DNA of 32,001 nucleotides from a virus: positions 1-32,001 of the IMG/VR virus record IMGVR_UViG_3300043464_001836; one strand, written 5' to 3'. Made by a program: the position numbers and the translations under genes. Positions within the stretch are counted from its first letter, which is position 1, and the number at the start of each line of letters is the position of its first letter. Below the pieces are notes generated by a model. It saw only the letters and a program-made list of their open reading frames with translations. It was not told where the DNA came from and did not search any database. Positions 1-32,001 of the stretch are shown here, one piece after another.

Positions 1-1
1 A

Positions 2-79
2 TCTGATTGCAAGTATAGATTTGGAGCAACAAGTGTACTCAACTATGGAGCCTTCCCAGGAGCCGGATTATTTAGCTAG
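2..79 (+). CDS. Minor tail protein L-like, C-terminal end (partial)
   Basis: An open frame enters from the left edge and stops at TAG 77-79. The 25 visible residues begin SDCKYRFG and continue through LNYGAFPGAG. A single Cys followed by a [YF]RFGA and [FY]G.FPG pattern resembles the C-terminal end of lambda-type minor tail protein L, whose C-terminal domain carries cysteines that bind an iron-sulfur cluster (family knowledge). The gene directly downstream is K-like, which matches the lambda order L-K-I-J. The end of this frame overlaps the start of the K-like gene by about 35 bp. Only a short tail is visible, so the call rests on the motif and synteny. Confidence 0.55.
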   Translation, partial: SDCKYRFGATSVLNYGAFPGAGLFS

Positions 80-764
80 TTTTAAGAATCATGCACTCTC
101 TAGTCCGACTAGAGAGTGTTGTGGTTTAGTTGTGGAGGTACATGGAGTACTAGTTTACAAACCATGCACTAATATAGCTACTAAAGACTACGACTTTACT
201 ATTAGCCCTTTAGAGTATGCATATATAGAGAGTTTAGGTGATATTAAGTTTGTATGTCATAGCCACTTAGATAACTCTGCTAAGCCATCAGATGTTGATA
301 GAAAAGTATGCAACTATGGGACAGTTCCATGGTTAATATACTCAACTAAGTCTTCTGCTTTAGTAACTATGTATCCAGGAGAGGACGAAGTACCTATTAT
401 AGGTAGGCAGTATAAGTTTGGAGTACTAGATTGTTATGGTCTAGCGCAGGATGTTTATAAAGAACATCTTGGTATTACTATCGGTAGACCCCAAATTGAA
501 GAGACTGAGTGGTTTAAGCATAAAACCAACTTACTAGAAGAACACGCTTTAGAATACGGCTTTACTAGAGTTTCAACATTAAACGAGTTCGACTTAATAT
601 TATTTAAGGCAGGGGACTCAAAAATACCAAATCACGTAGGTGTGAAGACAGATGGTAATACTTTTATACACCATTTAGCCCACAGACTATCAACAAAAGA
701 AGTATACGGCGGATACTGGCAGAAGTGCACCGTAGGAATATATAGGCATAAGGACTTACTATGA
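45..764 (+). CDS. Tail assembly protein K-like (JAMM + NlpC/P60 peptidase)
   Basis: A two-domain protein like lambda gpK, which acts in tail-tip assembly and probably peptidoglycan processing. The N-terminal half has a complete JAMM/MPN metal motif, HSH-x7-SxxD (HSHLDNSAKPSDVD), plus an upstream Glu in RECCGLVVE. The C-terminal half is NlpC/P60-like, with a candidate catalytic Cys in LDCYGLAQD and His in NHVGV. The frame is open to the left edge. A TTG at 21 is possible, but ATG 45 is preferred because the JAMM domain begins just after it and lambda K homologues start similarly. No clean ribosome site decides this. The gene overlaps the L-like frame upstream and ends in an ATGA overlap with the next gene. 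Confidence 0.85.
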   Translation: MEPSQEPDYLASFKNHALSSPTRECCGLVVEVHGVLVYKPCTNIATKDYDFTISPLEYAYIESLGDIKFVCHSHLDNSAKPSDVDRKVCNYGTVPWLIYSTKSSALVTMYPGEDEVPIIGRQYKFGVLDCYGLAQDVYKEHLGITIGRPQIEETEWFKHKTNLLEEHALEYGFTRVSTLNEFDLILFKAGDSKIPNHVGVKTDGNTFIHHLAHRLSTKEVYGGYWQKCTVGIYRHKDLL

Positions 765-1375
765 GAGAAGTAGAACTACACGGAGAATTGGCAAAAAGAT
801 TTGTTAGCAAAGCTAGCTTCGATGTTAGTTCTGTTGCTGAAGCTTTCAGAGCCCTTTCTGCTAATTTCAAAAATTTTAAGCAGTATATTATTAATTATAA
901 GCCTGGTTTTATGATTAAAGTAGGCGACTTATTTCTAACCCAAGAAGACCTAAGTACCCCAATAGGTAAAAAAGATACTATACATATTATCCCTTATGTA
1001 ACTGGTTCTGGTAAACTAGGTACTATTATAGTAGGTGCTGCACTAATGTGGATTACAGCCGGAGCCGCGGCAGCAGCTGTAGCCGGACAGACTACTATTG
1101 GTGCTGTAGCAGGTTTCTCTGGTATTGGTGTATCAGTAGGAGTAGCTTCAGCCATTAGTCAATTAGGCGTAGGACTAGTTTTAGCAGGAGTATCATCTCT
1201 GCTATTCGCTCCACCTAAACAACAAGTAAGTACTCCAGTAGAGAATACTCCTAATACTTACTTTAATGGCGCTGTAAATACCGTTACTCAGGGATTGGCA
1301 GTACCGATCGGATACGGAAAATTAATAGTAGGCTCAGCAGTTATAAGCGCAGGAATTACACTAGATAGTGACTAA
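761..1375 (+). CDS. Tail assembly protein I-like
   Basis: A 204-aa protein resembling lambda gpI, a tail-tip assembly factor needed with K, L and J but thought not to remain in the mature virion (family knowledge). The N-terminal ~85 residues form a ubiquitin-like region (MREVELHGELAKRF up to HIIPYVTGSGK). It is followed by a long Ala/Gly-rich hydrophobic stretch (about residues 88-150), then a C-terminal segment containing VPIGYGKLIVGSAVIS, which is typical of the family. ATG 761 overlaps the stop of the K-like gene (ATGA). A 9-bp gap then leads to the J-like gene, so K-I-J are probably translated together. Confidence 0.85.
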   Translation: MREVELHGELAKRFVSKASFDVSSVAEAFRALSANFKNFKQYIINYKPGFMIKVGDLFLTQEDLSTPIGKKDTIHIIPYVTGSGKLGTIIVGAALMWITAGAAAAAVAGQTTIGAVAGFSGIGVSVGVASAISQLGVGLVLAGVSSLLFAPPKQQVSTPVENTPNTYFNGAVNTVTQGLAVPIGYGKLIVGSAVISAGITLDSD

Positions 1376-1384
1376 GGATACCCA

Positions 1385-4300
1385 ATGAATAAAGAAGTGC
1401 TAATTACTGGTTCTAAAGGTGGAGAGCAGTCACACACTCCAGTTGAAACAGCTGATAACTTAAAATCTAGCGCATATGTAGAGTTTGTTGACCTAATCTG
1501 CGAGGGTGAGATTGAAGGTCTTGTTACTGGAGATGCTAAGTCCTTATACCTAAATGGTACTCCAGTACAAAACTCTGATGGTACATATAACTACCCAGAC
1601 TATACGTTTACTTTCTTAAAAGGTACACAGTATCAGGATCCTATACTTGGTTTTGATACTGTAGAGTCTGGAGTTTCTGGGCCTGGTGAGGTAAAGTACT
1701 CCCTCCCTAAGAGTGTTACTTTTAGTAATGCAAATGCAGACGCTGTACGCATAATTGTAGCTATACCAGCACTTGTAAGTTACGCTGATAATGGTGATAC
1801 TAATGGGTCAAGCTTAGTATATGAAGTACTACTAAGTGTTAATGGTGGTACGGCTACAAAGCTAATAGAAAAGACTGTAAGTGGTAAGACCACTTCTAGG
1901 TACCAATTAAGCCATAAGATTGATTTGAGCGCTTTTAGAACTAGTGAAAATGATAGCTTTACGCTAACTCTTAAGAAGACCTCAGTAGACTCTAGTAGCC
2001 TCAAAGTACAAAGTAGCTTATACTTTGACTCCTATACCCTTATATCTAACACGAAGCTACGGTACCCTAACTCAGTTATCTGTGCATCTAAGGTATCCTC
2101 TAGTCAGTTCTCAGCGGTACCTACACGTGGTTACTTCTTAAAGCTACTAAAAGTAAAGCTACCTACTGGGTATAACCCAGAGACTAGAAGCTACCCAACT
2201 ATTTGGGATGGAACACTAGATAACTACGCATGGACGGACAATCCTGTTTGGTGCTTCTATGACTTAATCACTAATGACCGCTACGGTCTAGGTGAGTATC
2301 TAGATGCTTCTCTAATAGATAAGTGGGCCTTATATAGTATCGCGCAATACTGTGATGAATTAGTTCCTGATGGTTTTGGTGGTACTGAACCTAGATTTAC
2401 CTTGAATGCGTACATACAGTCAAGAGAAGATGCTATTAAGTTAGTAACTGATTTAACCAGTACATTCAGAGCTATGGTATACTGGGGTGGTGGACTACTG
2501 ACAGCAGTTCAAGATTCTAGTACTAGTACTCCTCTAATGCAATTTACTAATAGTAATGTAGTTGGGGGTACTTTTAACTACTCTGGAGCTTCAAAGAAAG
2601 TAGTACATACTGCTGCACTTGTAACTTGGAATGACCCATCAGATCAGTATAAGCAGAAGGTAGAGTACGTTGAAGATAGAGAGTCAATTGCTAGATACGG
2701 TTATAATCCTACAGATGTAGTAGCTTTCGGGTGTACCTCTAGAGCACAAGCACATAGAGTAGGAAAGTGGCTACTATATACCGAAAGAGTAGAGTCCAGT
2801 GTTGTAGTATTCAGTGCAGGCCTAGAAGCCTCCTACCTTACCCCAGGCTCTATAGTTAAGGTATTCGATGAATCAAGAGCAGGTGTAGAGTTTGGTGGTA
2901 GAATACTTTCTAGTGCTATTAGTACACTTAACGTAACAGCTGTACTTGACAGACCTGTAGCCTTAACGTCGGGAACTCAGTACTATATTCGTGGTACAGT
3001 AATTTCTGATGGCACATTAAGCACTATAACTCAAGCTATCCCTACTAGTCAAAACGGACCTTCAGTATCTACTTTAGTACTCGATAAGAATAGTAATACT
3101 ATACTATTAGCACCAAATATGTCTTGGACTATTTATAGCGAAGGTACTATAGATGAAGAGCTTTATAGAGTCTTAAGTATTAGTGAGTCTGATAGTGTAG
3201 GTATTTATGAAATATCTGCAATCTACCATGACCCAAATAAGTTTGACTATATTGAGAATAACGTAGAATTAGAAGATAGAGTCTTCTCAACTATTAGTAC
3301 TATACCTGGAGCAGTAGATTATACAAAAGTAACTAGTTCTAGTGGCACATTTACTGACTCTACCGGTTCAGTAAGAACTAACTTAAATGTTGGTTTTGAA
3401 AGGGTAGAGTACGCCGCTAGTTATACAGTGGAACTTAAAGAAAGTTCAGGTAACTGGGTAATTGTAGCAGATAAAACTACAAGTACTAATATTACTTTAC
3501 AAGATATAGTACCTGATTCTAGCTACTCAGTTAGAATTACACCCTTCAATATTTTAGGAGAACCAGGTCCTGCGGTAACTAAGGAAACTATTGCTGTAAA
3601 TAGTACCTCTTCTGAAGTATATGCTTATCAGGTTCAAAACTTTTCCGCTACTTTACGTGCAACTGATATACTACTATCGTGGGATAGCTTTACTTCCGTA
3701 GGGTTTACTACAACTTATACTATTAAGCTAGGTAGTTCCTTTGATACTGCTACCGAAATAGTATCTGGATTAACCACTAACTCTTTTACTGTTAATCCTA
3801 ATACTCTAGGTGAGTATAAGTTCTGGATTGTTTATACCTTTAATATACTAGGTGATACATCCGCACCTATTAGTACTACTATCAACCTAGAGAAGCCTTT
3901 ACCACCTATTGATTTAAATACTGATGGTAAGGCATATTCTATCAGACTATCCTGGGATTATCAACAACAAAAAGTAGACCTAGATACAGTACAGGTATGG
4001 AGTTCTAGTACTCCAGATAGAGCTAACTCAGTATTACTTGTAGAGCTACCTTTTGGTACTCGTGTATACACTGTAACTGACCTAGATGCCGCTGAAGTAG
4101 TATACTTCTGGCTAAAAGTAGTTGATACAAGAGGAAATAGTTCCGACTTTTACCCGCTAAGTGCTACTAATGGAATTAGAGGTCAAGCTAACCTAGAGGT
4201 TTCTACATTACTAGGTATACTAGCAGATTCCATTACCTCTAGTGAACTAGCAGGCTCATTAAGCTCCAGAATAGATTTAATTGACGCTAGTAGTAGTGTA

Positions 4301-7300
4301 GAAGGCTCAGTAGACTATAAAGTTCTTCAGGAAGCTAATAGAGCTAACGCAGTAAACTTATCAACAACTAGACTTCAGCTAGACTCGGATAAATCCCTAG
4401 CTGAGAGCATACTACTAAACACCTTAAATGAGGATGCTAATAGAGAGCTACTACAAGGTACTATAGCTAGAGCAAGCTCTACACTAAAAGAATTCACTAT
4501 TGAAGGTATTAGTGCAGAAGCTACCGCTAGACAAGCCCTAGAAACTAGCTTAGTAAATAGTATAAGTGCTGTTGCCGCAGATATAGAAACTGAAGAAACT
4601 GCTAGAGTTAATGCAGTAAGTGCTGAAGCTACTGCTAGGCAAACATTAGCTACTCAGTTTAGGGGTTCGTATGAAGGTAATGATGCAAGTCAACTAACTT
4701 CTGGGTTACTATACCAAGAGTCGGTAACTCGCTCGAACGCAGATAACTCTCTTTCTCAACAGATAACACTGCTATCCGCCGGAGCAGGTGAGCAATTTGA
4801 CTGGCAATCTATATGGTATTTTGATAGCTCCATAGAAGATTGGACAGGTAATGGTACCCCTACTATAGAGGTAAGTGGGTGGTTACGACCAGCCAATCAA
4901 ACCTCTAATGCATACGTAATATCTCCTACTATAAATGTTAATGCTGCTAAATATGGACAAGTAAAATTACGAGTACGCGCAGTTGGTACTCCAACCTTCG
5001 CCGGATATCTATGGTGGAATACCTCTACAGAAACTACTTGGGATACTTCTAGAAGAATAGCCTTAGACGAGCCAGTATTAGATAGTAACGGAATTGGTCT
5101 AATTCCTACGACTATAAACTGGTTTGGTACTGTAACACAGATAAAAATAAGTTTATCTGATGCCCAAACGAGTTCCAATTACTATGAGTTAGACTGGGTA
5201 GCTATTGGTCGTCCCTCCCCAGGCGCATCTAGTGCACAACTACTAGAACTTGAAAGAGTAACAGTAGATACTAGTAATGCAACTTCTTTAGCTTCTAAGT
5301 TAAGTACCTTAGACGCCACTATCAATAATAGTGTTACTGGTTTAGTTGATACTGTTGCTAATATCAAGGATACATATACGGTTATAGCAGATATAGAAGA
5401 ATCCTCCGCGTCCGCACAGAGAACTTTACTATCTTCTATTGGTAACCCGGTAAGAGTTATTTACTCAAGTACCCAACCTACTCCTCAAACTGTAGTAACT
5501 ACTTTAGAGGACGGTAGTACTTTTAGCTCTAGTACTATTAATACTGGTGATATCTGGTTTGATACTTCTAATGCTAATACATCTTATATTTTTGATTGGC
5601 CTTATTGGGTATTAGCAACTAGTATAAATACTGCAAATAATACTGCATTTATTGATTCGTTAGAGGAAACCTTAACGAACCCAACAACAGCTACTACAAC
5701 TCTATGGAAAACCGCAGTATCTGAAGTAGTTGATTTAAATACAGGACAATCAAAGCTAACCGCTAGTTTTTCAGAGATCGATAATACTATTGCTGATGAA
5801 ACTAGAGCTCGTGTTAGTAGCATTAGAACCCTAGAAGCTTCTAGCAATAGTACTGATGAGATACTATTAAATAATATACTAAACCTTGAAGATGCTAGAA
5901 AAGCTCAAACTGCAGCAGTAGCCTTCGCTGTACAAGAGCTAAACACTAGAACTGAAGAAGGTTTACTAGCAGAGGCTACTAGTAGAGAACTATTATCAAC
6001 TACGGTTACTGGAGAGCTAGCCTCCCTAAGTGGTAACATTGAAAGTGTTAGTGAGGCCTTGACAACTTTAGAAGATAGTTCTGTACTTAGACTTAGTACT
6101 ATTGAAGCCAGATTTATAGGTTTTGGAACTACTGATACAGTAGCTTCTAAAATCTCCGATTATGCATACTCTAAAGTAGATGCGGATACTGCAATAGCTA
6201 CAAGTACTAATGCGCTAGAAACAACTATCAATGGTCAGCTAGGTGTTATCAATAGTGGCCTATTAACTAAAGAAACGGCTAAGATAGGGTACTGTACTGG
6301 TGACAGTAGTATACTAGATAAAGTATCTTGCGAAGCTGCTGGAAGAGTATGGGTTGCACAGCCTTTAGCAACTGCAGTAAAGCAGCTAAGTATAACAGCA
6401 GCGAATGGACAAACAGCGTCTATTCAACAGCAGTTTGAAACTATCTACGGAGCTAGCGGACTTAATAGCCAGTATAGTGTAAAACTAGACAGTAATGGTT
6501 ATGTAAGTGGATTTGGTCTATATAACTCTGGCAGCAGTTCAGAGTTTATAGTAGCTACGGATAAGTTTGCTGTAATACCTCCTACAGTTGTTGGTACCGA
6601 GCCAGTAATTAAGTATCATGGACAGTACTGGAAGTCTGGTAGCATATTTAAGCGTTGGAATGCTAACTTAACTACTCCTGCATGGGAAGTTGTAGACTAC
6701 AAGTTACCTTTCGCGGTACTTACTACGCAGGAAACCATCAATGGGGAGCTCTTTGAACCTGGTGTATATATTGATGGTGCTAGCATTGCTAAGTCAAGTA
6801 TCGGCAATGAGCAGGTAGATAACCTAGATGCTACTAAAATAGCTACTGGGTACTTAAGTGCTGATAGAATAGAGGCGGAATCTATTACAGTAGCTAAGAT
6901 CGATACTAAGCTGCTGACTATTAAGGACGCTAATGGGACTGTTATTTTTGGAGTTAATGCTACAGTTCCAGCTACTAACTTACCAGATGAAAGTCTAAAT
7001 AGCAACGTAAGTCTAAATTCACTAGGCTACCTAGGTGCACTAGATGCTACGAATGGTAGTAGCTTAGTAGTTTCTGATTTCTCGTCTGGTATGACTAATT
7101 GGACTACTGATAGAGATGGTAGCCCTAGCACAGTTGCTACTATTGAGGGAACTAAAGTAACAGATGATGCACTATTTGGAGTATGTGGGGAATTTAATTG
7201 GCTAAATACTTCTGGTGAGGATATTCTATCAAAACAGTTAGTAACTATTGTACCTAGTAGAGTATATAAAATTACTGCTACTTTTAAAGTAGTAAGCTTT

Positions 7301-9247
7301 TCATCTGCTAGTAGTGCTCCATTTGATATAATTATTGCTAGTAATGCGTCTGACTATACAATTATAGGTGCAGATGATGGACCTAACGTTACTGCTACTG
7401 CTATAGATACGGTATACTCTGCCAGTGCAACTATATGCACGGACTCTACTTCAGGAGCTGATAAGACCTTTCTACCAACTGCTAGGTACTTTAGAGCTGG
7501 ATTAAGACTTGCTAGTAGCATAAGTGGTTCTATGGTAGTAAGGATTAAGTCTATACTAATTGAGGATGTAACAGACTCTTTTAGTGCCCAAAAGGCTTTA
7601 AGTAGTATTGCTAGTGATGCTGTACTATCTAAGTATGAAAAGCCAGATGTACTTAACGAGTGGAATGTTCTCACAGCCGAGCATGCACGTATTAATATAC
7701 AGTCCGGAGCTTTTAGCTTAGTTGCTGAGAGTACAACATTTAATAGTATTCTGGAGTTACTGGGAAAATACTTAAACGGCGGAGTTGACTGGGACTATAG
7801 CGTATTCTTCCCTACTCTACCTAGCTGGTTACAAGATTTATCTACCGATCAACCAATAGTAGGTAGTGACTTTAGAAGTGCTTTTACTAACTACTACACA
7901 GCTAGGCAAAATATGCTGAATGCTATAGCAGCAAAAGCAGCAACTATGGCTACTTGGAGTGGAATACCTACAGGATCAGGTAAACCCGCTGATAATGCTA
8001 CTAGAAATAAGGTCTTTAGACAGGCTACTGCTCCTACTGCTGATATGGCAGCAGGTGACTTCTGGATAAAAAATACTAGTCCATATAGTATTAGTGAATA
8101 TAATGGTACTGCATGGGTACAGACAGGTGACTTAACTAGTCAGAATACCGCTGCAAGTATAGCTGACCAAGGAGCATTTGCTACACTAAGCCAAATTACT
8201 AAGGCTAATGCAAGTACTTATATAGCTAGTACAGCTATCGGTAGTGCCTTTATTGAAGACGCAGCTATTACAAATGCTAAAATTGGTAGTTTTATACAGT
8301 CAGATAATTACGTAGCTGGTACGTCTGGGTGGAGTATTAATAAAACTGGTGATACAGAATTTAGAGGCCCTTCAGGGCACCTAAAAATCGCGAGTACAGG
8401 CTCTAGTATTGAATTTAAGAAGGCTTCAGGTGCTACCAGCTTTAAGGTTGATACTTCTGGAAACGCAACATTTTCAGGAGATATTACAGGATCTACTGGA
8501 ACCTTCTCTGGAAAGTTAGCAGCTGGCGTACTAGATGCTAGTGCTTTCGCAGGTCTAAGCTACACATACAACTCTAACCAATCTTTCACTATTCCAACTA
8601 AACCTAGTGACTGGTCTACTATGCATATGAGAGTTACTCTTATAGGTGGTGGTGGTGGTGGTGGTGGTGGTGGTTCTTGGACATTTGGAGGGGGCGGAGG
8701 TGGTGGAGGCGGAGGTGCCGGATACTCTAGCACTACAGTATACCAAACTATTAACACAGGAAGTGTATACTCTATAGTTGTAGGTGCACCCGGTGGTGGT
8801 GGTTCAGGTGTCACAGCACCGGAACCCTACAGCGGGGGGGGTAATGGACGCCTAGGGTACCCAGGTACTAGCGGAGGATCTACTATACTATATAATCCAG
8901 CAGGTCAGGTAAGCTTATCAGCGAGCGGCGGCGGCGGCGGCGGTGGTGGAGATATGATTCTAGGAGGTGTATTAGGTACCGGTAGTATAAACGGGCAACC
9001 AGGAAATAACGCAAGTGCAGCTGGTGGTTCCAACTTAGGAGGAGCCGGTGGTGGCTCAGGGTACGGAGCAGGGGGTAGAGGTGGAAATGGTGGTAAGCCT
9101 TCAGACTCAGGATCTTCAGGTACTTGGGGTGTAGCTATCATTGAGTTTTTTGACCCTAATTTCGTAGTAACTAATACTAGGTACCAAAATTTAATATCCT
9201 GGCTTAATAGTAGGGGTATAGGTACTGTACCTACAAATGCTATATAA
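1385..9247 (+). CDS. J: Giant tail tip / host-specificity protein J-like with polyglycine tip
   Basis: At 2,620 aa this is more than twice the ~1,130 aa of lambda J, the central tip protein that contacts the receptor. An AAGGA lies just before ATG 1385. Residues ~25-330 are the conserved tip region, opening with ELITGSKGGEQ-like sequence and containing GRYGLGEYLD-like motifs (here DRYGLGEYLD). Residues ~640-940 contain about three fibronectin-III-like repeats. Then come long alpha-helical stretches rich in EATARQ/EETARV heptad-like repeats. A DUF1983-like region lies near residues 1,690-1,850 (YSVKLDSNGYVSGFGLYN). The end (from ~2,400) holds several polyglycine blocks separated by short aromatic/Ser segments and closes with WGVAIIEFFDP. 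The Gly-rich tip resembles distal adhesin domains of other phages, so it probably sets host range (inference). Confidence 0.9.
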   Translation: MNKEVLITGSKGGEQSHTPVETADNLKSSAYVEFVDLICEGEIEGLVTGDAKSLYLNGTPVQNSDGTYNYPDYTFTFLKGTQYQDPILGFDTVESGVSGPGEVKYSLPKSVTFSNANADAVRIIVAIPALVSYADNGDTNGSSLVYEVLLSVNGGTATKLIEKTVSGKTTSRYQLSHKIDLSAFRTSENDSFTLTLKKTSVDSSSLKVQSSLYFDSYTLISNTKLRYPNSVICASKVSSSQFSAVPTRGYFLKLLKVKLPTGYNPETRSYPTIWDGTLDNYAWTDNPVWCFYDLITNDRYGLGEYLDASLIDKWALYSIAQYCDELVPDGFGGTEPRFTLNAYIQSREDAIKLVTDLTSTFRAMVYWGGGLLTAVQDSSTSTPLMQFTNSNVVGGTFNYSGASKKVVHTAALVTWNDPSDQYKQKVEYVEDRESIARYGYNPTDVVAFGCTSRAQAHRVGKWLLYTERVESSVVVFSAGLEASYLTPGSIVKVFDESRAGVEFGGRILSSAISTLNVTAVLDRPVALTSGTQYYIRGTVISDGTLSTITQAIPTSQNGPSVSTLVLDKNSNTILLAPNMSWTIYSEGTIDEELYRVLSISESDSVGIYEISAIYHDPNKFDYIENNVELEDRVFSTISTIPGAVDYTKVTSSSGTFTDSTGSVRTNLNVGFERVEYAASYTVELKESSGNWVIVADKTTSTNITLQDIVPDSSYSVRITPFNILGEPGPAVTKETIAVNSTSSEVYAYQVQNFSATLRATDILLSWDSFTSVGFTTTYTIKLGSSFDTATEIVSGLTTNSFTVNPNTLGEYKFWIVYTFNILGDTSAPISTTINLEKPLPPIDLNTDGKAYSIRLSWDYQQQKVDLDTVQVWSSSTPDRANSVLLVELPFGTRVYTVTDLDAAEVVYFWLKVVDTRGNSSDFYPLSATNGIRGQANLEVSTLLGILADSITSSELAGSLSSRIDLIDASSSVEGSVDYKVLQEANRANAVNLSTTRLQLDSDKSLAESILLNTLNEDANRELLQGTIARASSTLKEFTIEGISAEATARQALETSLVNSISAVAADIETEETARVNAVSAEATARQTLATQFRGSYEGNDASQLTSGLLYQESVTRSNADNSLSQQITLLSAGAGEQFDWQSIWYFDSSIEDWTGNGTPTIEVSGWLRPANQTSNAYVISPTINVNAAKYGQVKLRVRAVGTPTFAGYLWWNTSTETTWDTSRRIALDEPVLDSNGIGLIPTTINWFGTVTQIKISLSDAQTSSNYYELDWVAIGRPSPGASSAQLLELERVTVDTSNATSLASKLSTLDATINNSVTGLVDTVANIKDTYTVIADIEESSASAQRTLLSSIGNPVRVIYSSTQPTPQTVVTTLEDGSTFSSSTINTGDIWFDTSNANTSYIFDWPYWVLATSINTANNTAFIDSLEETLTNPTTATTTLWKTAVSEVVDLNTGQSKLTASFSEIDNTIADETRARVSSIRTLEASSNSTDEILLNNILNLEDARKAQTAAVAFAVQELNTRTEEGLLAEATSRELLSTTVTGELASLSGNIESVSEALTTLEDSSVLRLSTIEARFIGFGTTDTVASKISDYAYSKVDADTAIATSTNALETTINGQLGVINSGLLTKETAKIGYCTGDSSILDKVSCEAAGRVWVAQPLATAVKQLSITAANGQTASIQQQFETIYGASGLNSQYSVKLDSNGYVSGFGLYNSGSSSEFIVATDKFAVIPPTVVGTEPVIKYHGQYWKSGSIFKRWNANLTTPAWEVVDYKLPFAVLTTQETINGELFEPGVYIDGASIAKSSIGNEQVDNLDATKIATGYLSADRIEAESITVAKIDTKLLTIKDANGTVIFGVNATVPATNLPDESLNSNVSLNSLGYLGALDATNGSSLVVSDFSSGMTNWTTDRDGSPSTVATIEGTKVTDDALFGVCGEFNWLNTSGEDILSKQLVTIVPSRVYKITATFKVVSFSSASSAPFDIIIASNASDYTIIGADDGPNVTATAIDTVYSASATICTDSTSGADKTFLPTARYFRAGLRLASSISGSMVVRIKSILIEDVTDSFSAQKALSSIASDAVLSKYEKPDVLNEWNVLTAEHARINIQSGAFSLVAESTTFNSILELLGKYLNGGVDWDYSVFFPTLPSWLQDLSTDQPIVGSDFRSAFTNYYTARQNMLNAIAAKAATMATWSGIPTGSGKPADNATRNKVFRQATAPTADMAAGDFWIKNTSPYSISEYNGTAWVQTGDLTSQNTAASIADQGAFATLSQITKANASTYIASTAIGSAFIEDAAITNAKIGSFIQSDNYVAGTSGWSINKTGDTEFRGPSGHLKIASTGSSIEFKKASGATSFKVDTSGNATFSGDITGSTGTFSGKLAAGVLDASAFAGLSYTYNSNQSFTIPTKPSDWSTMHMRVTLIGGGGGGGGGGSWTFGGGGGGGGGGAGYSSTTVYQTINTGSVYSIVVGAPGGGGSGVTAPEPYSGGGNGRLGYPGTSGGSTILYNPAGQVSLSASGGGGGGGGDMILGGVLGTGSINGQPGNNASAAGGSNLGGAGGGSGYGAGGRGGNGGKPSDSGSSGTWGVAIIEFFDPNFVVTNTRYQNLISWLNSRGIGTVPTNAI
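8645..8950 (+). repeat. Simple-sequence Gly-codon repeats in the J-like gene
   Basis: Ten uninterrupted GGT codons occupy 8645-8674. Mixed GGN codons follow around 8688-8717. A run of eight G lies at 8834-8841, and five GGC codons at 8927-8941 are followed by GGT GGT GGA to 8950. These encode the polyglycine blocks of the J-like tip. Triplet slippage would change Gly tract length in frame, while slippage in the G8 run would shift the frame. The antisense proline-rich frames here are only shadows of the Gly codons. Confidence 0.9.
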
Positions 9248-9262
9248 AGGAGTAACAAAAAT

Positions 9263-11344
9263 ATGACAACATGGTACAGAACAGGTACTATAAGTATGAA
9301 TACCAGTGCAACTACCGAGAGTTATCTCGGAATTAGTTATACTGGTAGGCAAATTGTAACCGCGGGGAGCACTGCTCCCTTGTGGTCTTCTTCTTTACTT
9401 AGTATTGGAGAAGGAATCCAGCTTCCTGATGGAAGAGTTTACGAAATTGCTGCCCTAAATCAGGCAACACAAAAAGTATATATTACTAGTGAGTATAGTT
9501 CTACTAGCTTTACTAATCAGGCTTACCAGATTCTACCTATGCAGGGGTATATTAAGTCCCTAGCTAACAGAGCGGCCGAACTAGTATCTAGTTATGGTAC
9601 TGCTATAGACTCTGCTTTAGCAGGTAAGTTCTCAGATGGTACAGAATCCGCTCCTGGAATTAGTTATGTAGCAGATACCGATACTGGTATTAGGCGTGTT
9701 GCTAGTGGTACTCAGGCTATTGTTGCAAACGGAGTAGCCGTAGTAACAGTTGGTCCCGCAGGGTTAGAGGCAACTACTATAGATACTACTAATTTAGAAG
9801 TTACCAATATCAAAGCTAAAGATGGTACTTCTTCCATAACTGTGTCTGACTCTAGTGGTAACGTATCTATATCTAAGAATGTTACTTTGGGAGACGCTAC
9901 TACAGATACTGTTACTGTTAAGGGTTATATGTCTATAGGAGGTAATCCTCTAGTCAGTTCAGGTTTATATATCTCCCCTAATGCTCTGAGCTCTAGTTCA
10001 CAGTACGGACTAGTTAGTAGTATAGTTACTACCACCGGAGCTACTTCTCAAGCGGTTGGAGTCTACTCAGATGTAACTACACCTGCATCAGTATTTACAG
10101 TGGGTTCAATATACGCGTACTATGCTGGAAACGCTATTAAAGGTGCAGGATCTGTAATAACTAGTGCGCACGGATTATACATCGCAGACCAGACTCAGGG
10201 CACTAACAACTACGGCATTACCTCCGCAGTATCTTCAGGTACTAACAAGTGGAATATCTATGCTTCTGGTACAGCTACTAACTATTTTGCTGGTAGTGTA
10301 AGTATTGGCACTTCAACGCTTAACGCTTGGGCTTCTACATATAAATATATAACAGCATACTTCTCTGGTGGTTTATTTAGTAGTGCTTCCGGTGACGTTG
10401 GTATGGTATCTGGTGCATACAATAATGGAACTAATTGGATTTATACGTATACCCAGAGCCCTACTAAGTATGAGTTTGGCCCCAGTATAGGCCGACACGC
10501 TTTTTATACGGCATCTACGGGTACCGTTGGAAATACGGTTACCTTTACTGAGCGTCTTGGAATTAATCAAACAGAAGTAGTATTTAATGATACTAGTAGT
10601 GACTATGACTTCCGTGTAGAATCTGACACGAATACTCATGCTCTATTTATAGATGCATCTACTAGTAAAGTAGGTATTAATAACTCTACACCCTCTGAAG
10701 CATTATCTGTTATAGGTAGCGTAACTGCTAGCGTATCTATTACAGAAGCTGGTAAAGCTGTAGTATCACAAGCAGACGTAGGTACTGAACCTAACCAGGT
10801 ACCTCTTAACCAGTACCTTGGCCAGATGGCCTACCGTGACAACGTAGAGCTACCAATCCTCCCAGGCGCTGGTATTACGTTGGGCACCGGCACGATCTGC
10901 AAGGGGGCGTACACGTCGGAGAGTATGCTTAAGCAGGTCCGAATCGTTGTTGACCTGACCGGCCTCAAGGGTGGGGGTACGGCCGGCGACCTGATCGGGA
11001 GCGACTCCACCACGATCAACTCCACGAAACAACCTTGCTTCATAGGACAAGTACCTCCAGGTATGACTGTACTAGGCGGACGTATGACCTGTTTAGAAAC
11101 ACCAGCAGGTGGAGGTACCGACATAGACCTATACTCAGCTCTAGAAGGTACAGGGGTTCATGATAGTGCAGTAGGTGGCCTAACCGAAACACAACTTATT
11201 AACGCGGGTGTTCAAGCTATAGGGGCAGTAACTTATCTTGTAGCAGATCCTGCTACAGCTTCCTACCTGTATCTCGTCAGCCAGGGCACCAGCACCACCG
11301 CATATACAGCCGGCCGATTCCTGGTCGAGCTGTTTGGAGTGTAA
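9263..11344 (+). CDS. Tail fibre-like structural protein
   Basis: A 693-aa protein directly after the J-like gene; AAGGAG lies 10 nt before ATG 9263. The N-terminal ~90 residues (MTTWYRTGTISM, IGEGIQLPDGRVYEIAAL) are of a type often found at the start of phage fibres, probably a virion-attachment domain. Next comes FSDGTESAPGISYVADTDTG, a segment recurrent in fibres. The middle is beta-rich and low in charge, with repeated phrases such as SVSIGTSTLN and KVGINNSTPSEALSV, as in fibre or spike shafts. The last ~165 residues form a separate region beginning near VELPILPGAGI. No chaperone-type autoproteolysis motif was recognised. The bases at about 10858-11030 and 11262-11343 are GC-rich, unlike the rest of the gene, suggesting recombination. 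A specific receptor cannot be named. Confidence 0.7.
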   Translation: MTTWYRTGTISMNTSATTESYLGISYTGRQIVTAGSTAPLWSSSLLSIGEGIQLPDGRVYEIAALNQATQKVYITSEYSSTSFTNQAYQILPMQGYIKSLANRAAELVSSYGTAIDSALAGKFSDGTESAPGISYVADTDTGIRRVASGTQAIVANGVAVVTVGPAGLEATTIDTTNLEVTNIKAKDGTSSITVSDSSGNVSISKNVTLGDATTDTVTVKGYMSIGGNPLVSSGLYISPNALSSSSQYGLVSSIVTTTGATSQAVGVYSDVTTPASVFTVGSIYAYYAGNAIKGAGSVITSAHGLYIADQTQGTNNYGITSAVSSGTNKWNIYASGTATNYFAGSVSIGTSTLNAWASTYKYITAYFSGGLFSSASGDVGMVSGAYNNGTNWIYTYTQSPTKYEFGPSIGRHAFYTASTGTVGNTVTFTERLGINQTEVVFNDTSSDYDFRVESDTNTHALFIDASTSKVGINNSTPSEALSVIGSVTASVSITEAGKAVVSQADVGTEPNQVPLNQYLGQMAYRDNVELPILPGAGITLGTGTICKGAYTSESMLKQVRIVVDLTGLKGGGTAGDLIGSDSTTINSTKQPCFIGQVPPGMTVLGGRMTCLETPAGGGTDIDLYSALEGTGVHDSAVGGLTETQLINAGVQAIGAVTYLVADPATASYLYLVSQGTSTTAYTAGRFLVELFGV

Positions 11345-11347
11345 ACA

Positions 11348-13153
11348 ATGGCCATCAGAAACCTATTCCCTGGAATCAAACCGTCGCTGAATCTGGATTT
11401 TGCCAATACAAAACAGCTTGATCCTCGTATCACATTTGCCCGCGCCACTCCGGGCAATTACTATGACGGCAAGACGTTTGCGAAAGCAGAAGAAAACCTA
11501 CTCTCCTATTCTCAAGATTTTGCTAACGCATCTTGGGGCAAAGAATCCATCTCTATAGTAGGTGACAGCGCCGTCGCGCCGGATGGGACAAGCACGGCAG
11601 ACTCCATGGTGGAGAGTTCGGCGTCGTTCTGGCACAGAGCAAGCAAACCAATAGGAAGCAGTGGCTCGTTTGTTTTAAGCGTTTACGCCAAACCATTGGC
11701 TGGCTCAAGATATTTGACCCTTGGCGCAGCGGTTAATGGAGGTGACCATGCGAGCGCAACATTTGACTTATCTGCGCTAACCAGCACGACCTATAACGGT
11801 GGTTCAACACTATCCATATCGGCAGCAGCAGTAACTACCGTAGGGTCTTGGCTCCGCTGTTCAATTACTTTTTCTAGTTCAGCAACCATAGAGTCGGCTT
11901 ATATAGGTTTGAATAATGCCTCGTCGTTTAGTGTTGGCTCTAGGGGATTTAACACATATACAGGTGACGGCACATCTGGACTCTACGTGTGGGGCGCCCA
12001 ACTTGAGCAACGCTCCAGTGTCACAGCCTACACCCCAACTACATCGCAGCCCATCACCAATTACATCCCAGTGTTGATGACTGCACCAGCCGGTGTGGCA
12101 CGGTTTGATCACAACCCAGTTACGGGTGAGAGCCTGGGGCTATTGATCGAGGAGCAGCGCGTTAATCTTCTGACGTATTCGGAGCAGTTCGATAATGTGG
12201 CGTGGACCGCTACCAATTGTTCGGTTGCCGCAAATGCAATCGTAGCCCCTGACGGGGCGCTTACAGCCGATAAAGTGAAAGCATCGGCTGGAACAAATCA
12301 GAAAAGCATTAACAGAAACGGATCACAGGTAACTGCCACTATCGGAACCACGTATACATACAGTGTTTATCTGAAAGCGGCAGAGCAAACGAGCGTGGTG
12401 CTTTACTTTCAAAATGCGGCATCTTCGGGGTATGTGACATTTAACCTAAGTGCCGGCACTGCTAGTGCAGGTGGCAGCATCACCTCGGTTGGTAATGGTT
12501 GGTACAGGTGCTCAATATCAGGGGTTGCAACAACTGCAAGCGTTTACCCCCTGATGTACTTCTCGCTCGCCAGTATTACAGGCGACGGCTACTCAGGCTT
12601 TTATACATGGGGCGCTCAACTCGAAGCCGGAGCATTCGCCACCAGCTACATCAAAACCGAAGCAAGCCAGGTAACTAGGAGTGCCGATGACGCCAAGATG
12701 ACCGGGACTAACTTCAGTAGTTGGTATAGTCAGGATGCCGGTACCTTCTTCGGTCACTACTCACACGCGTCTACTACAACTAACTATCCTGTCTGCCTAG
12801 ATGTTACCTCTGGTTCATTTCATAATGAAATTACTCTCTATGGGGAAGCCGCTATTGGCGAGCAGTTCTTTGTTCGCTCTCTGAATGTTACGCAGGCAAA
12901 TATCACTGCGTCATCTAAGTTCGCATCAGGTGTATTCGGTAAGATTGCGGGCGCATATAGCACAAACGCAATGGCGGCGGCAGCCAATGGGGCGGCTGCC
13001 GTCTCGGATGCACTTGGAACAGTTCCGCAGGTTGACAGGATGCACATAGGCCAAGGTTACGAAAATGTTTACCAGCTAAATGGTACTATCAAGCGCATTG
13101 CGTATTACCCTGAGCGCCTTACTAACGAGCAGTTGCAGGCACTTACTTATTAA
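11348..13153 (+). CDS. Tail fibre/adhesin with carbohydrate-binding-like and LamG-like domains (copy 1)
   Basis: A 601-aa protein starting with an N-terminal tag (FPGIKPSLNLDFANTKQLDP) seen in many phage receptor-binding proteins. Two tandem carbohydrate-binding-like modules follow, at about residues 45-225 and 270-440. Each has an N-L-L-x-Y-S-x-x-F-x-x-x-x-W opening, a TAD(K/S) segment, a GW(Y/L)RCS(I) strand and a closing Y-x-W-G-A-Q-L-E. The last ~140 residues look like a concanavalin/LamG-type domain ending in GTIKRIAYYPERLTNEQLQAL. The protein is likely virion-associated and sugar-binding (inference). The gene is clearly more GC-rich than its neighbours and shares a 138-bp near-identical stretch with the next gene, marking it as an imported, duplicated module. 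GGAG precedes ATG 11348. Confidence 0.75.
   Translation: MAIRNLFPGIKPSLNLDFANTKQLDPRITFARATPGNYYDGKTFAKAEENLLSYSQDFANASWGKESISIVGDSAVAPDGTSTADSMVESSASFWHRASKPIGSSGSFVLSVYAKPLAGSRYLTLGAAVNGGDHASATFDLSALTSTTYNGGSTLSISAAAVTTVGSWLRCSITFSSSATIESAYIGLNNASSFSVGSRGFNTYTGDGTSGLYVWGAQLEQRSSVTAYTPTTSQPITNYIPVLMTAPAGVARFDHNPVTGESLGLLIEEQRVNLLTYSEQFDNVAWTATNCSVAANAIVAPDGALTADKVKASAGTNQKSINRNGSQVTATIGTTYTYSVYLKAAEQTSVVLYFQNAASSGYVTFNLSAGTASAGGSITSVGNGWYRCSISGVATTASVYPLMYFSLASITGDGYSGFYTWGAQLEAGAFATSYIKTEASQVTRSADDAKMTGTNFSSWYSQDAGTFFGHYSHASTTTNYPVCLDVTSGSFHNEITLYGEAAIGEQFFVRSLNVTQANITASSKFASGVFGKIAGAYSTNAMAAAANGAAAVSDALGTVPQVDRMHIGQGYENVYQLNGTIKRIAYYPERLTNEQLQALTY
12001..12138 (+). repeat. 138-bp near-identical direct repeat, copy A
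   Basis: This segment starts at acttgagcaacgctccag and ends at gagagcctggg. It encodes the linker between the two carbohydrate-binding-like modules of the first paralogue. It aligns without gaps to 13829-13966 at a constant offset of 1,828 bp, with only scattered third-position differences. The flanking module sequences are far more divergent, so this stretch is a likely crossover point between the two fibre genes. Confidence 0.9.
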
Positions 13154-13163
13154 GGAATAAATA

Positions 13164-15008
13164 ATGATTAAAACTAATTTTCCAACCATTAAGCCAACAC
13201 TGAATCTTGACTTCGCAGGTACTAAGCAATTAGACCCCCGTATCGAGTTCACACGTGCTACTGCGGCCACTTGCTACAACGGCAAGACGTTTGCGAAAGC
13301 GGAAGAGAACCTACTGTTATATTCGCAAGAGTTTGATAACATTTACTGGACAAAAGCAAATAGCTCTGTCACTACAAATACAGTAGTGGCACCGGACGGA
13401 GCAGCAACTGCTGATACAGTCCTTGAGACTGCTGTATCAAGTAGGCACGGCATTGAGAGACTGAACATTATTGTGCCTAGTGCTGATCATGTGTTGAGTG
13501 TTTACGTAAAAGCAGCCGGAAGGACTTTTGTTACCCTGGCGCTTAACCCCCAAGCCAGTACGTCTGTTTGGGGGGCGGCAATTTTTGATCTTTCTACAGG
13601 AATAGTTGCATCAACTAACGCCACATCTGGAATAGCCGCCTCTGCCTATATTGTTAACGCGGGGAATGGATGGTATCGCTGTATCTTAAATTGCAATTTG
13701 GGTACCACAACCAGTGCCTACGCGTTTGTAACTACCGCGACAGACGGCACCACGTACAGCGTAGATTTTCGTGGTACTCAGGTTTTGGTCGGTGACATTA
13801 CAAAAGGAATTTACGCATGGGGAGCTCAACTTGAGCAACGCTCCAGTGTCACAGCCTACACCCCAACTACGTCGCAACCCATCACCAACTATCTCCCGGT
13901 GTTGATGACTGCACCAGCCGGCGTGGCACGGTTTGACCACAACCCAGTTACGGGTGAGAGCCTGGGATTACTGGTAGAGGGGCCGAGCACAAATCTGCTG
14001 ACGTACTCTGAGGAATTTAGCAATACGGCATGGAGTAAAGATGCCGTACTTACAGCAGATAACGTAGTCGTATCTCCCGACGGCTTACTGCATGGCTGTA
14101 AGATCGTACCAACCACTACTAATACTAGTCACCGTGTTTACCAATCTCAGAGTGTGTCTGGGTCCTCCGGTGTACACACAGTCTATGTGAAGTCTGCGGG
14201 TTACAATAAGATAGCTATACGGGATGCACATACTACTGGGCTTTATACCGCTTTCGATTTAAGCCAAGGTACTCCTATAGCTGGGGGCACAGCATCAACC
14301 CCCTATATTACCTCAGTAGGTAACGGATGGTATAGGTGTTCGATTGTAATTGTAGGTGCCCCAACTCAGGCTATAAGCATACAAGTATTACCTAACTCGT
14401 ACACCACAGGTTCAGTAGTTGACGCCTGGGCAGGCGATGGCTACTCTGGCATTTACATCTGGGGTGCACAACTAGAAGCTGGAGCATTCACCACCAGCTA
14501 TATCAAAACCGGAGCATCGCAAGTGACAAGAAGTATCGACGACGCAAAGATGACAGGTGCCAATTTTAGCAGCTGGTATCGTCAGGATGCCGGCACTTTC
14601 TTTGCAAATGTAAATGGGTCTTCGCTAGGCAATAGGTTTGTCTATTCGGTAGACAACGGTACCAGCACATCCGGCAACAACTATATGCACAGTGCTTTTG
14701 AGACAAACAAACACTTTAACGTGGTGAGTTCTGGTAACACGGTTGCACAGCTTGACGCTGGAACCTGCACGGCAAATGCCTTCGCAAAGTTTGCTTGTGC
14801 CTACACGGTAAATGACTTTGCGGCATCGCTAAATGGTGGCTCTATGGCATCTGATCCATCCGGGAATTTGCCTATTGGACTATCCAGGCTACTAATCGGA
14901 AACGCTTATGATTACGCGCCACAAAACAACATAAATGGCACAATCAAGCGTCTGGCCTACTACCCTGCACGTCTCACAAACGCACAATTGCAAGCATTAA
15001 CGGAGTAA
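13164..15008 (+). CDS. Tail fibre/adhesin with carbohydrate-binding-like and LamG-like domains (copy 2)
   Basis: A 614-aa paralogue of the preceding gene with the same layout: N-terminal tag (FPTIKPTLNLDFAGTKQLDP), two carbohydrate-binding-like modules (about residues 45-235 and 275-455) and a C-terminal LamG-like region closing with GTIKRLAYYPARLTNAQLQAL. The two proteins are very similar at the tag, the inter-module linker and the start and end of the LamG-like part, but differ inside the modules and in the middle of the LamG-like part, as expected if binding faces diversify while scaffolds recombine. AAGGA precedes ATG 13164. Composition is mixed: parts around 14100-14450 look like the AT-rich phage background, others are GC-rich. 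Function as a second receptor-binding protein is inferred. Confidence 0.72.
   Translation: MIKTNFPTIKPTLNLDFAGTKQLDPRIEFTRATAATCYNGKTFAKAEENLLLYSQEFDNIYWTKANSSVTTNTVVAPDGAATADTVLETAVSSRHGIERLNIIVPSADHVLSVYVKAAGRTFVTLALNPQASTSVWGAAIFDLSTGIVASTNATSGIAASAYIVNAGNGWYRCILNCNLGTTTSAYAFVTTATDGTTYSVDFRGTQVLVGDITKGIYAWGAQLEQRSSVTAYTPTTSQPITNYLPVLMTAPAGVARFDHNPVTGESLGLLVEGPSTNLLTYSEEFSNTAWSKDAVLTADNVVVSPDGLLHGCKIVPTTTNTSHRVYQSQSVSGSSGVHTVYVKSAGYNKIAIRDAHTTGLYTAFDLSQGTPIAGGTASTPYITSVGNGWYRCSIVIVGAPTQAISIQVLPNSYTTGSVVDAWAGDGYSGIYIWGAQLEAGAFTTSYIKTGASQVTRSIDDAKMTGANFSSWYRQDAGTFFANVNGSSLGNRFVYSVDNGTSTSGNNYMHSAFETNKHFNVVSSGNTVAQLDAGTCTANAFAKFACAYTVNDFAASLNGGSMASDPSGNLPIGLSRLLIGNAYDYAPQNNINGTIKRLAYYPARLTNAQLQALTE
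13829..13966 (+). repeat. 138-bp near-identical direct repeat, copy B
   Basis: Second copy of the linker repeat, inside the second fibre paralogue. Recombination between the two copies would delete 1,828 bp and leave one in-frame chimeric fibre gene, because the offset fuses equivalent positions of the two proteins. Confidence 0.9.
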
Positions 15009-15010
15009 CT

Positions 15011-15268
15011 ATGGAAAACGAAATTATTGAACAATCAACCTGGCCAAAATATTCAGGAAGTACAGTTACGCTAGACGTAATAGGTGCAATGTACTCCGAG
15101 GAGGCACAGCTACCTGGATATTACGTAAACGCTACAGCTCCAGTACCTGAGTGGGAACATCTTAAGGTCACCCCAAACAGCCCCACCCGCGTCTTCTGGG
15201 GTTGTGACACCCACTTCTACGTATTCGGGGACGAAGCCGAGTTTCTTAGTTCTCCAGCAGAGCTATGA
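15011..15268 (+). CDS. Small protein downstream of the fibres, unknown function
   Basis: An 85-aa protein with GGAG 6 nt before ATG 15011. It has no signal peptide or TM segment. It contains TLDVIGAMYSEE near the start, then LPGYYVNATAPVPEWE and the segment VTPNSPTRVFWGCDTHFYVF. Small proteins of this style are common right after phage fibre genes, but I know of no assigned role; a structural or fibre-accessory role would fit the position (inference). The 3' half (about 15165-15245) is GC-rich like the fibre genes, whereas the 5' half looks like the phage background. The gene ends in an ATGA overlap with the next one. Confidence 0.7.
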   Translation: MENEIIEQSTWPKYSGSTVTLDVIGAMYSEEAQLPGYYVNATAPVPEWEHLKVTPNSPTRVFWGCDTHFYVFGDEAEFLSSPAEL

Positions 15269-15585
15269 TATTATACTGGGATTTTCTCATACCTAAGAAA
15301 TATGATGCTATTACTATAGGACCCCAAATTGTAATGCGTAAAGCTAGTAAAGGTGATATTGGGTTACTAGAGCATGAAAAGGTACACGTAAAGCAGTTCT
15401 GGAAGTTTCTACTACTACACCCTATTCTATATTACTTTAGTAAGAAGTATAGGTGTAACGCTGAGGTAGAGGCTTTTAAGAAGCAGTTAGAGTACTCTCC
15501 TAATAGTAAAGACTTATATGCCTACTACCTTAGTACTAATTATGGGTTAGATATTACAGTAGAGGAGGCTAAGTTACTCCTATGA
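15265..15585 (+). CDS. Small HExxH protein, putative zinc metallopeptidase-like
   Basis: A 106-aa protein with no recognised family name. Residues ~34-45 read LLEHEKVHVKQF, which contains a clear HExxH (HEKVH) helix, and about 30 residues further on CNAEVEAF supplies a Glu that could be a third zinc ligand, as in gluzincins. Between them is a hydrophobic stretch (FWKFLLLHPILYYF). HExxH can occur by chance, but here it sits in the expected amphipathic context with the downstream Glu. The gene lies between the fibre genes and the lysis genes, coupled on both sides by ATGA overlaps. A role in envelope degradation or virion maturation is possible but unproven. Confidence 0.7.
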   Translation: MILYWDFLIPKKYDAITIGPQIVMRKASKGDIGLLEHEKVHVKQFWKFLLLHPILYYFSKKYRCNAEVEAFKKQLEYSPNSKDLYAYYLSTNYGLDITVEEAKLLL

Positions 15586-15842
15586 AATTTACTGAACTTA
15601 TTAAAGACGCACCAGATGCTAAACTATCTAGCTCTAGACTCTGGTTTAATATAGCAAATACTGCCGCTACGGCAGTATTTCTATATGCTTCATTTAAAGC
15701 TTCTCAACATATACCTATTAACCTAGACGGATTAACCTGGTATACTCTAGCCTATATGGGTGTGGTTACTAGTAATAAATTCGCTAACAAGTTTGTGGAG
15801 AAAAGATATGGTAGTAATACAGAACAGAAGACGCCTGGATAA
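15582..15842 (+). CDS. Small membrane protein, holin candidate
   Basis: An 86-aa protein with two probable TM helices, about residues 19-43 (LWFNIANTAATAVFLYASF) and 50-70 (LTWYTLAYMGVVTSNKF), and a charged C-terminal tail (EKRYGSNTEQ). The N-terminal phrase KLSSSRLWFNIAN resembles small phage proteins annotated as DUF2644-like or holin-like. Size, topology and position just ahead of spanins and endolysin make it a holin candidate, but the next gene competes for that role. It starts in an ATGA overlap with the HExxH gene; a GAGGAGG lies about 13 nt before the ATG. Its 3' end overlaps the next gene by 35 bp. Confidence 0.7.
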   Translation: MKFTELIKDAPDAKLSSSRLWFNIANTAATAVFLYASFKASQHIPINLDGLTWYTLAYMGVVTSNKFANKFVEKRYGSNTEQKTPG

Positions 15843-16200
15843 AGAGCTAATACCTCTTAAGTTGGCACTAGGATTAACTTCTGTAATTACCGCATTCAGT
15901 TTACTAATGCCAGGTAACGGACTGGACTGTGAGGCTTTTGTACTACTAAGAGAAGTCGCTAATGAACAAATAGTTATGCTATACTTTATGGTACTTGGCT
16001 TAGCAACAATGCTGGGGTTGTATAAGAGTAATAAGATTTTTGATACCATTCTCAATACAGCTAATATTATTACTTGGACATTTGTATCTATTGGTGTATA
16101 CGTTAGTATGTTTCCATTCATTCCAGCTATTAACTCAGCATATACTATGTTATCACTAATGTCTATATGGGTGTATACAAGAAGTAATATAAGGTACTAG
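15808..16200 (+). CDS. Multi-pass membrane protein in the lysis region
   Basis: A 130-aa protein starting at ATG 15808, which has GGAG 7 nt upstream. The frame stays open further upstream, but this start is best because of that ribosome site and because it gives a positively charged N-terminus (MVVIQNRRRLDKEL). Four hydrophobic stretches are visible: LALGLTSVITAFSLLM, IVMLYFMVLGLATMLGLY, IITWTFVSIGVYVSMF and AYTMLSLMSIWVY. The family is not recognised. It could be a holin, an antiholin partner of the upstream 86-aa protein, or an envelope protein unrelated to lysis. It lies in the cassette that ends with spanins and endolysin. Confidence 0.7.
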   Translation: MVVIQNRRRLDKELIPLKLALGLTSVITAFSLLMPGNGLDCEAFVLLREVANEQIVMLYFMVLGLATMLGLYKSNKIFDTILNTANIITWTFVSIGVYVSMFPFIPAINSAYTMLSLMSIWVYTRSNIRY

Positions 16201-16202
16201 GT

Positions 16203-16655
16203 ATGGTTATAGATAGTTTAGACCCTGTTATGTGGACCGGTATGGCCACTATGCTAGTTGTTGCTCTATCCCATGCTCTACGCAATCTATGGAAGAAAAC
16301 TCTACAGGATAGCATAGAGATTGATGATAGTAAGAAACATAGCGACCTAATTAAAACCCTCCTAGAGGAAAGAGCAACACATAATAACGACCTGCTTACT
16401 TGTTATGATAAGTACAATAAGCTAGTATCTGAGTATGGCGAGATACTTTCTAGTACTAAAGAAGCTAGAAGAGAAATTGAGGCTCTAAGACTCGAAGTAA
16501 GAGACTTAAAGCTAGAGATAGAAATTCAACAGCATTCATATACAAAGCAAGTATCTGAACTATCTTTAAAGCTAGACGATGCTATTAAGGAGAAGTTAGA
16601 GTTATACGCTGAGAATATTCGGCTAAAGGAGCAGTTAAGTAATGCTAGCAAATAA
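16203..16655 (+). CDS. N-terminal TM + coiled-coil protein
   Basis: A 150-aa protein. A hydrophobic segment at about residues 9-29 (MWTGMATMLVVALSHAL) is followed by a basic stretch (RNLWKK) and then an almost uninterrupted charged helical region with heptad-like spacing (residues ~40-148, including EARREIEALRLEVRDLKLE). The layout is that of a membrane-anchored coiled-coil protein, similar in outline to i-spanins, but the next gene is the better partner for the o-spanin. It overlaps the next gene by 14 bp. Function is unknown; a lysis accessory role is inferred from position only. Confidence 0.7.
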   Translation: MVIDSLDPVMWTGMATMLVVALSHALRNLWKKTLQDSIEIDDSKKHSDLIKTLLEERATHNNDLLTCYDKYNKLVSEYGEILSSTKEARREIEALRLEVRDLKLEIEIQQHSYTKQVSELSLKLDDAIKEKLELYAENIRLKEQLSNASK

Positions 16656-16977
16656 GTATTTAATTTATATTGGAACAGCTATAGTTGTAGCTGCTTTAGC
16701 GCTAGGGTACTATAAGGGCTACTCTGATAAAGCAGATGAGGTACAGTTAAAAGCTTACCAAGACTTTGTAGCTGTTTCAGAGAAGCTAGATAAAGTATAT
16801 AACTTCTCAGTAGGTAAAGCAGAAGAAACTAGACTTTACGTTTCTACAACTGAGGGTAAACTTAATAGTATTATTAAAGGTCTGAATAAGCCTCTCACTA
16901 GTGTACCTTGTGTGCCTAGTGAGGACTTTTCTAGTAAATGGAACGAGTTAAATAATGCAGCTATTATCAGTAATTAG
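16642..16977 (+). CDS. i-spanin (Rz-like)
   Basis: A 111-aa protein with an N-terminal TM helix (about residues 6-24, YLIYIGTAIVVAALALGYY) and a helical periplasmic domain, the layout of inner-membrane spanins such as lambda Rz. These pair with an outer-membrane lipoprotein and fuse the two membranes in the last step of lysis. AAGGAG sits 10 nt before ATG 16642. The downstream lipoprotein gene starts inside its 3' end in another frame, a classic spanin arrangement. The C-terminal part includes CVPSEDFSSKWNELNNA, typical of Rz-like tails. The assignment rests on topology and partner. Confidence 0.75.
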   Translation: MLANKYLIYIGTAIVVAALALGYYKGYSDKADEVQLKAYQDFVAVSEKLDKVYNFSVGKAEETRLYVSTTEGKLNSIIKGLNKPLTSVPCVPSEDFSSKWNELNNAAIISN

Positions 16978-17212
16978 TTTATGTGTTCTGCTAGGTGGTT
17001 GCTGCGCTCCAATGCCTAAGCCTCCTAAGTTTGATAGTTATTTAACTACTGAGTGTGCTACTCTGCAGGATACTAGTGGATTTAAATCGTTTGAGGCAGT
17101 ACTGGAACAGAAAGCTAAAGATGTACTAGTACTAGCAGAGTGTGCTAAAAAACAAAAGAGCTTAGCAGAAGCTGTTAAGCGATATGAGGTAGAGTTCAAT
17201 GCAACTAAGTAA
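16955..17212 (+). CDS. o-spanin (Rz1-like lipoprotein)
   Basis: An 85-aa protein with a signal peptide and lipobox: MQLLSVISLCVLLGGC places the lipidated Cys at position 16. Mature residues begin CAPMPKPPKF, a Pro-rich start usual for Rz1-type spanins, followed by a helical segment with LAECAKKQKSLAEAVKRYE. It begins 23 bp inside the i-spanin gene in a different frame. It would be anchored in the outer membrane and pair with the upstream TM protein to disrupt the outer membrane. It overlaps the endolysin start by 14 bp. Confidence 0.8.
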   Translation: MQLLSVISLCVLLGGCCAPMPKPPKFDSYLTTECATLQDTSGFKSFEAVLEQKAKDVLVLAECAKKQKSLAEAVKRYEVEFNATK

Positions 17213-17651
17213 GAATTTTAGCTTAAAAGAGCTAACTAGAAGTGATGTAGCTACTAGGAAAGGACTTACCAATATTCCTAATTCTAGCGCTACTATTAAC
17301 CTAGAGGTACTAGCCATTTCTGTTCTACAACCAATACGTGATAAGTTTGGCTCAGTTAAAGTACTAAGTGGTTATAGAAGTCCTGAAGTAAACAGAGAAG
17401 TAGGAGGTTCTAAGACTTCCGACCACATGGAAGGTTCCGCTGCTGATATTGAAGTTCCTGGTGTTTCTAACTATGAAGTAGCTAAATGGATCAGAGATAA
17501 TCTAGACTTTCGCCAGCTAATTCTAGAGTTCTACACTCCTGGAGACCCTAACTCAGGTTGGGTACACGTTTCACACGGTACTAAGAAGCAGGTACTAACG
17601 GCAGTAAAAGAGAAAGGTGCTACAGTCTATAAAGTTGGACTAGTAGCATAA
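17199..17651 (+). CDS. Endolysin, peptidase M15 family
   Basis: A 150-aa zinc peptidase that would cleave peptide bonds in peptidoglycan. The conserved metal-binding motifs are present: SDHMEGSAADIE (His and Asp ligands; SxHxxGxAxD pattern) and WVHVSH (third His). Upstream is the usual LSGYRSPEVNREVGG segment of the M15_3-type family. The length fits short single-domain endolysins such as that of T5 (137 aa, an L-alanyl-D-glutamate peptidase). There is no signal peptide, so it would need a holin to reach the wall. GAGGTAGAG precedes ATG 17199. It is the last gene of the rightward block and is followed at once by the terminator. Confidence 0.9.
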   Translation: MQLSKNFSLKELTRSDVATRKGLTNIPNSSATINLEVLAISVLQPIRDKFGSVKVLSGYRSPEVNREVGGSKTSDHMEGSAADIEVPGVSNYEVAKWIRDNLDFRQLILEFYTPGDPNSGWVHVSHGTKKQVLTAVKEKGATVYKVGLVA

Positions 17652-17654
17652 AAG

Positions 17655-17691
17655 AAAAGCCCCTAACGGATTCCTCTGTTAGGGGCTTTTT
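17655..17691. terminator. Bidirectional Rho-independent terminator
   Basis: AAAAGCCCCTAAC (17655-17667) pairs perfectly with GTTAGGGGCTTTT (17678-17690) around a 10-nt loop. On the + strand the stem is followed by T residues just after the endolysin stop. On the - strand the reverse complement ends in TTTTCTTTT. It therefore can stop both the rightward late transcript and the leftward early transcript, which converge here. Confidence 0.92.
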
Positions 17692-17762
17692 CAATTTGGT
17701 TCGGTTTTCAATTTGGTTCGGTTTTCAATTTGGTTCGGTTTTAAATTTGGTTCGGTTTTCAA
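17690..17762. repeat. Four tandem 17-bp repeats in the convergent gap
   Basis: The unit TTCAATTTGGTTCGGTT occurs four times head to tail at exact 17-bp period (17690-17757), followed by the first five bases of a fifth copy. The only internal difference is C to A at position 3 of the fourth unit. The array abuts the terminator and is followed by an inverted repeat. It could be an iteron-type protein-binding or replication-origin array, or a feature of the 3' end of the leftward transcript; the sequence does not decide which. Confidence 0.95.
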
Positions 17763-17786
17763 CTTAGCACCTGGTACGTGCTAAGT
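17762..17786. repeat. 9-bp inverted repeat next to the tandem array
   Basis: ACTTAGCAC and GTGCTAAGT form a perfect 9-bp stem around the 7-nt loop CTGGTAC. Neither strand has a T-run after it, so it is not a simple terminator. CCTGGTA recurs at about 17805-17811 and TTAGCAC at 17821. It could be an operator or origin element, or an RNA processing hairpin. Confidence 0.8.
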
Positions 17787-17820
17787 ACTACGTATGCGAA
17801 AACGTCCTGGTATACTTAAA

Positions 17821-18078
17821 TTAGCACTTCCGAAAGCTTATAGTCACATTTCCATCTATCTCTTTTTGTAGCACACTATACTCTGGCACTAACTTACCTG
17901 GGTCTAGTAACTCAAAGAAGGGTGAAATGGCTACGTACTCTATCATGTCACTATAGTATATAGTTTCACCTCTAACTATAATACACATACCCATAATAGT
18001 CATAGCCACGTCTGGGTTACTCTCCACAAAGGCTCTAGATAGTGCAAATTTTCCAACTCTTTTAGTAATATCACTCAT
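17821..18078 (-). CDS. Hypothetical protein, last gene of the leftward block
   Basis: An 85-aa protein with AAGGA 6 nt before ATG. No family is recognised. It is mixed alpha/beta in look, with AMTIMGMCIIVRGETIYYSDMIEYV in the middle and a C-terminal Cys (SFRKC). There is no signal peptide or convincing TM helix. It lies 9 bp downstream of the CWC-like gene and just ahead of the repeat array and terminator, so it should be co-transcribed with the replication genes. Confidence 0.65.
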   Translation of the reverse strand: MSDITKRVGKFALSRAFVESNPDVAMTIMGMCIIVRGETIYYSDMIEYVAISPFFELLDPGKLVPEYSVLQKEIDGNVTISFRKC

Positions 18079-18087
18079 TATTATTCC

Positions 18088-18318
18088 TTAGTAAATAAAT
18101 TCTCTATGCTTTAGAGTTTCTAGGTAGACTACATCCTCTTGATTAAGCCCTGGCTGCCTTAGCATTTCAGTAGGACTCATACACGTCTGCGTAACTTTTG
18201 GCACTGGTAAGATAAAGGTAACCTTGGCGCACCAGCAATTGTTACTACCAGTGCAGTATAGGGGTTTAGGCTTTACCTGGAGAGGCCGAAGCCTCTCCAA
18301 TGCTTGTGGGTTACACAT
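18088..18318 (-). CDS. Small Cys-rich protein, CWC-like
   Basis: A 76-aa protein with YCTGSNNCWCAKV, where three Cys lie in a C-x6-C-W-C pattern, followed ~20 residues later by TCMSPTEML. This recalls the cysteine-rich CWC family (C..N.CWC...LP...C), small proteins of unknown function, probably metal-binding. The N-terminal part LERLRPLQVKPKPL is basic. The start is in a TAATG overlap with the reductase stop, which suggests translational coupling to that gene. A redox or metal role next to a thiol-dependent reductase is possible but only inferred from position. Confidence 0.65.
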   Translation of the reverse strand: MCNPQALERLRPLQVKPKPLYCTGSNNCWCAKVTFILPVPKVTQTCMSPTEMLRQPGLNQEDVVYLETLKHREFIY

Positions 18319-20357
18319 TACCTAATTGGGCAAACTCCACCGGAGCAGCCCTCCTCTAATAGCTCCTCATGAGAGTTACTACTATCTAGGTTAATATCTA
18401 GTAGCTTAGCAGTATACTCTAGGTATTCAGCTTCGGTAACTACCTCTTGTGGTAGATATGGGTAACCAAGGTCCTTAGCAGTTTTAGATGGATCATTACG
18501 CTTTAGAAAGCTAACTGCTACATAAGAATCCCAGTTGCTGTATAACCAGTCAGTAATATCTTCTAGCTCATTCTCATCATAGCTAATAGTACAACTAACA
18601 TTCTGGTCGCAGTAGTTATCCATAAGCATCTTGTATCTATTTAGCTGGTCTACAGCAGACTCTAGGTTAACTTCCTTACCATCGACTACATCGAACTTTA
18701 CATCCTCATAGGATATTGGTAAAGTAACTAGCATCGCTGTAGTATCATAAGGATGTGCAAAGACTCTATAGTTAGCTTTACGTAGAATATCGATTAGTGG
18801 ATCATGAATACTAAAGGCTACGTTATTAAAGATATACTTTCCTAGAGGTTTGTGCATACCTTCAGTAGAGTCGTAACACTTACTCTGAGTACCTTCAGGT
18901 TTGATAGTAGAAATGTTCTTCGGATATGGCAGGTCTAGTTCCTCAGCCATACTATAAGCCGCGGATGTTTGGTGTCTACGTAGAGTACGGTATTCATACG
19001 CACCCATATCAGGACGTTTAGCAACACCCATTAAGCTAACACCACATAGTCTTAGGTGATCAGAATTAAGTGACCAGCTTTCTTGTAGAATACCGTCCCT
19101 AAAGTCAACACACGTTTGACGGTAATTTGCTCTAGAGATAATTCTAGCCGCGTCATGTAACTCGTGGTTACTACCTTTGAACTTTCCAAGGTCAATGGAG
19201 ACTAGGTTACAGGTTCCACCCTTACTAGGAAGTAGGATCTCTGCGCAAGGGTTCATCAGGGTTGCCCACGGGGCCCGGCGTTTAAGTTCTACACCGTTAA
19301 TCAGTCCAGGCTCACCCTTACCACCGCGGTGCATCATCCATAGTAGGCTAGATAATTCCTTCTTGGAAGGCTTAGAGTCAAATAGGATAGAGTTATTACT
19401 CTGCGTTCTATGCTCAAGACCAGTTTCGCTACCATCGTTGCTAAAGATATGTGACTTAGCTCTAGCAAATAGTTCCCACTCAGGACTAGAGTAATCCATA
19501 ATAGCTATCTGCGCAGACCTACGAGTAGATAGTACAGTTCCTAGAAGGTTTACTACGTCTAGAATATCAATAGATGATAGTAGGGAATCTGCTCGCTTAT
19601 TCATTATGTCTACAATTTTCTTGTAGGACTTCATAAGACCCGTAGACCCTTGACTTAGCCACCCATAGTTTCTAAGTCTTTTTCCACCACCACGAATCTC
19701 TGAGAAGTCAATAATAAGTTCCTTAGCGTTATACTTACCTGCTAGAATCTTGCCTACTGACTTTGCCCAGGCAATAGCGCTATCACCAACTCTGATATAC
19801 CAAATGCCATCTTCCATGTACTCTTCATTAAACTCAGTACCCTTCTCATCCGCTGTTCTAGTGGAAGGGATAAACGTTACCTTAGGAATAACTTTTCTAA
19901 AGCCGGTTAAGGTACCAGGTACTGGTCGAAAACCCATACCAGAGCCATTAAGAAGACCCCAGAATATATCTACTATGTCGTGCACGGTCTGGGCGTTTAT
20001 GGCAGCGCAGTTAAATTGACTCATAGCTATGGTCTTGGCAATATTAGTACCACCGAGCCATAAAGTACGTCCAGCTACAGCTACTTTCCTCTCTAGAAGA
20101 AGTTCACGTAACTGCGCTAGTTCCTCAAGCTGACTATCTACTAAGCATACCCATTCCTGCATATCCTCAGTAATATCATTTAGAGGCATATCAGGCCAGC
20201 TCTTCTGTGTTAGTGCGCGTTCCCAAAGCCATTTTTGATGAGCGATAACTCTATCTACAGTTTGCTCCCACGTCTCAAACTCTGTACCCGCCTCATTTAG
20301 GGGCCTGTTGTACGTTCTACGTGTAATAATTTGAGCTCTAGTGGAAGGAACGAACAT
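18318..20357 (-). CDS. nrdJ: Ribonucleotide reductase, class II, monomeric adenosylcobalamin-dependent
   Basis: A 679-aa enzyme of the RTPR type (Lactobacillus leichmannii enzyme, 739 aa), which reduces ribonucleoside triphosphates with a radical from coenzyme B12. Key residues are present: NPCAE with the thiyl Cys371 and Glu373, the active-site disulfide pair Cys117 (SQFNC) and Cys383 (GGTC), and a C-terminal CSGGVC (Cys671/Cys676) that shuttles electrons from thioredoxin. Other landmarks are GSGMGFRPVPG and STIKPEGTQSK. The gene is intact, with no insertion. It follows the dUTPase in a TAATG overlap. It would supply dNTPs without oxygen or a separate radical subunit but depends on host B12 (family knowledge). 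Confidence 0.93.
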   Translation of the reverse strand: MFVPSTRAQIITRRTYNRPLNEAGTEFETWEQTVDRVIAHQKWLWERALTQKSWPDMPLNDITEDMQEWVCLVDSQLEELAQLRELLLERKVAVAGRTLWLGGTNIAKTIAMSQFNCAAINAQTVHDIVDIFWGLLNGSGMGFRPVPGTLTGFRKVIPKVTFIPSTRTADEKGTEFNEEYMEDGIWYIRVGDSAIAWAKSVGKILAGKYNAKELIIDFSEIRGGGKRLRNYGWLSQGSTGLMKSYKKIVDIMNKRADSLLSSIDILDVVNLLGTVLSTRRSAQIAIMDYSSPEWELFARAKSHIFSNDGSETGLEHRTQSNNSILFDSKPSKKELSSLLWMMHRGGKGEPGLINGVELKRRAPWATLMNPCAEILLPSKGGTCNLVSIDLGKFKGSNHELHDAARIISRANYRQTCVDFRDGILQESWSLNSDHLRLCGVSLMGVAKRPDMGAYEYRTLRRHQTSAAYSMAEELDLPYPKNISTIKPEGTQSKCYDSTEGMHKPLGKYIFNNVAFSIHDPLIDILRKANYRVFAHPYDTTAMLVTLPISYEDVKFDVVDGKEVNLESAVDQLNRYKMLMDNYCDQNVSCTISYDENELEDITDWLYSNWDSYVAVSFLKRNDPSKTAKDLGYPYLPQEVVTEAEYLEYTAKLLDINLDSSNSHEELLEEGCSGGVCPIR

Positions 20358-21736
20358 TAATTAACCCCCGTACTACCAAACCCGCCCGTTCCACGGGCAC
20401 TATCTTCGAGTTCATCTACTAGAACTAAGTCAAAGTCTAGCTTTGGCATTAATACTAGTTGTACTAACCTATTTGGTAGTGTTAGTTCCATATCCTCATC
20501 TTTCCGTAAAGCAACCATAATTTCTCCTATGTAATTCTGATCAATAATTCCGATTGCATTAGCAAGACTATACCCACTTTTACTAATGCTACTTCTCCCT
20601 ACTAAGATAAAGTAGTACCCTGTAGGCGGTTTAACTTTTATACCTGTAGTGTATAAAGATACTGTTGATGTAAAGTCCTGAACTTTTTCTATAATGTGTA
20701 GGTCAATACCAGAAGCATTAATATCGTTAATGCTTGGAACCACTGCATTCTTGTTTGACTTAACTACATGTATTTCTCCTAGAGGATGTGGAATAATAGT
20801 ATCCTTATCTACACTAGGCTTCCAAGAGGAATAGGTACAGTATAAGTCATATTTACGATTCAGCCTAGGTATAAAGTTATTTTGGTATAGTTTATCTAAA
20901 AAGTGTATACTAGCTGCTCCACTACTAATTTCCCAGGAATGCTGATTATTTGTAGTATTAGTGTATACGTTACCAACACCTACTAGTGCCCGTATGCTTT
21001 CCAACATACCTATAGAATTTGAGCTAATATTTACTCTAGGTATAGGATGAAATACATTTCGTCTACTATTTAAACTACCATCTCCCTCATAGTACCCTCT
21101 TAGGAAAGCCCATTGTAGCTCCTCAGTAGCTAAATCGGGGAACTGTACCTTAGTATCTTTTTTTCCAGCTGCATCCAACTTTAGGTGCTTTACACATGCC
21201 CTAGACATTTGAGTAGAGTTAATGGTTAGCAATAGCATATTTGACTTAATTTCCGCAATAGGCAAATTAGTATCTACAATAGCTCTTAATTTTAAAAGTA
21301 TATCACAGTCATAATCCCTAACAGATATAGCTATGGAACCACTGTGCCTTATCGCACCATCACTAGCTATCCAACCTAACAGATACGCCTTTTCCGCGGT
21401 ATCTACATTATCCAATAGTGAATCATCAAAAAAGTACTTAGTATTAGGGTTAGACCTCCCAGAAAACTCCTCTGTTTTTTGGCAAAACATACAATAGTCT
21501 TTATTACCTATACGTCGTCTCTGCTTTACTACAAGTCTCCACTCTCTTTCAAATACACCTAAACAATTGGAGTTCTTACCACTATCACACTTTACTACCA
21601 CTACTTGGTGGCTTCCCTCTGATAAGTCTACCGGGGCCACATCATAGTACCCTTCTTTATTTGGTACATACTGAAGTTCTTTATACCTTTTATAGCTTTT
21701 AGTATCTTTAGAGGTTACTTTATCTGTTAGTATCAA
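20357..21736 (-). CDS. dut: LAGLIDADG homing endonuclease - dUTPase fusion
   Basis: A 459-aa single frame with two unrelated halves. Residues ~50-85 have Cys50/Cys58 and CMFC (82-85), a possible zinc ribbon. Two LAGLIDADG motifs follow at 118-127 (YLLGWIASDG) and 210-220 (AFLRGYYEGDG). From ~321 on there is a complete dUTPase with all five motifs: ASGIDL, GRSS, IGIIDQNYIGEI, RLVQLVL and RGTGGFGSTG. It converts dUTP to dUMP, keeping uracil out of DNA. There is no intein signature (no terminal HN plus C/S/T), so this is an N-terminal fusion. The start is TTG, overlapping the exonuclease stop. At the joint lies AGGAG (20776-20780), a possible leftover or working dUTPase ribosome site. Whether the enzyme is active as a fusion is unknown. 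Confidence 0.88.
   Translation of the reverse strand: MILTDKVTSKDTKSYKRYKELQYVPNKEGYYDVAPVDLSEGSHQVVVVKCDSGKNSNCLGVFEREWRLVVKQRRRIGNKDYCMFCQKTEEFSGRSNPNTKYFFDDSLLDNVDTAEKAYLLGWIASDGAIRHSGSIAISVRDYDCDILLKLRAIVDTNLPIAEIKSNMLLLTINSTQMSRACVKHLKLDAAGKKDTKVQFPDLATEELQWAFLRGYYEGDGSLNSRRNVFHPIPRVNISSNSIGMLESIRALVGVGNVYTNTTNNQHSWEISSGAASIHFLDKLYQNNFIPRLNRKYDLYCTYSSWKPSVDKDTIIPHPLGEIHVVKSNKNAVVPSINDINASGIDLHIIEKVQDFTSTVSLYTTGIKVKPPTGYYFILVGRSSISKSGYSLANAIGIIDQNYIGEIMVALRKDEDMELTLPNRLVQLVLMPKLDFDLVLVDELEDSARGTGGFGSTGVN
20776..20780 (-). promoter_or_regulatory. Shine-Dalgarno-like AGGAG at the endonuclease/dUTPase joint
   Basis: On the - strand the joint reads AGGAGAAATACATGTAGTT. The AGGAG is a consensus ribosome site inside the fused frame, exactly where a stand-alone dUTPase would begin. 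An ATG lies 6 nt after it but is out of frame and at once followed by TAG. In the dUTPase frame a GTA codon sits 8 nt after AGGAG. It looks like the relic of a separate dut start. Confidence 0.5.
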
Positions 21737-22581
21737 TTCAATCTCTCGTTTATGTCTTTTATGTTGTCTTCACCAATAGCTTCTCTACAGAAAGTAGCTA
21801 GGTCCATTAATTCTATGTTTCTATAAAGCAAGTCTTTTGCAGCATTAAGATTCTGGATAAACTTTTGTTTACCTGGTAGTGGTATAGCCTCGATTACTCC
21901 AAAGATATCACCATACTCTTCTAGTAGAGCTAGAGAGCGTTTAGGCCCTAGGCCTTCTGGCTTTGTAATATTATCTCCTGCATCACCACTTAGAACTTTT
22001 AGTCCTAGATAGTTATCATTAGTACACTCGTAAGGCCACGTATCTTCAGTAACTTCTTTTCTAGTTACATAACTAAAGCGAGAAACCTTATCAGATACTA
22101 GTAAATCCCAATCTTTATCGGTTGAAATAAGCCAAAGGTGTTTATAGCTTAAAGCACTTACTAAGTAGGCTCCAATGTCATCAGCCTCAACACCCTCATA
22201 GCGTAGCACAACGTATAGTTCTTCTAGTAAAACTAGAGTACGCTCAAACTCCTGAAAGAAGGCTTCGAATTTAGCTTTTTCTTCTGGAGTTTGTAGGGCT
22301 TGCTTCTCTTTACGGTTAGCCTTATACTCAGGATATAGGTTCTTTCTATAGCTAGAAGCTCCTTTATCGCAAGCAATAATAATCCTTCCTGCTTTGTAAC
22401 TCTGAGCTAGACTTTGTACAGTTTTAACATACTCATCTGCAAAGTCTAGCTGACCAGTAGTAAGAAAGCGAAAACCTAAATTGATCGCATCCACCACCAT
22501 TACAATCTCTGGGTCTTTAGAAGACATACTAGCAAAGGATTTACCTTTAGCAAGAGCTTTCAAATCGTCAATGTCTTCCAT
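21733..22581 (-). CDS. 5'-3' exonuclease / flap endonuclease (T5 D15-like)
   Basis: A 282-aa nuclease of the Pol I 5'-nuclease/FEN family that removes RNA primers and 5' flaps. Visible motifs are MVVDAINLGFRF (N-terminal metal Asp), YKANRKEK (arch region), the acidic GVEADDIGAYL, STDKDWDLL, and SGDAGDNITKPEGLGPKRS (helix-hairpin-helix entry). ATG 22581 is preferred over a GTG four codons earlier because it forms a TAATG overlap with the upstream nuclease gene and has GGAG upstream. Position beside D14-like and SbcC-like genes matches T5. The end overlaps the TTG start of the dUTPase fusion. Confidence 0.9.
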   Translation of the reverse strand: MEDIDDLKALAKGKSFASMSSKDPEIVMVVDAINLGFRFLTTGQLDFADEYVKTVQSLAQSYKAGRIIIACDKGASSYRKNLYPEYKANRKEKQALQTPEEKAKFEAFFQEFERTLVLLEELYVVLRYEGVEADDIGAYLVSALSYKHLWLISTDKDWDLLVSDKVSRFSYVTRKEVTEDTWPYECTNDNYLGLKVLSGDAGDNITKPEGLGPKRSLALLEEYGDIFGVIEAIPLPGKQKFIQNLNAAKDLLYRNIELMDLATFCREAIGEDNIKDINERLN

Positions 22582-23039
22582 TACTTGATCCACTCCGGTT
22601 TACAGTAGCTCACCCACTGTTCTAGTCTTGTAATATAGAATCCTTCATAGCTATACAAATAGCGGTGAGGGTACTCATCTGGTTCTACTAATAGGTTATC
22701 CATGCAAGCATATAGCTTAGACCTATCGTACTTATAAATAAGTAGTGGTTTCTTATTTACTTGTAAAGATTCTCTTACTGTCTGACCCCAAAATTGAGAA
22801 AGCTGCGGATTGACACCAGTTAAGTACGTAGATGATAACTGGTCTTCTGCGTAGTGCTTCACTTCTATACAGTAGTGGTTATACTCCCCTGGTACATATA
22901 AGTCACCCTTTAACTGGTGTACTGCCGCAAGTGCTCCAGATGCCGGAATGCGCTCCCACTGTAAGCCAGTTAGTTTACGCATTTCGTCTCGCACAACCGT
23001 CTCTGCTCTAGCGCCTTTTGCTCTGCTATCAACTGCCAT
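22581..23039 (-). CDS. PDDEXK nuclease, Holliday-junction-resolvase-like (T5 D14-like position)
   Basis: A 152-aa protein with the core of a restriction-like (PDDEXK) nuclease: RAKGARAETVVRDEM (helix with Glu), SGA, then KGDLYVPG (Asp) and CIEVKHY (E-x-K). This order is shared with archaeal Hjc-type resolvases and RecB-like nucleases. It would cut branched or recombination intermediates together with the neighbouring SbcCD-like and flap nucleases (inference). ATG 23039 is chosen over a TTG two codons upstream; the start lies within the 3' end of the SbcC-like gene. Confidence 0.8.
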   Translation of the reverse strand: MAVDSRAKGARAETVVRDEMRKLTGLQWERIPASGALAAVHQLKGDLYVPGEYNHYCIEVKHYAEDQLSSTYLTGVNPQLSQFWGQTVRESLQVNKKPLLIYKYDRSKLYACMDNLLVEPDEYPHRYLYSYEGFYITRLEQWVSYCKPEWIK

Positions 23040-24837
23040 AATCAATCCTACTTATACCATCTTCTTTTATAATTGTTAATTTCTTTACTAGTGGATGTGA
23101 ATACGAGTGTGAGATTAGAAAGGTATTTAAACAGTCTTCCCGTAGTAGCACTTCAATAAGCCGCTCCTTTCCGTCTAGGTCTAGGCTATCAATAACCTCA
23201 TCTAGGAAAAGTACATTAATACGATGCTTAGATAAAGTTGCCATAAGCCTACGAATTGCTAGAAGCGTACTAGTAGTAACTCTACATAGTTCACCTGCGG
23301 AAAGTGCAGTAATCTCAATATTCTTTCCATTGTCTACAATCACTACATTTAGCTTATCGTTGTGAAGCTCAAACAGCAATTCAAATCTACCGTCTGAAAG
23401 CTCCGCTAGATAAGTGTTAGTCAAACTTTCTAGTTCTCTAACAGAGTTCTCTATCTTATAAGCAATTAAGCCAGTAGTACTAAAGGCTTTCTTAAGAATT
23501 TCTAGTACAGATAAGTTGCTAGATACTTTAATTAAGTCAACTGAAATACTATCCAGCTGCTTAGTGTAGCTTTCTAACTGACCCCTAATTGCAGCAACTT
23601 CAGCATTATGAGAACTCTTAGCATTATTAGACTTGCTAACCTTCTCAATTCTAGCATTAACATCTTTTAGGTAAGCTGTCATGCTAGCAATGCTTTGTTC
23701 TAGTTCTTGTTTGTCTAATAGGATACCAGGAAGGGTATTGTCTACTAAGTTGCTAAACTGCTCAAATTCTGAAACTAGCTGTTGGTGAGCAGTTACTTCA
23801 GCATTAATCTTTTCAGCCTCTGTAATCTCCGCTAATACCTTAGCCTCTACTTTTCTTAAGTCTGCAATACTGGTTCTAGCTGTATTTAGAATTCCATTTA
23901 TACGCTGCACGTCAATTTCTTGTGCACAAGTAGGACAAGCTCCAGCAGTTAGTCCTTTATACTTGGTGATAATAGCACCTTGCTGACGTAGCTCTAGCTG
24001 TACTTCTGACTTTTTATTCTCTAGAGGTTTTAGATTTTGTTTCGGTTTTGTACTTACTAGAGCAGCGGGATTGATAGCAGCAAGACGTTCCTTGTAATGC
24101 TTGTTACTAGCAATCTTGCTATTGATCTTACTTATTTCTGCTAGTTGAGCTTTATGCTCTGCTAATTGGGTCGCTTTTGTACTATCTAGCATAGGAAGGG
24201 GCTCTAGCTCTAACTCTACTAGGGACTTCTTAGCTGCTTCCTCTAACCAGGACCTAACAGTAGATTCCTTAGCCTGTAGTTTAATCAGAGACTCGTTTAC
24301 TTCCTTGTACGCTTGCTTAACCCTCTCAAAAATAGTTAAGTACCTATCTAGAGATAGTAAGTCAATAAGGAACTTCTTTCGGTTAGAGTCAGTAGCCGTA
24401 AGGAACTGTAGAGAAGAAGTGCTATTCTGATAAATTAGCTGACTAAACGTTTTGGGGTCTATACCAAATAAATCCTCAACTTGAGAAAAGGTGGCTGTAG
24501 CCGTATGACTAGACACGTCCAACCCATTTTCTAGTAGTTTAACCTTCTGGGTGGCGCCGGAGCGAGTTACACTAAGTGTAAACGCTCTATCATCTATAAC
24601 GAAGTTACAGGAGGCAGAATACTTATTACTACCTAGCTCTCGGTTAAATACGTCACCTTTCTTAATCGCTTTTGAGTTGCGATTAAATAGTACCTCTTCT
24701 AGAACTAGGGGTATTGAAGACTTGCCAGAACCATTCACGCCTACTAGCTGTACGATTGGTTCCTCGTCTAAAGCTACACTATTATCTAGTCCATAACTAA
24801 ATAACCCGCTCCAGTTAAGCGTCTTTAATGTAATCAT
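23029..24837 (-). CDS. sbcC: SbcC/Rad50-like ATPase subunit (T4 gp46 / T5 D13-like)
   Basis: A 602-aa SMC-like ATPase that partners the adjacent SbcD-like nuclease for end resection and hairpin or branch processing. Walker A is GVNGSGKSS (33-41). A long coiled coil follows, broken in the middle by the zinc hook ACPTCAQE (CPTC). After a second coiled-coil arm come the ABC signature ALSAGELCRVTTS and Walker B INVLFLDEVID. The length matches short phage versions rather than the ~1,050 aa bacterial SbcC. AAGGA precedes ATG 24837, which lies 23 bp inside the SbcD-like gene. Confidence 0.93.
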   Translation of the reverse strand: MITLKTLNWSGLFSYGLDNSVALDEEPIVQLVGVNGSGKSSIPLVLEEVLFNRNSKAIKKGDVFNRELGSNKYSASCNFVIDDRAFTLSVTRSGATQKVKLLENGLDVSSHTATATFSQVEDLFGIDPKTFSQLIYQNSTSSLQFLTATDSNRKKFLIDLLSLDRYLTIFERVKQAYKEVNESLIKLQAKESTVRSWLEEAAKKSLVELELEPLPMLDSTKATQLAEHKAQLAEISKINSKIASNKHYKERLAAINPAALVSTKPKQNLKPLENKKSEVQLELRQQGAIITKYKGLTAGACPTCAQEIDVQRINGILNTARTSIADLRKVEAKVLAEITEAEKINAEVTAHQQLVSEFEQFSNLVDNTLPGILLDKQELEQSIASMTAYLKDVNARIEKVSKSNNAKSSHNAEVAAIRGQLESYTKQLDSISVDLIKVSSNLSVLEILKKAFSTTGLIAYKIENSVRELESLTNTYLAELSDGRFELLFELHNDKLNVVIVDNGKNIEITALSAGELCRVTTSTLLAIRRLMATLSKHRINVLFLDEVIDSLDLDGKERLIEVLLREDCLNTFLISHSYSHPLVKKLTIIKEDGISRIDYGS

Positions 24838-25750
24838 CTGCTTCCTTTAATACCTTATCTACGTTAGGAACCTTCAACACGTTCTCTAAGTAAATCCTTA
24901 GCTCCTCCTGTACAGGTAGGTTTCTCAAGTCTAGACTGGCTTTATGCTCACGTAGAACTAACTTCTTGTCTAGAAGTTCTGTGTTCTTAACCGTAGCTAA
25001 TTGTCCTACGTCACCCTCCACTTCAAATATTGTGTGATGGTAGCTAGTTGGAACCATTTCGGCTGCAGAGCCGACGGTTTTTCTGATTAGCTGTGGTAGG
25101 TCCAGTTCGTAGAAGTCCCATTCTAGTAAATCAGAATCTAGAATAACTACACCACTAGTAACTTCACTTCTGTGAAAGCTAGTAGTTACTGGAGACCCTG
25201 GGTACACAATATTACGCTGGCTATTACTATGAGAGTGTAAGTCCCCTGCTAGTACTAGAGGCCATCGGTCTAGTAAACTCAGGTCAATCTCTGGCTTTAC
25301 ATGTGGAGGAATCTCTCCACGCACGTGAGTAAATAAAATATTCCCCGTAAACTCTGGCCAGGACTCTCGAAGTTTATTATACGGAATAAAGTCCATATTA
25401 TCAATAGTCAGGAAGTCATCAATAATCCTAATATTACCGTTACTAGCAGATAACGTTACTAGTGATAAGTTACTTAGGAATGTTGTATTTTTCTTAACAG
25501 CTTCGTGGTTACCGGGGTAAATAATAGTACGAATATCTTTGAAAATCTCAAGCATTTCAAAGTATAGGCCTAGCTCAACCATAGAAGGTACTTTATCAAA
25601 TACGTCACCACCTAATACTAGAAGGTCACAGTTCTGCATCAAGTCTTTTATACTATGAAAAAGGCTTCTATACCTATTTAGTTGCCACTCTACAGGTACA
25701 TTCTTCTGGCCTAGCTTTATATGTAAGTCAGCTGTAAATAGTACTTTCAT
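24815..25750 (-). CDS. sbcD: SbcD/Mre11-like nuclease subunit (T4 gp47 / T5 D12-like)
   Basis: A 311-aa metallophosphoesterase with the full ligand set: LFTADLHIK (DxH), VLGGDVFDK (GD), IYPGNHEA (GNHE), LFTHVRGE (H) and LAGDLHSHS (GDxHxH). It is the nuclease of the SbcCD/Mre11-Rad50-like complex formed with the following gene. Its ATG overlaps the stop of the homing endonuclease gene in ATGA. The same nine bases at that joint recur at the other end of the endonuclease gene, so this gene was probably once coupled straight to the 63-aa gene upstream. Confidence 0.93.
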   Translation of the reverse strand: MKVLFTADLHIKLGQKNVPVEWQLNRYRSLFHSIKDLMQNCDLLVLGGDVFDKVPSMVELGLYFEMLEIFKDIRTIIYPGNHEAVKKNTTFLSNLSLVTLSASNGNIRIIDDFLTIDNMDFIPYNKLRESWPEFTGNILFTHVRGEIPPHVKPEIDLSLLDRWPLVLAGDLHSHSNSQRNIVYPGSPVTTSFHRSEVTSGVVILDSDLLEWDFYELDLPQLIRKTVGSAAEMVPTSYHHTIFEVEGDVGQLATVKNTELLDKKLVLREHKASLDLRNLPVQEELRIYLENVLKVPNVDKVLKEADDYIKDA

Positions 25751-25755
25751 TTGTT
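25747..25755 (-). repeat. 9-bp direct repeat at the SbcD-side joint of the homing endonuclease gene
   Basis: On the - strand AACAAATGA forms the endonuclease stop (TGA) and the SbcD-like start (ATG). The same nine bases occur at 27147-27155, exactly 1,400 bp away, at the other end of the endonuclease gene. Confidence 0.85.
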
Positions 25756-27150
25756 ATCCTCTAAAACCCAGGCGGAGTTACCACAGTCAAAAACTCTATG
25801 ATATCCTCTATGTTGCATAATTTCGACCTCAGTACTATTAATATCGTAACCTTGTTGTACTAACAGATGCTTCTGACATTGGTGTCTAGAGAGGGAGTCT
25901 AATCCTTTATAGTACCTATAACTAGGGTCTGTAAAATGACTAAATCTAAAGCCTAGTTTCATATATAAGTTACCTGTGCTCCACCTACGATCTGCATAGC
26001 TAATAATAGTTCCTATATTACTTTTAGTAAAAGCTCTAAGTAATTTAGATGCCCCACCAATAACAGTACTGCCCAATATACTACAATAGCGTAATAGTTC
26101 ATAATTATAGACACTATTAAATCGTGGCGTACCGAACGTCATAATAGCAACTAAGCGACTATCCAAGTACAACCCGTACCGATACTTAGACACGCACGTT
26201 CCCTGAATATGATTAGCTACTAGAAATAATGAGGCGTCATCTGGACTTACTTGTCTAATTACGCATTTTCTAGCAGCTATCTTTACTGAAGTACCTACTA
26301 AAGACTCTAGCCTAGACTTTACAATATGTTGCTTATGTATCCACTCATCCTCATTTATATGAATTAACCTATATCCAAAATTTTCCACTCCTATAGTTTT
26401 ATTTAGGTGGTAATTTCTACCTACTAGAGCCTCCCGATGCCAATAGGTTCCGTTAAACTCAATAGCTATACCTAAGTCTGGCAATAAAATATCCAGCTCT
26501 TTACCACCTAGAATAGACCTATCATTTAATTCTACCCAGCCAGGATATACTGATTGAATAAACTTTGTTAGCTCTTCTTCACTATTACTACGTAGCTTAT
26601 TCTTTGCACATACGGGGCAGCCAGATAGATTACCAATCGTATTATTAGGTGTAGCTTCCCACAGATTACCACAAACAGTACACTTATGTACTAAAGGTAA
26701 CTGTCTACCTTTATATTCCCCTATAACCTCAATATTTCTATCTCCTAGTTCCATTATATATTCAGCTGTAGTTTTCAAAGCTCTATTAGAGCAAAATTTA
26801 CATTTATGGCCTTGAATAACACTCTGAGGTCTTACTTCATGTGTACTGCCACAGTCTAGGCACTCATGTAGTATATTGGTTAGGTTATTTATGTATGTAC
26901 CTACACGTCTATATCTAGTCTGTTTTATCTTCTCATCGTATATTTCATTAGTCCACGTAGCTTTTTTGGCTCTACAGGTAGGACAGGTAGTAGATTTTAA
27001 TACTGTTTTGGGGGCTCTTAAGTATATATTACCACAACCTAAGCATTCATGCTCTATTGGGATTAGTGCAGTTTTATACTCTCCTATACGACGATAAGTG
27101 CTACCCTTAGCCAGTAGCTTCTTATCGTACTCTGCATTACTTGAAGTCAT
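25747..27150 (-). CDS. Free-standing EDxHD (Vsr-like) homing endonuclease with three zinc ribbons
   Basis: A 467-aa protein. Three CxxC...CxxC zinc ribbons open it: Cys36/39-56/59, 97/100-117/120 and 157/160-178/181. The catalytic region is of the Vsr-like EDxHD type known from I-Bth0305I: KELDILLPD (Asp220), AIEFNGTYWHRE (Glu231, His238) and LIHINEDEW. The C-terminal ~170 residues (GLYLDSRLVAIMTFG, ISYADRRWSTGNLY) match a module often seen in phage homing endonucleases. It would cut an endonuclease-free allele and spread by repair. It sits between the 63-aa gene and the SbcD-like gene, flanked by a 9-bp direct repeat, without disturbing either frame. Confidence 0.85.
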   Translation of the reverse strand: MTSSNAEYDKKLLAKGSTYRRIGEYKTALIPIEHECLGCGNIYLRAPKTVLKSTTCPTCRAKKATWTNEIYDEKIKQTRYRRVGTYINNLTNILHECLDCGSTHEVRPQSVIQGHKCKFCSNRALKTTAEYIMELGDRNIEVIGEYKGRQLPLVHKCTVCGNLWEATPNNTIGNLSGCPVCAKNKLRSNSEEELTKFIQSVYPGWVELNDRSILGGKELDILLPDLGIAIEFNGTYWHREALVGRNYHLNKTIGVENFGYRLIHINEDEWIHKQHIVKSRLESLVGTSVKIAARKCVIRQVSPDDASLFLVANHIQGTCVSKYRYGLYLDSRLVAIMTFGTPRFNSVYNYELLRYCSILGSTVIGGASKLLRAFTKSNIGTIISYADRRWSTGNLYMKLGFRFSHFTDPSYRYYKGLDSLSRHQCQKHLLVQQGYDINSTEVEIMQHRGYHRVFDCGNSAWVLEDNK

Positions 27151-27155
27151 TTGTT
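27147..27155 (-). repeat. 9-bp direct repeat at the upstream joint of the homing endonuclease gene
   Basis: On the - strand AACAAATGA contains the stop of the 63-aa gene and the start of the endonuclease gene. It matches 25747-25755. The pair may be the footprint of the insertion event or of selection to keep the ATGA coupling. Confidence 0.85.
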
Positions 27156-27338
27156 GTATGAAGTAAGTCTATCCGCTCTAATCTTATTTATAACTTCGAT
27201 TAGATAGTTGGTGAACATTTCACCTGCATTAGTACCAGGAGGAGTTTTAGGAACGTCTCCATTATCTAAAACAGAGTTCCACTGGTTGAAAGCCTCTATT
27301 AGCTCTCTATACGTAAAAATAATCTGTGTATCTAGCAT
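27147..27338 (-). CDS. Small hypothetical protein
   Basis: A 63-aa protein starting at ATG 27338, which has CTGGAG 5 nt upstream. An earlier in-frame ATG at 27365 would lie inside the hairpin after the SSB gene and is less likely. No family is recognised. The sequence is helical and charged (TYRELIEAFNQWNSVL, GEMFTNYLIEVINKIRADRL) with no TM segment. It sits between the ssDNA-binding protein and the homing endonuclease gene, coupled to the latter by ATGA. Confidence 0.6.
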   Translation of the reverse strand: MLDTQIIFTYRELIEAFNQWNSVLDNGDVPKTPPGTNAGEMFTNYLIEVINKIRADRLTSYNK

Positions 27339-27353
27339 GTAGTCTCCAGGCAA

Positions 27354-27378
27354 TAATAGCCCCATAAAGGGGCTATTA
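27354..27378. terminator. Hairpin directly after the SSB gene
   Basis: TAATAGCCCC and GGGGCTATTA form a perfect 10-bp stem around the 5-nt loop ATAAA. It lies 5 bp after the SSB stop on the - strand. The run after it on that strand is TTGCC rather than a true T-tract, so it is probably a weak terminator or a 3'-end mRNA stabiliser that raises SSB output over the downstream genes. It also partly covers an alternative start of the next gene. Confidence 0.65.
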
Positions 27379-27383
27379 GCTTC

Positions 27384-28031
27384 TTAGTAAGGAATATCGT
27401 CTACTTCTTCAGTAGCGATTGCAGCGGTTACTTCAGCAGGAGCCGGAGCATTGGAACTATCTAGGCTATCTAGGAAGTCCTTCTGTTCTTCCGGAGTTAG
27501 TCGAGGTACTAGCTCGTCGATAGGCTTTGCATTAGCAATTAGTTCACGTTCTTCTTCACTTAAGGAACGCTGCTTGCAGCGTAAAACGCTCAGCGTGTAT
27601 TCTACGTTATACGCTAAAGGCCCATTTTTAGCACGTTTGAACACAATGTCCCAACCAGTATCTGGATCGGTAGGATCACCTAGGTCTTCAGCCGCAGAAA
27701 GAATCTGGTCAAACAGTTTCTTTTTAAGGTTAATCACTACAGGCTTTTTATCTGCCACTGAGTAACCTTGAACTACGTATGCCCAGCCACACTTAAGCTC
27801 AGGGAAGCGCTCGCGAACGTAGTCTTTTTCTTTGTTAGTAAATTTCTCTTTGTCTCGGTCAAAAGCTAGACATTCCATAGGAATTTGTTTGTCTTGCTTT
27901 GCCTTAACCCAGTAAACGTAGCGTGGAATAACGTCACCGAAGATTCGGATTACGTTCTCTCCATCTTTGTACGTGTAGCTTTCGGCGCCTTTCTGTGCGG
28001 TTCCTTTGGTGTCTTTGAATTTTAGAGCCAT
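27384..28031 (-). CDS. Single-stranded DNA-binding protein (gp32-like)
   Basis: A 215-aa protein that fits phage gp32-type ssDNA-binding proteins. It has a basic N-terminus (MALKFKDTKGTAQKG), a central OB-fold-like region (NVIRIFGDVIPRYVYWVK through VVINLKKKLFDQIL, then DPTDPDTGWDIVFKR) and an acidic, Pro/Ala-rich tail ending EEVDDIPY, which resembles the protein-interaction tip of SSBs. The Cys/His zinc motif of T4 gp32 is not evident. It would coat ssDNA at the fork and recruit replication partners. GAGGA lies about 10 nt before ATG 28031, which overlaps the upstream gene by 10 bp. A perfect hairpin follows its stop. Confidence 0.75.
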   Translation of the reverse strand: MALKFKDTKGTAQKGAESYTYKDGENVIRIFGDVIPRYVYWVKAKQDKQIPMECLAFDRDKEKFTNKEKDYVRERFPELKCGWAYVVQGYSVADKKPVVINLKKKLFDQILSAAEDLGDPTDPDTGWDIVFKRAKNGPLAYNVEYTLSVLRCKQRSLSEEERELIANAKPIDELVPRLTPEEQKDFLDSLDSSNAPAPAEVTAAIATEEVDDIPY

Positions 28032-28381
28032 GATGAGTTTTCCTCGTATTTGAAATGAATGTAATTGTCAGTGATTTGCAATAGTCTATTTTTGGAGATT
28101 TTAACTTTATCGACAGTGTGACTCATAGGTAACCATAAGCCAGCATTGCCTTGATAAGCGTAATCGAAATAGTTTCTAATCGCAGCTAAAAGTATGTAGT
28201 CAAACTTTTCTGCATCGTAAAACTTACTAGCAGCTAAGTCGTGTACATTAAGTATAAAGCTGTTTCCAGCTAAGTTGGAAGGTACTCCAGTGCGAGAAAA
28301 ATCCGTAACTGTTTTAAGTACAGCGTATGAATCGTACTTACACTTGCGGCATACCTTTTGCCAGTCAAAGAAGATTGTCAT
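28022..28381 (-). CDS. Hypothetical protein between helicase and SSB
   Basis: A 119-aa protein starting at ATG 28381; a TTG four codons upstream is possible but has no better ribosome site. No family is recognised. It has CRKCKY (CxxC) near residue 12-15 without an obvious second pair, and aromatic-rich segments (FDYILLAAIRNYFDYAYQ). There is no signal peptide. A perfect TATAAT lies just upstream. Its place in the replication operon suggests a replication accessory role, but nothing in the sequence shows the function. Confidence 0.65.
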   Translation of the reverse strand: MTIFFDWQKVCRKCKYDSYAVLKTVTDFSRTGVPSNLAGNSFILNVHDLAASKFYDAEKFDYILLAAIRNYFDYAYQGNAGLWLPMSHTVDKVKISKNRLLQITDNYIHFKYEENSSWL

Positions 28382-28405
28382 ATAGTTTCCCAACCGACAA
28401 GTAAT

Positions 28406-28411
28406 ATTATA
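28406..28411 (-). promoter_or_regulatory. Possible -10 promoter element
   Basis: A perfect TATAAT on the - strand falls in the 55-bp gap between the helicase stop and ATG 28381. No good -35 hexamer is found 16-18 nt upstream (AAGATT at best), and the TGn extension is off by one base. It may boost the downstream unknown gene and SSB. The AT-rich background makes a chance match possible. Confidence 0.3.
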
Positions 28412-28436
28412 CAGAGTCTGAATAATAAAATCTTGT

Positions 28437-30833
28437 TTATTTTTTCAAAACCCTTACCTGATAACCGGACTTTAAGTAATGGCCTAGTCTAACAGCAGAC
28501 TGACCCTTAACTGTAGAGCCTTTCAATGAGATATCTAGGATAAGTGGTTGCTTTTTACCGGGTACTTCTCTAATAATTCGTCCAATCAGCTGTGTTAGCA
28601 TAGGCTCATTATTAGTGGGCGTTGCTAGAATTAGACAGCTTAAATCATTTTGAGAAATTCCTTCTGAGAAGATAGACATAGTACCAAAAATAACGTCTAG
28701 CTCTCCTGTACCAATCTTGTTCAGGATACTAGTTCTTTCCTTAATGTCCTTTACTTGACCAGTAATACTAGCTGCTCTAGGTACTTGTTCGGCCGCCCAT
28801 ACTAGAAATTCAACTCTAGAGGCAACTACTAGTACTTTATACCCTTTTGACGCCGCACTAGTGGCTAAGTCTACTATTAATCGCCTATATTCTGGTAGTT
28901 CGTTTTCTAGTTCAGTAATCTTATTAGCCCAATGTTTACCGCCCGGAAAGCGTATATCTGTCTCCACAACAACTACCTGTGGAGTCATACAGTTTTCCTT
29001 GTCTGGCTTTAGAACATGGAATCCAAAGTAGTCATTAAATAGCACATGCTTCATGTCCTTTCTAGTAAGAGTACCAGAGAGTCCAATCTTATAGCGTGCT
29101 TTAGACTTATCTAAGATAGAACTGAATGTGGAAGCAGAGACGTGGTGACAGTTTGATACTAGTACCCCGTTGGCAAAGTATGTATGAGTATCCTCTACCT
29201 CTATATTGAACCTATTGCCGTACATTAAAGTACTAGGCTCAATTGATATAATAGGTCTAGTATAGTAAGGTTTTATATGTTCCTTTATAAGGTCGAAGTG
29301 TTCCTCGAATGGTACATCTGCTAGCATCGGTAGTAAACTACCTAGCTTATACCGCATACAGGGATGTATATACTTAGCTATACTATGTAAAAACTTTCTA
29401 GAGTTATTTGCGTTTAGGTTCAGATAATTAAACCCTCTATTACACGTATATATATAGTACTCGTCTACAAGGTTTAAGTTAATTAAAGAATGTCCCAAGT
29501 TATGTATAGACTCCTCATCCAGTTCACAGAAGCTAAAGGTAACATTGCTTGTAGTACAAGATCCATCATCTTGAAAAATAAGAGACCAGGCTAGCACATC
29601 TAGTTTATTAGCTAGGTCTGCTGGAACTAGTTTTTTGTGTCCACTTACATATAGCTTATCATATAAGCTAAAGGAGTCCTCAAATGACTTAGTCTGTAAG
29701 CTGTATACCTTATTTTCTACTTTATATCCAGAGTGCCCCTCTACAAGAGTAACCTCATTAGAAATTATAGAGGTAATTAGTCTTTCTTTGTAAAGAAGAT
29801 AGTCTAGTTGCGCTTCACCATTAGTAAAGCGAAGGCGAACACTATTATTAGCTTTATTAGCTATAGATAGGTTACCGTCTCCCAGTAAAATACCTAGAAT
29901 TATGGGCAATGAAGACTCTTTTAATGCTAGCCTAGATTTATGCCTATTATTTGTTAGTATTAAATTATCTCCAACTGATAAGTCCTCTGCTTTTACTTTA
30001 CTTATTATTCCATCTTTGCTTTCTATAAAGAAAGAGTGATTATAGGTAGCTTTTATACTGCCTACACTGTGCTTTATTTTAAGACAAGACTCCTCCTTAT
30101 TCTTAAAGAATCTAAGTACTTTTTTATACACCTCTTGATTTGTTACTAAGTCGAAAGACCTTACATGTACAGGTAGTTCCTGGTTTACAATAGTACCTAT
30201 AGACATAGGTCCGTGCTCTAAGGTGTCCACTTGACTGGTGTAGTCTAAACACTCATCTAGTACAATAGTACCAAAAGCATCTGACAAGTCAGGCATACGC
30301 TTAGTAATCGTCTGTACATTACCTACAACGATTATAGGTCTTATATTAAACTTGCCAGTACCGATAATGCCCGCTTCAATACCAAAAATCTTGTCGATTT
30401 CTTCAATCCATTGGTCGCGCAGCATGGTAGTATGTGTTACGATAAGCGTCTTCTGTCCTAGCTTAGCAGCTATAGCTAGTGCTGTGAATGTCTTACCATA
30501 GCTTACAGGAGCATTGAGCATACATGAGTCATTTATCTGGTCGTATACTTCCTGCTGTGAAGGCCTTAATGTACCTCCAAACCTAGGAAACTGCACAGGC
30601 TTGAGAACTCGCTTATCAATAATCTCATAGTCGCTAGCTACTAAATCCATACGACCAGAAGGAATCGAGCATACGTTATCAGATACTCTAGAAAAGTTAT
30701 TAATAGTCTCAGACCGTGTGGTTACCCCTGTCTTCCTAGTTATAACGTACTTTAGCGCTCCCTTAATCTGGTCTAGTTCATCAGGTGTAGACTTCTCTAA
30801 GTATATTCTATTGCTTAGTACTGCCTTTCTCAT
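28437..30833 (-). CDS. Superfamily 2 DNA helicase (T5 D10 / UvsW-like) interrupted by an intein
   Basis: The frame from ATG 30833 encodes 798 aa, of which 367 are an intein, leaving a ~431-aa helicase. Helicase motifs are Walker A APVSYGKT, motif II LDE|CHH (split by the intein), motif III LSGTLTRKD, and motif VI QLIGRIIREVPGK. This type unwinds or branch-migrates recombination and replication intermediates. A GTG five codons upstream (30848) is possible, but ATG 30833 overlaps the stop of an 18-codon frame in ATGA. Without splicing, the ATPase motif II is broken, so activity depends on intein removal (inference from the position). The neighbour upstream in transcription order is the unknown gene behind the polymerase. 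Confidence 0.9.
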   Translation of the reverse strand: MRKAVLSNRIYLEKSTPDELDQIKGALKYVITRKTGVTTRSETINNFSRVSDNVCSIPSGRMDLVASDYEIIDKRVLKPVQFPRFGGTLRPSQQEVYDQINDSCMLNAPVSYGKTFTALAIAAKLGQKTLIVTHTTMLRDQWIEEIDKIFGIEAGIIGTGKFNIRPIIVVGNVQTITKRMPDLSDAFGTIVLDECLDYTSQVDTLEHGPMSIGTIVNQELPVHVRSFDLVTNQEVYKKVLRFFKNKEESCLKIKHSVGSIKATYNHSFFIESKDGIISKVKAEDLSVGDNLILTNNRHKSRLALKESSLPIILGILLGDGNLSIANKANNSVRLRFTNGEAQLDYLLYKERLITSIISNEVTLVEGHSGYKVENKVYSLQTKSFEDSFSLYDKLYVSGHKKLVPADLANKLDVLAWSLIFQDDGSCTTSNVTFSFCELDEESIHNLGHSLINLNLVDEYYIYTCNRGFNYLNLNANNSRKFLHSIAKYIHPCMRYKLGSLLPMLADVPFEEHFDLIKEHIKPYYTRPIISIEPSTLMYGNRFNIEVEDTHTYFANGVLVSNCHHVSASTFSSILDKSKARYKIGLSGTLTRKDMKHVLFNDYFGFHVLKPDKENCMTPQVVVVETDIRFPGGKHWANKITELENELPEYRRLIVDLATSAASKGYKVLVVASRVEFLVWAAEQVPRAASITGQVKDIKERTSILNKIGTGELDVIFGTMSIFSEGISQNDLSCLILATPTNNEPMLTQLIGRIIREVPGKKQPLILDISLKGSTVKGQSAVRLGHYLKSGYQVRVLKK
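29151..30251 (-). mobile_element. Intein with LAGLIDADG endonuclease in the helicase DExH motif
   Basis: A 367-aa intein from Cys1 (CLDYTSQVDT, just after ...IVLDE) to Asn367 (YFANGVLVSN), followed by the extein Cys of CHHV. Splicing restores IVLDECHHVS, a normal motif II. Block B-like TYNHSFFIES holds the usual T-x-x-H. Two LAGLIDADG motifs, LPIILGILLGDGN and LAWSLIFQDDGS, mark a homing endonuclease domain. The end is GVLVSN|C, so the penultimate residue is Ser rather than the usual His, although the preceding block F (FNIEVEDTHTYFANGVLV) is canonical. Such variants are known to splice in some inteins. Confidence 0.9.
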
Positions 30834-30886
30834 ATAAAGTATACCCACGTTGATGCTAGTACCAGAACAAATGCTATGACAACCAT
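30830..30886 (-). CDS. Tiny hydrophobic frame ahead of the helicase (candidate)
   Basis: An 18-codon frame, MVVIAFVLVLASTWVYFI, that is one hydrophobic helix and ends in an ATGA overlap with the helicase start. No ribosome site lies near its ATG; an AGGAG further upstream (after a stop in this frame) is ~24 nt away and spaced better for an ATA or ATT codon. It may be a small membrane peptide, a translational-coupling leader, or chance. Confidence 0.3.
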   Translation of the reverse strand: MVVIAFVLVLASTWVYFI

Positions 30887-30903
30887 AAATGCTAGAATAG
30901 TAG

Positions 30904-31428
30904 TTATATCATTCTCCTAGTGTTAGGTTTAAGTTCCTCCTCAATACTATATAAAACGTAGCCCTTACCTACATGTAAGAGTCCAGCGTACTTATCTTCT
31001 AACCTTGGGGGTCGGTTTATGTAAAAAGGAGTGTGAATAAATGGAAGATGAATTAAAGCACCAGTATCTAGAAGCGTGAACTTCTTTATTCTATGGTACT
31101 TTAGAGGCACATACATACTTCTAGTGTACTTAAAAACTACACCCTTGCTATCTATATAGGTACTGTATTCATCTATGAACATAAAAATATCTGCATACCT
31201 ATGGATAGGCAAGGAAAGTTTATAAAGCTGGTAGTTTTCGATGCTTGGCGCAGAAGCGTAAAGAAGTCTACGCATTCCCAAGCTGTCAGCTTCAATGCTA
31301 GGTGCGTCAAGGAGCTTAAAGTCCTTGTCCGCATTATTCCTAGCTAGCTTAAAGCCTTCATAGTCTAGAAGCTCTACATTAGGACTTAGTGGATACACTG
31401 GCCAGTTGATTTTCGCCAAAGTAATCAT
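30904..31428 (-). CDS. Hypothetical protein downstream of DNA polymerase
   Basis: A 174-aa protein. ATG 31428 is chosen because AAGGAG lies 7 nt upstream; the longer frame from 31494 would overlap the polymerase by more than 100 bp and lacks such a site. The chosen start still lies 50 bp inside the polymerase gene. No family is recognised. The sequence is beta-rich, with LPIHRYADIFMFIDEYSTYID and TLLDTGALIHLPFIHTPFYI, and no TM helix. Its place between polymerase and helicase suggests a replication-linked role, but no catalytic motif is visible. Confidence 0.7.
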   Translation of the reverse strand: MITLAKINWPVYPLSPNVELLDYEGFKLARNNADKDFKLLDAPSIEADSLGMRRLLYASAPSIENYQLYKLSLPIHRYADIFMFIDEYSTYIDSKGVVFKYTRSMYVPLKYHRIKKFTLLDTGALIHLPFIHTPFYINRPPRLEDKYAGLLHVGKGYVLYSIEEELKPNTRRMI

Positions 31429-32001
31429 CAAAACACTCCTTCCACTCATCATCCCAAGCGCCGAAGGAGTAGTCATCCCCAATCTCTTGGTCAATCCCGA
31501 TTGGACAGTTTGGGATAGAAAAGCCTCTATCCTTTTGTGTACACTTCGCTAGAATTTCGCAATACAACGCAACGTCGTCAGGATGCACGATTGCTACGAT
31601 TGAGTCGTGTACTAGCATAAAGATCTCAGCGCGCATCTTACGTCTTTTAATCTCTTCCATCATATCAACAGTAGCTAGTAGGTTAATGTCGCTGCAGAGT
31701 GCCTGGACGGCCGCATTGGTCCCACTCCTGATTTCGTGTGCAGCGATTCCTTTGTCTGGGCTAAAGACATTTTTTAGTCTACGTTTACGTCCAAAAGAGG
31801 TATAAATAAAACCCTTAGACTTAATCTCAGCTTCTACGCTTTTTAGCCACTTTTTCAATGAGCTGTACTTTTCAAAGTACAAGTCAATAGCTTCCTGAGC
31901 ATCTGATAAGGTGAAAGGGCTCTCAGAGTCTTTGCTTACGGTGTCAGACACTTTTGAGGCTCCGGCTCCGTATAAGATAGAAAATGTGACCGCCTTAGCA
32001 G
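31379..32001 (-). CDS. DNA polymerase, family A (partial, C-terminal part)
   Basis: The frame is open at the right edge; the visible 207 codons are the C-terminal part of a Pol I-type enzyme (T5 D9-like by position). The edge sequence AKAVTFSILYGAG is the O-helix of motif B, with Lys, Phe and Tyr where E. coli Pol I has Lys758, Phe762 and Tyr766. Further on come FIYTSFGRKRRL (T-x-x-G-R-x-R), HEIRSGTNAAVQALCSDI and motif C MLVHDSIVAIV (HDS). The Phe rather than Tyr in the O-helix predicts strong discrimination against dideoxynucleotides, unlike T7 polymerase (family knowledge). A GTG at 31951 is internal and not the real start. Confidence 0.92.
   Translation of the reverse strand, partial: AKAVTFSILYGAGASKVSDTVSKDSESPFTLSDAQEAIDLYFEKYSSLKKWLKSVEAEIKSKGFIYTSFGRKRRLKNVFSPDKGIAAHEIRSGTNAAVQALCSDINLLATVDMMEEIKRRKMRAEIFMLVHDSIVAIVHPDDVALYCEILAKCTQKDRGFSIPNCPIGIDQEIGDDYSFGAWDDEWKECFDDYFGENQLASVSTKS

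Follow-up and report, generated by a model that had tools for sequence, protein, structure and literature searches.

The 17-bp tandem array at positions 17690–17757 of the window (the whole stretch of DNA analysed, 32,001 bases long and corresponding to bases 1–32001 of a 114,128-base virus record) is real, and its placement is improved by a terminator, a second site in the genome and a set of related phages. We suggest, tentatively, that it could well be a lineage-specific and dispensable cis-acting element, composed of tandem asymmetric sites for a putative sequence-specific factor, that modulates transcript borders. The early-to-late transcription switch of T5-like phages has been described as unknown (PMC7472727). 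An array at the early/late terminator and in the ligase leader, present in some phages and absent from similar ones, offers natural pairs for tests of border control; if it is neutral, the array illustrates clearly how intergenic repeats turn over in phages.

A tandem array at the early/late junction

The 17-letter unit TTCAATTTGGTTCGGTT occurs four times with an exact 17-bp period, always on the + strand, the copies at 17690, 17707 and 17724 being exact and the copy at 17741 carrying one mismatch. Numbered along the early (−) strand, the mismatched copy 1 (17741–17757) is followed by copies 2 (17724–17740), 3 (17707–17723) and 4 (17690–17706), the last of which adjoins the terminator described below. 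On this strand a 14-bp core, AAAACCGAACCAAA, is identical in 7/7 copies of the genome, and the flanks differ. With up to three mismatches allowed, 0.03 matches to the unit are expected by chance per window, and 0/100 shuffles of the sequence gave four. TRF scored the array at 143 (period 17, 4.4 copies, 96% matches) and all remaining arrays in the window at 60 or less. The unit search, shuffles and TRF together bear out the four near-perfect direct repeats of strict period given in the preliminary description. Since a period of 17 bp disrupts the reading frame, the array is unlikely to be coding. We also considered a Rho utilisation (rut) site and rejected it, as the C-over-G excess is not exceptional (it is matched by 10% and 27% of coding windows).

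The array lies in a gap of 169 nt between the endolysin gene, ending at 17651 on the + strand, and an 85-aa ORF, ending at 17821 on the − strand, and these gene ends confirm the convergent layout. As originally described, this is the sole sizeable truly non-coding gap of the window; the genome has larger gaps elsewhere. The endolysin (peptidase M15 family, 17199–17651, + strand) is the last late-direction gene ahead of the gap. Its early-direction counterpart, the 85-aa ORF (17821–18078, − strand), is not found in the sister phages G001, G002 and G004, and a search for its relatives returned a single match, in a near-identical contig. Next to it are a 76-aa ORF (18088–18318, − strand), kept beside the ribonucleotide reductase (RNR) gene in sister phages at 41–44% identity, and the RNR gene itself (18318–20357, − strand), near the 3′ end of the early block.

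Immediately after the endolysin gene, a G+C-rich hairpin of 17 pairs (17654–17691) is followed by a T-run on the + strand, as in an intrinsic terminator, with a shorter T-run on the − strand. This terminator, which is absent from the preliminary description, is predicted to be strong and, because T-runs are present on both strands, bidirectional; it overlaps the first repeat by 2 bases, and its hairpin is predicted to fold on the opposite strand as well. Beyond the other end of the array, on its 5′ side when read along the early (−) strand, the reported palindromic stem was recovered as an inverted repeat at 17762–17786, ACTTAGCAC-CTGGTAC-GTGCTAAGT, with a 9-bp stem and a 7-nt loop. The structure z-score of the region is strong, but this is due to the terminator and the 9-bp hairpin and not to the repeats.

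A second array in front of ligA

Three more copies of the unit are found outside the window, at genome positions 40821, 40838 and 40875 (array 40821–40891), in the same orientation and ~23 kb from the first array. They sit in a 92-nt gap that runs from a PC4-family gene to the split ligase gene ligA, with the final copy extending into the ligA Shine-Dalgarno sequence AAGGA. This third copy keeps the core, and its spacing has decayed. The 114-kb genome thus has seven copies in total, confined to two untranslated gaps and sharing one orientation, and elsewhere in it the best match to the unit is 13/17 or lower. The whole-genome search proposed in the preliminary description therefore adds one site, and the scatter over many gene ends that it had envisaged was not seen.

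A conserved composite of hairpin plus repeats at both sites was considered and is weakened, as the hairpin at the ligA site arises for the most part from duplication of a palindromic ACTAGT stretch, ACTAGTTAAAA. No sigma70 promoter −35/−10 hexamers were found in either array, and the ligA leader has no sigma70-like site; neighbouring gaps do have such hexamers, including T5-type TATAAT promoters.

Distribution among related phages

One near-identical contig, G011/L014, shares all four copies. In a sister species represented by three contigs ~99% or more alike (G002, with L156 and L158), which has 68% DNA identity in shared genes, the array consists of two diverged copies, GTACAAAACCGATTGTA then GTACAAAACCGACCCAAAT, spaced exactly 17 bp apart. 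Both carry the core AAAACCGA, share the orientation of the array described above and are flanked by the last early-strand gene on one side and the terminator on the other. At the same junction no array is present in G001 (91% identical to G002) or G004 (86%), where the stop codon leads nearly straight into the terminator. The comparison of repeat number with sister phages, as originally proposed, thus gives two copies in G002 and none in G001 and G004, and copy number across the arrays is four at the terminator site, three at the ligA site and two in G002.

Ahead of ligA, no array was seen in any ligA relative examined; in the four nearest the place is taken by a small ORF. A scan of IMG/VR (2.9 million viral contigs) for the motif plus a terminator returned two lineages only, always at this junction, and the IMG/VR motif scans gave no occurrence beyond these two. 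When phage and plasmid collections were searched with the array by BLAST, nothing matched even at an E of 10. The sole match in bacterial genomes, in a Patescibacteria MAG, was dismissed as chance (two imperfect copies, no matching context). Searches with endolysin and RNR relatives added no arrays, and the stretches read of two more distant RNR/endolysin loci are free of repeats. Gene presence and absence among the relatives, whose contigs are incomplete, singled out no partner gene. Because the array comes and goes among relatives and the scan matches are confined to two lineages, it is specific to a small clade, in a fixed place and turning over, by two gains or two losses on this tree.

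Two further features of these relatives were observed. At 25279–28406 of G001 the ribonucleotide reductase gene is broken into two parts ~1.2 kb apart, with one in-frame stop, possibly reflecting an intron or insertion, and at 42241–42339 of G002 a 12-bp unit is repeated eight times within a coding frame.

Comparison with T5

The genome organisation is T5-like, with a split NAD ligase, SbcCD-like D12/D13, an exonuclease and a dUTPase. As in T5, a collinear early block (ligA, ligB ... D12, D13, D14, D15, dut) meets opposing late genes at a hairpin terminator. In T5 (AY543070, 81641–81680) an efficient bidirectional rho-independent terminator is annotated between dut/T5.132 and ltf, and the predicted terminator at 17654–17691 is its positional counterpart. 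Unlike in T5, dut is followed here by RNR and small genes, and the junction has the four-copy array and a second hairpin.

A PC4-like gene (T5.115, 46% identity) precedes ligA in both phages. In T5 the stretch ahead of ligA (65284–65358) combines a terminator-like hairpin with an annotated promoter, whereas in the gap here no terminator or sigma70-like promoter was found and three repeat copies are present instead. T5 has no 17-bp repeats at its early/late junction or ahead of ligA.

Possible roles of the arrays

The preliminary description had left a replication origin, a binding array and a 3′-end element as options. Of these, a binding array or 3′-end element is compatible with the present data and favoured, the repeats lying in untranslated early-strand sequence, at two transcript borders and in one orientation; an origin is not supported. 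A binding array is favoured because the positions are fixed, the orientation is constant and the core is conserved, and it would be non-essential because G001 and G004 are without it. From the sequence we infer both factor binding and regulation at the array, most likely regulation of expression at transcript borders. An asymmetric 14-bp site, spaced at 17 bp, would be recognised by a putative phage- or host-encoded factor acting on DNA or on RNA, with one array at each border of the early gene block that runs from ligA to RNR. The four copies at the first site, just ahead of the predicted bidirectional terminator that divides early from late genes, would damp read-through into the opposing late genes. 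The three copies at the second site would damp ligA expression; they lie in the stretch from the PC4-like gene to the ligase start codon, a position that in T5 contains a terminator-like hairpin and a promoter. In a more elaborate scheme, which seems to us decidedly unlikely, the arrays would be operators of a putative regulator marking the early operon at either end in a branch of T5-like phages; this would link ligase expression with termination at the early/late junction and thereby aid the early-to-late switch.

Neutral tandem duplication is a serious rival to a control element, the array then being a functionless neutral or selfish micro-repeat, in which slippage would have expanded a short intergenic sequence that copying or recombination carried from one non-coding gap to another. 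Tandem duplication arises easily by replication slippage, and the shared orientation in three arrays is weak evidence. Presence or absence differs between phages that are 91% identical, copy number varies (4/3/2), many further non-coding tandem repeats exist in the genome, and both sites are themselves variable, the nearest relatives having a small ORF at the ligA site and nothing from stop codon to terminator at the junction. Yet lineages of 68% identity share the AAAACCGA core, the 17-bp period, the location and the orientation; the third ligA-site copy retains its core despite decayed spacing; and two sites are occupied, no more. We consider a functionless repeat unlikely, though by no means negligible. 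Returning to the control element, a sub-case that we rate as rather improbable would place its action at the RNA level, as tandem single-stranded sites for a protein or sRNA in early mRNAs (the 3′UTR at the RNR end and the ligA leader), serving as a translational operator or 3′-end stabiliser. The sense orientation is the same in 3/3 arrays, the last ligA-site copy reaches into the Shine-Dalgarno sequence, and the predicted unpaired fraction of the early-strand RNA is 0.75 and 0.70, the background being 0.43 (maximum 0.67 in 300). However, shuffled arrays of the same composition are equally accessible and, because base composition explains it, the unpaired state is no proof of RNA function. 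It is not obvious that action on RNA would need an exact 17-bp spacing, and a search of Rfam for known structured RNAs gave three matches, none at gathering score.

Plasmid or lambda-type iterons are short asymmetric direct repeats of 17–22 bp with a fixed period, near an inverted repeat. The array resembles them in its tandem asymmetric direct repeats, its period within the ~17–22 bp range and its adjoining inverted repeat, a resemblance only; unlike iterons it is dispensable, occupies two sites, lies at transcript ends and has no initiator gene identified beside it. An iteron-type origin for a phage initiator is very unlikely because the array is labile, is present at two sites 23 kb apart and coincides with the maximum of the cumulative GC skew (minimum near 67 kb), the last a weak argument since skew tracks gene direction genome-wide. 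Loss of the array in relatives, named in the preliminary description as a finding that would weaken the origin idea, is what we observe: relatives 86–91% identical to a carrier lack it, and copy number varies (4/3/2). The skew analysis suggested there likewise speaks against an origin, as a maximum would at face value resemble a terminus, with the same confounding by gene direction, and a region at 84–89 kb is richer in repeats and palindromes. The skew maximum and the asymmetric, singly oriented sites would suit a polar (Ter-like) replication-fork barrier where replication forks and transcription converge. Such a barrier is nevertheless highly improbable, given that the skew tracks gene direction throughout, that the second array is internal to a replichore, that we identified no Tus/RTP-like gene and that relatives are without the array.

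Other features of the genome

Outside the window, genome positions 84418–88686 contain large non-coding gaps with AACTTAT-type tandem repeats, a perfect palindrome with a 26-bp stem (86908–86968) and a perfect-consensus sigma70 promoter (86630). This stretch resembles a T5-like terminal-repeat/first-step-transfer or origin region, and is a better origin candidate than the array. Other non-coding repeats include TTTGAAG, present ~17.6 times at 75822–75945, and an exact 74-bp tandem duplication at 61421–61572.

In the window, a 467-aa HNH/homing-endonuclease-like gene (25747–27150, − strand), inserted in the early block, has no relative found in the three sister contigs, and an intein-like segment that includes a LAGLIDADG domain splits a helicase gene at 28437–30848 (− strand). 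On the + strand, adjacent 601-aa and 614-aa genes at 11348–15008 match the same tail-protein families (phrog_5939), which suggests a duplicated tail gene.

Follow-up and report, generated by a model that had tools for sequence, protein, structure and literature searches.

The window analysed here, a stretch of 32,001 nucleotides, is from a T5-like phage. Within it, a single minus-strand gene that encodes both a LAGLIDADG endonuclease domain and a dUTPase, an enzyme that guards DNA against uracil, lies between the genes for a flap endonuclease and a ribonucleotide reductase:

18318..20357, minus strand: ribonucleotide reductase, right neighbour
20357..21736, minus strand: whole fusion gene, 459 aa, with a Cys-rich N-terminus, a LAGLIDADG endonuclease and a dUTPase
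20357..20431, minus strand: crossover tract, the 3' end of the dUTPase half, resembling the ordinary dut of the nearest relatives
20366..20776, minus strand: dUTPase domain, residues 321-457, motifs 1-5 complete
20777..20827, minus strand: flexible tether, residues 304-320, without an in-frame start codon and ribosome site
20828..21427, minus strand: two-motif LAGLIDADG endonuclease domain, residues 104-303 (Pfam PF14528, PHROG 4645)
21077..21106, minus strand: LAGLIDADG motif 2, FLRGYYEGDG, residues 211-220
21356..21382, minus strand: LAGLIDADG motif 1, LLGWIASDG, residues 119-127
21452..21607, minus strand: Cys-rich region, residues 44-95 (C50, C58, C82, C85), a weak match to Pfam DUF4379 (E 0.27)
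21733..22593, minus strand: flap endonuclease (T5 D15-like), left neighbour in conserved T5 gene order, overlapping the start of the fusion
28437-30848: helicase with a LAGLIDADG intein

The fusion starts at TTG, ends at TAA and encodes 51.4 kDa with zero internal stops, while the other two frames across its 319 N-terminal codons hold 33 and 49 stops, which places the open frame far from chance. An earlier note on this DNA had read the gene as a LAGLIDADG domain running into a complete dUTPase in one uninterrupted frame, and the 459-codon ORF with all five dUTPase motifs bears this out. The nuclease half matches Pfam LAGLIDADG_3 at residues 208-253 (E 1.8e-7) and the PHROG 4645 endonucleases at residues 95-302 (E 1.5e-22). 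It has the alpha-beta core and two motifs, each ending in a catalytic Asp (D126 and D219), of a LAGLIDADG homing endonuclease; both residues are invariant across the seven fusions of alignment A5 and present in the other intact fusions, and we expect this half to be active in DNA cleavage. The dUTPase half matches Pfam dUTPase at residues 333-457 (E 2e-15) and PHROG dUTPase 135 at residues 321-459 (E 1.4e-31). Its five motifs (ASGIDL 341-346, GRSSISKSG 380-388, GIIDQNYIGEI 396-406, RLVQLVL 423-429 and RGTGGFGSTG 448-457), including the catalytic Asp of motif 3 and the glycine-rich motif 5, are those of the trimeric dUTPase superfamily (PF00692), with D345, R381, S382, D399, Y402, Q426 and R448 invariant in seven fusions; this half would presumably work as a trimer. 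The Cys-rich region, which aligns with those of L133, L370, L371 and L137, is probably treble-clef zinc-finger-like. In a single-chain AlphaFold2 model (mean pLDDT 85.5) the Cys-rich region, LAGLIDADG and dUTPase are all folded, and the tether at about 305-320 is of low confidence. Foldseek matched this model to solved dUTPases (TMt up to 0.82), and an earlier model of the fusion also to I-SmaMI and I-Tsp061I.

The fusion is not confined to this phage. Scans with one protein at a time, be it the whole fusion, its dUTPase or the flap endonuclease, gave no kin, but alignment scans found 14 further viral contigs with an intact fusion (13 other distinct proteins), so that, including the window, 15 contigs and 14 distinct proteins carry both LAGLIDADG Asp residues and complete dUTPase motifs. 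Six more contigs (four proteins) carry an open-framed fusion with a decayed nuclease, bringing the fusion-type phage genes besides that of the window to at least 17, all on metagenome contigs; the fusion was absent from 50,697 phage records and from the best 80 matches in GTDB genomes. These contigs make the fusion a recurrent gene family, which the earlier note overlooked, and since further viral contigs carry the identical join it is real and not an assembly error.

In the decayed members the frame stays open through 182-213 N-terminal codons despite the loss of both catalytic Asp residues (L386 and L381), of the second (L387) or apparently of both (L383), and the dUTPase tree places these as four separate losses. 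Homology to the nuclease core is retained in L386 (E 9e-14), L387 (E 2e-18) and L381 (E 2e-8), and is weak in L383 (E 2e-4). Fused and decayed dUTPases are compatible with a single clade (AU p 0.43), while a clade of fused and L051 dUTPases is rejected (AU p 0.002), the ordinary dut of the window's kin standing apart. A single clade of fused nucleases is not rejected (AU p 0.13); the nucleases do not clearly form one, and thus more than one fusion event is possible in the history of the family. For the pair L378/L403, dN/dS is 0.23 in the nuclease, 0.23 in the Cys-rich part and 0.05 in the dUTPase; by these ratios both halves are under purifying selection, the nuclease half evolving faster than the dUTPase half. 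One member, L135, carries a second dUTPase. Upstream of the fusion in L140, positions 2396-2986 are a weak candidate for a decayed dUTPase (PHROG E 0.0065; hhalign E 0.006, 6% probability) without a phage match, which we did not use as main evidence.

Could the joint nevertheless be something other than a fusion? A one-base deletion, through sequencing or assembly error, might have merged two separate genes, and the joint does hold AGGAG-6 nt-ATG-TAG one base out of frame, that is, a strong ribosome-site-like AGGAG and an ATG near the usual dUTPase start. We dropped this artefact as very improbable: 14 other intact contigs have an open frame across the joint, the AGGAG-ATG-TAG motif occurs there in none of seven tested, the in-frame GEIHVV at the joint matches dUTPase strand 1 of relatives, and codon usage brings GGAGAAAT about a second time, ahead of codon 407 at another GEI. 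The earlier note had reasoned that a stop or frameshift at the joint, or an N-terminal domain belonging to the dUTPase fold, would speak against a fusion; independent contigs carry the identical uninterrupted joint, and the dUTPases of related phages begin where the dUTPase half starts, so the N-terminal part lies outside the dUTPase fold. A degenerate intein or in-frame intron within dut would account for a frame open across both parts, and inteins commonly contain LAGLIDADG domains. However, the endonuclease sits ahead of a complete dUTPase without interrupting it, only about 17 residues separate the nuclease core from dUTPase strand 1, and zero Pfam intein models match the fusion protein, in agreement with the intein end signature noted as absent before. 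The helicase intein of the same window, by comparison, scores just under the Pfam cut-off (PF14890 Intein_splicing, E 1.5e-8, 35.0 bits against 35.8). An Rfam search of 20300-21900 found no intron, and no group I match at gathering or E<=1, while a gathering-threshold search did find a group I intron in L054. We therefore give an intein or intron next to no credence; the nuclease is neither group I intron-encoded nor, being in frame with dUTPase in 15 contigs, free-standing.

Whether the two parts are made separately, as had been asked before, is answered in part: none of the eight sequences tested has, ahead of its dUTPase half, an in-frame ATG, GTG or TTG with a recognisable ribosome site, so separate translation of that half is unlikely, and proteolysis may still separate the halves. 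An insertion of the endonuclease just behind an old dut start (TTG-ATA-CTA resembling the TTG-TTA-CTA of kin) was also considered and dropped. The start of the fusion is the nuclease's own, given that L136/L137, relatives with separate genes, also open with MILTD, as the window does.

In the nearest kin (L051-L054 and L056) an ordinary dut fills the slot from flap endonuclease to ribonucleotide reductase, with a one-base stop/start overlap with ribonucleotide reductase identical to that of the fusion; relatives found by a ribonucleotide reductase scan lacked synteny. The dUTPases of the window fusion and of the fusion in L370, another T5-like phage, are sisters (100/96), with 72% identity in the dUTPase and 56% in the nuclease. 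The flap-endonuclease tree groups the window with L051-L055 (100/99) and rejects window plus L370 (AU p 2e-5). This conflict between the trees supports horizontal movement of the fusion. Moreover, within dUTPase motif 5 the bases switch from L370-like to L051-like (permutation p 0.0002), the L370-like informative sites numbering 113/138 before the switch and 6/25 after it, and the crossover tract holds a 17-base identity at 20382-20398. This breakpoint test, with L370 as the fusion, took only L051 for the ordinary dut. With L371 and L133, which are more distant fusions, the signal reaches significance against L051, gives a mixed result against L054 and disappears against L053. The data support a replacement of the resident dut in this slot by the fusion, via a crossover in motif 5; the earlier note had noticed neither this replacement nor the horizontal movement. 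Such a crossover is no proof of homing, because co-infecting phages recombine without a nuclease.

Unfused endonucleases of the same clade also adjoin dut. The sister nucleases in L137, L139 and L141 are separate frames beside dut; L136/137, L138/139, L141 and L227 each lie downstream of a dut, and in L139 a C-terminal dUTPase fragment directly follows the nuclease stop. In all members seen, whether fused or not, the endonuclease of this clade adjoins dut, and the flanks of other endonuclease loci from the same scans gave no dUTPase match. GIY-YIG genes occupy the gap between flap endonuclease and dut in two relatives, L055 (Pfam) and L082 (by eye).

Taken together, the gene is probably a homing-endonuclease gene with a captured C-terminal dUTPase, which spreads by allele replacement and carries its own rescue enzyme. 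Sequence comparison supports the fusion, its recurrence, its horizontal movement, the slot replacement, selection on both halves and the in-frame decay; the ordinary dut is the putative target of the nuclease. In a mixed infection, the LAGLIDADG half would cut the ordinary dut region of a co-infecting, fusion-less phage, and repair would copy the fusion across, one crossover falling on the flap-endonuclease side and the other in the conserved codons of dut motif 5. With the resident dut lost, its job would pass to the dUTPase half. Since the dUTPase is encoded behind the nuclease without a change of frame, any frameshift or stop codon in the nuclease also deprives the phage of its dUTPase, and nuclease loss would be possible by missense or in-frame change only; this coupling would explain why the fusion persists. 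Against this reading, the decay in four members suggests that the nuclease is often dispensable. More tentatively, with chances slightly short of even, the family may be a self-rescuing homing drive that needs no splicing, one polypeptide being both the nuclease that attacks dut and the replacement dUTPase, with spread through several phage groups and later nuclease decay to an inert N-terminal domain in some lineages.

Alternatively, the fusion might have been domesticated, with the LAGLIDADG half serving as a tether or regulator that binds DNA and positions the dUTPase trimer on phage DNA or at the replication machinery, and its nuclease motifs a relic or of cellular use, without homing. The decayed yet open N-terminal domains of L386, L387, L381 and L383, the purifying selection seen in the nuclease half (dN/dS of 0.23) and the parallel of the betaretroviral nucleocapsid-dUTPase (PMC4531489) would fit. 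We nonetheless consider it unlikely, as both catalytic Asp residues are retained in 14 of 14 distinct intact members, the nuclease half changes more rapidly than its dUTPase partner, and homing predicts the horizontal movement and allele replacement that are seen. Nor do we put much weight on passive hitch-hiking, in which a free-standing endonuclease and the next dut fused by chance long ago and spread by ordinary recombination as one dUTPase allele among many, without nuclease-driven replacement. Gene swapping by recombination is usual in phages, there are many free-standing endonucleases close to essential phage genes (PMC10448857), and the crossover falls in the most conserved dut motif, as ordinary recombination would have it; against this, the endonuclease clade adjoins dut in each member seen, unlike the other scanned loci, and the active-site residues are intact over a wide phage range.

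How does a homing-endonuclease gene with a captured dUTPase compare with known systems? The PHROG 4645 phage LAGLIDADG genes (e.g. the 'mobile intron protein' of uncultured phage cr116_1) belong to the same two-motif family at about 26-31% identity and likewise have a variable N-terminal part and essential genes adjacent. Those seen are separate or intron-associated, whereas the nuclease here runs in frame into a complete enzyme that replaces the resident gene. LAGLIDADG inteins share with the fusion a translated frame of nuclease and essential enzyme, loss of which is costly, but the fusion has no splicing domain and its nuclease is terminal and not excised. In Allomyces atp6, a homing endonuclease is reportedly joined to its host gene. 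In the Ophiostoma rps3 and Allomyces atp6 cases a foreign partial copy of the host gene restores function, and the endonuclease, 3' of or within the gene, brings only a C-terminus. Those cases are mitochondrial; here the nuclease stands ahead of a complete dUTPase, and nuclease and enzyme move among phages as a unit. The ribosomal protein S3-homing endonuclease fusions of Ophiostoma mitochondria, as cited in PMC5626475, resemble the phage gene in joining a homing endonuclease to a host gene without splicing; the phage gene too is a nuclease with a carried enzyme copy, known from its sequence, and homology to rps3 is not expected. The ShiLan element, an HNH endonuclease hidden in a phage methylase, is likewise a non-splicing insertion in a phage enzyme gene, out of frame with its enzyme where the present one is in frame and N-terminal (PMC11855218). 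Betaretroviruses (MPMV, MMTV) also place a nucleic-acid-binding domain in front of a trimeric dUTPase; this nucleocapsid-dUTPase, which for MPMV is reported, in work cited as references 47-48 of PMC4531489, to be homotrimeric with low catalytic efficiency, is a trans-frame gag/pro product, with no nuclease and no homing.

In the open-access literature searched, we found no earlier description of an endonuclease-dUTPase fusion. How endonuclease genes without intron or intein survive in dense phage operons is an open question, and this family suggests a third solution, which is to assume the job of the displaced gene within the same polypeptide. Engineered cleave-and-rescue drives resemble the behaviour proposed here. 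The proposal predicts that ordinary dut would be cleaved, that inheritance of the fusion would exceed half, and that a frameshift would abolish both functions; it poses a structural question as well, that of a single dUTPase trimer bearing three meganucleases. The family would also tie endonuclease homing to the turnover of phage nucleotide-metabolism genes.

The gene on the minus strand at 20357-21736 comprises 459 codons, from a TTG start to a TAA stop, and encodes a 51.4 kDa product in which Pfam and PHROG locate two domains:

residues about 95-303 of the window fusion, minus strand, two-motif LAGLIDADG endonuclease
residues 321-459 of the window fusion, minus strand, complete dUTPase

Both LAGLIDADG aspartates and all five dUTPase motifs are present, and the earlier claim of a two-motif LAGLIDADG domain followed by these five motifs in a single frame is thereby borne out by Pfam, PHROG and the motifs themselves. 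Over the N-terminal part, the other two frames contain 33 and 49 stops. Because Met1 of related dUTPases aligns with residues about 319-322, the dUTPase half is complete, and both halves come from known families. At the joint, window 20763-20781 holds an out-of-frame start-stop element (AGGAG-6 nt-ATG-TAG), probably a by-product of GEI codons. A structure model with 23 related sequences as input (mean pLDDT 85.5) predicts folds for the Cys-rich N-terminal region, the LAGLIDADG domain and the dUTPase, linked by a low-confidence tether at about residues 305-320, their relative placement being uncertain (pTM 0.58). Foldseek matched this model to solved dUTPases, and an earlier model of the fusion to dUTPases and LAGLIDADG endonucleases.

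An intein reading of the fusion was rejected: the dUTPase is complete and no Pfam splicing domain matched the protein, in agreement with the earlier note, which had seen no intein end signature. Elsewhere, window 28437-30848 encodes a DNA helicase at the T5 D10 position, with an intein bearing a LAGLIDADG_2 endonuclease; against PF14890 (Intein_splicing) it reaches E 1.5e-8 and 35.0 bits, just under the curated cut-off of 35.8. An intron reading was likewise rejected, as no intron RNA was found at the locus. Searching with the same library did identify an intron of group I (RF00028, 86.5 bits) in the ribonucleotide reductase gene of L054, one of the window's nearest kin (L051-L057). That gene is split by about 1.16 kb in L054 (6677-7836), and likewise in L057.

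Scanning with nuclease and dUTPase alignments recovered the one-frame fusion in L133, L134 (twin L216), L135, L140, L142, L143, L370, L371, L374, L377, L378, L403 and L389, giving, with the window, 15 contigs and 14 distinct proteins, all from metagenomes. Neither the window fusion nor the L134 fusion is covered to 80% by any phage record, and among the best 80 of 176 relatives in genome_contigs the matches lie in the nuclease half, none extending into the dUTPase body. Across seven fusions (alignment A5), the nuclease residues D126 and D219 are invariant, as are the dUTPase residues D345, R381, S382, D399, Y402, Q426 and R448. As to whether the parts are made separately, which the earlier note had asked, none of eight fusions found early on (the window and seven others) shows, ahead of its dUTPase half, a start codon that is in frame and has a recognisable ribosome site. 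Directly upstream of the L140 fusion, an ORF at 2396-2986 has a weak, colinear likeness to a dUTPase truncated after motif 4, and may be the resident enzyme that was displaced.

The nearest unfused nucleases (L136/L137, L138/L139, L141 and a fragment in L227) each lie directly downstream of a dUTPase gene and group with the fused nucleases in a single clade (100/100); the same scans gave no dUTPase match in the flanks of other endonuclease loci. A clade of the fused nucleases alone is not rejected (AU p 0.13) but not proven either, so there may have been more than one fusion event. In L139, a dUTPase C-terminal fragment (3693-3785) sits immediately past the endonuclease stop, with a complete dut ahead, a possible relic of endonuclease insertion with 3'-end replacement. 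In L227 (3998-5599), the dut-associated endonuclease fragment is followed by a TnpB-like ORF, identified by eye, that seems to interrupt it.

Same-clade dUTPases with an in-frame N-terminal part also occur in L386, L387, L381/L382 and L383/L384. L387 (E 2e-18), L386 (9e-14) and L381 (2e-8) match a profile built on the intact nuclease core, and L383 matches it weakly (2e-4). By alignment, both catalytic aspartates are absent in L386 and L381, apparently both in L383, and the second in L387; on the dUTPase tree this decay amounts to four separate changes. Their N-terminal frames stay open for 182-213 codons (other frames, 3-30 stops), and therefore the frame was kept after nuclease loss, which is what a need for the downstream dUTPase would predict. 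In intact members, dN/dS for L378/L403 is 0.23 in the LAGLIDADG part, 0.23 in the Cys-rich part and 0.05 in the dUTPase, and for window/L370, with synonymous sites near saturation, 0.27, 0.17 and 0.16. These ratios indicate constraint on both halves, stronger on the dUTPase.

The source record of 114 kb has a T5-like gene order (helicase, SSB, D12, D13, RusA-like/D14, flap endonuclease, dut), and in T5-like relatives dut directly follows the flap endonuclease. L051-L057 carry a dut without LAGLIDADG domain between flap endonuclease and ribonucleotide reductase; where measured, their identity to the window is 88-90% for the RusA-like protein, 66% for the D13-like protein, 65-69% for the flap endonuclease and 55-58% for ribonucleotide reductase. 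The RusA-like/PDDEXK gene (window 22581-23045; 88-90% to L051-L056, neighbours 55-69%) is unusually conserved or recently exchanged. The flap endonuclease/dut gap is a recurrent endonuclease insertion slot, occupied by a GIY-YIG gene in L055 (4870-5526, Pfam) and a similar gene in L082 (4819-5991, GIY-YIG assigned by eye only). A further GIY-YIG gene lies in the T5-like operon of L370 (997-1698). Inserted between SSB and the D12-like gene, window 25747-27150 is an HNH/homing-endonuclease-like gene with matches to PHROG 559 and 3339 as well as CapR and Mom-like ones, its stop overlapping the D12 start.

The window and L370 dUTPases are sisters (100/96) and 72% identical, their nuclease halves 56%. 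In the flap-endonuclease tree the window groups with L051-L055 (100/99), window+L370 is rejected (AU p 2e-5), and L133 groups with L069, whose dut is ordinary. The window's dUTPase half is L370-like, then L051-like from within motif 5 on to the bases where its stop overlaps the ribonucleotide reductase start, including a 17-base identity at 20382-20398. At 163 sites informative for L370 versus L051, it is L370-like at 113/138 before the break and 6/25 after (permutation p 0.0002). Replacing L370 by the more distant fusions L371 and L133 gives a significant break against L051 (p 0.002, 0.003), a mixed result against L054 (p 0.06, 0.03) and no break against L053 (p 0.33, 0.44). We read this motif-5 switch as a crossover of the incoming fusion with a resident L051-type dut.

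We did not find a LAGLIDADG-dUTPase fusion in the open-access papers searched. Fungal mitochondrial rps3 offers known cases of an endonuclease fused to its host gene without splicing (PMC5626475), and a nucleic-acid-binding domain N-terminal to a trimeric dUTPase is tolerated in betaretrovirus nucleocapsid-dUTPase (PMC4531489). Alternatively, the fusion could be a domesticated DNA tether, or have spread by passive recombination. The parsimonious reading is that the fusion homes by replacing the resident allele and brings the rescue enzyme along in the same chain; cleavage of dut as the putative target would drive this, and the dUTPase half may form the trimer about which the earlier note asked.
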